Assembly: GCA_945267035.1 (NCBI GenBank)
Contig: CALYOS010000011.1
Span: 1 to 53,466, forward strand
Length of the DNA: 53,466 bases
Origin: an uncultured Neisseriaceae bacterium
GTDB lineage: Bacteria; Pseudomonadota; Gammaproteobacteria; Burkholderiales; Neisseriaceae
Direction of reading: 5' to 3'
Notes under the pieces: model-generated
What the model saw: the letters and a program-made list of their open reading frames with translations, nothing else
Told to the model about the DNA's origin: nothing
Databases searched by the model: none
Position numbers and translations under genes: made by a program
Shown here: piece after piece, positions 1 through 53,466 of the stretch
Layout of the letters: each line of letters opens with the position of its first letter
Position numbering within the stretch: position 1 is the stretch's first letter

Positions 1-1
1 T

Positions 2-193
2 ATAGCAGATTTGTTGGTTGATGAACGATATCAACGTCAAGGAATTGGCATTGAATTAATTAGGCAAGTACAAAAATCTACCGCTGAAGAATGTAAAATT
101 ACTTTGTTAGCAGCTCCTCAGGCAAAAAATTATTATGGACATATTGGTTTTGAGCAGCATGATTCAGCTTGGGTTCTGAACAAAACATTATAA
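2..193 (+). CDS. GNAT-family N-acetyltransferase, C-terminal part (cut by window edge)
   Basis: The reading frame is already open at base 2 and ends with TAA at 191-193, so this is the last 63 codons of a gene that begins upstream of the window. The visible part carries the acetyl-CoA pyrophosphate-binding motif A of GNAT enzymes (RYQRQGIGIELI, the Q/R-x-x-G-x-G loop) and the usual C-terminal YYGHIGFE segment, where the tyrosine often acts as general acid. GNAT enzymes transfer an acetyl group from acetyl-CoA to an amine. The substrate cannot be read from this fragment. A TTG at base 11 is probably not the true start, because motif A would then sit almost at the N-terminus. Confidence 0.8.
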   Translation: MADLLVDERYQRQGIGIELIRQVQKSTAEECKITLLAAPQAKNYYGHIGFEQHDSAWVLNKTL

Positions 194-211
194 ATGAATA
201 TTGAGAATTTT

Positions 212-238
212 TATTGATATATGCTATATTTATCAATA
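212..238. promoter_or_regulatory. 8-bp inverted repeat upstream of membrane protein gene
   Basis: TATTGATA at 212-219 and TATCAATA at 231-238 form a perfect 8-bp inverted repeat with an 11-base spacer. It lies 23 bases before the start of the gene at 262 and just after the GNAT gene. It could be an operator overlapping the promoter, since the spacer holds a -10-like TATATT, or a weak terminator for the upstream gene. There is no T-tract, so I favour a regulatory site, with low confidence. Confidence 0.3.
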
Positions 239-261
239 TGGGATAATAGAGAAAGAAAACC

Positions 262-810
262 ATGTTGTACGATGATAATTCGGAAGAATTAGAAATTTTA
301 CATGAATGGGGATGTTCGGTTAGATCAAAAAGATATCTTATTTTAATGCATTTGGTAATCTATACTATTTTTTTTATAGTATTTACCTCTGCATTTTTTA
401 ATAAATGGCAACAATTTTATTTAAGCATAATTATTCCGATCTTTTGGGGGATTGCTGCCATTATTGCCTTATTTTTATATGTTTATAAGAAGTTTACGAT
501 CAAACATGTTGCTTTCACCAAAAGTCATGTCTATATAGAAAATATAAAATTGGATCTATGTTTTGTCGATTCCATTGCTTTTGTTAAATTATACAAATGT
601 GGAAAAAATGTCGGTTATTCTAAAATTAAATTTTGTATGACTTTTTTGCCAAATAAATATCATTTAAGCAAAGTTTTGTTTTGTTTAACTTTTCCAAGAA
701 ATCATATGGCTGAGAATTATCAGATTTATGATTATGAACAGAGATTTATCAAAGTGATTGAAAGCTGGGCGCAAAATAGGAGGTCCATGAACGCCCAAGA
801 TAATGTTTAG
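262..810 (+). CDS. Uncharacterised inner membrane protein with two transmembrane helices
   Basis: The product is 182 residues. A charged N-terminal stretch of about 27 residues is followed by two hydrophobic helices at roughly residues 28-46 and 52-70. The remaining 110 residues are polar and basic, and probably cytoplasmic, with several Cys and Phe residues. No catalytic motif is visible and I do not recognise a family. The layout resembles small PH-domain-like or YcxB-like membrane proteins (two helices, then a beta-rich domain), but this is only an impression. An AGAGAAAG stretch precedes the ATG. The gene stands alone, with a hairpin downstream and an inverted repeat upstream. Confidence 0.65.
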   Translation: MLYDDNSEELEILHEWGCSVRSKRYLILMHLVIYTIFFIVFTSAFFNKWQQFYLSIIIPIFWGIAAIIALFLYVYKKFTIKHVAFTKSHVYIENIKLDLCFVDSIAFVKLYKCGKNVGYSKIKFCMTFLPNKYHLSKVLFCLTFPRNHMAENYQIYDYEQRFIKVIESWAQNRRSMNAQDNV

Positions 811-1128
811 AATGCTGTTGTTGTTACATTGTTGTTAGAGTGTAATTTAGTCATTTAGTTTTTTTCTGACTATATTCGTTTATAAGCTTATAGTGAGTAT
901 GATTCATTTAATACTAGCTATTTGTCATATTTATTTTTCGTGACAAAGTGAACTGTCTGGTTAGGCTGAGGCTTGTTTATATTGCCAATTCTTAAATAAA
1001 GAATTTTGGTTTAGGTTTGATGATTTTTCTATTTTGCAGAATTAGGTAACAGCCAAAGATGGCTGTTACTTCAATCCGATTCAAGCCAAAATTTTATTGA
1101 TTATTCTGTTTGAATAATATTTTATTGT
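811..1128. other. Intergenic stretch with one strong hairpin
   Basis: 318 bases lie between two convergent genes. I see no open frame longer than about 15 codons with a ribosome binding site. The only structure is the inverted repeat at 1046-1069. Confidence 0.5.
1046..1069. terminator. Perfect 10-bp hairpin between convergent genes
   Basis: GTAACAGCCA and TGGCTGTTAC pair perfectly around an AAGA tetraloop. The position between a plus-strand gene (ending at 810) and a minus-strand gene (ending at 1129) suits a bidirectional terminator. Neither side has a strong T-tract, so termination would be weak or assisted. Confidence 0.5.
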
Positions 1129-1383
1129 TTATCGACATTTACGTGGACTTTGTCCTTTTATCTCTTCATTAGTATGCAGATCATAAACACGAATAGTTGC
1201 TTTAGGGAAGGTTCTACATAGTGAAATTTTGGTGGTGGTTAAACCTCTGCCTTGTGCCACCAATTTCACTTTGGGTAGTAAATTTTGTCCATTTTCATCC
1301 TGAGCTTCGATGCGATAGTCTCCAGTCAATGTCATGCATCCGCTTAGAAATAAGCTAGCCATAATCAGAAAGTTTTTTATCAT
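1129..1383 (-). CDS. Small putative lipoprotein
   Basis: The product is 84 residues and begins with a typical lipoprotein signal: basic start MIKN, a short hydrophobic core and the lipobox LSGC with Cys at residue 16. It should therefore be lipidated and anchored in the inner or outer membrane. The mature part is about 68 residues, is predicted to be mostly beta, and has two further Cys residues (near the middle and the penultimate position) that could form a disulfide. I do not recognise a family. No good Shine-Dalgarno sequence precedes the ATG. Starting at the second Met (residue 8) would destroy the basic N-region, so the first ATG is preferred. Confidence 0.65.
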   Translation of the reverse strand: MIKNFLIMASLFLSGCMTLTGDYRIEAQDENGQNLLPKVKLVAQGRGLTTTKISLCRTFPKATIRVYDLHTNEEIKGQSPRKCR

Positions 1384-1617
1384 GTTGAATTTTGTCTAGA
1401 ATTAATTATATGGCATATAGTAGCGGTATTTACTTAAATGGTAAACATTTTTAATTAAGGAAAATCATGTTTTTTATTGTTTCGGTAATATGGCAATGCA
1501 GATAAAAGCAGAAGATAATTATAGATAGATTTAAGTTGGTGATGAAGTTGCTTAATATGGAATAAGTTAAAACGATGGTTTTGAAAACGGTATGTTTAGA
1601 TATTTTAAATCATGGAG

Positions 1618-1656
1618 CAGGGCAATGCTATCCAATAATTGCCCTGTTTTATTTTT
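1618..1656 (+). terminator. Rho-independent terminator on the plus strand without an obvious gene
   Basis: CAGGGCAAT (1618-1626) pairs with ATTGCCCTG (1638-1646) around an 11-base loop and is followed by TTTTATTTTT. The T-tract lies on the right, so it ends a plus-strand transcript. Both neighbouring genes (1129-1383 and smpB) are on the minus strand, so the upstream transcript is unexplained. Read in the minus direction the hairpin is followed by CTCCATG, not by T residues. Confidence 0.6.
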
Positions 1657-1672
1657 GCTCATACGTAAATGT

Positions 1673-2119
1673 TTAGCGTGATTGCTTCATTAACCGTTGT
1701 TTTTCGCGGTTCCAATCTTTTTCTTTACTGCTTTGGCGTTTATCGTGTTGTTTTTTGCCTTTGGCCAAGCCCATTTCTATTTTGACATAGCCATGACTAT
1801 AATGCATGTTGACAGGAACCAGGGTATAGCCACTGCGCTCAACTTTGCCAATTAATTTATTTATTTCTGTTTGTTTTAAAAGCAGTTTGCGCTGCCGAGT
1901 TGGGTCAGGTTTAACATGGTTAGAGGCGGTGGGTAATGCTGTTATGTGGCTACCTACCAAGTAAAAAGCGCCTTTTTTCCATTGGATATAGCTTTCTTTG
2001 ATTTGAACACGACCGGCGCGAATGGCTTTCACTTCCCATCCTTCCAGTACTATCCCGGCTTCAATCTGCTCTTCGATAAAGTAGTCGTGAAAAGCTTTTT
2101 TGTTGTTGATGATGCTCAT
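1673..2119 (-). CDS. smpB: SsrA-binding protein SmpB
   Basis: SmpB binds transfer-messenger RNA and delivers it to stalled ribosomes for trans-translation and protein tagging. The 148-residue product has the family's usual length. It shows the conserved N-terminal [12 protein letters not shown] and the [13 protein letters not shown] segment of the oligonucleotide-binding barrel, then [15 protein letters not shown]. The basic C-terminal tail ([19 protein letters not shown]) becomes helical in the mRNA channel of the ribosome. The start is ATG at 2117-2119. The tmRNA gene itself is not seen in this window. Confidence 0.95.
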
Positions 2120-2203
2120 AATATTCAGGCGTTATGTGTATTTAGGAGTCTATTTTAGCAGAAAGTTTGTGACAGGGAAGAATTGATGTGATTGCTGATG
2201 CAA

Positions 2204-2236
2204 AATAAAAAAACCGATTTGATCAATCGGTTTTTT
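2204..2236 (-). terminator. Terminator of the MHS transporter gene
   Basis: AAACCGATT (2211-2219) and AATCGGTTT (2225-2233) form a 9-bp stem with a 5-base loop. On the minus strand it lies just after the stop codon at 2241 and is followed by TTTTTTTATTTTG. T residues also follow on the plus strand, so it could act in both directions. Confidence 0.8.
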
Positions 2237-2240
2237 TATT

Positions 2241-3578
2241 TTAGTGTTCCAGTTCTTGTTTGTGGGTTTCGGGCAGTAATAAGACTGCAAGTATGCTGAT
2301 GGCACTAGCAGTCATCAGGAACCAACCAATATAGGTGGTTCCTAACATGCCATACACTTTAACCATGTATGCAGCCGCAAAGGGTGTAAGTGATCCACCA
2401 AGAATGCCACCAAAGCTGAAGGAGATAGCGGCACCAGTGTAACGCACGTTAGTCGGGAATATCTCAGGTAAAAATGCAGCCAAAGGTGTCCACAAGATAC
2501 CCATGATAAACAGGGCGAATGATAAAAAAATGGCTGCAGTGGTCATGCTGGCAGAATTGATTAAATCACCAAAAAAATAACCTATGACCATAGTAATGGC
2601 ACCACCAATCAAAAATACTGGTTTACGGCCGATATGATCAGACAGTTTTGCAGAAATTGGAGAAGCGACAGCCATGAAAATAATGGCGCCCATCAGCATG
2701 GTTAGGTAATCGATTTTGTTAAATAAAGCGGCATCTTGCCATGAATGCTTGGTAGTGGCATATTGTAATGAATATACGGTTGTCAGAAAAAATAGGGTAA
2801 AGCATGACATGGCAGCTAAAGAACCCAGAATTAAGGGTTTATAGTGCTGACGAACAGTACTTGCCAGAGGGATTTTGGCTTGAGTTTGTTTGGCCACCAT
2901 ATTGCGGAAAGCATGGCTTTCGATGATGGACATGCGTACATACATTCCCACTCCAACCAGTACAATACTTAGGATAAATGGGATGCGCCATCCCCATGAT
3001 ATCATTTGCTCAGCGGTTAATAATTTAGACAGGACAATGAAAATCAGGCTGGCTGCTATAAAACCGATGGGAGGACCCATTTGCGGAAACATGGCAAAAA
3101 AGGCGCGTTTTCCTTTAGGGGCATTTTCTGTAGCCAACAGAGCGGCACCACCCCATTCGCCACCTAAACCCAATCCCTGACAAAATCGCAAGATACATAA
3201 TAGGATGGGCGCGACAATACCTGCCTGTTGATATGTTGGTAACAATCCAATTAATGTGGTACTGATACCCATAATAAGTAATGAAGCAATTAAGGTTGTT
3301 TTGCGGCCGATTTTATCTCCAAAATGACCAAATAGCGCGGCACCAATTGGTCTAGCTACAAAAGCAATACCAAAGGTCAAAAATGAATTCATGACGGCTA
3401 TATTTGGATCGGTTTTGGGAAAAAACAGTTCACTCAGTACCAATGCGGCTGCTAAACCATAAATGTAAAAATCATAAAATTCAACTGCTGTACCAACCAG
3501 ACTGGCCACGGCCACTTTTGTTGGCGAGTTTTGTACGGATGCTGCAGTAGTATGTGTCGTAGTTGATGGTTTTGTCAT
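2241..3578 (-). CDS. MFS transporter of the metabolite:H+ symporter (MHS) family
   Basis: This is a 445-residue integral membrane protein with about 12 predicted helices. It has the MFS loop 2-3 motif GHFGDKIGRK and a second copy, KLSDHIGRK, between helices 8 and 9. The signature LRFCQGLGLGGEWGGA near residue 140 is typical of MHS carriers such as KgtP, ShiA, ProP and YhjE, which import organic acids or osmolytes with protons. The N-terminal EFYDFYIYG is the family's helix-1 motif. The substrate cannot be assigned. A carboxylate such as citrate or 2-oxoglutarate would be a reasonable guess, given the other organic acid genes here. It is a single gene with its own terminator. Confidence 0.85.
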   Translation of the reverse strand: MTKPSTTTHTTAASVQNSPTKVAVASLVGTAVEFYDFYIYGLAAALVLSELFFPKTDPNIAVMNSFLTFGIAFVARPIGAALFGHFGDKIGRKTTLIASLLIMGISTTLIGLLPTYQQAGIVAPILLCILRFCQGLGLGGEWGGAALLATENAPKGKRAFFAMFPQMGPPIGFIAASLIFIVLSKLLTAEQMISWGWRIPFILSIVLVGVGMYVRMSIIESHAFRNMVAKQTQAKIPLASTVRQHYKPLILGSLAAMSCFTLFFLTTVYSLQYATTKHSWQDAALFNKIDYLTMLMGAIIFMAVASPISAKLSDHIGRKPVFLIGGAITMVIGYFFGDLINSASMTTAAIFLSFALFIMGILWTPLAAFLPEIFPTNVRYTGAAISFSFGGILGGSLTPFAAAYMVKVYGMLGTTYIGWFLMTASAISILAVLLLPETHKQELEH

Positions 3579-3669
3579 AATATTTCTTATTCAATATGGA
3601 GAAAAAAAAAGCCTGCATATATAGACACACAAGCTTTTAATTAAAGATCTCTTTAAATGATTTTGTCAT

Positions 3670-4704
<1,035 letters not shown>

Positions 4705-4771
4705 TTATCTATTTTGTAGTATAGAAATGGGTTGATTGTTGTTTGGGTTGGACTGGTTATTTCCGGTCCGC

Positions 4772-5263
4772 TCAGATGCGTAGCATACGTTCGCCACGAC
4801 CGATACCAGCTGCACCGGTACGAACTGTTTCCAGTATGATGTTTTTTCCGGTATTTTCCAGAAAGGCATCCAGTTTGTCGCTTGTGCCGGTAATTTCGAC
4901 GGTATAGGTTTTATCGGTGACATCGATTATTTGACCGCGAAATATGTCGGTCAGACGCAAGATTTCATCCCTATCTTTACCGGTGGCACGCAATTTAACA
5001 AGCATTAGCTCACGTTCTACATATTGACTATCGTTCAAATCGATAACTTTAATCACTTCAATCAGTTTGTTTAACTGTTTGGTGATTTGCTCGATCACTC
5101 TGGCATCACCACTGGTAACAATGGTCATGCGCGATAGGGTTTTATCTTCAGTTGGTGAAACGGATAAAGAATCAATGTTGTAGGCACGGGCGGAAAAAAG
5201 TCCGACAATTCTGCTCATGGCTCCAGCCTGATTTTCCATCAAAACTGAAAGTATGTGTCTCAT
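4772..5263 (-). CDS. ilvN: Acetolactate synthase small (regulatory) subunit
   Basis: The 163-residue product begins with the classic ACT domain MRHILSVLMENQAGAMSRI (residues 1-19), which binds valine for feedback inhibition and activates the large subunit. The second half is the ALS_ss C-terminal domain. The length matches IlvH/IlvN of proteobacteria. Its ATG overlaps the TGA of the large-subunit gene (ATGA, 5260-5263), a sign of translational coupling and 1:1 production. GGGAGC inside the end of the upstream gene serves as ribosome binding site. The symbol ilvH would be equally valid. Confidence 0.95.
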   Translation of the reverse strand: MRHILSVLMENQAGAMSRIVGLFSARAYNIDSLSVSPTEDKTLSRMTIVTSGDARVIEQITKQLNKLIEVIKVIDLNDSQYVERELMLVKLRATGKDRDEILRLTDIFRGQIIDVTDKTYTVEITGTSDKLDAFLENTGKNIILETVRTGAAGIGRGERMLRI

Positions 5264-7032
5264 GATGTGCTCCCTGTTTTTTCAGACTGATCATGTACAT
5301 TACCGGTTGTGTTTGAGCGCATATGTACCGGCAACACCATTTCATCTAAACCTTGACCATTGCCAACCATGGGCAAAACATTTTGGGTACGGTCGGTGAT
5401 GAAGTCCATGAATACGAGTCGGTCTTTGAGGGATATGGCTTCTTTCAGTGCACCTTCAACATCGGATGATTTCTCTACTCTGATTCCGACATGTCCATAT
5501 GCCTCAGCCAGTTTGACAAAATCTGGCAGTGAGTCCATGTAGGTTTCTGAATAGCGATTTTCGTAATACAGTTCCTGCCATTGGCGAACCATGCCGAGAA
5601 AGCCATTATTCAAGTTGATGACTTTAATAGGCACTCGGTATTGATAACAGGTAGAAAGTTCTTGAATATTCATTTGAATGGAACCTTCACCAGTTATGCA
5701 GAAAACATCTTCATTAGGCTTTGCCAATTTGGCTCCCATGGCATAGGGAAGTCCTACGCCCATGGTGCCCAAACCACCGGAATTGAGCCATTGACGTGGT
5801 CTTATGAAGGGATAGTATTGAGCGGTAAACATCTGATGCTGCCCAACATCTGATGTGATAATGGCATTATTTGCGGTGAGTTTTGCCAGGGTCTGGATGA
5901 CAAACTGTGGTTTGATGGTTTCGCCATTGTTGTCAAACCATAAGCTATTCGAGCTGCGCCAGTTTTCGATGGTCTTCCACCATTTATCCAATGCATTGTT
6001 GTTAAATGCCAGATTTTGTTTCTGCCATAATGCCAACATATCAATTAATACGTTTTTAACATCGCCAACAATGGGCACATCAACTTTAACGCGTTTAGCG
6101 ATACTTGAAGGATCTATATCGATGTGAATTATTTTTTTAGCGTCTTGGGTAAATTTCTCTGGTGCGGAAATAACTCGATCATCCAGTCGAGCCCCGACGA
6201 CTACAACGACATCTGCATTTTGTAAAGCCAGATTGGCTTCATAGCTTCCATGCATACCAACCATGCCAAGAAATTGTTTGTTGGTAGAAGGGTATGCGCC
6301 TAAACCCATTAATGTGCTGGCCGTAGGGATGCCAGTATGTTGGATAAAATCTGTTAGTATTTCACTGGCATTGGAGAGAATTGCACCACCTCCAAAGAGT
6401 AAAACTGGGCGTTTGGCCGCAGCCAATACTTGTACTGCTTTTTTGATCTGTCCAGTATGGCCATGAGTAATGGGCTGATATGAACGAATATTGATATCTT
6501 CCTGCGGATAGCTAAATTTAGCCATAGCCTGAGTAACATCTTTGGGGACGTCAATAACCACGACGCCTGGGCGTCCGGTTTTAGCAAGCTGAAATGCTTT
6601 TTTTACCGTTTTGGCCAAATCATTAATATGGGTGACGAGGAAGTTATGTTTGACACAAGGACGACTGATACCGATGGTATCAACTTCCTGAAAGGCATCG
6701 GTGCCGATAGCGGGGGAACCGACTTGACCGGAAATAACCACTAATGGAACTGAATCGGCATTGGCTGTCGCGATACCTGTGATGGCATTGGTTGCTCCCG
6801 GACCTGAAGTCACTAAGGCTACACCAATTTTTTCCCCATTACTGGCACGGGAATAAGCATCTGCAGCGTGGACTGCAGCCTGTTCGTGCCGAACTAATAC
6901 GTGTTGAAATTTTTTAAGTTGAAAGATGGCATCGTAAATCTCAATAACCGCTCCTCCCGGATAACCAAAAACATATTCGACGTTTTCAGCCTTGAGACTT
7001 TGAACCAGAATCTGTGCTCCAGATAATTGCAT
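5260..7032 (-). CDS. ilvI: Acetolactate synthase large (catalytic) subunit
   Basis: This is the thiamine-diphosphate enzyme that condenses two pyruvates, or pyruvate and 2-oxobutyrate, to open branched-chain amino acid synthesis. The 590 residues show the usual three domains. The N-terminal pyrimidine-binding domain has VFGYPGGAVIEIYDA and the catalytic Glu in VRHEQAAVHAADAY. The middle FAD-binding domain has GMHGSYEAN. The C-terminal domain has the ThDP motif GEGSIQMNIQEL ending in LNNGFLGMVRQWQ. AAGAGG precedes the ATG. It heads the ilvI-ilvN-ilvC operon and has a probable 165-base leader. Confidence 0.96.
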   Translation of the reverse strand: MQLSGAQILVQSLKAENVEYVFGYPGGAVIEIYDAIFQLKKFQHVLVRHEQAAVHAADAYSRASNGEKIGVALVTSGPGATNAITGIATANADSVPLVVISGQVGSPAIGTDAFQEVDTIGISRPCVKHNFLVTHINDLAKTVKKAFQLAKTGRPGVVVIDVPKDVTQAMAKFSYPQEDINIRSYQPITHGHTGQIKKAVQVLAAAKRPVLLFGGGAILSNASEILTDFIQHTGIPTASTLMGLGAYPSTNKQFLGMVGMHGSYEANLALQNADVVVVVGARLDDRVISAPEKFTQDAKKIIHIDIDPSSIAKRVKVDVPIVGDVKNVLIDMLALWQKQNLAFNNNALDKWWKTIENWRSSNSLWFDNNGETIKPQFVIQTLAKLTANNAIITSDVGQHQMFTAQYYPFIRPRQWLNSGGLGTMGVGLPYAMGAKLAKPNEDVFCITGEGSIQMNIQELSTCYQYRVPIKVINLNNGFLGMVRQWQELYYENRYSETYMDSLPDFVKLAEAYGHVGIRVEKSSDVEGALKEAISLKDRLVFMDFITDRTQNVLPMVGNGQGLDEMVLPVHMRSNTTGNVHDQSEKTGSTS

Positions 7033-7200
7033 ATGAACCTCTTATCGTCATGTAGTCCAACTGACACGGAACCAATGCATCTATGTCTGGTAAGACTAAT
7101 ACATGCAAACAGCGATTTAGGGTACGCGAATGCACATACTGTGATGAACTATTGGTACTGCGTCCGATAGTCGGAATAGCAGGTTGGGTTAGCAAAAGAA
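7033..7200 (-). promoter_or_regulatory. Possible structured leader of the ilv operon
   Basis: The 168 bases before ilvI are clearly richer in GC than the AT-rich sequence further upstream and contain small hairpins. On the minus strand, TCCGA-CTA-TCGGA (7161-7175 region) is flanked by TGC/GCA, and GTCT-TACC-AGAC lies near 7085-7096. I found no leader peptide rich in Ile, Val or Leu with a ribosome binding site and no terminator with a T-tract, so classical attenuation is not supported. A non-coding regulatory leader is possible. Confidence 0.35.
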
Positions 7201-7206
7201 GTAGCT

Positions 7207-7235
7207 ACAATAAAACAGGTGGATTTGTTAATCAA
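7207..7235 (-). promoter_or_regulatory. Putative sigma-70 promoter of the ilv operon
   Basis: On the minus strand, TTGATT (complement of 7230-7235) and TATTGT (complement of 7207-7212) are separated by exactly 17 bases. Each matches four of six consensus positions. Transcription would begin near 7200, giving a leader of about 165 bases before ilvI. Confidence 0.4.
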
Positions 7236-7421
7236 GCGTTAAATTGTGAATAGTTTGTTTTTTTATGTTACATGAAAGCAATTTATAGCTAAAAAACAAC
7301 AATAGTACGAAATTAAATGTTTAATTTAGACAAAAAATATCATTTCATTCAATTAATTTGTCTAATTTTTTTAAAAAAGTAGGTATTTGACATTTTTTTA
7401 TTTTTGGACAAATTGTCTGTA

Positions 7422-8291
7422 TCATTGAATGATTACATCAGCTCCAGCTGCGCTAGCAAGAGCCAGCAAGGTGTTTTTATCCATGTAAGCATGACTAAGA
7501 TGAGAAATATTGGCAACGATGGGTAAATGGCTGATGCACTTTGCTTTGACAATTGCTTCAATATCTAGTCGGTAAGGTGTCTGGCGCTCCATACTAAGTG
7601 TACCGGCTTCGCCCAGCATAAGATGATGATTTCCTTTGAGGGCAATGTGTTCCGCCGCTATTAACCAATCGTCAACTTGATGATGTTTATCTTTACATAA
7701 TACTACTGGAATATTCAGGCATCCCACTTCATTAAGTAATGTCCGATTTGACATGAGTTCTCCGCCTAAATAAATTATGTCTGCTTCTGCTTGCAAGGCA
7801 TATTCTAGCTGTCTAACATCACGAATTCGTAGCCAAACAGGTTGACCAGCTTGATGCGCCAAATTTATTTGCTGTTGCATGGTTTGTTGCTGCTGCTGGC
7901 TATCTGGTTGTTTGATGGTGTATGGTGAAGTGGACTGATAAAAGGGATCGATGAATACACTGTTGCTATTAGGCAGGTTAAAATCTGACATGGTCATGAC
8001 ATATTGATTTTGTTCTGCACCGATTTTCAGACCACGTACGGTAATGATGGTGTCTTCTGCTTGAATTTCTCTACTGATAATGCGCCAATCTTGTACAACG
8101 CGTATGGCCTTTTCAACGCCATCCAAGGCTTCCAGCTCTCTGGGCTGAAACACTCTTTCATCCCCAACTGCGCCAATAATGGTGCGCTCTTTACCTTTAG
8201 ATAAATGCTCAGTTAATCCTCGTTGATGGATGAAATGAATTACCTGATTTATCTCTGTATCGGTAGCGTTTCGCTGCATTACGATGATCAT
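7422..8291 (-). CDS. DAHP-synthase-like protein with degenerate active site (probable pseudoenzyme)
   Basis: The first 90 of 289 residues match the ferredoxin-like regulatory domain of the Thermotoga/Bacillus type of 3-deoxy-7-phosphoheptulonate synthase: MIIVMQRNAT, ERTIIGAVGDE, LEALDGVEKAIRV, SREIQAEDT. The rest follows the aligned barrel but has lost key residues. The GPCSVE region reads MTMSDFN (99-105). KPRTSPY reads YQSTSPY (118-124). LLKRG reads VLCKD (197-201). CERGIRTFE reads LGEAGTLSM (226-234). DPSHxTG reads NISHLSH (261-267). The protein stops at GADVIIQ, before the metal-ligand Glu. The frame is intact, with AAGGAT before ATG, so this looks like a maintained non-catalytic relative, perhaps regulatory. 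Family motifs are quoted from memory. Confidence 0.7.
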   Translation of the reverse strand: MIIVMQRNATDTEINQVIHFIHQRGLTEHLSKGKERTIIGAVGDERVFQPRELEALDGVEKAIRVVQDWRIISREIQAEDTIITVRGLKIGAEQNQYVMTMSDFNLPNSNSVFIDPFYQSTSPYTIKQPDSQQQQQTMQQQINLAHQAGQPVWLRIRDVRQLEYALQAEADIIYLGGELMSNRTLLNEVGCLNIPVVLCKDKHHQVDDWLIAAEHIALKGNHHLMLGEAGTLSMERQTPYRLDIEAIVKAKCISHLPIVANISHLSHAYMDKNTLLALASAAGADVIIQ

Positions 8292-8700
8292 GCGTCATAT
8301 CCTTGTCGAAGTTAGGTTGATTGTCGATAAAAATATCAAGAATGACAAGTATTCGTTGTGGTTTTGTTGATGTAACTAAATTTGATCATGATGAATGGAT
8401 GAACGGATTCAATTTGAATTCTAAACACAGAAACCTTGTGGATGTATTTGCAGTCATGCAGGTATTGGTACATAACAGGAACTATTGAGATGTTTTGCCT
8501 TTATAGGCTGATTAAGATGTTTGGTGAAGATATTTTGGTTTCATAATTTCAGGTTTTATAAATCTGCCTGTTTGCAACAGTAACAGTAAATTAATGTTAT
8601 TTGTTTGTTTTATGTTTTATTCTGATGTTAAATTTTTCTAAGCTGATATGATTATCAAGAAATTATTAATGTCGCTGTTGATGCAATCAGGAATGGTGTT
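8292..8700. other. Divergent intergenic region before the exporter operon
   Basis: 409 bases separate the minus-strand DAHP-like gene from the plus-strand exporter operon, so promoters for both should lie here. The sequence is AT-rich, with no clear operator. It contains one 48-codon open frame (8342-8488), listed separately. Confidence 0.5.
8342..8488 (+). CDS. Possible small protein of 48 residues
   Basis: An uninterrupted ATG-to-TGA frame encodes 48 residues starting MTSIRCGFVDVTKFDHDEW. Its composition is protein-like and soluble, and it has no transmembrane stretch. The ribosome binding site is poor (only TCAAGA before the ATG), and I recognise no family. It may be a chance frame. Conservation of the frame in relatives would decide. 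Confidence 0.22.
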   Translation: MTSIRCGFVDVTKFDHDEWMNGFNLNSKHRNLVDVFAVMQVLVHNRNY

Positions 8701-9699
8701 ATGAAAAAAAAGTGGCTGTTATTTTTGCTGGTGGTTGCTGTTTTAGCAGGTGTTGCAGTTTGGGTTAATATTCGTAATCACGTTGATTTACCCGATGGGT
8801 TTGTGGGTGGCAATGGACGGATGGAATTAAAACGACTTGATGTGGCAACGTTATATGCCGGAAGAGTGTTGGCAGTAAAGGTGGATGAAGGGGACGTGGT
8901 TAAGAAAGATCAGGTTTTGGCTGAATTGTCTTCTGATCAAACCAGCAGTCGTCTTGCTGCGGCACGCGCAGATAAGCAACGTGCCGAAGAAACGGTAGCC
9001 AGAGCCGAAGCGGAAATCGCGGCGCAACAACAAGTACATAAGGTTGCTCAAATGGATTTGGACAATGCTCATCGGTTGAAATCTGATGATCTGGTTTCGG
9101 CTCCAGAAGTGAAAAGACGTGTAGCTGAGCGTGATAGTGCAATTGCACGGGTAAAGGCAGCTCAAGCGGCTCGCTCTGAAGCATTGGCTGCAGTAAGACA
9201 GGCTCAGGCACAGATTGATGCAACCAGCTCAGCCAATAATGATATGTTAATCAAGGCTCCCAAAGATGGAAGGGTTGAATACCGGATTGCAGAAGCCGGA
9301 AATGTACTGGGTGAAGGCAGTAAGGTGGTAACACTTCTTGATCCATCGGATGTCACTTTATCTATTTTTCTGCCGACTGATACCATAGGTAAGTTAAAGT
9401 TGGGTGATGAGGCGCGAATTATTTTAGATGGCATGGATGCAGTATGGCCAGCTCAGGTGAATTTTATTGATGCTAATGCTCAGTTCACGCCTAAGTTCGT
9501 GGAAACTTCGAATCAGCGACAAAAGTTAATGTATAAGGTGAAGTTGAAGATTTCTCCTGAGTTAGCCTTACGTTATAGTGGTTTGCTCAAAGGCGGTATG
9601 ACGGGAAATGGTTATATTCGTGTTGATTCTGGAAAAGGCTGGCCGACGGACTGGCAGGTAAAACTTCCGCAGACAACACAAGTAACTAAAGGGCGCTAA
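8701..9699 (+). CDS. HlyD-family periplasmic adaptor of an ABC-2 exporter (YhiI-like)
   Basis: This 332-residue membrane fusion protein links the inner membrane ABC exporter to the outer membrane channel. A single N-terminal helix (residues 5-22) anchors it. The lipoyl-like half VLAVKVDEGDVVKKDQVLAE lies near residue 57. A long Ala/Arg/Gln-rich coiled coil follows (about 78-178), and then the second lipoyl half, IKAPKDGRVEYRIAEAGNV. The beta-barrel domain includes VTLSIFLPTDTIGKLKLGDEA. Gene order (HlyD, double-ABC permease, ABC-2 permease) matches yhiI-rbbA-yhhJ of E. coli. The stop is one base before the next ATG. Confidence 0.85.
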   Translation: MKKKWLLFLLVVAVLAGVAVWVNIRNHVDLPDGFVGGNGRMELKRLDVATLYAGRVLAVKVDEGDVVKKDQVLAELSSDQTSSRLAAARADKQRAEETVARAEAEIAAQQQVHKVAQMDLDNAHRLKSDDLVSAPEVKRRVAERDSAIARVKAAQAARSEALAAVRQAQAQIDATSSANNDMLIKAPKDGRVEYRIAEAGNVLGEGSKVVTLLDPSDVTLSIFLPTDTIGKLKLGDEARIILDGMDAVWPAQVNFIDANAQFTPKFVETSNQRQKLMYKVKLKISPELALRYSGLLKGGMTGNGYIRVDSGKGWPTDWQVKLPQTTQVTKGR

Positions 9700-9700
9700 T

Positions 9701-12481
9701 ATGAACGCTCAAACTCAGCAGCAGCGGCAACAAGAAGGTGAGTTGGCTGTTGATTTGCGTCATGTTTCCCATCATTACCGGCAGACAGTTGCCTTAAATG
9801 ATGTTTCCTTACAAATTAAGCGATGTGCAACGGTTGGTTTAATTGGTCCAGATGGTGTCGGAAAATCGACGCTTTTGTCTTTGATAGCTGGTGTTAAGGT
9901 GATCCAGCAGGGAGAGGTCTTGGTTTTTGACGGCAATATGGCTGATAAATCTAGCCGTCAATTGTTAAGTCACCGTATTGCATTTATGCCTCAAGGGCTG
10001 GGACAAAATTTATATCCTACGCTTTCTGTAACTGAAAATGTTGATTTTCATGCTCGTTTGTTTGGTTTACGTGGTTCAATGCGCAAGCAACGGATTGACA
10101 GGTTGTTACAATCAACGGGTTTATCACCTTTTGCCGATCGTCCAGCCGGTAAGTTATCTGGAGGGATGAAACAGAAGTTAAGTTTATGTTGTGCACTGGT
10201 ACATAATCCGGAACTTTTGATTTTAGATGAACCCACTACAGGGGTAGATCCTCTTTCGCGCAGGCAATTCTGGGCCCTTATTGATGAATTGCGGGCGGAA
10301 AATCCTGATATGACGGTTATTGTGGCCACGGCTTATTTCGATGAAGCAAAACGCTTTGAATATTTGTTGGCCATGGATGATGGACGCCTGATTGTCAATG
10401 CGCCAACGCAACAGGTGTTAAAAGATACTCAGGCAGAAACGCTGGAAGAGGCTTATGTTAAGTTATTGCCACCTGCTAAACAAGATAAGGGTGGTGGGTT
10501 GCAACTAACGCCTTTTGTGGCAGAAAAAGATGCTCCACCTGCGATTGAAGCCAAAGATTTAACTAAGCGATTTGGAGATTTTATTGCGGTCAATAATGTC
10601 AATTTTACTATTGAGCGTGGTGAAATTTTTGGATTTCTGGGATCAAATGGTTGTGGTAAATCAACGACGATGAAGATGCTAACGGGGCTGTTGGACGCCA
10701 GCTCCGGATCAGCTAAGTTACTTGGTCATACGGTGAATGCCAATGATATGACAACCCGTATGAAAATTGGATATATGTCGCAATCGTTTTCGTTATATGA
10801 AGAATTAACGGTACGACAAAATTTGGTTTTATCAGCGCGATTATATCAAATGGACGATTCACAAATTGCTGCAGCGGTACAAGATTCGTTGCAACAATTT
10901 GATCTGGCTGATTTTGCTGAAACTGAACCAGGTGAATTACCTTTGGGTATTCGGCAACGATTGCAATTGGCTGCTGCCTGTCTGCATCATCCTGAAGTAC
11001 TGATTTTAGATGAACCCACTTCTGGAGTAGATCCAATAGCTCGCGATATGTTCTGGAAACATTTGCTGCATTTATCGCGAGATAATCGTACAACCATTTT
11101 TGTTTCGACCCATTTTATGAATGAAGCAGAACGTTGTGATCGTATTTCGTTTATGCACCAAGGACGGGTGCTGGCTATCGGTACACCAAAACAATTATGC
11201 GAACAAAAAAATACCGATGATTTGGAAACAGCTTTTATCCAATACTTAGAAGAAGCGGCTGGCACGGGTAAGACTGATGTATCTTCGGCCAACAAGGAAA
11301 GTGTAACGCATCAAGCGGATGACTCCAGTGGTCACAATAATACGGAGAGTCTGCGCTACTGGTTTGGAACGGTGTGGACTTTTGCGGTCAGGGAAGGTAA
11401 AGAATTACTACGCGATAAAATCAGGTTGTTTTTTGCTTTATTTGGTCCTGTTGTTTTGATGATGATGGCAGCCTGGTCAGTTTCTTTCGATGTGGAGCAT
11501 GTTAAATTTGCAGTTTTGGATCGTGATCAAACGATTGAAAGCCGTGCATTGGTGGAATATTTCCGTGGTTCACGCTACTTTACGTTTACGGAAAATCTGC
11601 ATCATGCCGATGAAATTGATGAAACTTTGAAGGTTTCCCGTGCACGCTTGGTGATCGATATTCCGCCACATTTTGGTCGCGATCTTTTGCGAGGAGATAA
11701 GCCGGAGGTTGGATTCTACGTTGATGGCACGATGCCATTTATGACGGAAAATATTAAAAGTTTTATTGTGTTGATCCTTAGTAATTACACGGCTGAACAA
11801 TGGCGCGCCAGTGGTTTGCCCATTTCGTTAAAACCTTCGGTTAATGTGGCGCCACGATATATCTATAATCAGGATTTCAAGAGTATTTTTGCCATTACAC
11901 CCGGCATGATTATGATGGCCATGATGCTCATACCTGTCATGATGACAGCTTTAGGGGTAGTACGTGAACGCGAGATTGGCTCGATCACGAATTTGTATAC
12001 ATCTCCAGCTTCCGTACGGCAGTTTTTGGTGGGCAAACAAATTCCTTATGTGGTGGTTTCTTTTGTCAGTTATTTGATTCTCGTCTGGCTAGCTGTGGTG
12101 GTGTTAGGCGTGCCAGTACAAGGAAGTTTCTTTGCGATGAGTCTTGGCGCTTTAGCTTTGATTTGCGCCGCCACGGCATTTGGCTTGCTGATTTCCAGTT
12201 TTGTTAAATCTCAGGTTGCCGCTATTTTTGGCTCCGCCATTTTGTCTTTAATTCCAGCGTTAAATTTTTCTGGTCTGCTTTATCCACTTTCAACATTAAC
12301 CGGTTTGAACTACTGGATTGGCTGGGGGTTTCCAACAGCATGGTATCAGCTAATCAGTCTAGGTGGGTTTACCAAAGGGTTGGGTTTTGTGGATTTCATT
12401 AATTATTATCTGGTGTTGCTAGCATTCTGTCTTTTTTATGTATTACTGGCAGGCTGCTTTTTGAAAAAGCAGGAGGTGTGA
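9701..12481 (+). CDS. ABC exporter with two fused ATPase domains and an ABC-2 permease (RbbA/YhiH type)
   Basis: The 926 residues comprise nucleotide-binding domain 1 (about 17-255), domain 2 (about 280-510) and an ABC-2 permease with six helices (about 570-920). Domain 1 has Walker A GPDGVGKST (49-57), signature LSGGM (152-156) and Walker B LLILDEPT, but its switch histidine position reads ATAYFDEA (Tyr 212). Domain 2 has GSNGCGKST (314-322), LILDEPTSGVDP and a normal STHFMNEA (His 471), but its signature reads LPLGI (413-417). One composite ATP site is therefore canonical and the other degenerate. The E. coli homologue RbbA has been described as ribosome-associated, but the adaptor and channel genes beside it here argue for export. 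AAGGG precedes the ATG. Confidence 0.88.
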   Translation: MNAQTQQQRQQEGELAVDLRHVSHHYRQTVALNDVSLQIKRCATVGLIGPDGVGKSTLLSLIAGVKVIQQGEVLVFDGNMADKSSRQLLSHRIAFMPQGLGQNLYPTLSVTENVDFHARLFGLRGSMRKQRIDRLLQSTGLSPFADRPAGKLSGGMKQKLSLCCALVHNPELLILDEPTTGVDPLSRRQFWALIDELRAENPDMTVIVATAYFDEAKRFEYLLAMDDGRLIVNAPTQQVLKDTQAETLEEAYVKLLPPAKQDKGGGLQLTPFVAEKDAPPAIEAKDLTKRFGDFIAVNNVNFTIERGEIFGFLGSNGCGKSTTMKMLTGLLDASSGSAKLLGHTVNANDMTTRMKIGYMSQSFSLYEELTVRQNLVLSARLYQMDDSQIAAAVQDSLQQFDLADFAETEPGELPLGIRQRLQLAAACLHHPEVLILDEPTSGVDPIARDMFWKHLLHLSRDNRTTIFVSTHFMNEAERCDRISFMHQGRVLAIGTPKQLCEQKNTDDLETAFIQYLEEAAGTGKTDVSSANKESVTHQADDSSGHNNTESLRYWFGTVWTFAVREGKELLRDKIRLFFALFGPVVLMMMAAWSVSFDVEHVKFAVLDRDQTIESRALVEYFRGSRYFTFTENLHHADEIDETLKVSRARLVIDIPPHFGRDLLRGDKPEVGFYVDGTMPFMTENIKSFIVLILSNYTAEQWRASGLPISLKPSVNVAPRYIYNQDFKSIFAITPGMIMMAMMLIPVMMTALGVVREREIGSITNLYTSPASVRQFLVGKQIPYVVVSFVSYLILVWLAVVVLGVPVQGSFFAMSLGALALICAATAFGLLISSFVKSQVAAIFGSAILSLIPALNFSGLLYPLSTLTGLNYWIGWGFPTAWYQLISLGGFTKGLGFVDFINYYLVLLAFCLFYVLLAGCFLKKQEV

Positions 12482-13609
12482 ATGCTGCGCTGGTTTAAAA
12501 ATGTATGGGTACTGAGCATCAAGGAATTAAAAAGTTTGCTGAGTGATTTGGTGTTGATGGGTTTAATGGTGGTGGTGCTTTCGGTAGCTATTTACTCAGT
12601 AGCGACCAGTATTACGACAGAAGTACGCCATGCTTCAGTTGCAGTACTTGATGCAGATCACAGCACTTTGTCTTATCAGATTCGGGATGCTTTATTACCT
12701 CCTTATTTTCAAACGCCGGTTGAAATTAATCGTGAAGAAATAGATCAGGCGATGGATAAGGGCGATTATGTTTTTGTACTGGATATTCCGGCTCATTTTC
12801 AACGGGATGTCCTGGCTGGCAGATCTCCTACCATACAGGTACTGGCTGATGCTACATCTGTTACTCAGGCTGGGATAGGGATCAATTATCTAACCCAAAT
12901 CATTCAAGGCAAAACCAGCAGTTTTCTGCAACAACCCGACGCAAGTTCTCTTAGTCCGGTTGCGCCGGTGGTGAATATTCAGTTCAATCCAAATGGACAG
13001 TCTCACTGGTATATATCGACGATGGGGGTGGTATCAAATTTAACCTTACTGGCCATTATTTTGGTCGGCGCTGCGGTAATACGTGAAAGAGAACACGGTA
13101 CGATTGAACAATTGCTGGTGATGCCGGTGCGCCCAAGTGAGATCGTCATGGCCAAAATTTTGACAAATGGTGCAGTCATTGCCATCGCAGCTTTAATGTC
13201 ATTGTGGCTAGTAGTGCATTATTGGCTGGATGTCCCGATCAATGGGTCGATACCCCTGTTTACAGCAGGAATGATTATTTATCTGTTTTCTGTCTCTTCA
13301 CTGGGAATCTGGCTGGCTACGTTGGCGCCCACGATGCCGCAGTTTGGTTTGCTTACGTTGCCTATATATGTGGTGATGCGGTTACTTTCCGGTGCAGAAT
13401 CGCCTCTGGAGAGTATGCCGGAATTTTTTCAATATATTACTTGGTTATCACCGGAAACACAGTTTACTCAGTTTAGTCAGGATGTACTGTTTCGCAACGC
13501 CGGATTTCACACAGTTTGGCCAAAAATTCTGATGATGTCTGTGGCTGGTGCTTTGTTTTTAACACTAGCCTTATCTCGTTTTCGCAGCATGCTAGCGCAG
13601 CATTCATAA
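12482..13609 (+). CDS. ABC-2 type permease (YhhJ-like)
   Basis: This 375-residue inner membrane protein has one helix near the N-terminus (about 22-45), a periplasmic domain of about 130 residues, and five C-terminal helices. The ABC2 membrane signature includes IREREHGTIEQLLVMPVRPSEI, split by charged residues typical of the coupling region. It probably pairs with the permease half of the upstream fusion protein to form the translocation path. The upstream gene ends with a perfect AGGAGGT ribosome binding site, and the TGA directly abuts the ATG, so the two are translationally coupled. Confidence 0.88.
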   Translation: MLRWFKNVWVLSIKELKSLLSDLVLMGLMVVVLSVAIYSVATSITTEVRHASVAVLDADHSTLSYQIRDALLPPYFQTPVEINREEIDQAMDKGDYVFVLDIPAHFQRDVLAGRSPTIQVLADATSVTQAGIGINYLTQIIQGKTSSFLQQPDASSLSPVAPVVNIQFNPNGQSHWYISTMGVVSNLTLLAIILVGAAVIREREHGTIEQLLVMPVRPSEIVMAKILTNGAVIAIAALMSLWLVVHYWLDVPINGSIPLFTAGMIIYLFSVSSLGIWLATLAPTMPQFGLLTLPIYVVMRLLSGAESPLESMPEFFQYITWLSPETQFTQFSQDVLFRNAGFHTVWPKILMMSVAGALFLTLALSRFRSMLAQHS

Positions 13610-13630
13610 TTGAATAAAAGGTTAACAGCA

Positions 13631-15127
13631 ATGAAATTAGTCCTGAAAAATAATTGGTTGTCGGTCTTGCTCAGCATGATGTTGCTCGGCGGATGCGGTA
13701 CAACCGATGTTAAGGTAAATTCAAATGTATCCGTTCCACAAAGGTTTGACCGCGCCGAACAGGCACGTGGAGCGATGGAAATGGGTAGGTGGTGGGATAG
13801 CTGGCCTGATCCGGTCTTACGCCATTTAATAACGACAGGCTTAGAAAATAACCATGACTTGGCGCAGATGAAGGCCAATATGAATGCGGCTCGTGCGGGT
13901 GCGGCTTTAGCTGAATCTGATTTGGGGCCGCAGGTTTGGACAGACGTTAATGGCTCGGTACATCGCCTCAAAAATGATAATCCATTAAAAAATGTTGCTA
14001 TTCCAGGCATGGGTAATGCTCGTGAAGCCTTGCATTCAGCTGGTTCACCTCTAGGTGACAATAAACTGGATTGGAAGGGTAATCATATTCAATTAGGCTT
14101 TGCTGCCAGTTGGGAACCTGATGTCTTTGGGGGGAAGCGCAGCGATGCAGAAGCGGCACGTTATCTCAGTTTGAGTGTGACAGAACAGTGGCACGGAGCA
14201 CAAATAATGCTCAGTGCGGATATTGCTGATAATTATCTGAAAATGCGAGCAATGCAGCAACGCATCAGGATTGGTCAACAAAGTGTGACTACCTTAAAAC
14301 ACTTGCTGCGTTATGCACAAGGGCGTTTTAGAGCGGGGCAGGCAACTGCCTTTGATGTCAAAGATGTGTCTTCAAATCTTGCTGCCATGCAAGCGCAAAT
14401 CGCTACCTATCAAGCTCAAGCTGACGCTTATCAGCGTAATCTGGCGGTATTAACCGGTCAGACGCCACAAGGTTTTTATGTGCCTGAATCATCTGTTGAT
14501 ATTTTTCAACGCTTACCCGCTGCTCCCGCCGGTCAGCTCCCACTGGATGTGATTACCCGCCGTCCTGATTTGCGTAGTTTAGAAAATCAGGTGAAGGCAA
14601 TGAGTGCGAAATTAGGCAGCGCCAAGGCTGATCGATACCCCCGATTTGACATCAGTTTTCTATGGCAAACAGGCAGAATCAAATTAGACAGTGATTTATC
14701 TCATTTGAAAACAAATGGGGGGATAGTTGATTTAGGCATCAGTTTGCCCATTTTTACTGCCGGTCGCATCAAACATAATATTGAAATGGCCGATTCGCGC
14801 TTGAAAGCTGCCATCGCTGCCTATGATCAAGGAATTTTAAAAGCATTAGCAGAAGTGGATAATGCTTATCAGATGCAATATAGTTTAAATAAACAATCTC
14901 TTTTGCTGATTCAAGCACAACGTGAAGCCGATAAGCAAGCTAATGCTGCGGAAAAACTGTTTCGTTATGGGGAAATGACTCTTGATCGTGCGTTGAGATC
15001 ACGATTGAATGCGCAAAATCTTTTTGAGAAAGAAGTTCAGGGTAAATTGGCTGAGGCACAAAACTTAATTAATTTGTACAAAGCGTTAGGTGGAGGTTGG
15101 CAAAAAGATTCGGCGGAAATAGAGTAA
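13631..15127 (+). CDS. Outer membrane efflux lipoprotein, NodT/TolC family
   Basis: The 498-residue product has a lipoprotein signal with lipobox LGGC and two OEP repeats typical of TolC-like channels, for example GRWWDSWPDPVLRHLI near the start, RPDLRSLENQVKAM and the final LINLYKALGGGW. It supplies the outer membrane exit duct for the exporter. The longest frame begins with TTG at 13610, right after the upstream stop. ATG at 13631 is preferred because AAAAGG precedes it at the right distance and it gives a clean signal peptide. It is the fourth gene of the exporter operon. Confidence 0.9.
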   Translation: MKLVLKNNWLSVLLSMMLLGGCGTTDVKVNSNVSVPQRFDRAEQARGAMEMGRWWDSWPDPVLRHLITTGLENNHDLAQMKANMNAARAGAALAESDLGPQVWTDVNGSVHRLKNDNPLKNVAIPGMGNAREALHSAGSPLGDNKLDWKGNHIQLGFAASWEPDVFGGKRSDAEAARYLSLSVTEQWHGAQIMLSADIADNYLKMRAMQQRIRIGQQSVTTLKHLLRYAQGRFRAGQATAFDVKDVSSNLAAMQAQIATYQAQADAYQRNLAVLTGQTPQGFYVPESSVDIFQRLPAAPAGQLPLDVITRRPDLRSLENQVKAMSAKLGSAKADRYPRFDISFLWQTGRIKLDSDLSHLKTNGGIVDLGISLPIFTAGRIKHNIEMADSRLKAAIAAYDQGILKALAEVDNAYQMQYSLNKQSLLLIQAQREADKQANAAEKLFRYGEMTLDRALRSRLNAQNLFEKEVQGKLAEAQNLINLYKALGGGWQKDSAEIE

Positions 15128-15231
15128 ATATTCTGTTACCCCCTTCTTAACTGTGTTAACTAACCAGAAGATTATCTGGTGAATAATGTGTCATAATTTG
15201 TAAATGGTATAACTAAATTTTAGGAGCAAGC

Positions 15232-16806
15232 ATGCGTTTCGTTTTTTCGATCATTTCTATGTATCGGTCATTATTGCTGCTTGCTGTTTTAGGAACGAGT
15301 GCCTGTTCCAATTTGCAATACCAACCTATAGCGACTATTGACCATATCGATACCACTAAAGGTTATCGCCTACAAAATGCATTACTCAATAGAGATAGTG
15401 AAAAAGAAGACAATGTAATTGGCATAGTGATGTTTTCGGGAGGAGGTACCCGTGCAGCTGCCTTTGGCTATGGGGTTTTGGAAACATTGAAAAAACAGCA
15501 GGTAAAAATAAATGGTAAATCAACTAATTTATTGAATACCATCGATTTGGTCTATGGAATTTCAGGTGGTTCAGTTTTAGCAACTTATTTTGGTTTACAT
15601 GGCGAAGAAACCATACCATTATTTAAGCAAAATTTTCTGAGTTTAAATTTGCAGAAAATGATGATTGGACAGGTGTTTTCCATGGCAAATTGGTCACGCT
15701 TGGCTTCCCCTGAATTCGGACGAGGGGATCTATTGCAAGAGCAATTTGACCTGCATCTTTACAAAGGCGCTACCTATGCCGATTTAGCTGAACGGCGTAA
15801 GGGGCCATTTGTGGTGATCAGTGCCACCGATATGAGTTTGGGCAGCCGACTGGATTTTACGCAAGAATATTTTGATTTACTTTGCCTAGATTTGAGCAGT
15901 CTACCCATATCACGAGCAGTAGCATCCTCTAGCGCTGTTCCTTTGGTGTTTTCCCCAGTTACTTTGAATAATAATGGTGGGAATTGCCAGTATCATTTAC
16001 CGGATAATTTACTAGATGAACACCATGACAATGTGGAAATAGCTGGAACATCTGAATTTAGAGCCAAAACGAGAGCAGCCTATCGGGCAAATTTGAAACA
16101 ATATCAAGATAGTCAAAAACGCCCGTATATTCATTTACTGGATGGTGGTTTAACCGATAATTTAGGTTTACGTAGTTTACTTGATGCCAGTGAACTATAC
16201 AGTAATAAAACGCTGTACGACCGCCTGGAAAACGCACGGATCCATAAAATCATTATTATTAACGTTAATGCGCAGACACAACGTCGCAATGAGATTGATA
16301 GCAGTGCTAATGTACCAGGAACGGCTGATGTAGCCAGAGCTTTGACCAGTATTCCAATAGAGAAGTATTCAGAAGATACGCAACGCCAGTTTCAAAAATA
16401 CGTTGATTGGTGGAACAGCACACGTACTGGTGACACACCCTTAGTTTACTATATCAGTGTCAATCTCTTGGATCTGCCAGATTCGCCATTGCGAGATAAA
16501 GTTATTCATATTCCAACCACTTTTTATCTGGCCCGCAACGAAGTCAATAATCTACGCCAAGCCGCAAATATACTGTTAACTCAATCCAGCGAATATAAGC
16601 GATTGGTAAAAGATATAGGTATCGCAGAAGTACCTGCTGATATTGCATCCAATCCTATATTTGATCCTGACGATAATGACAACTCTGAAGAAGTAAATCC
16701 CAGTGAAAATGAACGCATTAATCTTGAGACAGTAAAGAACCTCGAAGACAATACTAAATCATTTGTAAATTTTATTAATGTTGAATCTATTCCTTTAGGA
16801 CGCTAA
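15232..16806 (+). CDS. Patatin-like phospholipase, putative lipoprotein
   Basis: The 524-residue product has the three patatin hallmarks. The oxyanion-hole loop is FSGGGTRAAAFGYG (near residue 69), the nucleophile elbow GISGGS has Ser in GxSxG form (near 112), and the catalytic-dyad Asp lies in LDGGLTDNLG (near 305). Such enzymes hydrolyse acyl ester bonds of phospholipids. The N-terminus has a hydrophobic signal ending in SAC, a weak lipobox, so it may be a periplasmic lipoprotein. The C-terminal 40 residues are acidic and disordered. AGGAG precedes ATG. It follows the exporter operon by 104 bases and may be co-transcribed; a link to exported lipids is speculation. Confidence 0.85.
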   Translation: MRFVFSIISMYRSLLLLAVLGTSACSNLQYQPIATIDHIDTTKGYRLQNALLNRDSEKEDNVIGIVMFSGGGTRAAAFGYGVLETLKKQQVKINGKSTNLLNTIDLVYGISGGSVLATYFGLHGEETIPLFKQNFLSLNLQKMMIGQVFSMANWSRLASPEFGRGDLLQEQFDLHLYKGATYADLAERRKGPFVVISATDMSLGSRLDFTQEYFDLLCLDLSSLPISRAVASSSAVPLVFSPVTLNNNGGNCQYHLPDNLLDEHHDNVEIAGTSEFRAKTRAAYRANLKQYQDSQKRPYIHLLDGGLTDNLGLRSLLDASELYSNKTLYDRLENARIHKIIIINVNAQTQRRNEIDSSANVPGTADVARALTSIPIEKYSEDTQRQFQKYVDWWNSTRTGDTPLVYYISVNLLDLPDSPLRDKVIHIPTTFYLARNEVNNLRQAANILLTQSSEYKRLVKDIGIAEVPADIASNPIFDPDDNDNSEEVNPSENERINLETVKNLEDNTKSFVNFINVESIPLGR

Positions 16807-16915
16807 AGGGGTTTATGTTGTGTGAAAGAGACAAGATTGACCGCGTAAACAGAGATAATTGATTCAGGTTCTCATTATCAATATTTGGTGTAACATTTTT
16901 CACTCAAAGTCTAAC

Positions 16916-16943
16916 AAAAAAGGGGAAAGTGCCCCTTTTTTTT
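16916..16943 (+). terminator. Rho-independent terminator after the patatin gene
   Basis: AAAAAAGGGG (16916-16925) pairs with CCCCTTTTTT (16932-16941) around a 6-base loop and continues into T residues. It ends the exporter/patatin transcript 110 bases after the stop codon. Confidence 0.85.
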
Positions 16944-16945
16944 AT

Positions 16946-17321
16946 GTCTTTTGAATATAATTATTAACTTGATAATATTTATTGGTGAGGATGAGTAAGC
17001 AGGGTTGAAAATGACGCTGATGAGGATAAAACCTAGCCAGTTTTAGGATTGATTTGTTTTCATCTAAATAATTAAATGCTCTTGTCCTGTATATTTCATA
17101 ATCAATTTTATGCCGAAAATATATGTCATAAAAATATTTTTCTCAAGTACATTCTCTTTTACATTGCTACATTTTTTGAGCTTAAAACATCAATAAATAT
17201 TCGATTGTCGTTAACAAAAAACTAAAATTATCATTTATTTTCAAATAAATATAAATATAGACAGGAATTAAAATCAGACAAGCGCACACTATTCTCCGTT
17301 CTTTCTGGAGAAGGTGAACTT
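16946..17321 (+). promoter_or_regulatory. Long AT-rich leader/promoter region of aspT-aspD
   Basis: 376 bases contain no open frame of note. The stretch 17080-17270 is very AT-rich, and the last 50 bases are GC-richer and hold a hairpin over the ribosome binding site. I could not identify a convincing -35/-10 pair. The length suggests regulated expression, for example by acid or oxygen, but no known operator is visible. Confidence 0.35.
17292..17312 (+). promoter_or_regulatory. Hairpin covering the aspT Shine-Dalgarno sequence
   Basis: TTCTCC (17292-17297) is complementary to GGAGAA (17307-17312), with a 9-base loop. The right arm is the ribosome binding site of aspT (GGAGAAGG, 9 bases before ATG). 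Folding would hide the ribosome binding site, so translation could be controlled by temperature, a protein or a small RNA. Confidence 0.4.
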
Positions 17322-19022
17322 ATGTTGAATTGGGTTTTAACTAATATAAAAGAATCACCAGTTATTCTTCTCTTCCTGTCATTAAGTTTGGGATACCTAT
17401 TAGGCAGTATTCGTTTTGGTAAATTCCAACTTGGAGGAGTAGCTGGGTCTTTGCTGGTCGCTGTTGTACTCAGCTTGCTGAATGTACACATTGATTCAGG
17501 TCTCAAAGCGCTGCTGTTTACATTATTCATATACGCGGTTGGTTATGAAAGTGGTCCGCAGTTTTTCCGTTCACTGGGGGTAAAAACCCTACGTGAAATC
17601 TTTTTGGCGCTCTTTATTGCCATCACAGGTTTTATCACTGTGATGATCATGGCCAAATGGTTCCATCTTGATAAAGGTTTAGCCGCTGGTCTGGCTGCTG
17701 GGGGATTAACCCAATCTGCCATTCTGGGTACCGCTGCTGATGCGCTAAGTCATATGGGACTTCCACCTGACCAATTGCAGAAATTGCAAGCGAATGTGGC
17801 AATCGGTTACGCAGTGACTTATATCTTCGGTTCTCTTGGTGCAATTATCATTTGTATGAATATTCTGCCAAAAGTCATGAAACGAGATATTCGTGATGAT
17901 GCCGTGGCTGCTGAGGCTGAGCAACTGAAAGGTGCAATGGCTCTGGAAGGTAATCAGGGCATGGCTATTACCCAAATGGTGGGACGTATCTATGTTGTTG
18001 AAAAAGATATCCATAAAACAATTAAAGATATTGAATTGCAAAACATAGGTGTGACCATTGAGCGGATTAAACGCCACGGTAATTTGATTGATTGTACTGC
18101 TTCGACAGTCCTTCAATCTGGTGACATTGTTTTGATTGTTGGTCGTCGTGAAGCCGTGACTGCTGTTAGTGGTTTATTTGGACGTGAATTGGATTCTGAA
18201 CCTGGTTTGGAATTGATTGTGGATACCAAAGATGTGGTCTTCCGCAACAGCGAATATGCCAATAAAACCATGGCAGAAATTCGTTCCAAAGTTCACCAAG
18301 ATGACAATGCCTTTGAGATTCAGCATGGCATCTATTTAATAGCCTTACATCGTAATGGCGAGAAATTAGAGGTGACTCCAGATACTCAATTCAAACTGGG
18401 CGATGTCATGACCATTTACGGTTCTACCAGTGATATTAACCGTGTCGTGCATATTATTGGTGCTCCGATCACTGTTAATAGTAAAACTGACTGGGCCTAT
18501 CACGGTCTGGGCGTAGTTCTAGGTCTGATTATTGGCTGGGTCGTTATCCGCATCGGCAATATTCCTATCACGCTGGGTGCAGGTGGTGGCGCATTACTGT
18601 CTGGTCTGTTTTTTGGCTGGTTGCGTGCCCGTAAACAAACATTTGGCAATATGCCAGCTGCCGCATCTCAATTCATGAAAGACTTTGGTCTAGCCGGTTT
18701 CGTCTCTGTGGTTGGTTTGCAATCTGGTTTACAGGCGATTACCACCATCAAAGAGCAGGGGATAACTCTATTCTTAATCGGTGTCGTGGTGACATTAGTA
18801 CCGATGATACTGGCTATCTTTTTTGGTCGCTATGTGCTCCGCTATGACAATGCCGCAATTTTTGCTGGCGCCTTGTCAGGCTCACGTAGTGCAAATCCGG
18901 CATTTGGTGAAGTTTTGGATAAAGCAGGCAATTCAATTCCAACCACACCATTTGCAATTACATATGCATTAGCCAATGTGTTCCTGACCCTGTTAGGGCC
19001 GTTGATCGTGGCTCTTGTTTGA
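17322..19022 (+). CDS. aspT: Aspartate:alanine antiporter AspT
   Basis: This 566-residue protein belongs to the aspartate:alanine exchanger family. It exchanges aspartate for alanine across the inner membrane with net charge movement. The two membrane halves (residues 1-170 and 390-566) each carry the family repeat: GLAAGGLTQSAILGTAADAL in the first and AGALSGSRSANPAFGEVLD in the second. Between them lie two RCK_C/TrkA_C-type domains (about 205-290 and 295-375). The next gene, aspD, lies 31 bases downstream and encodes the matching decarboxylase, which supports the specific call over the generic YidE/YbjL family. Confidence 0.9.
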   Translation: MLNWVLTNIKESPVILLFLSLSLGYLLGSIRFGKFQLGGVAGSLLVAVVLSLLNVHIDSGLKALLFTLFIYAVGYESGPQFFRSLGVKTLREIFLALFIAITGFITVMIMAKWFHLDKGLAAGLAAGGLTQSAILGTAADALSHMGLPPDQLQKLQANVAIGYAVTYIFGSLGAIIICMNILPKVMKRDIRDDAVAAEAEQLKGAMALEGNQGMAITQMVGRIYVVEKDIHKTIKDIELQNIGVTIERIKRHGNLIDCTASTVLQSGDIVLIVGRREAVTAVSGLFGRELDSEPGLELIVDTKDVVFRNSEYANKTMAEIRSKVHQDDNAFEIQHGIYLIALHRNGEKLEVTPDTQFKLGDVMTIYGSTSDINRVVHIIGAPITVNSKTDWAYHGLGVVLGLIIGWVVIRIGNIPITLGAGGGALLSGLFFGWLRARKQTFGNMPAAASQFMKDFGLAGFVSVVGLQSGLQAITTIKEQGITLFLIGVVVTLVPMILAIFFGRYVLRYDNAAIFAGALSGSRSANPAFGEVLDKAGNSIPTTPFAITYALANVFLTLLGPLIVALV

Positions 19023-19035
19023 TATGTGGTCTTAA

Positions 19036-20646
<1,611 letters not shown>

Positions 20647-20669
20647 ATAATTTTTGGCTTTCATTGACC

Positions 20670-20701
20670 ACGCCGTATTTAATCAATACGGCGTTTTTTT
20701 T
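20670..20701 (+). terminator. Terminator of aspT-aspD
   Basis: ACGCCGTATT (20670-20679) and AATACGGCGT (20685-20694) pair perfectly around a 5-base loop and are followed by seven T residues. Confidence 0.92.
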
Positions 20702-20820
20702 ATTGGATACACCAATACTTGTAAAAATTTTATAATGCATATTTAAATAAGAAACTATCTTCATATTATAAGACAGTATTACGCATGTATTTATTTGTAT
20801 ATTTATTAACAATGTTTATT

Positions 20821-21528
20821 TCAGGGAATAATTCTCTCACAAGCAGACATTAAACCATGCGAACAAGCTTGCATAAAATACTTTTTTGCTAACACTTTAT
20901 TTTTTTTTACGCCATCCCCATTTTTATACATCATACCTATTTCATATTGTGCGTAATCAAAACCTTGTTCAGCCGCTTTAGTCCACCAATATAACGCTTT
21001 TTCTTTATTTTTTTTGATTCCGTCACCCCAGAAATACATAATCCCTAAGTTATATTGCGCGTAATGAATACCTTGTTCAGCTGCTTTAGTCCACCAGTAT
21101 AATGCTTTTTCTTTATCTTCTTTGACGCCTTCACCTTTGGCATACATCACCCCTAATTGATATTGCGATGCATCAATTCCTTGTTCAGCTGCTTGAGTCC
21201 ACCAGTATACCGCTTTTTCTTTATCAACTTTGACACCATTACCTTCGGAATACATCAAACCTAAATTATTTCTCGACTTACCATCCCCTTGTTTAGCTGC
21301 TTTAGTATACCAATATAATGCTCTTTGATTATTTTCTTCGACGCCTTCGCCGTATTGATACATATAAGCTAGAAGAAACTGAGATTCCATTTCTCCCTGT
21401 TCAGCCTCCGCTTTACATGCACTAAAAGCTTTAGCAAAATTATTTTGATCATAAAAGGTAGAACAATTATTAGCGTAAATTGTCGTCGATAATAATGCTG
21501 TTAATACAAGCAAAAGTATTTTTTTCAT
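20821..21528 (-). CDS. Secreted Sel1-repeat protein
   Basis: The 235-residue product starts with a signal peptide (MKKILLLVLTALLSTTIYA, cleavage after about residue 19). It then has about five Sel1-like repeats of 36 residues of the form ALYWWTKAAEQG-x-x-YAQY-x-LG-x-MY-x-x-GDGVK. Sel1 repeats are helix-turn-helix solenoids for protein-protein contacts. The last unit diverges and holds two Cys residues, so a disulfide is likely in the periplasm. Neighbouring repeats are also very similar at DNA level, which suggests recent duplication. It stands alone, and the partner cannot be inferred. AAGGGAAAT precedes ATG. Confidence 0.88.
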   Translation of the reverse strand: MKKILLLVLTALLSTTIYANNCSTFYDQNNFAKAFSACKAEAEQGEMESQFLLAYMYQYGEGVEENNQRALYWYTKAAKQGDGKSRNNLGLMYSEGNGVKVDKEKAVYWWTQAAEQGIDASQYQLGVMYAKGEGVKEDKEKALYWWTKAAEQGIHYAQYNLGIMYFWGDGIKKNKEKALYWWTKAAEQGFDYAQYEIGMMYKNGDGVKKNKVLAKKYFMQACSHGLMSACERIIP

Positions 21529-22747
21529 TATTTCCCTTAACCAACTAAAATATGATATTTATTAATTTTATCCACAGACTCAAAAGATCAAAAATAGGCT
21601 AACTATTTATTAAGCATTTCTTTATAGATTAACAGTATCGGTTAATGGAGTTGATAAAATTGTTGCTACATCGACCAAATGAATTTATTCTCATCCAAGT
21701 ATGTCTGTCGAACCAATCTAGATAAAAAGTGACAGTTGATGAAGATAAACAATAAGTTTATCTATAACTAATAATCATTTCTTGCAAAACATCTTTATGA
21801 TTTGAGTTGGTTTTTTCTCAAATCATCAAATAATAGTATTATTTTTTTAATTCGTTATCAAGTATCTACATACAAATGGTCTTTTAAATAACCTTTTTGC
21901 AGCAAACAGACTGGCATAGTCATCTGGGCTTTAGGATGATTATAAATAAGCTCGAAGAATAGGAAAAAAAGCTTTTCAAAAAACATCAAACTTAAATTTT
22001 ACATAGGCTCAATAGCCTCACTTTTGCAGATTTATTAATCTATGAAACAACTATATTACCTTTTTAAAGGGCTGAAAATCTTAAGGTTTTAGTAACGGTA
22101 AGAGTTTCTTTGTTGCTAATCTTGGATGAAAGGGTGACTATTTTGTACTTATCCTGTTTGAGATTGGCATAATATTGATCGTTTCTCAATTGATTTCCTT
22201 ATGATCCTAGCTTATTCCTCATTATCATTAAAATAAATATGGTTTAAGCTTATTCATTTGGTAGATTCCGTTTGATGGCATCTAAGAAAAAGTACAAGTA
22301 ATCAGTTGAATTTATCATCAAATTTCTGCATGAACACAGAAGTTTTGAAAGGCGGAATTTCTTCTAAATTTATAGCTAAATGATGGCTATTCCATGCTCA
22401 AAATGTTAGCTACTCAATCGGTTCCATAGATGGCACTCAATACGCTATGTTAATGATGACAGCTCGATTGCGTCATATCCCCAGCAGTTGAAATCTGCTT
22501 ATTCAGTTAAGAGTTGAACTAGAAACCAATTTTTAAAGCAAAACTTGTTAGATGTTCTCAATATCTTTTATTTTATGGCTTTAGTTGCAATAGGACTATT
22601 AAGACAAACTCCGCAGCAAAACATCTACTTGAATATCTACTACTGCAAATCTTTTGTATGGCAAGTCATCCTGATGCAAATATTTTTTGTTAAAATACCG
22701 CGTGAGTTGTTGAAATAAGGTTTAATTTTTCCATTTAAAATGTTGAG
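21529..22747. other. 1.2 kb gene-free AT-rich region, possibly with gene remnants
   Basis: No frame of 60 codons exists here on either strand. Hairpins are visible at 21744-21762 (GATAAAC/GTTTATC) and 21797-21826 (ATGATTTGAG/CTCAAATCAT). From 22275 a frame interrupted by stops reads ASKKKYK-stop-SVEFIIKFLHEH, which weakly resembles the N-terminus of an IS3-type OrfA. A 47-codon frame lies at 22575-22718. The region looks like decayed DNA, but I cannot name the ancestor. Confidence 0.4.
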
Positions 22748-23479
22748 ATGAAAATGCATATTCATTTTATTATTCATGCAGATTTTGAACTACCTGGTGC
22801 ATATGAGCGTTGGGCGCAGAATAAAGGGCATACCATTGCTTATTCCCGCTTATATGATGGTGAAACTTTGCCTGAGAACGTGAATGATATGGATATGTTA
22901 ATTGTGATGGGCGGACCGCAATCTCCTTTAACCAGTCTGACAGAATGCCCTTATTTTGATAGTCTGGCTGAACAAAATTTGATTATCGCAGCCAAAGACG
23001 CGGGCAAAGTTGTTATTGGTGTTTGTCTGGGTGCTCAAATGATCGGGCAGGCTCTAGGAGGAATGGTGGAACATAGCCCGGAAAAAGAAATCGGATCATT
23101 TCCCATCTTCTTAACGGAACAAGGTTTAAATAATTCTTTTGTCAGCCATTTTGGTACTGAATTGACAGTAGGGCATTGGCATGGCGATATGCCGGGTTTA
23201 ACAGCGGAGGCAGTAGTGCTGGCTTATAGTGCCGGCTGTCCTCGACAGATCATAACTTATGCGCCATTGGTCTATGGTTTCCAATGTCATTTGGAATTTA
23301 CCCATGATCTGGTGGAAACTTTGATTGCTCATGCATACGTTAATTCCGATCTCATCAATTCTAATCCGTATATTCAAAGCAAAACGGAATTAAGAGCACA
23401 GGATTATGCAGAGATGAACGGAAAACTGTATGCTTTTTTAGATAAAATTAGTGAGCACTACTTATCATTAAATCCATAA
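22748..23479 (+). CDS. Class I glutamine amidotransferase (GMP-synthase-like domain protein)
   Basis: The 243-residue cytoplasmic protein has the class I GATase fold. The oxyanion strand LIVMGGPQSPLT lies near residue 55. The nucleophile Cys is in GVCLGAQMIGQALGG (near 98) and the catalytic His-x-Glu is in GFQCHLEFT (near 180). Such stand-alone domains resemble YfeJ or gamma-glutamyl hydrolases and release ammonia from glutamine or cleave gamma-glutamyl bonds. The substrate is unknown. ATG at 22748 is used; an in-frame ATG lies two codons later. It is convergent with sixA and forms no operon. Confidence 0.85.
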   Translation: MKMHIHFIIHADFELPGAYERWAQNKGHTIAYSRLYDGETLPENVNDMDMLIVMGGPQSPLTSLTECPYFDSLAEQNLIIAAKDAGKVVIGVCLGAQMIGQALGGMVEHSPEKEIGSFPIFLTEQGLNNSFVSHFGTELTVGHWHGDMPGLTAEAVVLAYSAGCPRQIITYAPLVYGFQCHLEFTHDLVETLIAHAYVNSDLINSNPYIQSKTELRAQDYAEMNGKLYAFLDKISEHYLSLNP

Positions 23480-23526
23480 TTTAGCGCAATGTTAGCTGGG
23501 TTTATGCATTTGAAGTTGGAGCAGAT

Positions 23527-23994
23527 TTATTTCAGCACCCCAGGATTTAACACCACTTTCAGACGAGCTGAGGGTTGATGGTGAAAAAAACTGACTTCAA
23601 ACCACCAGAATGAAGATTTTTTTACCGACCAATATTGTTGGGGCAGCCAGATACCATTGAGTAAATAACTGCATAGTTGACCCAACCATGGTTGATGGCC
23701 TACCCAGATACAATTGCCATGATCAATTTGCTGCAATAATAATGTCGTTAAATTCTGTGGAACAGTATCTGGATTGAGAAGAGGCTCAATCGAGATTGAT
23801 TGATGCAAATACGATGCAGTTTGTTGGCTGCGCACCGCCTCAGATGTATAGACCCGATATTTATCGATGGGTAAATGAGCCAGCAACCAATCAGCACTGA
23901 TTTGTGCTTGCTGGCAACCTTTATCAGTTAATTTGCGCATTTTATCGTTATGCTGATATTCAGCATCAGCATGGCGCCATAAAATAAGATTCAT
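23527..23994 (-). CDS. sixA: Phosphohistidine phosphatase SixA
   Basis: The product is a histidine phosphatase of the phosphoglycerate-mutase superfamily that removes phosphate from phosphohistidine in phosphorelay proteins, including NPr of the nitrogen PTS in E. coli. The 155-residue product begins MNLILWRHADAE, with the catalytic RHA motif at residues 7-9, and has the second catalytic His in WVGHQPWLG. The frame opens further upstream with a TTG at 24039, but ATG at 23994 fits the family start. A nitrogen-PTS gene (ptsN) lies 2 kb away, which makes a functional link possible. Confidence 0.88.
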   Translation of the reverse strand: MNLILWRHADAEYQHNDKMRKLTDKGCQQAQISADWLLAHLPIDKYRVYTSEAVRSQQTASYLHQSISIEPLLNPDTVPQNLTTLLLQQIDHGNCIWVGHQPWLGQLCSYLLNGIWLPQQYWSVKKSSFWWFEVSFFHHQPSARLKVVLNPGVLK

Positions 23995-24039
23995 AATTTC
24001 TGTAATATCAAGTGCAGATATTTTTAAAAGTAAATTCAA

Positions 24040-24649
24040 TGAACAAAAGCTACTCTCTAAAAATTATATCTGATTTAAAAAGGGTTTGGACAAGTCAGCG
24101 ATGATAGAGTTGGTATCTTAGCTATAGCTAACCAATATCAAGGAAAAATGAATCAATCTATTGAAGAACATTAAATTAGACAAAAGTAGATCATATGTTT
24201 CTTCAATCAATCACCCAACTTTTTAGCAAATTCATCAGAAAACATCTTATATAATCAAATTAAACAAACTTTGATAAAAAAAATTAATATTTAGAATAAA
24301 TTTGGCATGATCGTTTAATCTGCATCAAATTTAATTGATACCCATATTATAATAGACAATGTCTAATTGTTATTATTAATGTGTTATCAAAAACTCATGA
24401 TATGTTTAATCAAGCGTATGGCATGATGTGCGATTAAAATGGTTTTTCAAATATTAATATCTAACGTATTTAAGCAACAATATCTTCTTAATCAATAACA
24501 GTATTAACATTGCTAATCTGCTAAAATATGCATACTCATGCTTATGATACAATAACTCGCTTTAGTGTATTCAGATAATAACCGTACCGACATTTTTAAA
24601 TAGGTAATAATTATTTTTATCTAGTTTGTCGTGGCATGGAAAGGCTGTA
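24040..24649. other. 610-base AT-rich region upstream of ubiA
   Basis: No credible gene is visible. An 8-codon frame with a good ribosome binding site (AAGGA, ATG at 24149) is too short to claim. A near-palindrome TAGACA-A-TGTCTA at 24353-24365 and another TAGACAA at 24177 might be operator half-sites. The ubiA promoter should lie at the right end. Confidence 0.4.
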
Positions 24650-25564
24650 GTGATTCAAATATCAGCATCTAGAGAAGTGGGTAATAAGGGGGTAGCCAAG
24701 CTCAGGGAGCGTGCAGGGGTTTATGCTCGATTAATGCGTTTGGATAAACCAATCGGAACGTTATTACTTTTATGGCCAACTTGGTGGGCATTACTTATAG
24801 GTGGGAATGGTCGACCAAACTGGCTAATTGTGCTGATGTTTACTTTAGGAACTTTTTTAATGCGCAGTGCAGGCTGCGTCATCAATGACCTTGCAGATCG
24901 TGATTTTGATGGTGCCGTAGCTAGAACATGCCAACGCCCTTTTGCTTTAAAACAAGTTTCCACTAAAGAAGCCTTAGTATTAACGTTACTTATCTGTATT
25001 CTGGCTGCTTTATGCTTGTTGCCACTGAATAGCTTAACCTGGAAAATGAGTTTGCCCGCTCTTTTTCTGGCGATGACTTATCCGTTTACTAAACGGTTTT
25101 TCCCAATTCCACAATTGTATTTGGGGCTGGCCTTTTCCTTTGGTATACCTATGGCCTTTGCTGCGGTTTGCCAAAATATTCCCCTGGTAGCATGGGTTCT
25201 AATGGCTGCTAATACCTTATGGACATTGGCTTACGATACAATTTATGCCATGGCTGATAAAGAAGATGATTTGAAAATCGGTATTCGAACTTCAGCCATT
25301 ACCTTTGGGCAATATGATCTGTACGCAGTCATATTTTGTCATTTGGGGTTCGATATTCTGATGATCATTACGGGCTGTTTGATTCATGCCCGCTGGCCAT
25401 TCTGGTTGGTCGTACCCATAGTTATTTGGCTACAATATCAACAATATCTTGGTATTTGCAGCCGCAATCGCCTGGCTTGTTTTAAGATGTTTTGTCGCAA
25501 TAATAGGGTGGGCGTGATCTGGTTCGTTGGGTTGTTGTTAAACTATTGTAATGCGATGGGGTAA
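24650..25564 (+). CDS. ubiA: 4-hydroxybenzoate polyprenyltransferase UbiA
   Basis: This membrane enzyme attaches the polyprenyl tail to 4-hydroxybenzoate in ubiquinone synthesis. It has about eight helices and both Asp-rich prenyl-diphosphate motifs: [10 protein letters not shown] near residue 82 and [13 protein letters not shown] near residue 195. The N-terminal [22 protein letters not shown] is the family's first helix. The longest frame begins with TTG at 24626. GTG at 24650 is preferred because GGAAAGG precedes it by six bases, giving 304 residues. No chorismate lyase (ubiC) gene is adjacent. Confidence 0.93.
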
Positions 25565-25715
25565 AGCAACTAAATTAGATGTCGAATCTGGTTAAATGCT
25601 TATATCTCCTTATATAATTATTGATAAGTTAACCAAGAAATTCATTGAACCATATTAATATTTTTATCTGTTGCAATTGATAGTTGTAACTTAAATTTGA
25701 TTAGAGAATAACCAT

Positions 25716-26165
25716 ATGAGTTTAATTGGTGAAATTTTACCTGTTACCAATATCGTGCTGGATTTAAATGTTAGCAGTAAAAAAAGGCTGTTCGAAGAAG
25801 CCAGTCAATTACTGCAACAGCAAGCAGGTTTGCAACAGGAAGCCGTGTTCGAATGTCTGTTTGCGCGTGAAAAATTGGGTTCCACTGCCTTAGGTAAGGG
25901 CGTGGCGATTCCGCATGGCCGTACTAATGTTGTTAAAGAAGCGATTGGTGCTTTTATTCGCTTACAAACACCGATAGCCTTTGATGCGCCGGATGAACAA
26001 CCCGTCAATCTTATTTTTATTTTGTTGGTTCCGGAAAATGCTTCCACGCAGCATTTGAATGTTTTATCCGATTTAGCTGGTAAATTTTCGCAGAAAGCAG
26101 TGCGTAATGCATTGTTGAATGCGACTAGCGCCGAAGCAATACGTGACATATTAAGCGCTGAATGA
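25716..26165 (+). CDS. ptsN: Nitrogen-regulatory PTS enzyme IIA (PtsN)
   Basis: The 149-residue IIA protein of the nitrogen phosphotransferase system is a signalling phosphocarrier, not a sugar transporter. The phosphorylated His lies in GVAIPHGRT (near residue 66), within the family block [14 protein letters not shown]. The C-terminal [14 protein letters not shown] is typical of IIANtr. It is the first gene of ptsN-hprK-rapZ, with only 16 bases to hprK, so phosphate-based regulation genes are grouped. The ATG follows GAGAATAACC. Confidence 0.94.
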
Positions 26166-26181
26166 ATTTAGAAAGCTAATT

Positions 26182-27144
26182 ATGCCTAGTATTTCAGTAC
26201 GCCGTTTATATCAGGACAATCAAACTAAACTTAAGCTTGCTTGGTCGGCAGGAACAGCCGGAGCAGATAATCGGATCAGTATTGAGGCTGATAAACCAGT
26301 ATTAGCTTTGGTTGGTCATCTGAATTTTATTCACCCCAATCAAGTTCAGGTTATCGGTGTTGCTGAGGTAGAATATCTCAATAAAATTGAAGCAGGTGAA
26401 ATCAAAACAACGTTAAATGAATTGTTTGATTTAACCATGGCACTGATTATTGTAGCCAATGATTTGCCTGTACCATTTATGTTGCGGGATTATTGTCATA
26501 CGCATAATGTTCCTTTGCTGACATCTAAAGCCGAAAGTCCATTTTTAATGGATGTATTGCGTATTTATTTACAGCGTGTGCTGGCTGCTTCAACTGTAAA
26601 ACATGGGGTATTTCTGGATGTTTTTGAAGTGGGTGTTTTGCTAACTGGTCAATCCGGCTTAGGTAAAAGTGAGCTCGCTTTGGAATTGATTTCACGCGGT
26701 CATCGTTTGGTTGCTGATGATGCCACTGAGCTGTATCGAATTGGTCCGGAAACCATTGAGGGACGATGTCCACCCATGCTGAAAGATTTTTTGGAAGTTC
26801 GTGGTCTTGGTGTGCTGAATATCCGTGCCATATTCGGCGAAACAGCGATACGACCTAAAAAACAACTACAGCTGATTATTAATCTGGTACTGGCTGATGA
26901 CGCACAAATGCAAAATATTGATCGGCTAAGTATTCAGAGTGAAACAGAGGCCATTCTTAATGTGGCGATTCGCAGTGTTACTCTACCTGTGGCGGTCGGT
27001 CGAAATCTGGCGGTGTTGGTAGAAGCAGCTGTAAGTAAATATATTTTGCAACTTCGTGGCAAAGACAGTACCAAGGAATTTCTGGATCGGCATAATTCCA
27101 TGCTGGAAGAAAATACGGTGAGTGATGAGGATAGTATTGATTAG
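26182..27144 (+). CDS. hprK: HPr kinase/phosphorylase
   Basis: This bifunctional enzyme phosphorylates or dephosphorylates the regulatory serine of HPr-like proteins. The 320-residue product has an N-terminal MurF-like domain (1-125) and a C-terminal kinase domain with P-loop GQSGLGKSE (near 155). [13 protein letters not shown] and the HPrK signature [10 protein letters not shown] (near 207) follow. In proteobacteria it works with the nitrogen PTS and does not control sugar catabolite repression. Its last 20 bases overlap the start of rapZ in another frame, indicating coupling. Confidence 0.95.
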
Positions 27145-27985
27145 TGGATTATCTGGATCAGGTAAATCCATAGCTTTGCGATTGTTAGAAGATATTGGCT
27201 TTATCTGTATTGATAATCTGCCAATTAAATTATTACCAGAATTAATTACTTATTATACCAATAATCAGGTAGCTCAACTGGGTATCAGTGTTGACATCCG
27301 TTCGCGTTTTAACCCTCTTGAAGTGGGTGAGCTGATCAATCATCTGCGGCAACAGGGGCATCAAATAGATATTCTATTTTTAACTTCCTCTGAAAATGTT
27401 TTGCTGCGTCGTTTTTCTGAAACGCGTCGAAGCCATCCTTTAATACAGGAACAAAAAACTTTAAAAGAAAGCGTCGCTGCTGAACGTCAATATCTGTCAA
27501 CATTACAAAATCATGCATATGTAATTGATACTTCCTCATTAAATGTGCAACAACTGCGCCGACAGGTACAACAATGGGTTAATTTGCCCATGGCACCAAT
27601 GCATATTGTGCTTGAATCGTTCGGTTACAAATACGGGGTTCCAACTGGATTGGATTTTGTGTTTGATATGCGCTGTTTGCCCAATCCATTTTATGACGAT
27701 CAGCTGCGCCCCTATACCGGTTTGGATGAACCTGTGAAGGCTTTTTTTGATCAGCAACCTATTATGCAAGAGATGATCAATGATCTGTCCCATTTTTTAA
27801 GACGTTGGTTGCCCAAAATGGAAGAAGAAAGTCGCAGTTATGTCAATATTGGCATTGGTTGTACGGGTGGACAACATCGTTCCGTGTATGTGGTGGAAGA
27901 ATTAGCGCGACAACTAAAAAACTACGCCATTATTACCCGCCATCGACAGTTGGAAATCAGCAAAACGCCGAAAAAAGGGTTATAA
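27125..27985 (+). CDS. rapZ: RNase adapter protein / nucleotide-binding protein RapZ
   Basis: RapZ binds the small RNA GlmZ and presents it to RNase E in enterobacteria, controlling glucosamine-6-phosphate synthesis. The role here is inferred. The 286-residue product starts [15 protein letters not shown] (P-loop GLSGSGKS) and continues with [12 protein letters not shown]. The C-terminal domain has [18 protein letters not shown] and the signature [19 protein letters not shown] three bases earlier could also be used. It overlaps hprK and is followed by a strong terminator, which closes the ptsN-hprK-rapZ operon. Confidence 0.95.
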
Positions 27986-28000
27986 TCCTCATTAAATTTA

Positions 28001-28034
28001 TTCAGGCAGCCTGATAACAGGCTGCCTGTGTGTT
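28001..28034 (+). terminator. Terminator of ptsN-hprK-rapZ containing a DNA uptake sequence
   Basis: CAGGCAGCCTG (28003-28013) and CAGGCTGCCTG (28018-28028) pair perfectly around ATAA and are followed by TGTGTGTTTTT. On the minus strand, 28012-28001 reads AGGCTGCCTGAA, which is identical to the Simonsiella-type neisserial DNA uptake sequence as I remember it. Neisserial uptake sequences are often placed as inverted pairs in terminators. Confidence 0.85.
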
Positions 28035-28076
28035 TTTATGTAATAATCTTTCTATTTGCTGAATGAAGGACAGTTT

Positions 28077-29000
28077 ATGGCTATTCAGTGGTATCCCGGG
28101 CACATGCATAAAGCCAAGAAAGCCATTACCGAACGAATTAAAAGTGTCGATCTGGTTATTGAGGTTCTGGATGCTCGTTTACCCGCTTCGAGTGCAAACC
28201 CATTGCTGGCAAAGTTGTCATCAGGTAAACCGAAGCTTAAAATCCTAAACAAACAAGATCTTGCTGATCCTGAGCGAACAGAGCTATGGTTGGCCGAATA
28301 TCGCTCGCGTCCAGATACCAATGTTCTGGCTTTAGATGCTTCAGACCGTCAGGCTTCGAGCAAAGTCATTGCTGCCAGCCGTAAATTGGTTCCGAACCGG
28401 CAAAGTTTGGAGCGACCATTAAGGGTGTTAATTTGTGGCATTCCCAATGTAGGTAAATCAACTTTAATTAATGGCATGCTGGGCAAAAAAAGTGCCAAAA
28501 TTGGCAATGAACCTGGCATCACCAAAGCTGAACAACGTTTGATTCTGGCGGATGATTTCTGGCTTTACGACACTCCAGGTATGTTATGGCCAAAAATTAT
28601 CGTTGAAGAGGCTGGTTATAATCTGGCAGCCAGTGGTGCTGTAGGTCGTAATGCTCTGGATGAAGAAACCGTAGCCTTAGAACTGCTGGATTATCTGCGC
28701 CGACATTATTTAAGCATGCTGCAACAACGCTATCATGCTGATTTAAGTCTTAGCCCACACTGGCATGACGATGAGTGGCTAAATTGGATTGGTCAAAAAC
28801 GTGGTGCACTTTTAAGTGGAGGACGAATTGATTATCAGAAAGCTGCAGAAAGAGTTCTCACAGACTTTCGTGATGGTTATATCGGGCGCATCACCCTAGA
28901 GACGCCTAATCAATGGGCAATTTGGCTAAAAAAAGGGCAACAACATGAAGCACAATTAAAAGCTGAACGTCTGGCTAAAAAAGAAGCACGAAAAAAATAA
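28077..29000 (+). CDS. ylqF: Circularly permuted ribosome-assembly GTPase (YlqF/RbgA)
   Basis: The 307-residue product has GTPase motifs in permuted order. G4 NKQDL (near 61) comes before the P-loop GIPNVGKST (near 123) and G3 DTPG (near 168), as in the YlqF/YawG family. Bacillus RbgA matures the large ribosomal subunit. It starts MAIQWYPGHMHKAKKAI, the family's N-terminus, and ATG at 28077 follows GAAGGA by six bases; an earlier in-frame ATG at 28056 adds seven unlikely residues. The C-terminus is very basic (KKEARKK). It appears to lead a ylqF-scpB-rluB group after the rapZ terminator. Confidence 0.93.
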   Translation: MAIQWYPGHMHKAKKAITERIKSVDLVIEVLDARLPASSANPLLAKLSSGKPKLKILNKQDLADPERTELWLAEYRSRPDTNVLALDASDRQASSKVIAASRKLVPNRQSLERPLRVLICGIPNVGKSTLINGMLGKKSAKIGNEPGITKAEQRLILADDFWLYDTPGMLWPKIIVEEAGYNLAASGAVGRNALDEETVALELLDYLRRHYLSMLQQRYHADLSLSPHWHDDEWLNWIGQKRGALLSGGRIDYQKAAERVLTDFRDGYIGRITLETPNQWAIWLKKGQQHEAQLKAERLAKKEARKK

Positions 29001-29003
29001 TTT

Positions 29004-29651
29004 TTGATTAATGGTAAACGACGATTGAATCAATTGGATATTAATAAAACTGACGAAAATAAGCTGTCGCCGGAAGCGATAATTGAAGCGGCTTTATTAA
29101 CGCAAAGTGAAGCGTTAAGCGAAATGACCCTGCGCAACTTATGTGAACCACCTTTGAGTGAGCAAGAGCTAAAGAGCATATTGACGGCACTAAAAGAGCG
29201 CTGGCATGCACGAGCTTTAAGTTTGACCTTGACAGTGGAAGGCTGGCGCTTTCAAGTAATGGGTGAAGCACTTAATCATCTGGCTAAATTGGATGTGCAA
29301 CGTACTCCGCGCTATTCGCGCGCTGTTCTGGAAACCTTAGCCATCATTGCTTATCAGCAACCTGTCACCCGTAGCGATATCGAAGCCATTCGAGGCGTCA
29401 CGGTTTCTAGTCATGTATTACAAACATTACAAGATCGAGGCTGGATAGAAATTATCGGTCAACGAGATAGTGTTGGTCGACCTAATCTATGGGCCACCAC
29501 CACAACATTTTTAAGTGATCTGCAGCTAGATGATTTAAGTCAGCTACCCCCATTAACCGAACTGGGAGAGTTAATTCTTCCAGATATCAATGATCCTGCC
29601 GTAGATGATCCTACCGCAGAAGAGCCGTTAACGAAAACGGAAGAGGTATAA
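29004..29651 (+). CDS. scpB: Segregation and condensation protein B (ScpB)
   Basis: ScpB is a kleisin-interacting winged-helix protein that works with SMC and ScpA in chromosome condensation. Two winged-helix domains are visible, with the signature TPRYSRAVLETLAIIAYQQP near residue 100 and GRPNLWATT near 168. No ATG or GTG exists near the start: an in-frame TAA at 28998 is followed by TTG codons at 29004, 29025 and 29034. One of these must be used, and 29004 gives 215 residues. scpA, often adjacent, is not in the window. The stop is one base before the rluB start. Confidence 0.92.
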   Translation: MINGKRRLNQLDINKTDENKLSPEAIIEAALLTQSEALSEMTLRNLCEPPLSEQELKSILTALKERWHARALSLTLTVEGWRFQVMGEALNHLAKLDVQRTPRYSRAVLETLAIIAYQQPVTRSDIEAIRGVTVSSHVLQTLQDRGWIEIIGQRDSVGRPNLWATTTTFLSDLQLDDLSQLPPLTELGELILPDINDPAVDDPTAEEPLTKTEEV

Positions 29652-29652
29652 A

Positions 29653-30666
29653 ATGAGCCAAAACAAGCAAAAACTCACTAAGCGTCAGCTACGAGATGGC
29701 ATCTCAGCTAAAAACCACGACAAAAGTGCTAAAAGCACAGGGAAACGTCCGCTAAAAGGTAAAAATCAGCCTGGTGCAAGCCAACAAAATATGGCACCTA
29801 AGCCGAAAATTCAAAAAGCAAAAAAACTGATTCAACGTTCACCTAATCAAGAGGTTCAGCAGCGAGCACGAAATCTCAAAGCGCAACGAATCGACCTAGA
29901 GCAGATGGAACCAGTCAGACTTCAAAAGGCTTTGGCTGCTTCAGGTGTAGGCTCAAGACGAGAAATGGAACAATGGATTTCTCAAGGTTTGGTACGAGTA
30001 AATGGTAAACCTGCTCAGTTAGGTGATCGTATTACGCCTGAAGATGAAGTTATGGTGCGAGGTTCTACCATCAATATCAAATGGCCTGATCGCCTGCCCA
30101 GAATTATTGTTTATTACAAACAAGAAGGTGAAATTGTAAGTCGTGATGATCCGCAAGGACGAGTAAGTATCTTTGATCGTCTACCTCAAACAGCCAGCAG
30201 CCGTTGGGTGGCGATAGGACGATTAGATATCAATACAAGTGGGTTATTAATTTTGACTACTTCAGGTGAGCTAGTGAATCGTTTTGCGCATCCAAGCTTT
30301 GAGGTAGAACGAGAATATGCGGTCAGAGTATTGGGCGAGCTAACAGATGAGCAAAAACAAAACTTATTGACTGGGGTAGAACTAGAAGACGGCACAGCTA
30401 AAGCGCAGCAGCTTTGGGAGCAGGGCGGTGAAGGGGTTAATCGCTGGTATAACATCATCATTAAAGAAGGCAGAAATCGTGAAGTCAGACGCCTATTCGA
30501 AAGCCAAGGACTCACTGTTAGTCGGCTCGTCCGCGTACGATTTGGTCCTATTCCACTGCCTGCGCGCTTAAAACGAGGCCAATACTATGAACTGAATGAA
30601 CTGGAAGTAGCCAGCATCATGAGCTGGGCAGGGCTACAACAACCAAGCAAAAATCGGCGTCGTTAG
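29653..30666 (+). CDS. rluB: 23S rRNA pseudouridine(2605) synthase RluB
   Basis: The enzyme isomerises a uridine in helix 89/90 of 23S rRNA. The 337-residue product has a very basic N-terminal tail of about 90 residues. An S4 RNA-binding domain follows (VRLQKALAASGVGSRREME, about 93-140), and then the catalytic domain with Asp in GRLDINTSGLLILT (near 195) and EGRNREVRRLFE (near 274). The pairing scpB-rluB is common in proteobacteria. The family has close paralogues (RluE, RluF); the S4 domain and the scpB neighbour favour RluB. GAAGAGG precedes ATG. Confidence 0.93.
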   Translation: MSQNKQKLTKRQLRDGISAKNHDKSAKSTGKRPLKGKNQPGASQQNMAPKPKIQKAKKLIQRSPNQEVQQRARNLKAQRIDLEQMEPVRLQKALAASGVGSRREMEQWISQGLVRVNGKPAQLGDRITPEDEVMVRGSTINIKWPDRLPRIIVYYKQEGEIVSRDDPQGRVSIFDRLPQTASSRWVAIGRLDINTSGLLILTTSGELVNRFAHPSFEVEREYAVRVLGELTDEQKQNLLTGVELEDGTAKAQQLWEQGGEGVNRWYNIIIKEGRNREVRRLFESQGLTVSRLVRVRFGPIPLPARLKRGQYYELNELEVASIMSWAGLQQPSKNRRR

Positions 30667-30884
30667 TTAAAAATTAAATCCGCTTAAGGTTGCCGTCAAT
30701 TGAGTTAATATTGACAAAATACTACATTTATTAAACTTAAAGCATTATTTGCTAGATAAATGTGAAATTTTGTTGATTTAAAGCATGGGGTGATTTACAT
30801 TCATCATGTATAGTAACAAAACCATGTTTAGAGGTTTTAAGGCTTTTCCCAGCCTGTTACCTATCATTTTTCAATGGAGTCATC

Positions 30885-31376
30885 ATGAATTTAACCATGA
30901 AAGAACCCGAAATTGCCCATCGCACTTTCGAATTAACTCATTTTGATGGCGCAAAGCGTACCGTCTATTGCACCGATGTTGAAACCCAGTTTCCAGATGG
31001 TTGTCTTATTACGTCTACCACTGATCTAAACGGGTATATCACTCATGCAAATGAAATATTCGTGAAAATGAGTGGCTGGGACCGTGAAGAACTGATGGGT
31101 GCTGGGCATTATATTCTGCGGCATCCTGATATGCCCAGTGTTGCCTTTAAAGATTTATGGGACACTGTTCAAACTGGGCAAAAATGGCATGGTTATGTCA
31201 AAAATTTGCGCAAGGATGGTGGATTTTACTGGGTATATGCAACCGTTATTCCGAATATCCGTGATGGTGAAATCCGCGGATATACTTCTGTAAGACGCAA
31301 ACCTTCACCAAGTAAAATTGCAGAACTCCAATCAATATATCAGGATTTAATCAAAGCAGAACGAGCGCAACGATGA
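30885..31376 (+). CDS. Stand-alone Aer-like PAS domain protein
   Basis: The 163-residue soluble protein is almost only a PAS domain of the aerotaxis-receptor type, residues about 38-140. Its hallmarks are ITHANEIFVKMSGWDREEL, the near-invariant RHPDMPSVAFKDLW, GQKWHGYVKNLRKDGG-YWV and GYTSVRRKP. In Aer this domain binds FAD and senses redox or oxygen state. There is no transmembrane helix, HAMP or chemoreceptor signalling domain, only a short C-terminal helix (145-163). It must therefore signal through a partner. Its stop overlaps the next gene's start (ATGA), pointing to the binding-protein-like product as that partner. Confidence 0.85.
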   Translation: MNLTMKEPEIAHRTFELTHFDGAKRTVYCTDVETQFPDGCLITSTTDLNGYITHANEIFVKMSGWDREELMGAGHYILRHPDMPSVAFKDLWDTVQTGQKWHGYVKNLRKDGGFYWVYATVIPNIRDGEIRGYTSVRRKPSPSKIAELQSIYQDLIKAERAQR

Positions 31377-32122
31377 CTTTAAATTTTCTAATTGCACCCG
31401 ATTTCCCGCCAGAATATTTTGCAGGCTGGCATTTTATGAATGCCCATTTACAAAAATCTCTTGGGATCAATATTCATTTGTTATTGCCGGCAAGCACAGA
31501 TGAAGAACAACAAGCTATAGATCATAATAAGGTTGATATCATCTATGCCAATCCGTTTGATGCAGCCAAACTTATTCGTGAAATGGGTTATTTGGCGGTA
31601 GCACAGCCGATCAATCGCTATGATGAAATCGTCATAGCTGCTGCACAAAACAGTAACATTAAAACACTCGCCGATATTAAAGCAGGTATGAAGGTTTTAG
31701 CCACAGAAAATTATGATGTGAAATTGTTGGCTTTACGCCTATTGGAAGCGGTTGATGCGCAAGAAAATGATTTAATCTGGGAAAAATGTGATTCCTTTAT
31801 CGCTGTCGCTAATGGGCTCATCAAAAAACGTGGAGATATAGGTTTATTCCTAGCTTCTGCCTATAAAAAACTGTCGAAAATTACGCTCAATAATCTTCAA
31901 CCACTTATTGAAAGCAAAATTAATGACTTAAACCATGTTATTTTAATTCATCCCAGACAAGTCGACCTATTGGGAATGTTACAGCAAGTTCTCTGTCAAC
32001 TGAATCAGACTAAAGAAGGGTTAGTCATATTGGAAGATCTGGGACTGGCAGATGGTTTTTCAAAGGTCAATCAAGAAGATGCGGAATTACTGATCGATAT
32101 CATTGAAACTTTACGAGATTAA
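31373..32122 (+). CDS. Cytoplasmic PhnD-type substrate-binding-protein-like protein
   Basis: The 249-residue product has the fold pattern of PhnD/SsuA-type periplasmic binding proteins: an early strand NFLIAPDFPPEYF, a VDIIYANPFDAAKLI block near residue 60, and a hinge region KTLADIKAGMKVLATEN. It has no signal peptide, lipobox or transmembrane segment, so it should stay in the cytoplasm. No permease or ATPase gene is nearby, so a transport role is unlikely. It overlaps the PAS gene by four bases and shares one terminator with it. I infer a ligand-sensing signalling pair. This is not a described system that I can name. Confidence 0.75.
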   Translation: MTLNFLIAPDFPPEYFAGWHFMNAHLQKSLGINIHLLLPASTDEEQQAIDHNKVDIIYANPFDAAKLIREMGYLAVAQPINRYDEIVIAAAQNSNIKTLADIKAGMKVLATENYDVKLLALRLLEAVDAQENDLIWEKCDSFIAVANGLIKKRGDIGLFLASAYKKLSKITLNNLQPLIESKINDLNHVILIHPRQVDLLGMLQQVLCQLNQTKEGLVILEDLGLADGFSKVNQEDAELLIDIIETLRD

Positions 32123-32160
32123 GTCGATTAGCTAACTCATTTAAGCGTATAATGATCAAT

Positions 32161-32190
32161 GCAACTTATTATCCGATAAGTTGCTTTTTT
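32161..32190 (+). terminator. Terminator of the PAS / binding-protein operon
   Basis: GCAACTTAT (32161-32169) pairs with ATAAGTTGC (32176-32184), loop of six, followed by TTTTTT. It overlaps the longest possible dusC frame, which supports the later dusC start at 32214. Confidence 0.88.
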
Positions 32191-32213
32191 GTTTGAACAG
32201 TTTATTGTATTTT

Positions 32214-33203
32214 ATGTCTTCTCAGTTGCATTTAAAATCAAGCTTTCCATTGTTGTATCTGGCACCTATGCAGGGTTTAATAGATGCCGAAATGCGCGAT
32301 TTACTAACGCGTATTGGTGGTTTCGACAGTTGTGTAACTGAATTTGTCCGCATTACCCATACGGTGCACCATCGTTCCACTTGGTTAAAACACATGCCTG
32401 AGCTAAATCATGGCAACCTAACTCAGGCGGGAACGCCCGTGATCCTACAATTACTTGGTAGCGATGCCGAAAATCTTGCTCGCAATGCCATTAAAGCCGT
32501 TGAAATAGGTGCTCAGCAAATTGACTTAAACTTTGGTTGTCCGGCACCTACCGTAAATCAACATGCAGGTGGTGCTATTTTAATGCGTGAGCCGAAACAA
32601 ATCGAACACATTGTCAGAACTGTGCGTCAAGCTCTTCCTGCACACATCACCTTAAGCGCTAAAATGCGTTTGGGATACGAGGATAAAAGTTTGGCACTTG
32701 ATTGCGCTCGCGCGATAGAAGAAGCTGGAGCGCAGTTTCTCACGGTACATGCACGGACTAAAGTGGAAGGCTACCGACCTCCAGCGCATTGGGACTGGAT
32801 CGCGCGCATAAAAAATCATATTTCTATTCCAGTGGTAGCCAATGGTGATGTTTTTTCACTGCAAGACTATCAGACTATCCGTAACATCAGCACCTGCGAT
32901 GATGTGATGCTAGGGCGCGGCGCGGTGCAGCGACCTGATTTAGCCCGACAAATCGCTGCTTACAATAATGGCAAACTGATCGAACCAATGCAATGGGAGG
33001 AATTAGCTAGCTGGATAAGGGATTTTTTTAACCTGTGTTGTAACAAAGTTCAGGCAAACAATAAATACCCTATTGCACGTTTAAAACAATGGCTCAGCAT
33101 GCTTAAACTGGCTTATCCGCAAGCTGATGACTTATTTAAGGCCATTCGCACTTCAACCACAATTGAAGACATTAACCAAATTCTACAGGTTAAATTGGGT
33201 TGA
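32214..33203 (+). CDS. dusC: tRNA-dihydrouridine synthase, DusC type
   Basis: This FMN enzyme reduces a uridine in the tRNA D-loop (U16 for DusC). The 329-residue product has the FMN-binding APMQGLIDAEMRDLLT start and the catalytic Cys in NFGCPAPTVNQHAGG (near residue 104). KMRLGY and LTVHARTKVEGYRPPAHWDW, then the phosphate-binding NGDVF and MLGRGA, complete the barrel. The ARTKVEGY segment is typical of the DusC branch. The longer frame from 32181 would begin inside the upstream terminator, so ATG at 32214 is chosen although its ribosome binding site is weak. Confidence 0.9.
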   Translation: MSSQLHLKSSFPLLYLAPMQGLIDAEMRDLLTRIGGFDSCVTEFVRITHTVHHRSTWLKHMPELNHGNLTQAGTPVILQLLGSDAENLARNAIKAVEIGAQQIDLNFGCPAPTVNQHAGGAILMREPKQIEHIVRTVRQALPAHITLSAKMRLGYEDKSLALDCARAIEEAGAQFLTVHARTKVEGYRPPAHWDWIARIKNHISIPVVANGDVFSLQDYQTIRNISTCDDVMLGRGAVQRPDLARQIAAYNNGKLIEPMQWEELASWIRDFFNLCCNKVQANNKYPIARLKQWLSMLKLAYPQADDLFKAIRTSTTIEDINQILQVKLG

Positions 33204-33381
33204 ACTAAATCAGATCATTTAACGAATATCTGTGGTGTAAGAAAACGGAAATATTTATTGCAAGTTGTATAATTCATGCATCCATGCCCCTTAGTATGCA
33301 ACTAAACCGTTATTCTATATGATATCAATCCTGATATCTCATTAGAATGAAAGTAGAATGGTGACATTTATCTTATGAATA

Positions 33382-34209
33382 ATGAGCACAGCAGGCAACA
33401 AAACTTTGGTTAATATGAATTATAAAGCTATTTACTCTGCTCAGAACAATGAATTGAAACATCTGAGCAAACTAATCAGTCAGTCACGATACCGCCAAAA
33501 AAACCAAATGGCTGTGCTCGAAGGTATTCACTTGATTGAAACCTTCTTACAGGCAGGGCACAGTCTACACAAACTTTATCTGCCTGCAGAGCGACTTACT
33601 CAATCGGCCATAGTTGGTTTAACAAAACGCGTCTCCTCCGATAAAATTGTGTTGGTGACTGAAAGCCTATTAAGCAGAATTAGTGATCTGACCGATTCTA
33701 CCGAACCCATTGCTATGGTTGCCATCAACCAAGCTCAGCATCACGACCATAATCAAGATACAGTAATATTAGAACGCGTTCAGGATCCGGGTAATGTTGG
33801 TACCATTTTGCGTTCTGCTCTCGCAGCAGGAATTAAACACATCATCCTTAGTAAAGATTGCTGTGATGTGTGGTCGCCTAAAGTTCTGCGTTCGGCGATG
33901 GGAGCGCATGCTTATTTGCACATCTATACCAGCGAAAATCTGGCTTTGTGGTTAAAAAATTATCCGCATCAATTGTACGCAACGGCACTAAGTCCCAAAG
34001 CTGCAAATCTGTATTCACTTGATCTTACTCTGCCAACAGGTTGGTTGTTTGGGAATGAAGGTCAGGGCTTAAGTGCGCAAATGTTAGAAATCGTGTCACA
34101 GCACGTCATGATTCCAATGGCTGGTCAAACTGAATCGCTGAATGTTGCCATGGCAGCAACAGTTTGTTTGTTTGAGCAGCTTCGTCAGCGTATTGCTGCG
34201 GACAAATGA
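33382..34209 (+). CDS. SpoU/TrmH-family RNA 2'-O-methyltransferase
   Basis: The 275-residue product has an N-terminal substrate-binding domain (YRQKNQMAVLEGIHLIETFL) and a C-terminal knotted SPOUT domain. The three SpoU motifs are present: DPGNVGTILRSALAAG (near 137), WLFGNEGQGLS (near 223) and IPMAGQTESLNVAMAATV (near 242), which bind S-adenosylmethionine. It methylates a ribose in rRNA or tRNA; the exact site cannot be told from sequence alone. ATG at 33382 and ATG at 33415 (MNYKAIYSA) are both possible, and neither has a good ribosome binding site. The family's usual start favours the second. Confidence 0.88.
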   Translation: MSTAGNKTLVNMNYKAIYSAQNNELKHLSKLISQSRYRQKNQMAVLEGIHLIETFLQAGHSLHKLYLPAERLTQSAIVGLTKRVSSDKIVLVTESLLSRISDLTDSTEPIAMVAINQAQHHDHNQDTVILERVQDPGNVGTILRSALAAGIKHIILSKDCCDVWSPKVLRSAMGAHAYLHIYTSENLALWLKNYPHQLYATALSPKAANLYSLDLTLPTGWLFGNEGQGLSAQMLEIVSQHVMIPMAGQTESLNVAMAATVCLFEQLRQRIAADK

Positions 34210-34267
34210 GCAGATTGATGTTATCCTGCTTTCTTTAATAAAAATGCAAACATAAGATGTTTCAGGC

Positions 34268-35848
34268 ATGAATAAACGAATTTTATCTGTAGTTAGTGCA
34301 ATTATTCTCATCATTGTGCTCGTGTTATTGGCTTTACCTTATTATTTAGGGATAAAAGCGCAAGAAAGCTTGGAAGAACAACGAGCATTGTTAGCAAAAA
34401 ATTCCTTTTTGATTATTGAAAATGATCAATATCAACGAGGCTGGTTTACCTCCACAGAAACGCTGCAGATGCGGTTTAAGCCCAGCTTTTTTGCCGGAAT
34501 ACAGCAGCAACTGCCGGATAATGTGCGTACCGTTTTACAAGAGCCGATTACGGTCGTTAACCATGTTCGTCATGGATTATTTGCTGATGGTATACGTCCG
34601 GTACGGGCTCATGTAAAGACAGAATTTAAATTCACTCCTCAAGCAGAACAAACTTTAGCGCGCTTTTTTGGGCAAGAAAAACCCTTAAAACTCGAGAACA
34701 CCATTAATCTTTCAGGTGGTGGGGTCATGCATCTGGAGGTGGCGAAATTCAATTATGAAGAATTATCTGGTATTAAAATAAACTGGCAGGGGTTAAATAC
34801 TCTTATTGACTATACCAAAGGATTCAATAGTTATAATAGCCAGACCCAAAGCCCTCAATTAGATGTAATCTTGGCGAGCAAAGGTCAATTTTCTTATCAG
34901 GATCTCAAATTAAACAGCCATACTGAAAATGGTCATACTTCCATCTCCTTGGGCAATAGTGAATTACACATTAAAAAAATGGAGTTTGAATGGAAGGACA
35001 CTGACGATACCAGTATCAGACTGGATCAGTTGGTCAATCTTGTTACTGACTTGCAGATAGGTGCGTTTATCAATCCTAATGGCGGGTCTATCCCATCTAA
35101 AATTGCCGTAGATGACCTGTTTTTCACTACCCAAACTTCGGAGCAGGACAAGTGGATCAATAGCATTGGGAAATTCGGTTTTGCCCAATTACACTACGGC
35201 AATGACGATTATGGTCCATTAAATATTGATGTTTCTGCAGAGCATCTTGATGCAGCCAGTTTAGCTGCTTTGAAAAATAAAATCACCCAGCTTTCTACCC
35301 AAAAACTGGACAATGATCAGCTACGTGAAGCGATGGTGGCAGCAGTACGTCAGGAAGGATTGGGATTATTCACTCATAATCCTTTATTCAAACTGAATAG
35401 CTTCAAATTCCAGATGCCACAAGGAATGGTGGATGTTCACGGCTATCTGACTTTCAAAGATTTGGTAGCAGGAGATTTGCAACAATTAAATCTGATGCTG
35501 GATAAAACCGAATCAGAAATGGATATCGCTTTTCCCCAAGCTTTGTTAGAGAGTATTGCCGTTAATCAGGCTCGTTCACTATTCACGGTTGATGAAAGTG
35601 AAAATAGCTCTGAAGCCTTAGAAGATATCGATCAGACTATACGTATAATGATTGATAGTGTGATAAAAACCATGCAATCTAAAGGGTTTATTTCGGTCGA
35701 AAATGGAATCATTAAAACACATCTTAAAGTGTCCAAGGGTAAACTAACGCTCAATGGTAAACCCTTTACGCTTGAGTCAGATAATGATGATCCTGACGCG
35801 CTGGAAGCTTCAGCTCAGACTGCATCGGCAGCTTCTTCTCAGCCTTAA
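34268..35848 (+). CDS. YdgA-family (DUF945) membrane-anchored periplasmic protein
   Basis: The 526-residue protein has an N-terminal anchor helix (residues 6-27, ending LPYYLGIKAQESL) and a large beta-rich periplasmic part. The start MNKRILSVVSAIILI, the segment DQYQRGWFTSTETLQMRF and the later GLFTHNPLF-x-LNSF-x-F-x-MPQG are typical of YdgA/DUF945 proteins. Their function is poorly known, and a role in the cell envelope is assumed. The C-terminal region is Ala/Asp-rich. It is monocistronic, with a strong terminator directly after it. Confidence 0.85.
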   Translation: MNKRILSVVSAIILIIVLVLLALPYYLGIKAQESLEEQRALLAKNSFLIIENDQYQRGWFTSTETLQMRFKPSFFAGIQQQLPDNVRTVLQEPITVVNHVRHGLFADGIRPVRAHVKTEFKFTPQAEQTLARFFGQEKPLKLENTINLSGGGVMHLEVAKFNYEELSGIKINWQGLNTLIDYTKGFNSYNSQTQSPQLDVILASKGQFSYQDLKLNSHTENGHTSISLGNSELHIKKMEFEWKDTDDTSIRLDQLVNLVTDLQIGAFINPNGGSIPSKIAVDDLFFTTQTSEQDKWINSIGKFGFAQLHYGNDDYGPLNIDVSAEHLDAASLAALKNKITQLSTQKLDNDQLREAMVAAVRQEGLGLFTHNPLFKLNSFKFQMPQGMVDVHGYLTFKDLVAGDLQQLNLMLDKTESEMDIAFPQALLESIAVNQARSLFTVDESENSSEALEDIDQTIRIMIDSVIKTMQSKGFISVENGIIKTHLKVSKGKLTLNGKPFTLESDNDDPDALEASAQTASAASSQP

Positions 35849-35855
35849 TTAATCT

Positions 35856-35896
35856 AAAAAAATCCCCTGCATTGTTGTGATGCAGGGGATTTTTTT
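35856..35896 (+). terminator. Terminator of the ydgA-family gene
   Basis: ATCCCCTGCAT (35862-35872) pairs with ATGCAGGGGAT (35880-35890), extended by A/T pairs and followed by six T residues. It is one of the strongest hairpins in the window. Confidence 0.93.
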
Positions 35897-36153
35897 ATTC
35901 ATATAGTGCAATGCATTAAATATTTGGCTATAAAGTTACCGGACAAACATCTATTTCCGAATCACAATGGTTTGACAATTTTTATCCTGACTATTGTAGT
36001 CAGGCTTAAACTATCTATATTTTAAATATAGTCAAATATTGAGCTTTTGCTTAAAAATCGGCTTTAAACCAACAGAGCAGTTACAAAAAGATTCTAATAA
36101 TCGATCTATTGCAACAATGCGATCATCTACAAGATTTTCAAATCATTTAGAAG

Positions 36154-38085
36154 TTATTGCCCCCTTAAAAAAATGGCATCTAAATCTTCTAGTCGTAGTT
36201 TTACCCATGTTGGTCGACCATGATTACATTGATTAGCGCGTTCAGTTTCTTCCATATCGCGTAAAAGAGCGTTCATTTCCGGTAGGGTCAACTTCCGACC
36301 AGCTCGAACCGAACCATGACAAGCCATGGTTGAAAGAATATGATTTTCTTGTTCCTGAATCACATGACTGCTGCCCAGTTGCCCTAAATCAGCCAAAATT
36401 TGTTGAAGCAAATTTTTTACATCACTTTTAATTAACATTGACGGTACGCTTTGTACCACAATATTTTCCTCTTGGATTGCTATATCTATCCCATAATCTT
36501 TCAAAACTTCAGCATATTCAGCAACTGTAGCTAATTCGTCATTGCTACCGGCAAAACTCACTGGAATCAACAGTACCTGACTGGAGACCTGTCCATTAAG
36601 TTGCCGCTGACGCTTCATTTTCTCATAATTCACTCTTTCCGCAGAGGCATGCATATCTACCAGAATTAAAGCATCTACCGTTTGAGCTAAGATATAAATA
36701 TCCAATAACTGAGCGATGGCATAACCCAATGGAGGCATAGACACATCAACCGGCATTTGCGCTTCATGATCAGAAAGCGTAGTTATTCCTCGTGAATGTT
36801 CCAAATAATCTAATTCATGATCATTCTGGCTGCTGTGATTTGCACTGGCTTGATTCTGATCAGTTGATTGATACAGCTGAGCATAAGTATCCAATGCTCT
36901 TTGACTTTCCTGCAAACTCAAGGAACTTTGTACCGGCTGACGACTCATACGGTAGGGTACAGGTGATTGTGACCCATTTTTAGATGGTGTATTGCCGGTA
37001 TGACTTGGATTAAACAAACGTTGTACCGTATCCGGCTGATTTTGCATGATGTCATTCAGCGCTTTTGCCGGCTGGGAAATTGATTCGGTCTGTGTCGCAT
37101 TGGTGCCGGCCAAGGATTTATTTAAAGTATGAAATACCAGTTGATGAATAACCTGACTGTGACGGAAACGAACCTCAGTTTTAGTTGGATGAATATTGGC
37201 ATCCACTTCAGTGGGCGGTAGATTAAGAAATAGGGCGAATACAGGGGTTTGTGCGACATGTAACACATCACTATACGCTTGTTTCACCGCATGCATGATT
37301 ACCTTGTCGCGCACAAATCTTTGATTAACAAATATAAACTGCTGATTGCTTTTTCCTTGAGCAAATGTGGGTTTGGCGATTAAACCATGCAGTCGAATCC
37401 CATCCATGCTCTCATCAACGGATAAGCTGGCTGCAACAAATTCTTCACCCATGATCGCTGCACAACGTTCAGACAATGATTGTGCTGGTAGAGAGAAAAT
37501 GACTTTATTATTATGTGATAATGTAAATGCCACTTCAGGATTGGCTAACGCCAGTCGCTCAACCATATTGCGACAGTGAGCAAATTCGGTACCGGGAGAT
37601 TTAAGAAATTGTCTTCTAGCTGGAGTGTTAAAAAACAGCTCCACTACTTCTACTGTTGTACCTGGTGCGTGAGCTGCTGCTTTCGCTGCACTTTGCTTAC
37701 CATCTTCTGCATAAACTTGCGTAGCGTGTTTCGCTTCAGCCTGACGACTGGTCAAAGTTAGGCGGCCAACTGAAGCAATACTCGCCAATCCTTCACCACG
37801 AAATCCCATACTGACGACTTTTTCCAGATCTTCCAACGAGCGGATTTTACTGGTGGCATGACGGTGTAAGGCTAGACTGACATCTTCCTCATTCATACCG
37901 ATACCATTATCAGTTACACATAATCTTTTGATCCCACCAGCTTCTAATTCAATGTCTATTTTGCTTGCGTTAGCGTCAAGACTATTCTCGATAATTTCTT
38001 TCAACGCATTGGCTGGACGTTCAATTACCTCGCCAGCAGCGATCTGATTAATCAAATGGTCAGGTAACAAATGGATTTGAGTCAT
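36154..38085 (-). CDS. mutL: DNA mismatch repair protein MutL (endonuclease type)
   Basis: The 643-residue MutL has the N-terminal GHKL ATPase with ENSLDANASKIDIE, VTDNGIGM and FRGEGLASIASV, and a Pro/Ser/Gln-rich linker. The C-terminal dimerisation domain carries DMHASAERVNYE, a close form of the DQHAx2Ex4E nicking motif, plus MACHGSVRAG and CNHGRPT, which bind metal in endonuclease MutL proteins. It can therefore be expected to nick DNA itself, as in organisms without MutH. ATG at 38085 has AAAGG upstream; a TTG at 38106 is less likely. It follows dedA by 53 bases on the same strand. Confidence 0.95.
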   Translation of the reverse strand: MTQIHLLPDHLINQIAAGEVIERPANALKEIIENSLDANASKIDIELEAGGIKRLCVTDNGIGMNEEDVSLALHRHATSKIRSLEDLEKVVSMGFRGEGLASIASVGRLTLTSRQAEAKHATQVYAEDGKQSAAKAAAHAPGTTVEVVELFFNTPARRQFLKSPGTEFAHCRNMVERLALANPEVAFTLSHNNKVIFSLPAQSLSERCAAIMGEEFVAASLSVDESMDGIRLHGLIAKPTFAQGKSNQQFIFVNQRFVRDKVIMHAVKQAYSDVLHVAQTPVFALFLNLPPTEVDANIHPTKTEVRFRHSQVIHQLVFHTLNKSLAGTNATQTESISQPAKALNDIMQNQPDTVQRLFNPSHTGNTPSKNGSQSPVPYRMSRQPVQSSLSLQESQRALDTYAQLYQSTDQNQASANHSSQNDHELDYLEHSRGITTLSDHEAQMPVDVSMPPLGYAIAQLLDIYILAQTVDALILVDMHASAERVNYEKMKRQRQLNGQVSSQVLLIPVSFAGSNDELATVAEYAEVLKDYGIDIAIQEENIVVQSVPSMLIKSDVKNLLQQILADLGQLGSSHVIQEQENHILSTMACHGSVRAGRKLTLPEMNALLRDMEETERANQCNHGRPTWVKLRLEDLDAIFLRGQ

Positions 38086-38138
38086 GGTTTTACCTTTGGT
38101 TATCAACTGCGGCTAAGCAATTAACCGTTCTATAGCAG

Positions 38139-38789
38139 TCAGTTATTTTTATGTGCACTTAATTTGTGCCGTAATATCTCGATCACAGCAGGCAATAGGG
38201 AAATGGCAATAATAATGATCAGCGCCAAGGAAAGATTTTGTTTAATTATCGGCAGGTTACCGAAAAAATAGCCTGCATAAGAAAACAAAACTACCCAGAT
38301 AACAGCACCAATACAGTTATAGCGAATAAAATGTCCATAATGCATATGCCCCATACCCGCAACAAACGGCGCAAATGTACGAACAATGGGCATAAAACGG
38401 GCAATGATAATGGTTTTACCACCATGCTTTTGATAAAATTCCTGAGTTTTATGCAAATATATTTGTTTAAATATTTTTGACTGTGGATTGGCAAATAGCC
38501 GTTGACCAAAATACTTGCCTAAGGCAAAGTTAACCGCATCACCCACTATAGCCGCGATCAACAATAGTGCTACCATCAAATGCACATTCATTTCCCCTAC
38601 GGCAGCAATACTGCCCGCGGCAAATAACAAAGAATCACCAGGTAAAAACGGTGTAACCACTAAACCAGTTTCACAAAAAATCAATAAAAACAATATAGCA
38701 TAAATCCAGATACCATAGTGTGCGACAATAAATTGTAAATGCTGATCGATGTGCAAAATAAAATCAATTAAAGCAGAAATAACACTCAT
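38139..38789 (-). CDS. DedA-family inner membrane protein
   Basis: The 216-residue protein has about five to six hydrophobic segments. DedA motifs are clear: [20 protein letters not shown] near residue 40 and [16 protein letters not shown] near residue 124, with the conserved acidic and Arg residues needed by family members. DedA proteins are linked to membrane potential homeostasis and to recycling of undecaprenyl phosphate or other lipids. It is upstream of mutL and divergent from ettA. Shared transcription with mutL is likely but has no obvious functional meaning. Confidence 0.9.
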
Positions 38790-38930
38790 AATGCTGACAG
38801 ATTGAAATGTAAATCGCTATTTTAACGCAAAGACTGACTCATTAGCCTTTATTTGCGTGATAAAATCCTAACAAAATTGATTAGAAGCTTTTAATAAGCA
38901 TCTGCCAAACTTTCTGAAGATAATGATGAT

Positions 38931-40598
38931 ATGAGCCAATACGTATATTCCATGCTGCGCGTGAGTAAAACTGTACCACCGCAAAAACAAATTATTAAAG
39001 ATATTTCCTTATCCTTTTTCCCTGGAGCCAAAATTGGTCTACTAGGACTAAATGGTGCTGGGAAATCAACAGTGTTGAAAATTATGGCCGGTGTGGATAC
39101 TGAATTTGAGGGTGAAGCCATTCCCATGAGTGGTATTAAAATCGGCTATTTGCCTCAGGAACCACAACTGGACGCGGATAAAACAGTACGAGAAGAAGTT
39201 GAGTCCGGCATGGGAGAGGTGGCCGGTGCACAGAAAAGATTAGAAGAAGTTTACGCAGCCTATGCCGAACCTGATGCTGATTTTGAAGCTCTGGCTGAAG
39301 AGCAAGCTAGATTGGAAGCCATCATCACTGCTGGAGCCGGAGACAATCTAGAACATCAGCTTGAAATAGCTGCTGATGCATTACGTCTGCCAGAATGGGA
39401 TGCCAAAATTAGTACATTATCCGGTGGGGAAAAGCGACGCGTTGCGTTGTGCAAACTGTTATTAAGTAAACCGGATATGTTATTACTGGATGAACCCACT
39501 AACCATCTGGATGCCGAATCTGTGGAATGGTTGGAACAATTTTTGGTTAGATTTCCAGGTACAGTAGTAGCCGTTACTCATGATCGCTATTTTCTGGATA
39601 ATGCGGCTGAATGGATTTTGGAACTGGATCGAGGGCATGGTATCCCTTGGAAAGGCAATTACAGTTCATGGCTAGAACAAAAAGAGGCTCGGCTGCAAAA
39701 TGAAGCAAAGGCCGAAGCAGCACGCATCAAAGCCATGAAGCAAGAGCTGGAATGGGTACGCCAAAATGCTAAGGGACGACAGGCTAAATCAAAAGCTCGT
39801 TTGGCTCGCTTCGAAGAAATGAGCAACTATGAGTACCAGAAACGCAATGAAACACAGGAAATTTTTATTCCTGTTGCGGAAAGACTGGGCAACGAAGTTA
39901 TTGAATTTGATCATGTCAGCAAAAGCTTTGGCGATAAACTGCTGATTGATGACTTAAGTTTTAAAATACCTGCGGGAGCGATTGTCGGTGTTATCGGTCC
40001 AAATGGCGCGGGTAAATCTACGTTATTTAAACTGATCACTGGTCAGGAACAACCTGATATGGGGCAAGTTAAAATTGGTCAGACAGTTAAAATGTCACTG
40101 GTTGACCAAAGCCGACATGGACTGAATGCAGAAAAAACCGTGTTTGATGAAATCGCTGAAGGCCGAGATATTCTGCAAGTGGGACAGTTTGAAATTCCCG
40201 CCCGTGCATACTTAGGCAGATTTAATTTTAAGGGCAGTGACCAAAGTAAAATTGTGGGCAACTTATCCGGCGGTGAGCGCGGTCGTCTGCATTTAGCCAA
40301 AACGTTAATTTCTGGTGGTAATGTCTTACTATTGGATGAACCGTCTAATGATCTTGATGTAGAGACCTTACGCGCCTTGGAAGAGGCGTTACTAGAATTT
40401 GCCGGAAGCGTTTTGGTGGTTTCTCATGACCGTTGGTTTTTAGATAGAATCGCTACCCATATTTTGGCCGCTGAAGGAGACTCTAAATGGGTATTCTTTG
40501 ATGGCAATTATCAGGAATATGAGGCAGATAAAAAACGGCGTTTAGGCGAGGAGGGTGCCAAACCTAAACGCATCCGCTATAAACCAGTCACACGTTAA
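38931..40598 (+). CDS. ettA: Energy-dependent translational throttle protein EttA (ABC-F)
   Basis: EttA binds the ribosomal E-site and gates the first elongation steps according to the ATP/ADP ratio. The 555-residue soluble protein has two ABC domains: GLNGAGKST and LSGGEKRRVALCKLL, then GPNGAGKST and LSGGERGRLHLAKTL, both with LLLDEP. The linker between them (about 240-305) is basic and helical, matching the P-site tRNA interaction motif. The N-terminus MSQYVYSMLRVSKTVPP and the C-terminal KPKRIRYKPVTR are diagnostic of EttA among ABC-F proteins. Confidence 0.96.
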   Translation: MSQYVYSMLRVSKTVPPQKQIIKDISLSFFPGAKIGLLGLNGAGKSTVLKIMAGVDTEFEGEAIPMSGIKIGYLPQEPQLDADKTVREEVESGMGEVAGAQKRLEEVYAAYAEPDADFEALAEEQARLEAIITAGAGDNLEHQLEIAADALRLPEWDAKISTLSGGEKRRVALCKLLLSKPDMLLLDEPTNHLDAESVEWLEQFLVRFPGTVVAVTHDRYFLDNAAEWILELDRGHGIPWKGNYSSWLEQKEARLQNEAKAEAARIKAMKQELEWVRQNAKGRQAKSKARLARFEEMSNYEYQKRNETQEIFIPVAERLGNEVIEFDHVSKSFGDKLLIDDLSFKIPAGAIVGVIGPNGAGKSTLFKLITGQEQPDMGQVKIGQTVKMSLVDQSRHGLNAEKTVFDEIAEGRDILQVGQFEIPARAYLGRFNFKGSDQSKIVGNLSGGERGRLHLAKTLISGGNVLLLDEPSNDLDVETLRALEEALLEFAGSVLVVSHDRWFLDRIATHILAAEGDSKWVFFDGNYQEYEADKKRRLGEEGAKPKRIRYKPVTR

Positions 40599-40606
40599 GC
40601 AAATCT

Positions 40607-40644
40607 AAACGGGCAAATTAAAACCACTTTTAATTTGTCCGTTT
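40607..40644 (+). terminator. Long hairpin after ettA
   Basis: A 17-bp stem (40607-40623 with 40628-40644) closes on the loop CCAC with a single G-T pair. The following bases are ACTTGACC, with no real T-tract, so it may be a terminator using the U-rich arm or an mRNA-stabilising hairpin. Confidence 0.6.
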
Positions 40645-40728
40645 ACTTGACCGCTAGGGTCTTCATCACCAGCCATAGCTACGATTCCAAATAAATAAAA
40701 ACAGTGTGCGGCTTTTATTAAATGCCTA

Positions 40729-40756
40729 CTTGAAAATATCCTCTTTAGCACCATCT
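40729..40756 (+). promoter_or_regulatory. Sigma-32 (RpoH) type heat-shock promoter of lon
   Basis: CTTGAAA (40729-40735) is a perfect sigma-32 -35 element. CACCATCT (40749-40756) matches the -10 consensus CCCCATNT at all but one position, with a 13-base spacer. Transcription would start near 40763, 40 bases before the lon start codon. lon is a heat-shock gene in many proteobacteria, so the position makes sense. Confidence 0.65.
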
Positions 40757-40802
40757 CAACAATCAATTTCAATATCTATACAGAGAAAGATTGAGGCACT
40801 GC

Positions 40803-43247
40803 ATGGCCGAAATTTACGATTCTCCCGAATTACAACCGACCACTATGGTAATGTTACCTTTGCGTGATGTTGTGGTTTATCCGCATATGGTGTTGCCGCT
40901 TTTTGTCGGCCGGGAAAAATCCATTGCTGCTCTAGATGCGGCGATGGAACACAATGAACCAGTGTTTTTGCTGGCGCAGAAGAATGCTGATACCGATGAA
41001 CCACATGCTGATGACATGTATGACATGGGTACAGTGGCCAATATATTGCAAGTACTAAAACTGCCTGATGGTACAGTCAAAGTTTTAGTAGAAGGAATGT
41101 ATCGCGCTAAAGTGACACATATTGATGAAAGCGGTCCTTATGTTGAAGCACACATTCAAGCGTGCAATGACATAACTTCTGCTGAATCTGAAAATCATGA
41201 AGCATTACGCCGCACCTTATTATCACAATTTGATCAACTGGCTAAATTGAATAAAAAAATACCTGCTGAAGTGGTGACCACTATTCAGGGGATTGATGAT
41301 AATAGCCGTTTAGCAGATACCATTGCGGCTCATCTGCAACTTAAATTAGATCAGCGGCAAAATATCCTGACCTTAATCGATGTGACCGCTCGTCTGGAGC
41401 ATTTATTGCACCTGTTGGAAACCGAACTAGATATTTTACAGGTTGAAAAACGGATTCGCGGGCGGGTTAAACGTCAGATGGAAAAATCGCAACGTGAATA
41501 CTATCTGAATGAACAGGTCAAAGCGATTCAAAAAGAATTGGGTGAAGAAGATGACGATTTGGCTGAACTTGAGGTGCAAATCCGTCGTGCCAAAATGAGT
41601 AAAGAAGCCGAGAAAAAATGTCTGGCAGAATTCAAAAAACTACGTATGATGCCGCCGATGTCGGCAGAATCAACCGTTGTGCGCAATTATATTGATACAT
41701 TATTGGATTTACCATGGAACAAAAAATCCAAAATCAGTAAAGATATAGCCAAGGCAGATCTGGTGTTGAATGCAGACCATTATGGTCTGGAAAAAGTTAA
41801 AGAACGCATACTTGAATATTTAGCCGTTCAAAAACGCATGAATCGCCTTAAAGGTCCTATTTTATGTTTGGTTGGTCCTCCAGGCGTGGGTAAAACCTCG
41901 TTGGGTGAGTCCATCGCTAAGGCGACTGGTCGTAAATATGTTCGCATGGCATTAGGTGGTGTTCATGATGAAAGCGAGATTCGTGGTCATCGTCGTACCT
42001 ATATTGGTTCCATGCCGGGTAAAATTCTGCAAAATATGGCTAAGGTTGGCGTTAAAAACCCTTTATTCTTATTAGATGAAGTAGATAAATTAGGCAACGA
42101 TTTTCGTGGCGATCCCGCCAGTGCGTTACTGGAAGTATTGGATCCTGAACAGAATCATTCCTTTATCGATCACTATGCGGAAGTAGAGTTTGATCTTTCT
42201 GATGTCATGTTTATTGCCACTTCCAATAGCCTAAATATTCCGACACCATTACTTGATCGTATGGAAATTATTCGTCTATCAGGATATACCGAAGATGAAA
42301 AAATCAACATTGCCAAGCAATATCTGGTGGCCAAACAGATCAAATTAAACGGAATTTTAGAAGGTGAAATCAACATCGAAGAATCCGCGATAAGAGACAT
42401 CATTCGATATTACACGCGTGAGGCCGGTGTCCGTTCTCTTGATCGTGAAATTGCTAAGATCTGTCGCAAAGTAGTGATGCAGCAGGCTTTAAAAGCTGAA
42501 AATTCTACTACTAAGCGTAAAAAAAGTTCTAAATTGGCAACCACAGTAATTAATGCCGAAAATCTACATGATTATCTTGGCGTACGTCGTTTCGACTACG
42601 GTGTAGCAGAAAGTGAAAACCGTATTGGACAGGTAACAGGACTTGCCTGGACCGAAGTAGGTGGTGAATTATTGACCATTGAGGCAAGCAAATTCCGCGG
42701 CAAAGGCAATATCTTACGCACCGGTAAACTGGGCGATGTGATGCAAGAATCTGTGAGTGCAGCCTGGAGTGTCGTGCGTTCTCGCGCTGAATCTCTTGGA
42801 ATAGAACCAGATTTCTATGAAAAAAATGATATTCATGTCCATGTGCCAGAAGGTGCTACGCCTAAAGATGGACCCAGTGCTGGTAGCGCCATTACGCTGG
42901 CAATTGTGTCTGCATTCACCGGCATACCAGTACGAGCAGATGTTGCTATGACAGGGGAAATAACCTTGCGTGGCGAAATTCTGCCTATCGGCGGGTTGAA
43001 AGAAAAACTTCTGGCCGCACTGCGTGGTGGCATTAAACACGTGTTGATTCCACACGGTAATGTTAAGGATTTGGAAGAGATACCTGCCAATATTTGTGAG
43101 GAACTGACCATCCATCCGGTTAAATGGATAGATGAAGTCCTGACATTAGGTTTGGCTTATCCACCCAGCCCTTGGCAGGAAATACCGCAAGAGCAGCTAA
43201 TGGCTAAAACCGCTCGTAAGTCAACAACTAAAACTGTAAAACACTGA
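40803..43247 (+). CDS. lon: ATP-dependent endopeptidase Lon
   Basis: Lon degrades damaged and specific regulatory proteins in the cytoplasm. The 814-residue product has the N-terminal substrate domain ([20 protein letters not shown]). The AAA+ module has Walker [10 protein letters not shown] and Walker [11 protein letters not shown]. The C-terminal serine-lysine protease domain has the catalytic Ser in [10 protein letters not shown] and the Lys in [13 protein letters not shown] at 40803 is preferred over 40791 because GAGG precedes it at the right spacing. A Lys/Thr-rich tail ends the protein. The order lon-hupB-ppiD is conserved in many proteobacteria. Confidence 0.97.
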
Positions 43248-43252
43248 TATGC

Positions 43253-43290
43253 AGCCATTCACCAACACTATTGGTGAATGGCTTTATTTT
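43253..43290 (+). terminator. Terminator of lon
   Basis: AGCCATTCACCAA (43253-43265) and TTGGTGAATGGCT (43271-43283) form a perfect 13-bp stem with a 5-base loop, followed by TTATTTTT. It separates lon from hupB. Confidence 0.92.
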
Positions 43291-43324
43291 TGGCTGAGAT
43301 TTACATTTATGCCAGTATCAACGC

Positions 43325-43354
43325 TTGACATACAGAATTTGAGCTTGCTATAAA
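43325..43354 (+). promoter_or_regulatory. Strong sigma-70 promoter of hupB
   Basis: A perfect -35 TTGACA (43325-43330) and the near-consensus -10 TATAAA (43349-43354) are 18 bases apart. The start point would be near 43361, giving a leader of about 77 bases. High expression fits an abundant nucleoid protein. Confidence 0.75.
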
Positions 43355-43380
43355 GTACAGGTATTGTAATGATTAGGTGC

Positions 43381-43403
43381 TGGTTAGCGATTGTGCCTAA
43401 CCA
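43381..43403 (+). promoter_or_regulatory. Hairpin in the hupB leader
   Basis: TGGTTAG (43381-43387) pairs with CTAACCA (43397-43403) around nine bases, in the untranslated leader between promoter and ribosome binding site. It may stabilise the message or be a regulator target. Confidence 0.4.
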
Positions 43404-43437
43404 TAATATGAACATCACAACAGAAAGGGACTTTATT

Positions 43438-43707
43438 GTGAATAAGTCTGAATTGATTGAAGCTATTGCCCATGAGGCTGATTTGTCTAAAGCCTCTGCA
43501 GCTAAGGCATTAGATGGCATGATCAGTGCGGTTACTAATGCTCTGAAAAGTGGCGATACAGTGACTCTGGTTGGTTTTGGTACCTTTTATGTAGGTGAAC
43601 GTGCTGCCCGTGCCGGCCGTAACCCTAAAACTGGTGAGCCATTACAAATCAAGGCAGCAAAAACGCCTAAGTTCCGTGCTGGTAAAGCACTGAAAGATGC
43701 TTTGTAA
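43438..43707 (+). CDS. hupB: DNA-binding protein HU (beta type)
   Basis: HU is a small dimeric nucleoid protein that bends DNA. The product is 89 residues, begins [11 protein letters not shown] and has the DNA-binding beta-arm region [19 protein letters not shown] with the intercalating Pro in the RNPKTGEP turn, then [12 protein letters not shown]. The start is GTG at 43438, supported by AGAAAGGGA seven bases upstream. The frame is open for 23 more codons upstream, but those do not fit the family. The gene lies in the conserved order lon-hupB-ppiD and has its own promoter and terminator. Confidence 0.97.
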
Positions 43708-43727
43708 TCTGGTTACTTGATACAGTT

Positions 43728-43754
43728 AAAGGGCGGGTTATCCCGCCCTTTTTC
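43728..43754 (+). terminator. Terminator of hupB
   Basis: AAAGGGCGGG (43728-43737) pairs with CCCGCCCTTT (43742-43751) around the loop TTAT, followed by further T residues. It is the most GC-rich hairpin in the window. Confidence 0.95.
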
Positions 43755-43861
43755 ATGTGTGTAGCAATTATGCATTATTCTGTTAATCAGCATGGTTTAG
43801 CCTGAAAAAAGACGTTACAATAACCCCCTCTTGATTGTGTTTAGAAAAGTAAGCTTATCTT

Positions 43862-45394
43862 ATGTTCCACGTTGTCGAAAAATATAAAACTCCTGCCCAA
43901 ATTATTTTGGGATTGATCTGCCTTAGTTTTGTGTTTGCTGGTGGCTATACCATCGCTGCTCCGGGTACAGACTACATTAGCAAAGTTGGCGATATTAAAA
44001 TCAACATCAATGAAGTTAATGATTTTCAGCGTCGCTTTCAAAATGCTTCTAAGAGTGAGGTAAGCAAACAAGATGTTTATGCATACCTGCTGGAGCAGGC
44101 ATATGCTCAACAACAAGCTAAAGACCTAGGCATCTCAGCATCACTGGATCAGATCAAACAGATCATTGCCAGCGACCCCAGCTTTCAAGAAAATGGTCAA
44201 TTTAGTGAAAGTAAATATCGCCAGTTTCTTGATCAAAGCGGACTATCTGAACAAAATTTAATTGATAGCATCAACAAACAGTATGCATTACAGTCTATGC
44301 AGAATCTGCTTAAAGCCGGTAATATGGTCAGCGATGCACAAGCTAAGCAGATTATCAATTTGCTCAAGTCAACACGAGAAATGCAAACAATAACCTTCAG
44401 TGCCGCATCTTTTGCTAACCAGATCAAAGTAGATGATGCCAAATTGCAGGCTTACTATAATGCCAATAAAAAGAATTATTTCCTCCCGCAAGGTATCAAA
44501 TTTGAGTTTGTTCAATTATCTGTAGCTGATTTAGCCAAAAAAGAAGTAGTCAGCCCTGAAGAACTGAAAATGGCTTATGATCAAATCCCAACTAGTGCAT
44601 CAGAACCTAAACCAGAATTTGATCTCATCAAACAACAATTAGCTGAACAAATTCAGATGCGTAAAGCCAGCTCTGCAATCGCTAAAATTAAAGAAGAGCT
44701 GAGTGATTTGGCTTTTAAAAATCCAAAATCTTTACAACCAATCAGTGATAAATTAGGTTTGAAAATTACTAAGGCCGATCAAATTTGGACCACTAAGGAA
44801 ATGGCTCAGGCCAATCAAATGCCGCAAGCTTTACTAGATGCATTGTTCAGTAATGACATATTCAATAAGCGCTACAATTCCGAGCCAATTGATATCGGTA
44901 ACGGTCAATATTGGGTTGTACGTGCTATCGACACTCGTAAAGAGCATCAAGGAAGTTTTGCAGAAGTTAAAGACCAAGTTCAACAAGATTATATCGCTGT
45001 GGAAAGTCAAAAATTGGCTTTAGCTGCAGCCAATACAGCACTCAAGGCTGAATTAACTAAACCTGATCCATCTCGAACATGGACTGATAAAATAGAAATC
45101 ACGCCAGAGCAGGCTTTAGCAATGATGTCAAAAGAAGACTTTCAGGCATGGATCAAAACCAAGCCAGCCAATGGGAAACCAGCTTATGTGTTATTGAGTG
45201 GTCGTGAAGATCCTGTTCTGGTAAAAATCCAAGCCATCACATCGCCTGAGGACTTGACCACGGTCTTGCCACAAGCTAAAGAACTGATCAGTAATAATCT
45301 AGCGCTAACATTAGCAAGTAACAATTTTGAATGGTTAAAAACTCATTACAAAATTAAAACTGGTGCTCAAAAGCTGCAAACTGATGAGCAATAA
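43862..45394 (+). CDS. ppiD: PpiD-type periplasmic chaperone without a visible parvulin domain
   Basis: The 510-residue protein has an N-terminal anchor helix (about 12-33) and a SurA-N-like chaperone region (35-200), with VGDIKININEVNDFQRRFQ and QDVYAYLLEQAYAQQQAKDLG typical of PpiD. It helps newly exported proteins fold at the Sec translocon. E. coli PpiD is 623 residues with a parvulin domain. Here, after VSPEELKMAYDQIP, the sequence runs straight into EFDLIKQQLAEQIQ, and no parvulin motif such as A-R-H-I-L can be found, so that domain is lost or unrecognisable. The downstream position from hupB is conserved. Confidence 0.9.
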   Translation: MFHVVEKYKTPAQIILGLICLSFVFAGGYTIAAPGTDYISKVGDIKININEVNDFQRRFQNASKSEVSKQDVYAYLLEQAYAQQQAKDLGISASLDQIKQIIASDPSFQENGQFSESKYRQFLDQSGLSEQNLIDSINKQYALQSMQNLLKAGNMVSDAQAKQIINLLKSTREMQTITFSAASFANQIKVDDAKLQAYYNANKKNYFLPQGIKFEFVQLSVADLAKKEVVSPEELKMAYDQIPTSASEPKPEFDLIKQQLAEQIQMRKASSAIAKIKEELSDLAFKNPKSLQPISDKLGLKITKADQIWTTKEMAQANQMPQALLDALFSNDIFNKRYNSEPIDIGNGQYWVVRAIDTRKEHQGSFAEVKDQVQQDYIAVESQKLALAAANTALKAELTKPDPSRTWTDKIEITPEQALAMMSKEDFQAWIKTKPANGKPAYVLLSGREDPVLVKIQAITSPEDLTTVLPQAKELISNNLALTLASNNFEWLKTHYKIKTGAQKLQTDEQ

Positions 45395-45400
45395 ATATGA

Positions 45401-45436
45401 GCAATAGGCCTTGTGTTGTTACAAGGCCTTTATTGC
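45401..45436 (+). terminator. Terminator of ppiD
   Basis: AGGCCTTGT (45406-45414) pairs with ACAAGGCCT (45421-45429), loop of six; flanking GCAAT and ATTGC extend the stem with a small bulge. The 3' side is TTATTGCC. Confidence 0.8.
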
Positions 45437-45484
45437 CATTTCAACTTTCATGTTATCACTACATCAAAGATTTAAAGGATAATT

Positions 45485-46834
45485 GTGGTTTATATCAGTC
45501 GCCATGCCATCAGTGATAACATCATCTTCAGCCACGATTGTGTCTCCAAGGCTCAATTGCAGCAACAATGTAAAAATCTAGCCTACAAGCAACACACATT
45601 CTCCCAACTCAGCGTTCAAGATCGTTCACGTCTATTATTAGCATTGGCTCAAAAAATCGAGCTAAATCAAAACTCATTAGCTTATCAGATTTGCATTGAA
45701 GTAGGTCGTTGCTTACGTGAATGTGAAGCAGAAATCAATAAATCCATTGCATTAATCCGCTATTACGCCCATCTTGCCCCCGAGCTATTAGCCAATAAAA
45801 CCATTGCTACACAGGCCAGTCTCAGTCAAGTACGGTTTGAACCTTTAGGTACCTTGCTGGCTATCATGCCGTGGAATTATCCAATTTGGCAAATTTTACG
45901 CTTTGCTATACCTGCACTTTGTGCCGGTAACGCCTGCATGATCAAGCCAGCGCCAACAGTCGGTCAAGTTAGTCAAATGTTATTTGAATTGGTCGATGAA
46001 CAGTTGCCATTCGAGTTAGTGTGGTTAAATACCGATGATACTGAAACAGCCATCGCACAGACCCAAGCACTGGCATTTACCGGTTCGGCTGCGACAGGGC
46101 GTCAACTGGCTTCGATGGCTGGCAAATACTTACGAAAATCAGTACTTGAACTTGGTGGCAGTAATGCATTTATCGTGCTGGATGACGCCGATATTGAACA
46201 AGCTGCCCAAGACGCTTGTTACTCTCGATTTCGCGATGCTGGACAATCTTGTAATGCAGCCAAACGAATCATCGTTTGTACTGAGGTGGCTGATAAATTC
46301 ATTACTGCCTTAGTCAAGCATACCCAAAAACTGAAAATGGGTGCTCCTTGGCTAGCAGAAACCACACTAGGTCCATTACACCGAGCTGATTTGCGTCAAC
46401 AAGTACATGCTCAGGTCACTGACGCAGTTGAACATGGTGCTACGTGCTTAGTGGGTGGAACCATACCCGAATATGAACAAGGTTGGTTTTACCCAGCCAC
46501 CATCTTGGATAATGTCAATCCCGCTTGTCGTGTCTATCACGAAGAAGTATTTGGACCAGTAGCGAGTATTTTAAGAGCTAAAGATTCGCTACATGCCATC
46601 GCGTTGGCGAATGATAATCCTTATGGACTAGGTGCAAGCATCTACACCCAAAACAATCAACATGCTTGGGATCTAGCCCGACAACTGACTGTGGGCAGTG
46701 TGTTTATCAATCGACATACCAGTAGCGACCTAAGATTACCTTTTGGCGGAGTTAAAGACTCCGGATTTGGTCGTGAATTATCAGAATTTGGTATTTATGA
46801 ATTTGTAAATGTTAAATCATATTGGCAAAAGTAA
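45485..46834 (+). CDS. NAD(P)-dependent aldehyde dehydrogenase (succinate-semialdehyde type)
   Basis: The 449-residue cytoplasmic enzyme of the ALDH superfamily oxidises an aldehyde to the acid. Motifs in order are the cofactor segment MPWNYPIWQILR (near 128), FTGSAATGRQLA, the catalytic Glu in LELGGSNAF (near 233), the nucleophile Cys in DAGQSCNAAKR (near 262), and EEVFGPVAS with LPFGGVKDSGFGREL. The short length and sequence style resemble the Sad/YneI and GabD group, which acts on succinate semialdehyde. The substrate is inferred only. The start is GTG at 45485, after AAAGGATAATT. Confidence 0.88.
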   Translation: MVYISRHAISDNIIFSHDCVSKAQLQQQCKNLAYKQHTFSQLSVQDRSRLLLALAQKIELNQNSLAYQICIEVGRCLRECEAEINKSIALIRYYAHLAPELLANKTIATQASLSQVRFEPLGTLLAIMPWNYPIWQILRFAIPALCAGNACMIKPAPTVGQVSQMLFELVDEQLPFELVWLNTDDTETAIAQTQALAFTGSAATGRQLASMAGKYLRKSVLELGGSNAFIVLDDADIEQAAQDACYSRFRDAGQSCNAAKRIIVCTEVADKFITALVKHTQKLKMGAPWLAETTLGPLHRADLRQQVHAQVTDAVEHGATCLVGGTIPEYEQGWFYPATILDNVNPACRVYHEEVFGPVASILRAKDSLHAIALANDNPYGLGASIYTQNNQHAWDLARQLTVGSVFINRHTSSDLRLPFGGVKDSGFGRELSEFGIYEFVNVKSYWQK

Positions 46835-46941
46835 TTTCTTCCACTGTATCCATACCATTTATACTTAAATGAATGTAAGATGTTATATCTGTATTTTTTT
46901 GCTGAAATGATTGATTTAATTAATATTAAGGTACATAAGCT

Positions 46942-47706
46942 ATGATTGTAACCAGATACCGTTACTGGTTAATCGCAGGAATAATTTTTGGCTTTATCGC
47001 CTTAATTTGGCTGATTATGCCAGAAGCAAAAGAACCTGTTGTTGCCAAAGTGAGCAATGAAAAGATTGTGCAACAGGTTCAAGCTGAAGATAAACCACCC
47101 ATTACATCAACCAGTGCATCAGAACCTAAGCAAACAGCAGTTAACCCCATAGTGGACAAGCCCACTGATGAATTTGCACTGCCAATCGACAAGTTACAGC
47201 AGTTATTACCAGCTAATAAAGAAGGCAAAGTAGAATTAACTTACCCAAATGGACAAAAGAAAATTCAAGGTAAATTAGAAAACGGTAAACCAGTGGGGCT
47301 TTGGCGCAATTGGTATGCAAATGGACAGTTGGCATTAGAAATGTCGTGGAAACAGGGTTTGCCTAATGGAAAAACCAGAAGTTGGTACATGAACGGGCAA
47401 CGACGCGGAGAAATTAATTTTGTCAATGGTCAGGCACAGGGACGTTGGCAGCGCTGGTACAACAATGGACAAATCAAGCAGGACATGCATGTTAATCATG
47501 GCGTAGTTCAAACCATGACTAAATGGGATGAACAAGGACATTTGATCGCAGATCTGGCTGTGAATGATAATCAGGTTAGTGGCGTAGTTTTAAGCTGGTA
47601 TGATTCCGGAGCGAAAAAAAGCGAATCTGTGTTTGAAAAAAATGAACTTGTGCGCAAAGTTGAATGGGATGAGGATGGCAATATTGTTGATTTGAATGAT
47701 AATTAA
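46942..47706 (+). CDS. Membrane-anchored MORN-2 repeat protein (YwqK-like)
   Basis: The 254-residue product has an N-terminal helix (about 9-27) and a Pro/Thr/Lys-rich linker of about 60 residues. It then has six or seven repeats of the MORN-2 type with the core pattern YxNGQxxxxxxxxNGxxxGxWxxW, for example YPNGQKKIQGKLENG and WYANGQLALEMSW. Such repeats fold as beta-hairpins. YwqK-like proteins are sometimes called antitoxins, but nothing here supports that. The orientation of the anchor is uncertain, and the repeats are probably periplasmic. It is convergent with the zinc-finger gene, eight bases apart. Confidence 0.85.
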   Translation: MIVTRYRYWLIAGIIFGFIALIWLIMPEAKEPVVAKVSNEKIVQQVQAEDKPPITSTSASEPKQTAVNPIVDKPTDEFALPIDKLQQLLPANKEGKVELTYPNGQKKIQGKLENGKPVGLWRNWYANGQLALEMSWKQGLPNGKTRSWYMNGQRRGEINFVNGQAQGRWQRWYNNGQIKQDMHVNHGVVQTMTKWDEQGHLIADLAVNDNQVSGVVLSWYDSGAKKSESVFEKNELVRKVEWDEDGNIVDLNDN

Positions 47707-47714
47707 TTCCGATA

Positions 47715-48017
47715 TTATTTATTCTCAAAATAAATATCTTTGTGTAAACCACAGCGAGGATTAAAATTTGCCTGACAAAATGGACATTGATAGTGTTGAT
47801 ATTGTGCAAACGTCAGGCAGTTCTTACATTGACCACACATGACCGGTTTGCTATTTCTGATGTCCATTGCCTTAAAAGGATGGTCGCAGAGCTGATCATG
47901 GCATTGATAACAGGCATAATACTGTTTACATTCTCCACACTGTAATGCAACTATGTCCAGATCAGTATGATAATGCAGACAACGTCCGCAAGAGTCAATT
48001 TCAATACCTTTTATCAT
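47715..48017 (-). CDS. CHY-type zinc-finger protein
   Basis: The 100-residue protein contains ten Cys and several His residues in zinc-finger spacing: CGRCLHYHTD, ALQCGECKQYYACYQCHD, VMCGQCKNCL and QCPFCQANFNPRC. The HYHTDLDIVAL-x-C-x-x-C-x-x-YYACYQCHDQ stretch is the CHY zinc-finger signature, found in bacterial proteins related to mitochondrial Hot13. Several zinc ions are probably bound. The function is unknown; Hot13 helps keep partner proteins metal-free. The gene is single on the minus strand. Confidence 0.82.
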   Translation of the reverse strand: MIKGIEIDSCGRCLHYHTDLDIVALQCGECKQYYACYQCHDQLCDHPFKAMDIRNSKPVMCGQCKNCLTFAQYQHYQCPFCQANFNPRCGLHKDIYFENK

Positions 48018-48155
48018 GGCGTTTCCATTTGATTTATTGGTTACTTAAAAGCGCAAATTATTGAATCATGCAAGGGTTTAATAATCAACATAAAAGCCAA
48101 ATTACTGTTGCTATGAGTGGTGATCTGGTCTATATGAAATACCCATCTTAATAAG

Positions 48156-48186
48156 CTAAAAACCGAATCCATAATAGATTCGGTTT
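48156..48186 (-). terminator. Terminator of icd
   Basis: AAACCGAATC (48160-48169) pairs with GATTCGGTTT (48177-48186), loop of seven. On the minus strand it is followed by TTTTTAGC, 38 bases after the icd stop codon. Confidence 0.85.
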
Positions 48187-48223
48187 CAAATGATGATTAC
48201 GCTGGTAGTAATTTTTAGATAAA

Positions 48224-49462
48224 TTACATGCGTTCAATTAAAGCTTGGCCAAAAGCAGAACATGACACTTCTTTGGCACCATCCATCATACGGGCAAAAT
48301 CATATGTCACAATTTTATCTGCAATCGCTTCTTCGATAGATTTGATGACCAAATCGGCCGCTTCTTTCCAACCTAAATGACGTAACATCATTTCAGCAGA
48401 AAGTATCAAAGATCCCGGATTCACTTTGTCCTGACCAGCATATTTTGGCGCAGTTCCATGAGTTGCTTCAAATACGGCGTATTCATCAGAAATATTGGCA
48501 CCTGGCGCAATACCGATACCACCTACCTGTGCAGCCAATGCGTCTGAAATATAATCACCATTTAAATTCAAAGTGGCAATGACATCGTATTCAGCTGGGC
48601 GAGTTAGAATTTGTTGCAGGAAGGCATCGGCAATGCAATCTTTCACAACAATGTTTTTACCGGTTTTTGGATTTTTGAATTCACACCAAGGTCCATCCCC
48701 AATCAAGGTAGCCCCGAATTCATTTTTAGCCACTTCGTAAGACCAGTCACGGAATCCACCTTCAGTGAATTTCATGATGTTTCCCTTATGAACAATGGTC
48801 ACGCTATCACGATCATTGTTAATGGCATATTGAATGGCAGCACGAGTCAATCGTTGACTACCTTCTTTTGACACGGGTTTAATGCCAATGCTGGAGGTTT
48901 GTGGGAAGCGAATTTTACTTACACCCATTTCGCCTTGCAGAAAATGAATGATTTTCTTAGCATCGTCAGTTTCAGCCAGCCATTCGATACCGGCATAAAT
49001 ATCTTCGGTATTTTCACGGAAGATGACCATATTGACTTTGCTCGGATCTTTAACAGGGGAAGGAACACCATTAAAATATTTTACAGGACGTACACATTGA
49101 TAAAGATCCAATTGCTGACGAATGGCCACATTTAAAGATCGGATGCCACCACCAACCGGTGTAGTCATAGGTCCTTTAATGGCTACTTTATATTCCTTAA
49201 TGGCTTCCAATGTTTCGTCTGGTAACCAGGCATTCTCACCATACAGTTGGGTGGCCTTTTCACCGGCGTAGATTTCCATCCAGACAATTTTTTTGGCTCC
49301 GTTATACGCTTTAGCCACGGCTGCATCAATAACATCTTTCATAACAGGTGTTATATCAACGCCAATACCATCGCCTTCAATAAATGGAATAATTGGATCA
49401 TTAGGAATAGCCTGACCTAGTACGATTTTATGACCTTCGGTTGGTACTTTAATATGACTCAT
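48224..49462 (-). CDS. icd: Isocitrate dehydrogenase (NADP+)
   Basis: This TCA-cycle enzyme converts isocitrate to 2-oxoglutarate with NADPH formation. The 412 residues match the E. coli-type dimeric enzyme. The substrate-binding Ser lies in [13 protein letters not shown] (near residue 113), the site that AceK phosphorylates in E. coli. The catalytic Lys follows in [18 protein letters not shown], and the metal Asp region in [27 protein letters not shown] near 340 and the later Lys/Tyr pair suit NADP. CAGGAGC precedes ATG. It is monocistronic. Confidence 0.97.
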
Positions 49463-49493
49463 GGTAGCTCCTGTGATGTTACCTTAAAGATAC

Positions 49494-49520
49494 TTAATCG
49501 CTACTCCCTCTAGCGATTAA
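49494..49520. promoter_or_regulatory. Perfect 10-bp inverted repeat between icd and dinB
   Basis: TTAATCGCTA (49494-49503) and TAGCGATTAA (49511-49520) pair perfectly with a 7-base loop. It lies 32 bases upstream of the icd start and about 100 bases after the dinB stop; both genes are on the minus strand. No T-tract follows on either strand. On the minus strand the loop reads GAGGGAG. It may be an icd operator or leader hairpin. Confidence 0.45.
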
Positions 49521-49621
49521 CAGTCTTTATTATGCGTTATTTTCTTAACTTAATCCAGAGGTATATATGTGAAAGTATTAGTTATTGTTTTTATTAATTA
49601 ATTTTAATTAATACTGGTAAA

Positions 49622-50710
49622 TTAAGCCTGACAAACATCTAATTCAGAGTCGTCTGCCCATAATTGAGGCTGATAAGAAAAAGGATCAAAATGACTGATG
49701 CCCAAACCGATTAAGCGATATTGTTGATGAGCATCTTTGGGCATGCGGTTGAGCAATTTGAGTGCAGCAGCGGTCAGAACTTGTTCATCCACTAAAGCAG
49801 AAGAATAGGTTTGAGAGCGTGTGAAAGTCTGAAAATAGGCATTTTTTAATTTAAGGGTAATACATTTACCATATAATTTCTTTTGCTGGACCATTGTGGT
49901 TATAGACTTAGCCAGCTCGGGGATATGATTCGCAATCTGAAGCAGATCTTCATTTTTTTCTAAGGTGATTTCCGTTGAAATCTGCTGCCGATCTCGGTCT
50001 GGCATGACTGCTCGATCATCATGACCATGCGCAAGATCATACAGCCTATGTCCCCAGCGTCCAAAATAATGCACCAACATATGCCTGTCGATTTGGCTTA
50101 AATCACCCACAGTGTGCCAGCCTAAAGCATGCATTTTCTCTTCCGTGACTTTTCCAATGCCGGGTATTTTACCTAATGGCAATCGTTGTAAAAATTGATT
50201 CACCTGTGACGGAGCAATAACGAACTGACCATTGGGTTTATGCCAATCAGACGCAATTTTAGCCAAAAATTTATTTGGCGCAATTCCGGCAGAAGCCGTT
50301 AAACCGGTTTCATTGAATATACTTTGTCTAATCTCTCTGGCAATATCACGCGCATATATTAAATGCCCTTGATAATCTGTCACATCCAGATAGGCTTCAT
50401 CTAAGGCCACGGGTTCAATGATTTTAGTATAGCGTTGCAGGATTGAATGAACCTGCTGAGACATTTGGCGATATTTTTTAAAATCCGGAGGAAGGTAGAT
50501 CGCCTGCGGACAAAGACGTTTGGCCACTGCCACTGACATGGCAGAATGTAATCCAAATTGACGAGCGGGATAAGAGGCAGCACAAATGACAGATCTGGGA
50601 CGTGTCCCCGCAACCACGACAGGTTGACCAATTAAATCAGGACGATTGAGTAATTCTACAGATGCATAGAAAGCATCCATATCAATATGTATTATTTTTC
50701 GCTCATGCAT
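49622..50710 (-). CDS. dinB: DNA polymerase IV (Y family)
   Basis: This error-prone translesion polymerase has 362 residues. The start MHERKIIHIDMDAFYASVE carries the first catalytic Asp. The second acidic pair lies in PVALDEAYLDVT (near 105). The fingers region has SYPARQFGLHSAMSV, the thumb has GKIPGIGKVTEEKM, and the little-finger domain follows. A C-terminal QPQLW may serve as a weak clamp-binding motif. No Shine-Dalgarno sequence is visible before the ATG. The start codon lies inside one copy of an eight-base motif repeated upstream (see the inverted repeat at 50710-50774). Confidence 0.95.
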   Translation of the reverse strand: MHERKIIHIDMDAFYASVELLNRPDLIGQPVVVAGTRPRSVICAASYPARQFGLHSAMSVAVAKRLCPQAIYLPPDFKKYRQMSQQVHSILQRYTKIIEPVALDEAYLDVTDYQGHLIYARDIAREIRQSIFNETGLTASAGIAPNKFLAKIASDWHKPNGQFVIAPSQVNQFLQRLPLGKIPGIGKVTEEKMHALGWHTVGDLSQIDRHMLVHYFGRWGHRLYDLAHGHDDRAVMPDRDRQQISTEITLEKNEDLLQIANHIPELAKSITTMVQQKKLYGKCITLKLKNAYFQTFTRSQTYSSALVDEQVLTAAALKLLNRMPKDAHQQYRLIGLGISHFDPFSYQPQLWADDSELDVCQA

Positions 50711-50774
50711 GGCACAGATAAAACGGTTTCACTGGCTTTTTGTGGCACAGTTGTTTTCACGCATACTGTGCCAC
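50710..50774 (-). promoter_or_regulatory. Three copies of CTGTGCCA/TGGCACAG around the dinB start
   Basis: TGGCACAG occurs at 50710-50717 (touching the dinB start codon) and at 50743-50750. Its complement CTGTGCCA is at 50766-50773. The last two form a 9-bp hairpin (GTGGCACAG/CTGTGCCAC) with a 15-base loop. No T-tract follows, so it is not a normal terminator for the upstream lipoprotein gene; an operator or translational control site is more likely. Confidence 0.45.
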
Positions 50775-50784
50775 GTAGCTAAAC

Positions 50785-51849
50785 TTAATGTAAGCTATAG
50801 CCTTTTAAATAATTGATACGTTCGTTGGTTAATTTAGTTTCACATTGTAGATAGGTGTATTCAGATTGAACACTACTTTTTGCATTGGCTGCTTGAGCCT
50901 TACACTGACTCACTTTATTTTCGATCCACTTACGTTCTTCTGGACGCAAGGTATTGCGTACTGAATCATCTAAATTAACCCACAGATGATTAATATTGTT
51001 GTTGGCATTGGCATTATTATCACGTGCTTCCTGTAATTGGCGCGCACTGATTTGATTGCCATTAACATTATTTTCAACTGAATTGGTACGATTATTATTC
51101 ACAGTGGTTGTCACCACAGATTGACCGTTTAAAATAGCACTGGCTTTTTGTGCCTCGACACTAATCTGATCAACCGGTTTCACCTGTGCGCCTGGATTGT
51201 GAATTAAAGTCAGTGCATCAGCACGATGATATAAATGACCACCTACATTGACAGTATCTTTCACTCCATAAGCCAATAAAGCGTTACCCAGAGTTATGGC
51301 TACATTTTGAATGGCGGATTTATCGTAATCTGAGCCCAATGTCGCTGTGGCTGAAGCAGCTGAACCAGCTTTGATAGAACTGCCCAATGGTGTGTATTGA
51401 AATGGTTTAGTGAACACATTATTTTGCATGGTAAAACCATTACTTTGCAATTGCTCTTTAATGTGCGCAGCATAATCAGTTTTGCCATTCACTAATGGGG
51501 CATAAGTCTGAATATCTTTCCAAATATTTTCTGGCACAGTGATACTCAAATTGCTGTTACAAACTTGTTTGTTGTTGGCGTCTTTACCTAATTCAGCAGC
51601 AGATAATGATACGGTCAATTCTTTTGCCGCTGACATCACTTTATCAGCATCTACAAAATGACGTGCATCGCTTTGAACAAATTGGTTAGCATTATTATCG
51701 ATAACTGTCTGTAAGGTTTTTTGAATTTCGCTACTTAACTGAGGATTGTCGCAACTCAGTGGTTCAAGACCTTTTTCCTCTTTTGATTTAGAACAGGCAG
51801 TCAATGCCATTGCACCAATAAGTCCGTAGATAAATAAATTTTTTTTCAT
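50785..51849 (-). CDS. Lipoprotein with C-terminal LprI/DUF1311-like domain
   Basis: The 354-residue product starts with a clear lipoprotein signal, MKKNLFIYGLIGAMALTAC, lipobox LTAC. The N-terminal two thirds are soluble with no recognised motif. An Asn-rich linker follows (near 260-300), and the last 65 residues have the LprI-like pattern W-VNLDDSVRNTL-RPEERKWI-x-x-K-x-x-x-C, then LQCETKLTNERINYL. Proteins with this domain include lysozyme inhibitors of mycobacteria, but many have unknown roles. ATG at 51849 is preferred over the frame opening at 51894 because GAGG precedes it and it gives the signal peptide. Confidence 0.82.
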   Translation of the reverse strand: MKKNLFIYGLIGAMALTACSKSKEEKGLEPLSCDNPQLSSEIQKTLQTVIDNNANQFVQSDARHFVDADKVMSAAKELTVSLSAAELGKDANNKQVCNSNLSITVPENIWKDIQTYAPLVNGKTDYAAHIKEQLQSNGFTMQNNVFTKPFQYTPLGSSIKAGSAASATATLGSDYDKSAIQNVAITLGNALLAYGVKDTVNVGGHLYHRADALTLIHNPGAQVKPVDQISVEAQKASAILNGQSVVTTTVNNNRTNSVENNVNGNQISARQLQEARDNNANANNNINHLWVNLDDSVRNTLRPEERKWIENKVSQCKAQAANAKSSVQSEYTYLQCETKLTNERINYLKGYSLH

Positions 51850-51944
51850 GTTTTTCCTCAGTTGTGTTGTAATAGGTAACTGGGATAATATCAAAAAAAA
51901 TTTGTTGATTACTGTTTTAAAAGGTAATTTTTTATTATTTACCT

Positions 51945-51992
51945 ATAATAACCGCTACTGAACAGATCAAAATATGTTCATTCAGTAGCGGT
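51945..51992 (-). terminator. Terminator of the M14 carboxypeptidase gene
   Basis: ACCGCTACTGAA (51951-51962) pairs with TTCAGTAGCGGT (51981-51992); the 18-base loop can pair further through TGAACA/TGTTCA. On the minus strand it follows the stop at 52008 by 15 bases and is followed by TTATTATAGG. Confidence 0.75.
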
Positions 51993-52007
51993 AAAATATT
52001 GATGATA

Positions 52008-53138
52008 TCAGCGTAATCTATCAATAACTGCGTAGATCGGACTCAGGATTGCTTCACCCAATCGTAATGAACGCTGTCCATTCCAACCAAAGTCATCATC
52101 TGGCCATTGATGATTGTCTTTAAAGGGCATTTCTAAAGTATAAGCGAGACATTTAAAGGTTTCGCCGACATATGATGTGGCAATCGCCAAATTGGCTTGT
52201 CCTGGCGCATCTTTTTCATAACCATAACGATCCTGAAAATCCGGACTGGCAGCAAGAAAGGCTTGGACAAATTGCTGTTGTAACTGTTGCAGACGGGTAT
52301 TAAACGAAGGAATGCCTTCATTTCCAGCCAAAAATACATAGGGTAGAGATTCATCGCCATGAATATCCAGATACAGGTCGACGCCGGTCTCATGCATTTT
52401 CTGCCGCACATAAAACACTTCTGGACTGCGTTCAATTGAAGGTTCTAACCATTCTCGATTTAAGTTTGCACCGCAAGCATTAGTGCGCAGATTACCTAAG
52501 GCAGAACCATCAGGATTCATATTGGGCACAATATAAAATGTAGCTCGATCCAGCAATGCTCTGGAGGTAGGATCCTGATGGTCAAGCAAGCGACCGAGCA
52601 AACCTTCCACAAACCATTCTGCCATGGTTTCACCCGGATGCTGACGGGCAGTGATCCAGATTTTCAAATCGCTGGCAGCCTGATTACCAATGGTCAGCAG
52701 ATTAATATCTCGTCCTTGTAGGGTACTGCCCAAATCATCAATCTGACACAAACCACTACTTTGAGAATCTCCCAACAGATTTAAATGTTGTTCATAGGAG
52801 TAGGGCTCAAAATACGCATAGTAAACACTATTTGCCAGTGGAGTATGGTTAATGCTTAAAACACCATCTTCATAACTGGTAGGCACTCGGAACCAGTTAA
52901 TGCGGTCATAAGAACACATGGCCGCATAATCTTGCCAGCCTTCAGGATAAGCAGATTCTTTAGCATTGATAAAATGAAAGTGCAAATTTTGATAGGCTAC
53001 ACCTTGGGCTCTAAAATAAAACCACTGACGATATTCGGCTGCATTATCTTTGGGTAGTTTTAACAGAATATTGTTTAAATCACTGATATCAACAATTTCA
53101 ATATTGCCCCCATCAAACTGGGTACTGATTTTAAGCAT
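52008..53138 (-). CDS. M14-family zinc carboxypeptidase, cytosolic carboxypeptidase-like
   Basis: The 376-residue product lacks a signal peptide. The N-terminal beta domain (1-120, with YRQWFYFRAQGV) is typical of the cytosolic carboxypeptidase (CCP/Nna1) branch of M14. The catalytic domain has the zinc ligands HxxE in ARQHPGETMAEW (near 170) and a His in DIHGDESLPYVF (near 262). It also has the substrate-binding NPDG and NLNREW and the catalytic Glu in YTLEMPFKD (near 338). All key residues are present, so it should be active. Bacterial substrates of this branch are unknown to me. AGGAAA precedes ATG. Confidence 0.88.
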   Translation of the reverse strand: MLKISTQFDGGNIEIVDISDLNNILLKLPKDNAAEYRQWFYFRAQGVAYQNLHFHFINAKESAYPEGWQDYAAMCSYDRINWFRVPTSYEDGVLSINHTPLANSVYYAYFEPYSYEQHLNLLGDSQSSGLCQIDDLGSTLQGRDINLLTIGNQAASDLKIWITARQHPGETMAEWFVEGLLGRLLDHQDPTSRALLDRATFYIVPNMNPDGSALGNLRTNACGANLNREWLEPSIERSPEVFYVRQKMHETGVDLYLDIHGDESLPYVFLAGNEGIPSFNTRLQQLQQQFVQAFLAASPDFQDRYGYEKDAPGQANLAIATSYVGETFKCLAYTLEMPFKDNHQWPDDDFGWNGQRSLRLGEAILSPIYAVIDRLR

Positions 53139-53466
53139 GCAGCAAATTTCCTATGAGCTGTTGAAATATGAAAACTTAGATCTTTTGTTGTTATTTTAGC
53201 ATTTTTAAATGCGGTTTTATAGCTCAGCTTAAACGCACGTTGTAGGATGGTTAAGGCTTAACAAAATGATAGTCAAGATTGTTTTTTAAGGTTTTTTTGC
53301 TTAAGTTAACCTGTATTATTTGAAATAGCTCAAACTCAATGAATCTGAATTTTACTGAAGTTGCAATGGGTCAAGTTAAACCGTGTTTGTTCTTGTCATC
53401 TATTTTTATCGATGGTATTTAGATAGGTTGCCGTTTCAGTTGGTCACTTTCCATTGCGCCTATAGG
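53139..53466. other. Non-coding right edge of the window
   Basis: 328 bases upstream of the carboxypeptidase gene. I see no open frame with a ribosome binding site, no tRNA and no clear hairpin. The promoter of the carboxypeptidase gene should lie at the left end. Confidence 0.4.

Follow-up and report, generated by a model that had tools for sequence, protein, structure and literature searches.

An Aer-type PAS gene and a signal-less PhnD-fold gene of Snodgrassella, linked in related bacteria to group-3 mgl operons

Two overlapping genes and their predicted products

The window, the whole stretch of 53,466 nucleotides analyzed here, is contig 11 of a 2.32-Mb assembly (83 contigs, 96.5% complete) of a Snodgrassella genome, a bee-gut member of the Neisseriaceae whose nearest named relatives are Snodgrassella records. 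The gene pair under study is flanked by an RluB-like gene, which ends at 30666 upstream of the PAS gene, and a dihydrouridine-synthase-like gene, both named by eye. The following features were delimited:

30667..30884, plus strand: intergenic stretch of 218 bp, presumed promoter region, with GGAG ahead of the ATG
30885..31376, plus strand: stand-alone Aer/CetB-type PAS protein of 163 aa, predicted FAD-binding redox sensor (PF08447, E 1.9e-14)
31373..31376, plus strand: ATGA overlap between the PAS stop and the binding-protein start, read from the sequence
31373..32122, plus strand: PhnD/PtxB-fold binding protein of 249 aa without signal peptide, predicted cytoplasmic
32161..32190, plus strand: intrinsic terminator-like hairpin and T run, 3' of both genes (terminator scan, folding)

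An earlier note on this DNA had described two genes overlapping by ATGA, and the open frames 30885-31376 and 31373-32122 confirm this layout, which is likely to couple translation of the PAS protein and the binding protein. A consensus scan of 30667..30884 returned no sigma-70-like site on the plus strand. The shared terminator of the same note stands in part. A hairpin at 32161-32184 (10-bp stem, followed by TTTTTT) is the sole terminator-like match in 30550-32350, with a fold z of -1.83, but since shuffled sequences yield 1.5 such matches on average, one terminator common to both genes is likely and not proven. In line with the note, the translations of the neighboring genes between 28 and 35.8 kb, read by eye, reveal neither ABC-transport nor chemotaxis genes. 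A defense system was considered and rejected, with no PADLOC match at E 0.01.

The view of the first product as a lone Aer-type PAS domain without output domain was borne out. The protein matches the PAS domain of Escherichia coli Aer (8dik) at E 5.3e-38 over residues 33-154 and full-length Aer (31cj) at E 2.2e-37, and Pfam assigned PAS models and no other domain to its 163 residues, with the RHPDMP and VKNLRKDGG motifs at residues 79-84 and 105-113. The Aer residues R57, H58, and D60, described as required for FAD binding (PMC2628428), align with R79, H80, and D82 of the window protein. In the 41 PAS rows from pair loci, which include two extra PAS genes upstream of MglB (L150 and L153), these positions hold R in 41, H in 41, and D in 38 with E in the other 3. 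All three residues are also kept in 27/27 other Aer-type PAS rows, so that they do not discriminate between the two groups. By homology, the PAS protein would bind FAD and read the cell redox state like Aer.

Aer-type PAS proteins are common: in the order sample, 123 of 250 genomes encode at least one at E 1e-25. In a tree of 68 PAS rows (129 columns, quick method), the 41 pair-locus rows form one side of a branch with an SH-aLRT of 94, just below the starred level, and the other Aer-type PAS proteins, including those linked to methyl-accepting chemotaxis protein (MCP) genes, fall across it. MCPsignal was found in all four scanned neighbors of other-branch PAS genes. CetA/CetB-like arrangements, in which a stand-alone Aer-type PAS gene directly adjoins an MCP gene, occur at four loci (L060 to L063), two of them with CZB zinc domains. 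For the window protein, a role as half of a chemoreceptor was rejected: no MCP gene adjoins it among the translated neighbors, read by eye, and the pair-locus PAS proteins occupy a separate branch. Nor was a chemoreceptor fusion, the form in which the note had thought a known receptor might appear, met in the loci examined.

The second product is, in line with the note, a PhnD-type fold without signal peptide. It belongs to PF12974 (Phosphonate-bd, E 7.7e-25), and its AlphaFold2 model (mean pLDDT 95) places the first strand from residue 2. In the window, no start codon precedes 31373 in its frame, and in eight congeners the entire open frame is 250 codons long, which leaves no room for an encoded leader. 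To compare relatives, the best 12-residue hydropathy was taken over up to 60 in-frame residues ahead of the fold. A value of at least 1.9 was reached by none of the 70 family members (69 distinct ones besides the window protein, none with a hydrophobic leader) versus 12 of 14 lower-scoring relatives, one of the remaining two being misaligned; 31 of the 70 have too few residues ahead of the fold for any leader. The score gap between the family and these relatives runs from 149 to 86 bits. The binding protein thus appears, from its predicted sequence features, to stay in the cytoplasm.

The PDB relatives of the binding protein were retrieved by profile search, a single-sequence search having yielded nothing beyond weak matches to FtsZ (E 0.7 or above). 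The closest solved folds include the transport proteins PhnD and PtxB, and the Foldseek matches of the model include XAC2383 from Xanthomonas citri (5ub3, second match) and the HMP synthase Thi5 (4h6d, E 3.4e-13). AioX and PhnD have five pocket residues in common, Y88, Y131, S161, S163, and H192 in AioX numbering. In the window protein, these correspond to T42, Y83, N113, D115, and F142; only Y131 is kept, one of five, in a profile sequence alignment and not a superposition. Conserved residues of the binding protein are W19, N60, D84, E85, and D115. Closure of the protein around a small ligand is probable, and this ligand would be held differently from a phosphonate.

Linkage and co-occurrence with MglA and MglB

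Conserved linkage of the two genes, left by the note to comparison across genomes, was found. The class sample held 369 genomes, the window genome included, and gave 20 binding-protein places outside the window once a repeat (L158 of L111) and a gene in two pieces (L126) had been accounted for. A PAS gene lies directly upstream of the binding protein at 15 of these 20 places, and an MglB gene within 1.5 kb upstream at 16. Because the adjacent pair recurs at most binding-protein places, chance does not account for it. The 15 loci with an upstream PAS gene span 11 families, and MglA lies within the fetched stretch in 13 of them. Where this stretch reaches, the full order is receiver-like protein, MglA (a Ras-like GTPase), MglB1 and MglB2 (roadblock proteins), PAS, and binding protein. 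Of the two loci without MglA, that of G688 belongs to an operon starting at a contig end, and that of G470 to an operon without detectable MglA. The latter (L158) encodes the receiver-like protein, MglB1, MglB2, PAS, and two binding proteins, with no MglA in the stretch or the genome at E 1e-15.

No PAS gene is directly upstream at the other 5/20 class places, four of which also lack MglB. These four belong to three genomes (G496 twice, G351, and G603), encode lone or STAS-fused binding proteins, and have MglA elsewhere. One of the four (L169:4874-5968, in G496) carries a STAS domain (PF01740, E 1.2e-8) followed by a PhnD-fold domain in one open frame, with the appearance of a cytoplasmic signaling fusion.

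In the order sample, nine genomes with matches no weaker than E 1.7e-14 were counted as family. The weaker G028, G152, and G182 were left out: a hydrophobic stretch precedes the fold (L014, L015, and L016), and no MglA match was obtained. The full order with a second binding protein occurs in two genomes, and MglB2 adjoins the binding protein without PAS in four, which indicates that the coupling of PAS and binding protein alone is not the invariant. In the phylum sample (259 genomes), G043, a carrier already identified, is the only genome besides that of the window to score well above the rest; nine further matches lie at 76 to 92 bits, one being a second place in G043.

Variations of the arrangement were seen at two loci. 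One PAS gene precedes two tandem binding proteins in G168 (L053 967-2535), and an in-frame stop interrupts the PAS gene between the roadblock and binding-protein genes in G202 (L052, about 7356-7850).

Presence of the binding protein is associated with that of MglA in all three samples, each including the window genome. In the class, with MglA counted at E 1e-15, MglA occurs in 17 of 19 genomes with the binding protein versus 48 of 350 without (Fisher 2.9e-12); the corresponding counts are 9/9 versus 13/241 in the order (5.5e-11) and 33/33 versus 37/50 in the Neisseriaceae (6.7e-4), all these tests ignoring kinship between genomes. The two class genomes with the family and without MglA are G688, whose operon is cut by the contig end, and G470. 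Since 48/350 class and 37/50 Neisseriaceae genomes have MglA without the binding protein, MglA does not need it. PilT scored above the cut-off in 27/27 genomes with the binding protein versus 38/49 without (p 0.005, negatives drawn from the class sample only), a comparison that is weak because pili are common.

Detached pairs in Neisseriaceae and the mglB-3 gene

The Neisseriaceae held 44 binding-protein places in 33 of 83 genomes. PAS is upstream at 41 of them (with MglB between in two), one is a tandem second binding protein, and two have no PAS. At the places examined, the pair is detached from mglA, often as a cassette of MglB, PAS, and binding protein, with MglB within 1.5 kb upstream at 18/44 places. 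In the window, neither MglA nor MglB adjoins the pair, and the mgl operon of the genome lies on another contig (G000:C4 27381-31634). This operon (L067) encodes a TPR protein, a receiver-like protein, MglA (PF00071, E 4.8e-12), MglB1 (marginally under the cut-off, at 21.2 of 23 bits), and MglB2 (PF03259, E 5.1e-18). PilT is also present in the genome.

Two pairs were found in 9 of 14 Snodgrassella genomes, the second lying behind an MglB gene in 9/9. A single pair occurs in the window genome and in G317, G320, G321, and G323, two of these four being less than 90% complete. The Snodgrassella mgl genes have been assigned to group 3, and mglB-3 has been published as an "orphan" gene of colonization and pilus motility, a mutation of which affected the colony edge as well as competition in bees (PMC11112851). 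mglB-3 was not found in the window genome (96.5% complete), which holds one detached pair only.

In a congener (L179), the MglB gene that lies upstream of the second pair accommodates each of the published mglB-3 primers with a single mismatch. This gene also has the published mglB-3 codon, with 120 codons counted versus 121 in the paper. No exact primer match exists in 174 loci. In a scan of 14 chosen loci that tolerated mismatches, the two primers differed from L179 at 1 and 1 positions and from L176 and L177 at 3 and 1. Over nine Snodgrassella second-pair loci, mismatches numbered up to 6 and always fell inside the MglB gene, and unrelated loci gave 5 to 7 at any position; consequently, the mglB-3 argument draws only on loci such as L176, L177, and L179. 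A gap of about 455 bases (3716-4170) separates mglB-3 from the PAS gene in L179, where co-transcription of the two is uncertain from the sequence. The note's description of a pair without neighboring transport genes fits the window; in this close relative, the second pair is followed downstream by one MFS-type transporter gene (named by eye).

A candidate sensor pair for the MglA/MglB switch

Its place among the mgl genes in many relatives makes the pair a probable sensor for the Ras-like MglA switch. Our preferred reading, to which we give moderate confidence, is that a flavin-redox sensor and a metabolite sensor feed into the control of type IV pili by MglB and MglA. Under this reading, the window would hold a copy of the sensory part that closes a group-3 mgl operon, separated from the rest of it. 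Redox input would enter through the FAD of the PAS protein and metabolite input through the cytoplasmic binding protein. Both proteins would act on the roadblock protein MglB, a GAP/GEF partner, or on MglA itself, thereby setting the share of MglA in the GTP state and tuning type IV pilus activity and surface behavior. According to literature abstracts, MglA with MglB governs polarity and pilus-dependent motility in Myxococcus. A narrower version, which we put forward tentatively and would not bet on, is that a periplasmic-binding-protein fold was recruited to the cytoplasm, where it would sense a metabolite and directly regulate a Ras-like GTPase, with PAS and binding protein forming a coincidence detector on MglB. 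If true, neither a chemosensory array nor a two-component kinase would be needed for surface movement by type IV pili to answer respiration and a nutrient.

The note had proposed a new kind of two-part signaling module. The pairing of PAS and signal-less protein is indeed conserved, but it is not free-standing, being part of an mgl operon in many relatives. A free-standing sensor might nevertheless exist in Snodgrassella, where PAS and binding protein would exchange signals and address a partner other than the mgl proteins, the mgl link being ancestral only. In its favor, MglB is absent next to the window copy and within 1.5 kb upstream at 26 of the 44 Neisseriaceae places; however, with MglA kept in every Neisseriaceae carrier (33/33) and the full operon kept in other families of the class, we regard this as unlikely. 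The pair could also act as an output downstream of MglA, with, for instance, pilus proteins or the receiver-like protein encoded in the same operon as targets. Operon position alone does not give the direction of the signal, but the relatives Aer, AioX, and ArrX are sensors (although PhnD and PtxB serve transport), and an effector role seems improbable to us.

MqnA and MqnD are, like Thi5, cytoplasmic enzymes with the binding-protein fold. The leaderless family and the presence of Thi5 among the structural neighbors are compatible with an enzyme that has a redox partner, to which we assign a very small probability. An orphaned periplasmic transporter component that lost its leader is what PF12974 membership might suggest. 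This was rejected as hardly credible: there is no leader and no ABC gene among the neighbors read by eye, and both the hydropathy contrast (0/70 versus 12/14 reaching 1.9) and the gap of 149 versus 86 bits set the family apart from its lower-scoring relatives.

The sensor pair preferred here is built from parts of known kinds, in a composition that is apparently new, at least to us; no report of PAS and binding protein with mgl genes was found in the open-access literature. Group 3 shares with our loci the same GTPase and roadblock genes in the same operon, and the published mglB-3 matches the MglB upstream of the second pair in L179. The group is described as a receiver-like protein, MglA, and one or two MglB (PMC4316618), and the published descriptions in the main texts differ from our loci by the missing PAS and binding protein: 'pas' and 'periplasmic' have 0 occurrences in that of PMC4316618, and 'pas domain' and 'phosphonate' 0 in that of PMC11112851. 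CetA/CetB of Campylobacter, as described in PMC2628428, and E. coli Aer likewise have an Aer-type PAS with the FAD residues, stand-alone in CetB, but the partner here is not a chemoreceptor, and the MCP-linked stand-alone PAS proteins lie on another branch. AioX and ArrX share the PF12974 fold and its use for signaling instead of transport; unlike the window protein, which keeps one of the five pocket residues, they are described as periplasmic and acting with a histidine kinase (PMC5908839).

The structural neighbor XAC2383 is a PhnD-like periplasmic receptor whose partner is the membrane diguanylate cyclase XAC2382, a system that, to our knowledge, has neither PAS nor roadblock protein. We know of no established signal telling beta- or gammaproteobacterial MglA-type GTPases when to act. 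A conserved redox and ligand sensor pair in the mgl operon would offer two concrete candidate inputs, testable with soluble proteins. It also gives a context to the orphan mglB-3, whose PAS and binding-protein neighbors are unremarked in the main text of the publication (PMC11112851).

A different MglA architecture was observed in two related genomes (L050 10484-12130 and L051 9937-11715), where MglA and a serine/threonine-kinase-like domain, recognized by eye, share one open frame, a possible kinase-GTPase fusion.
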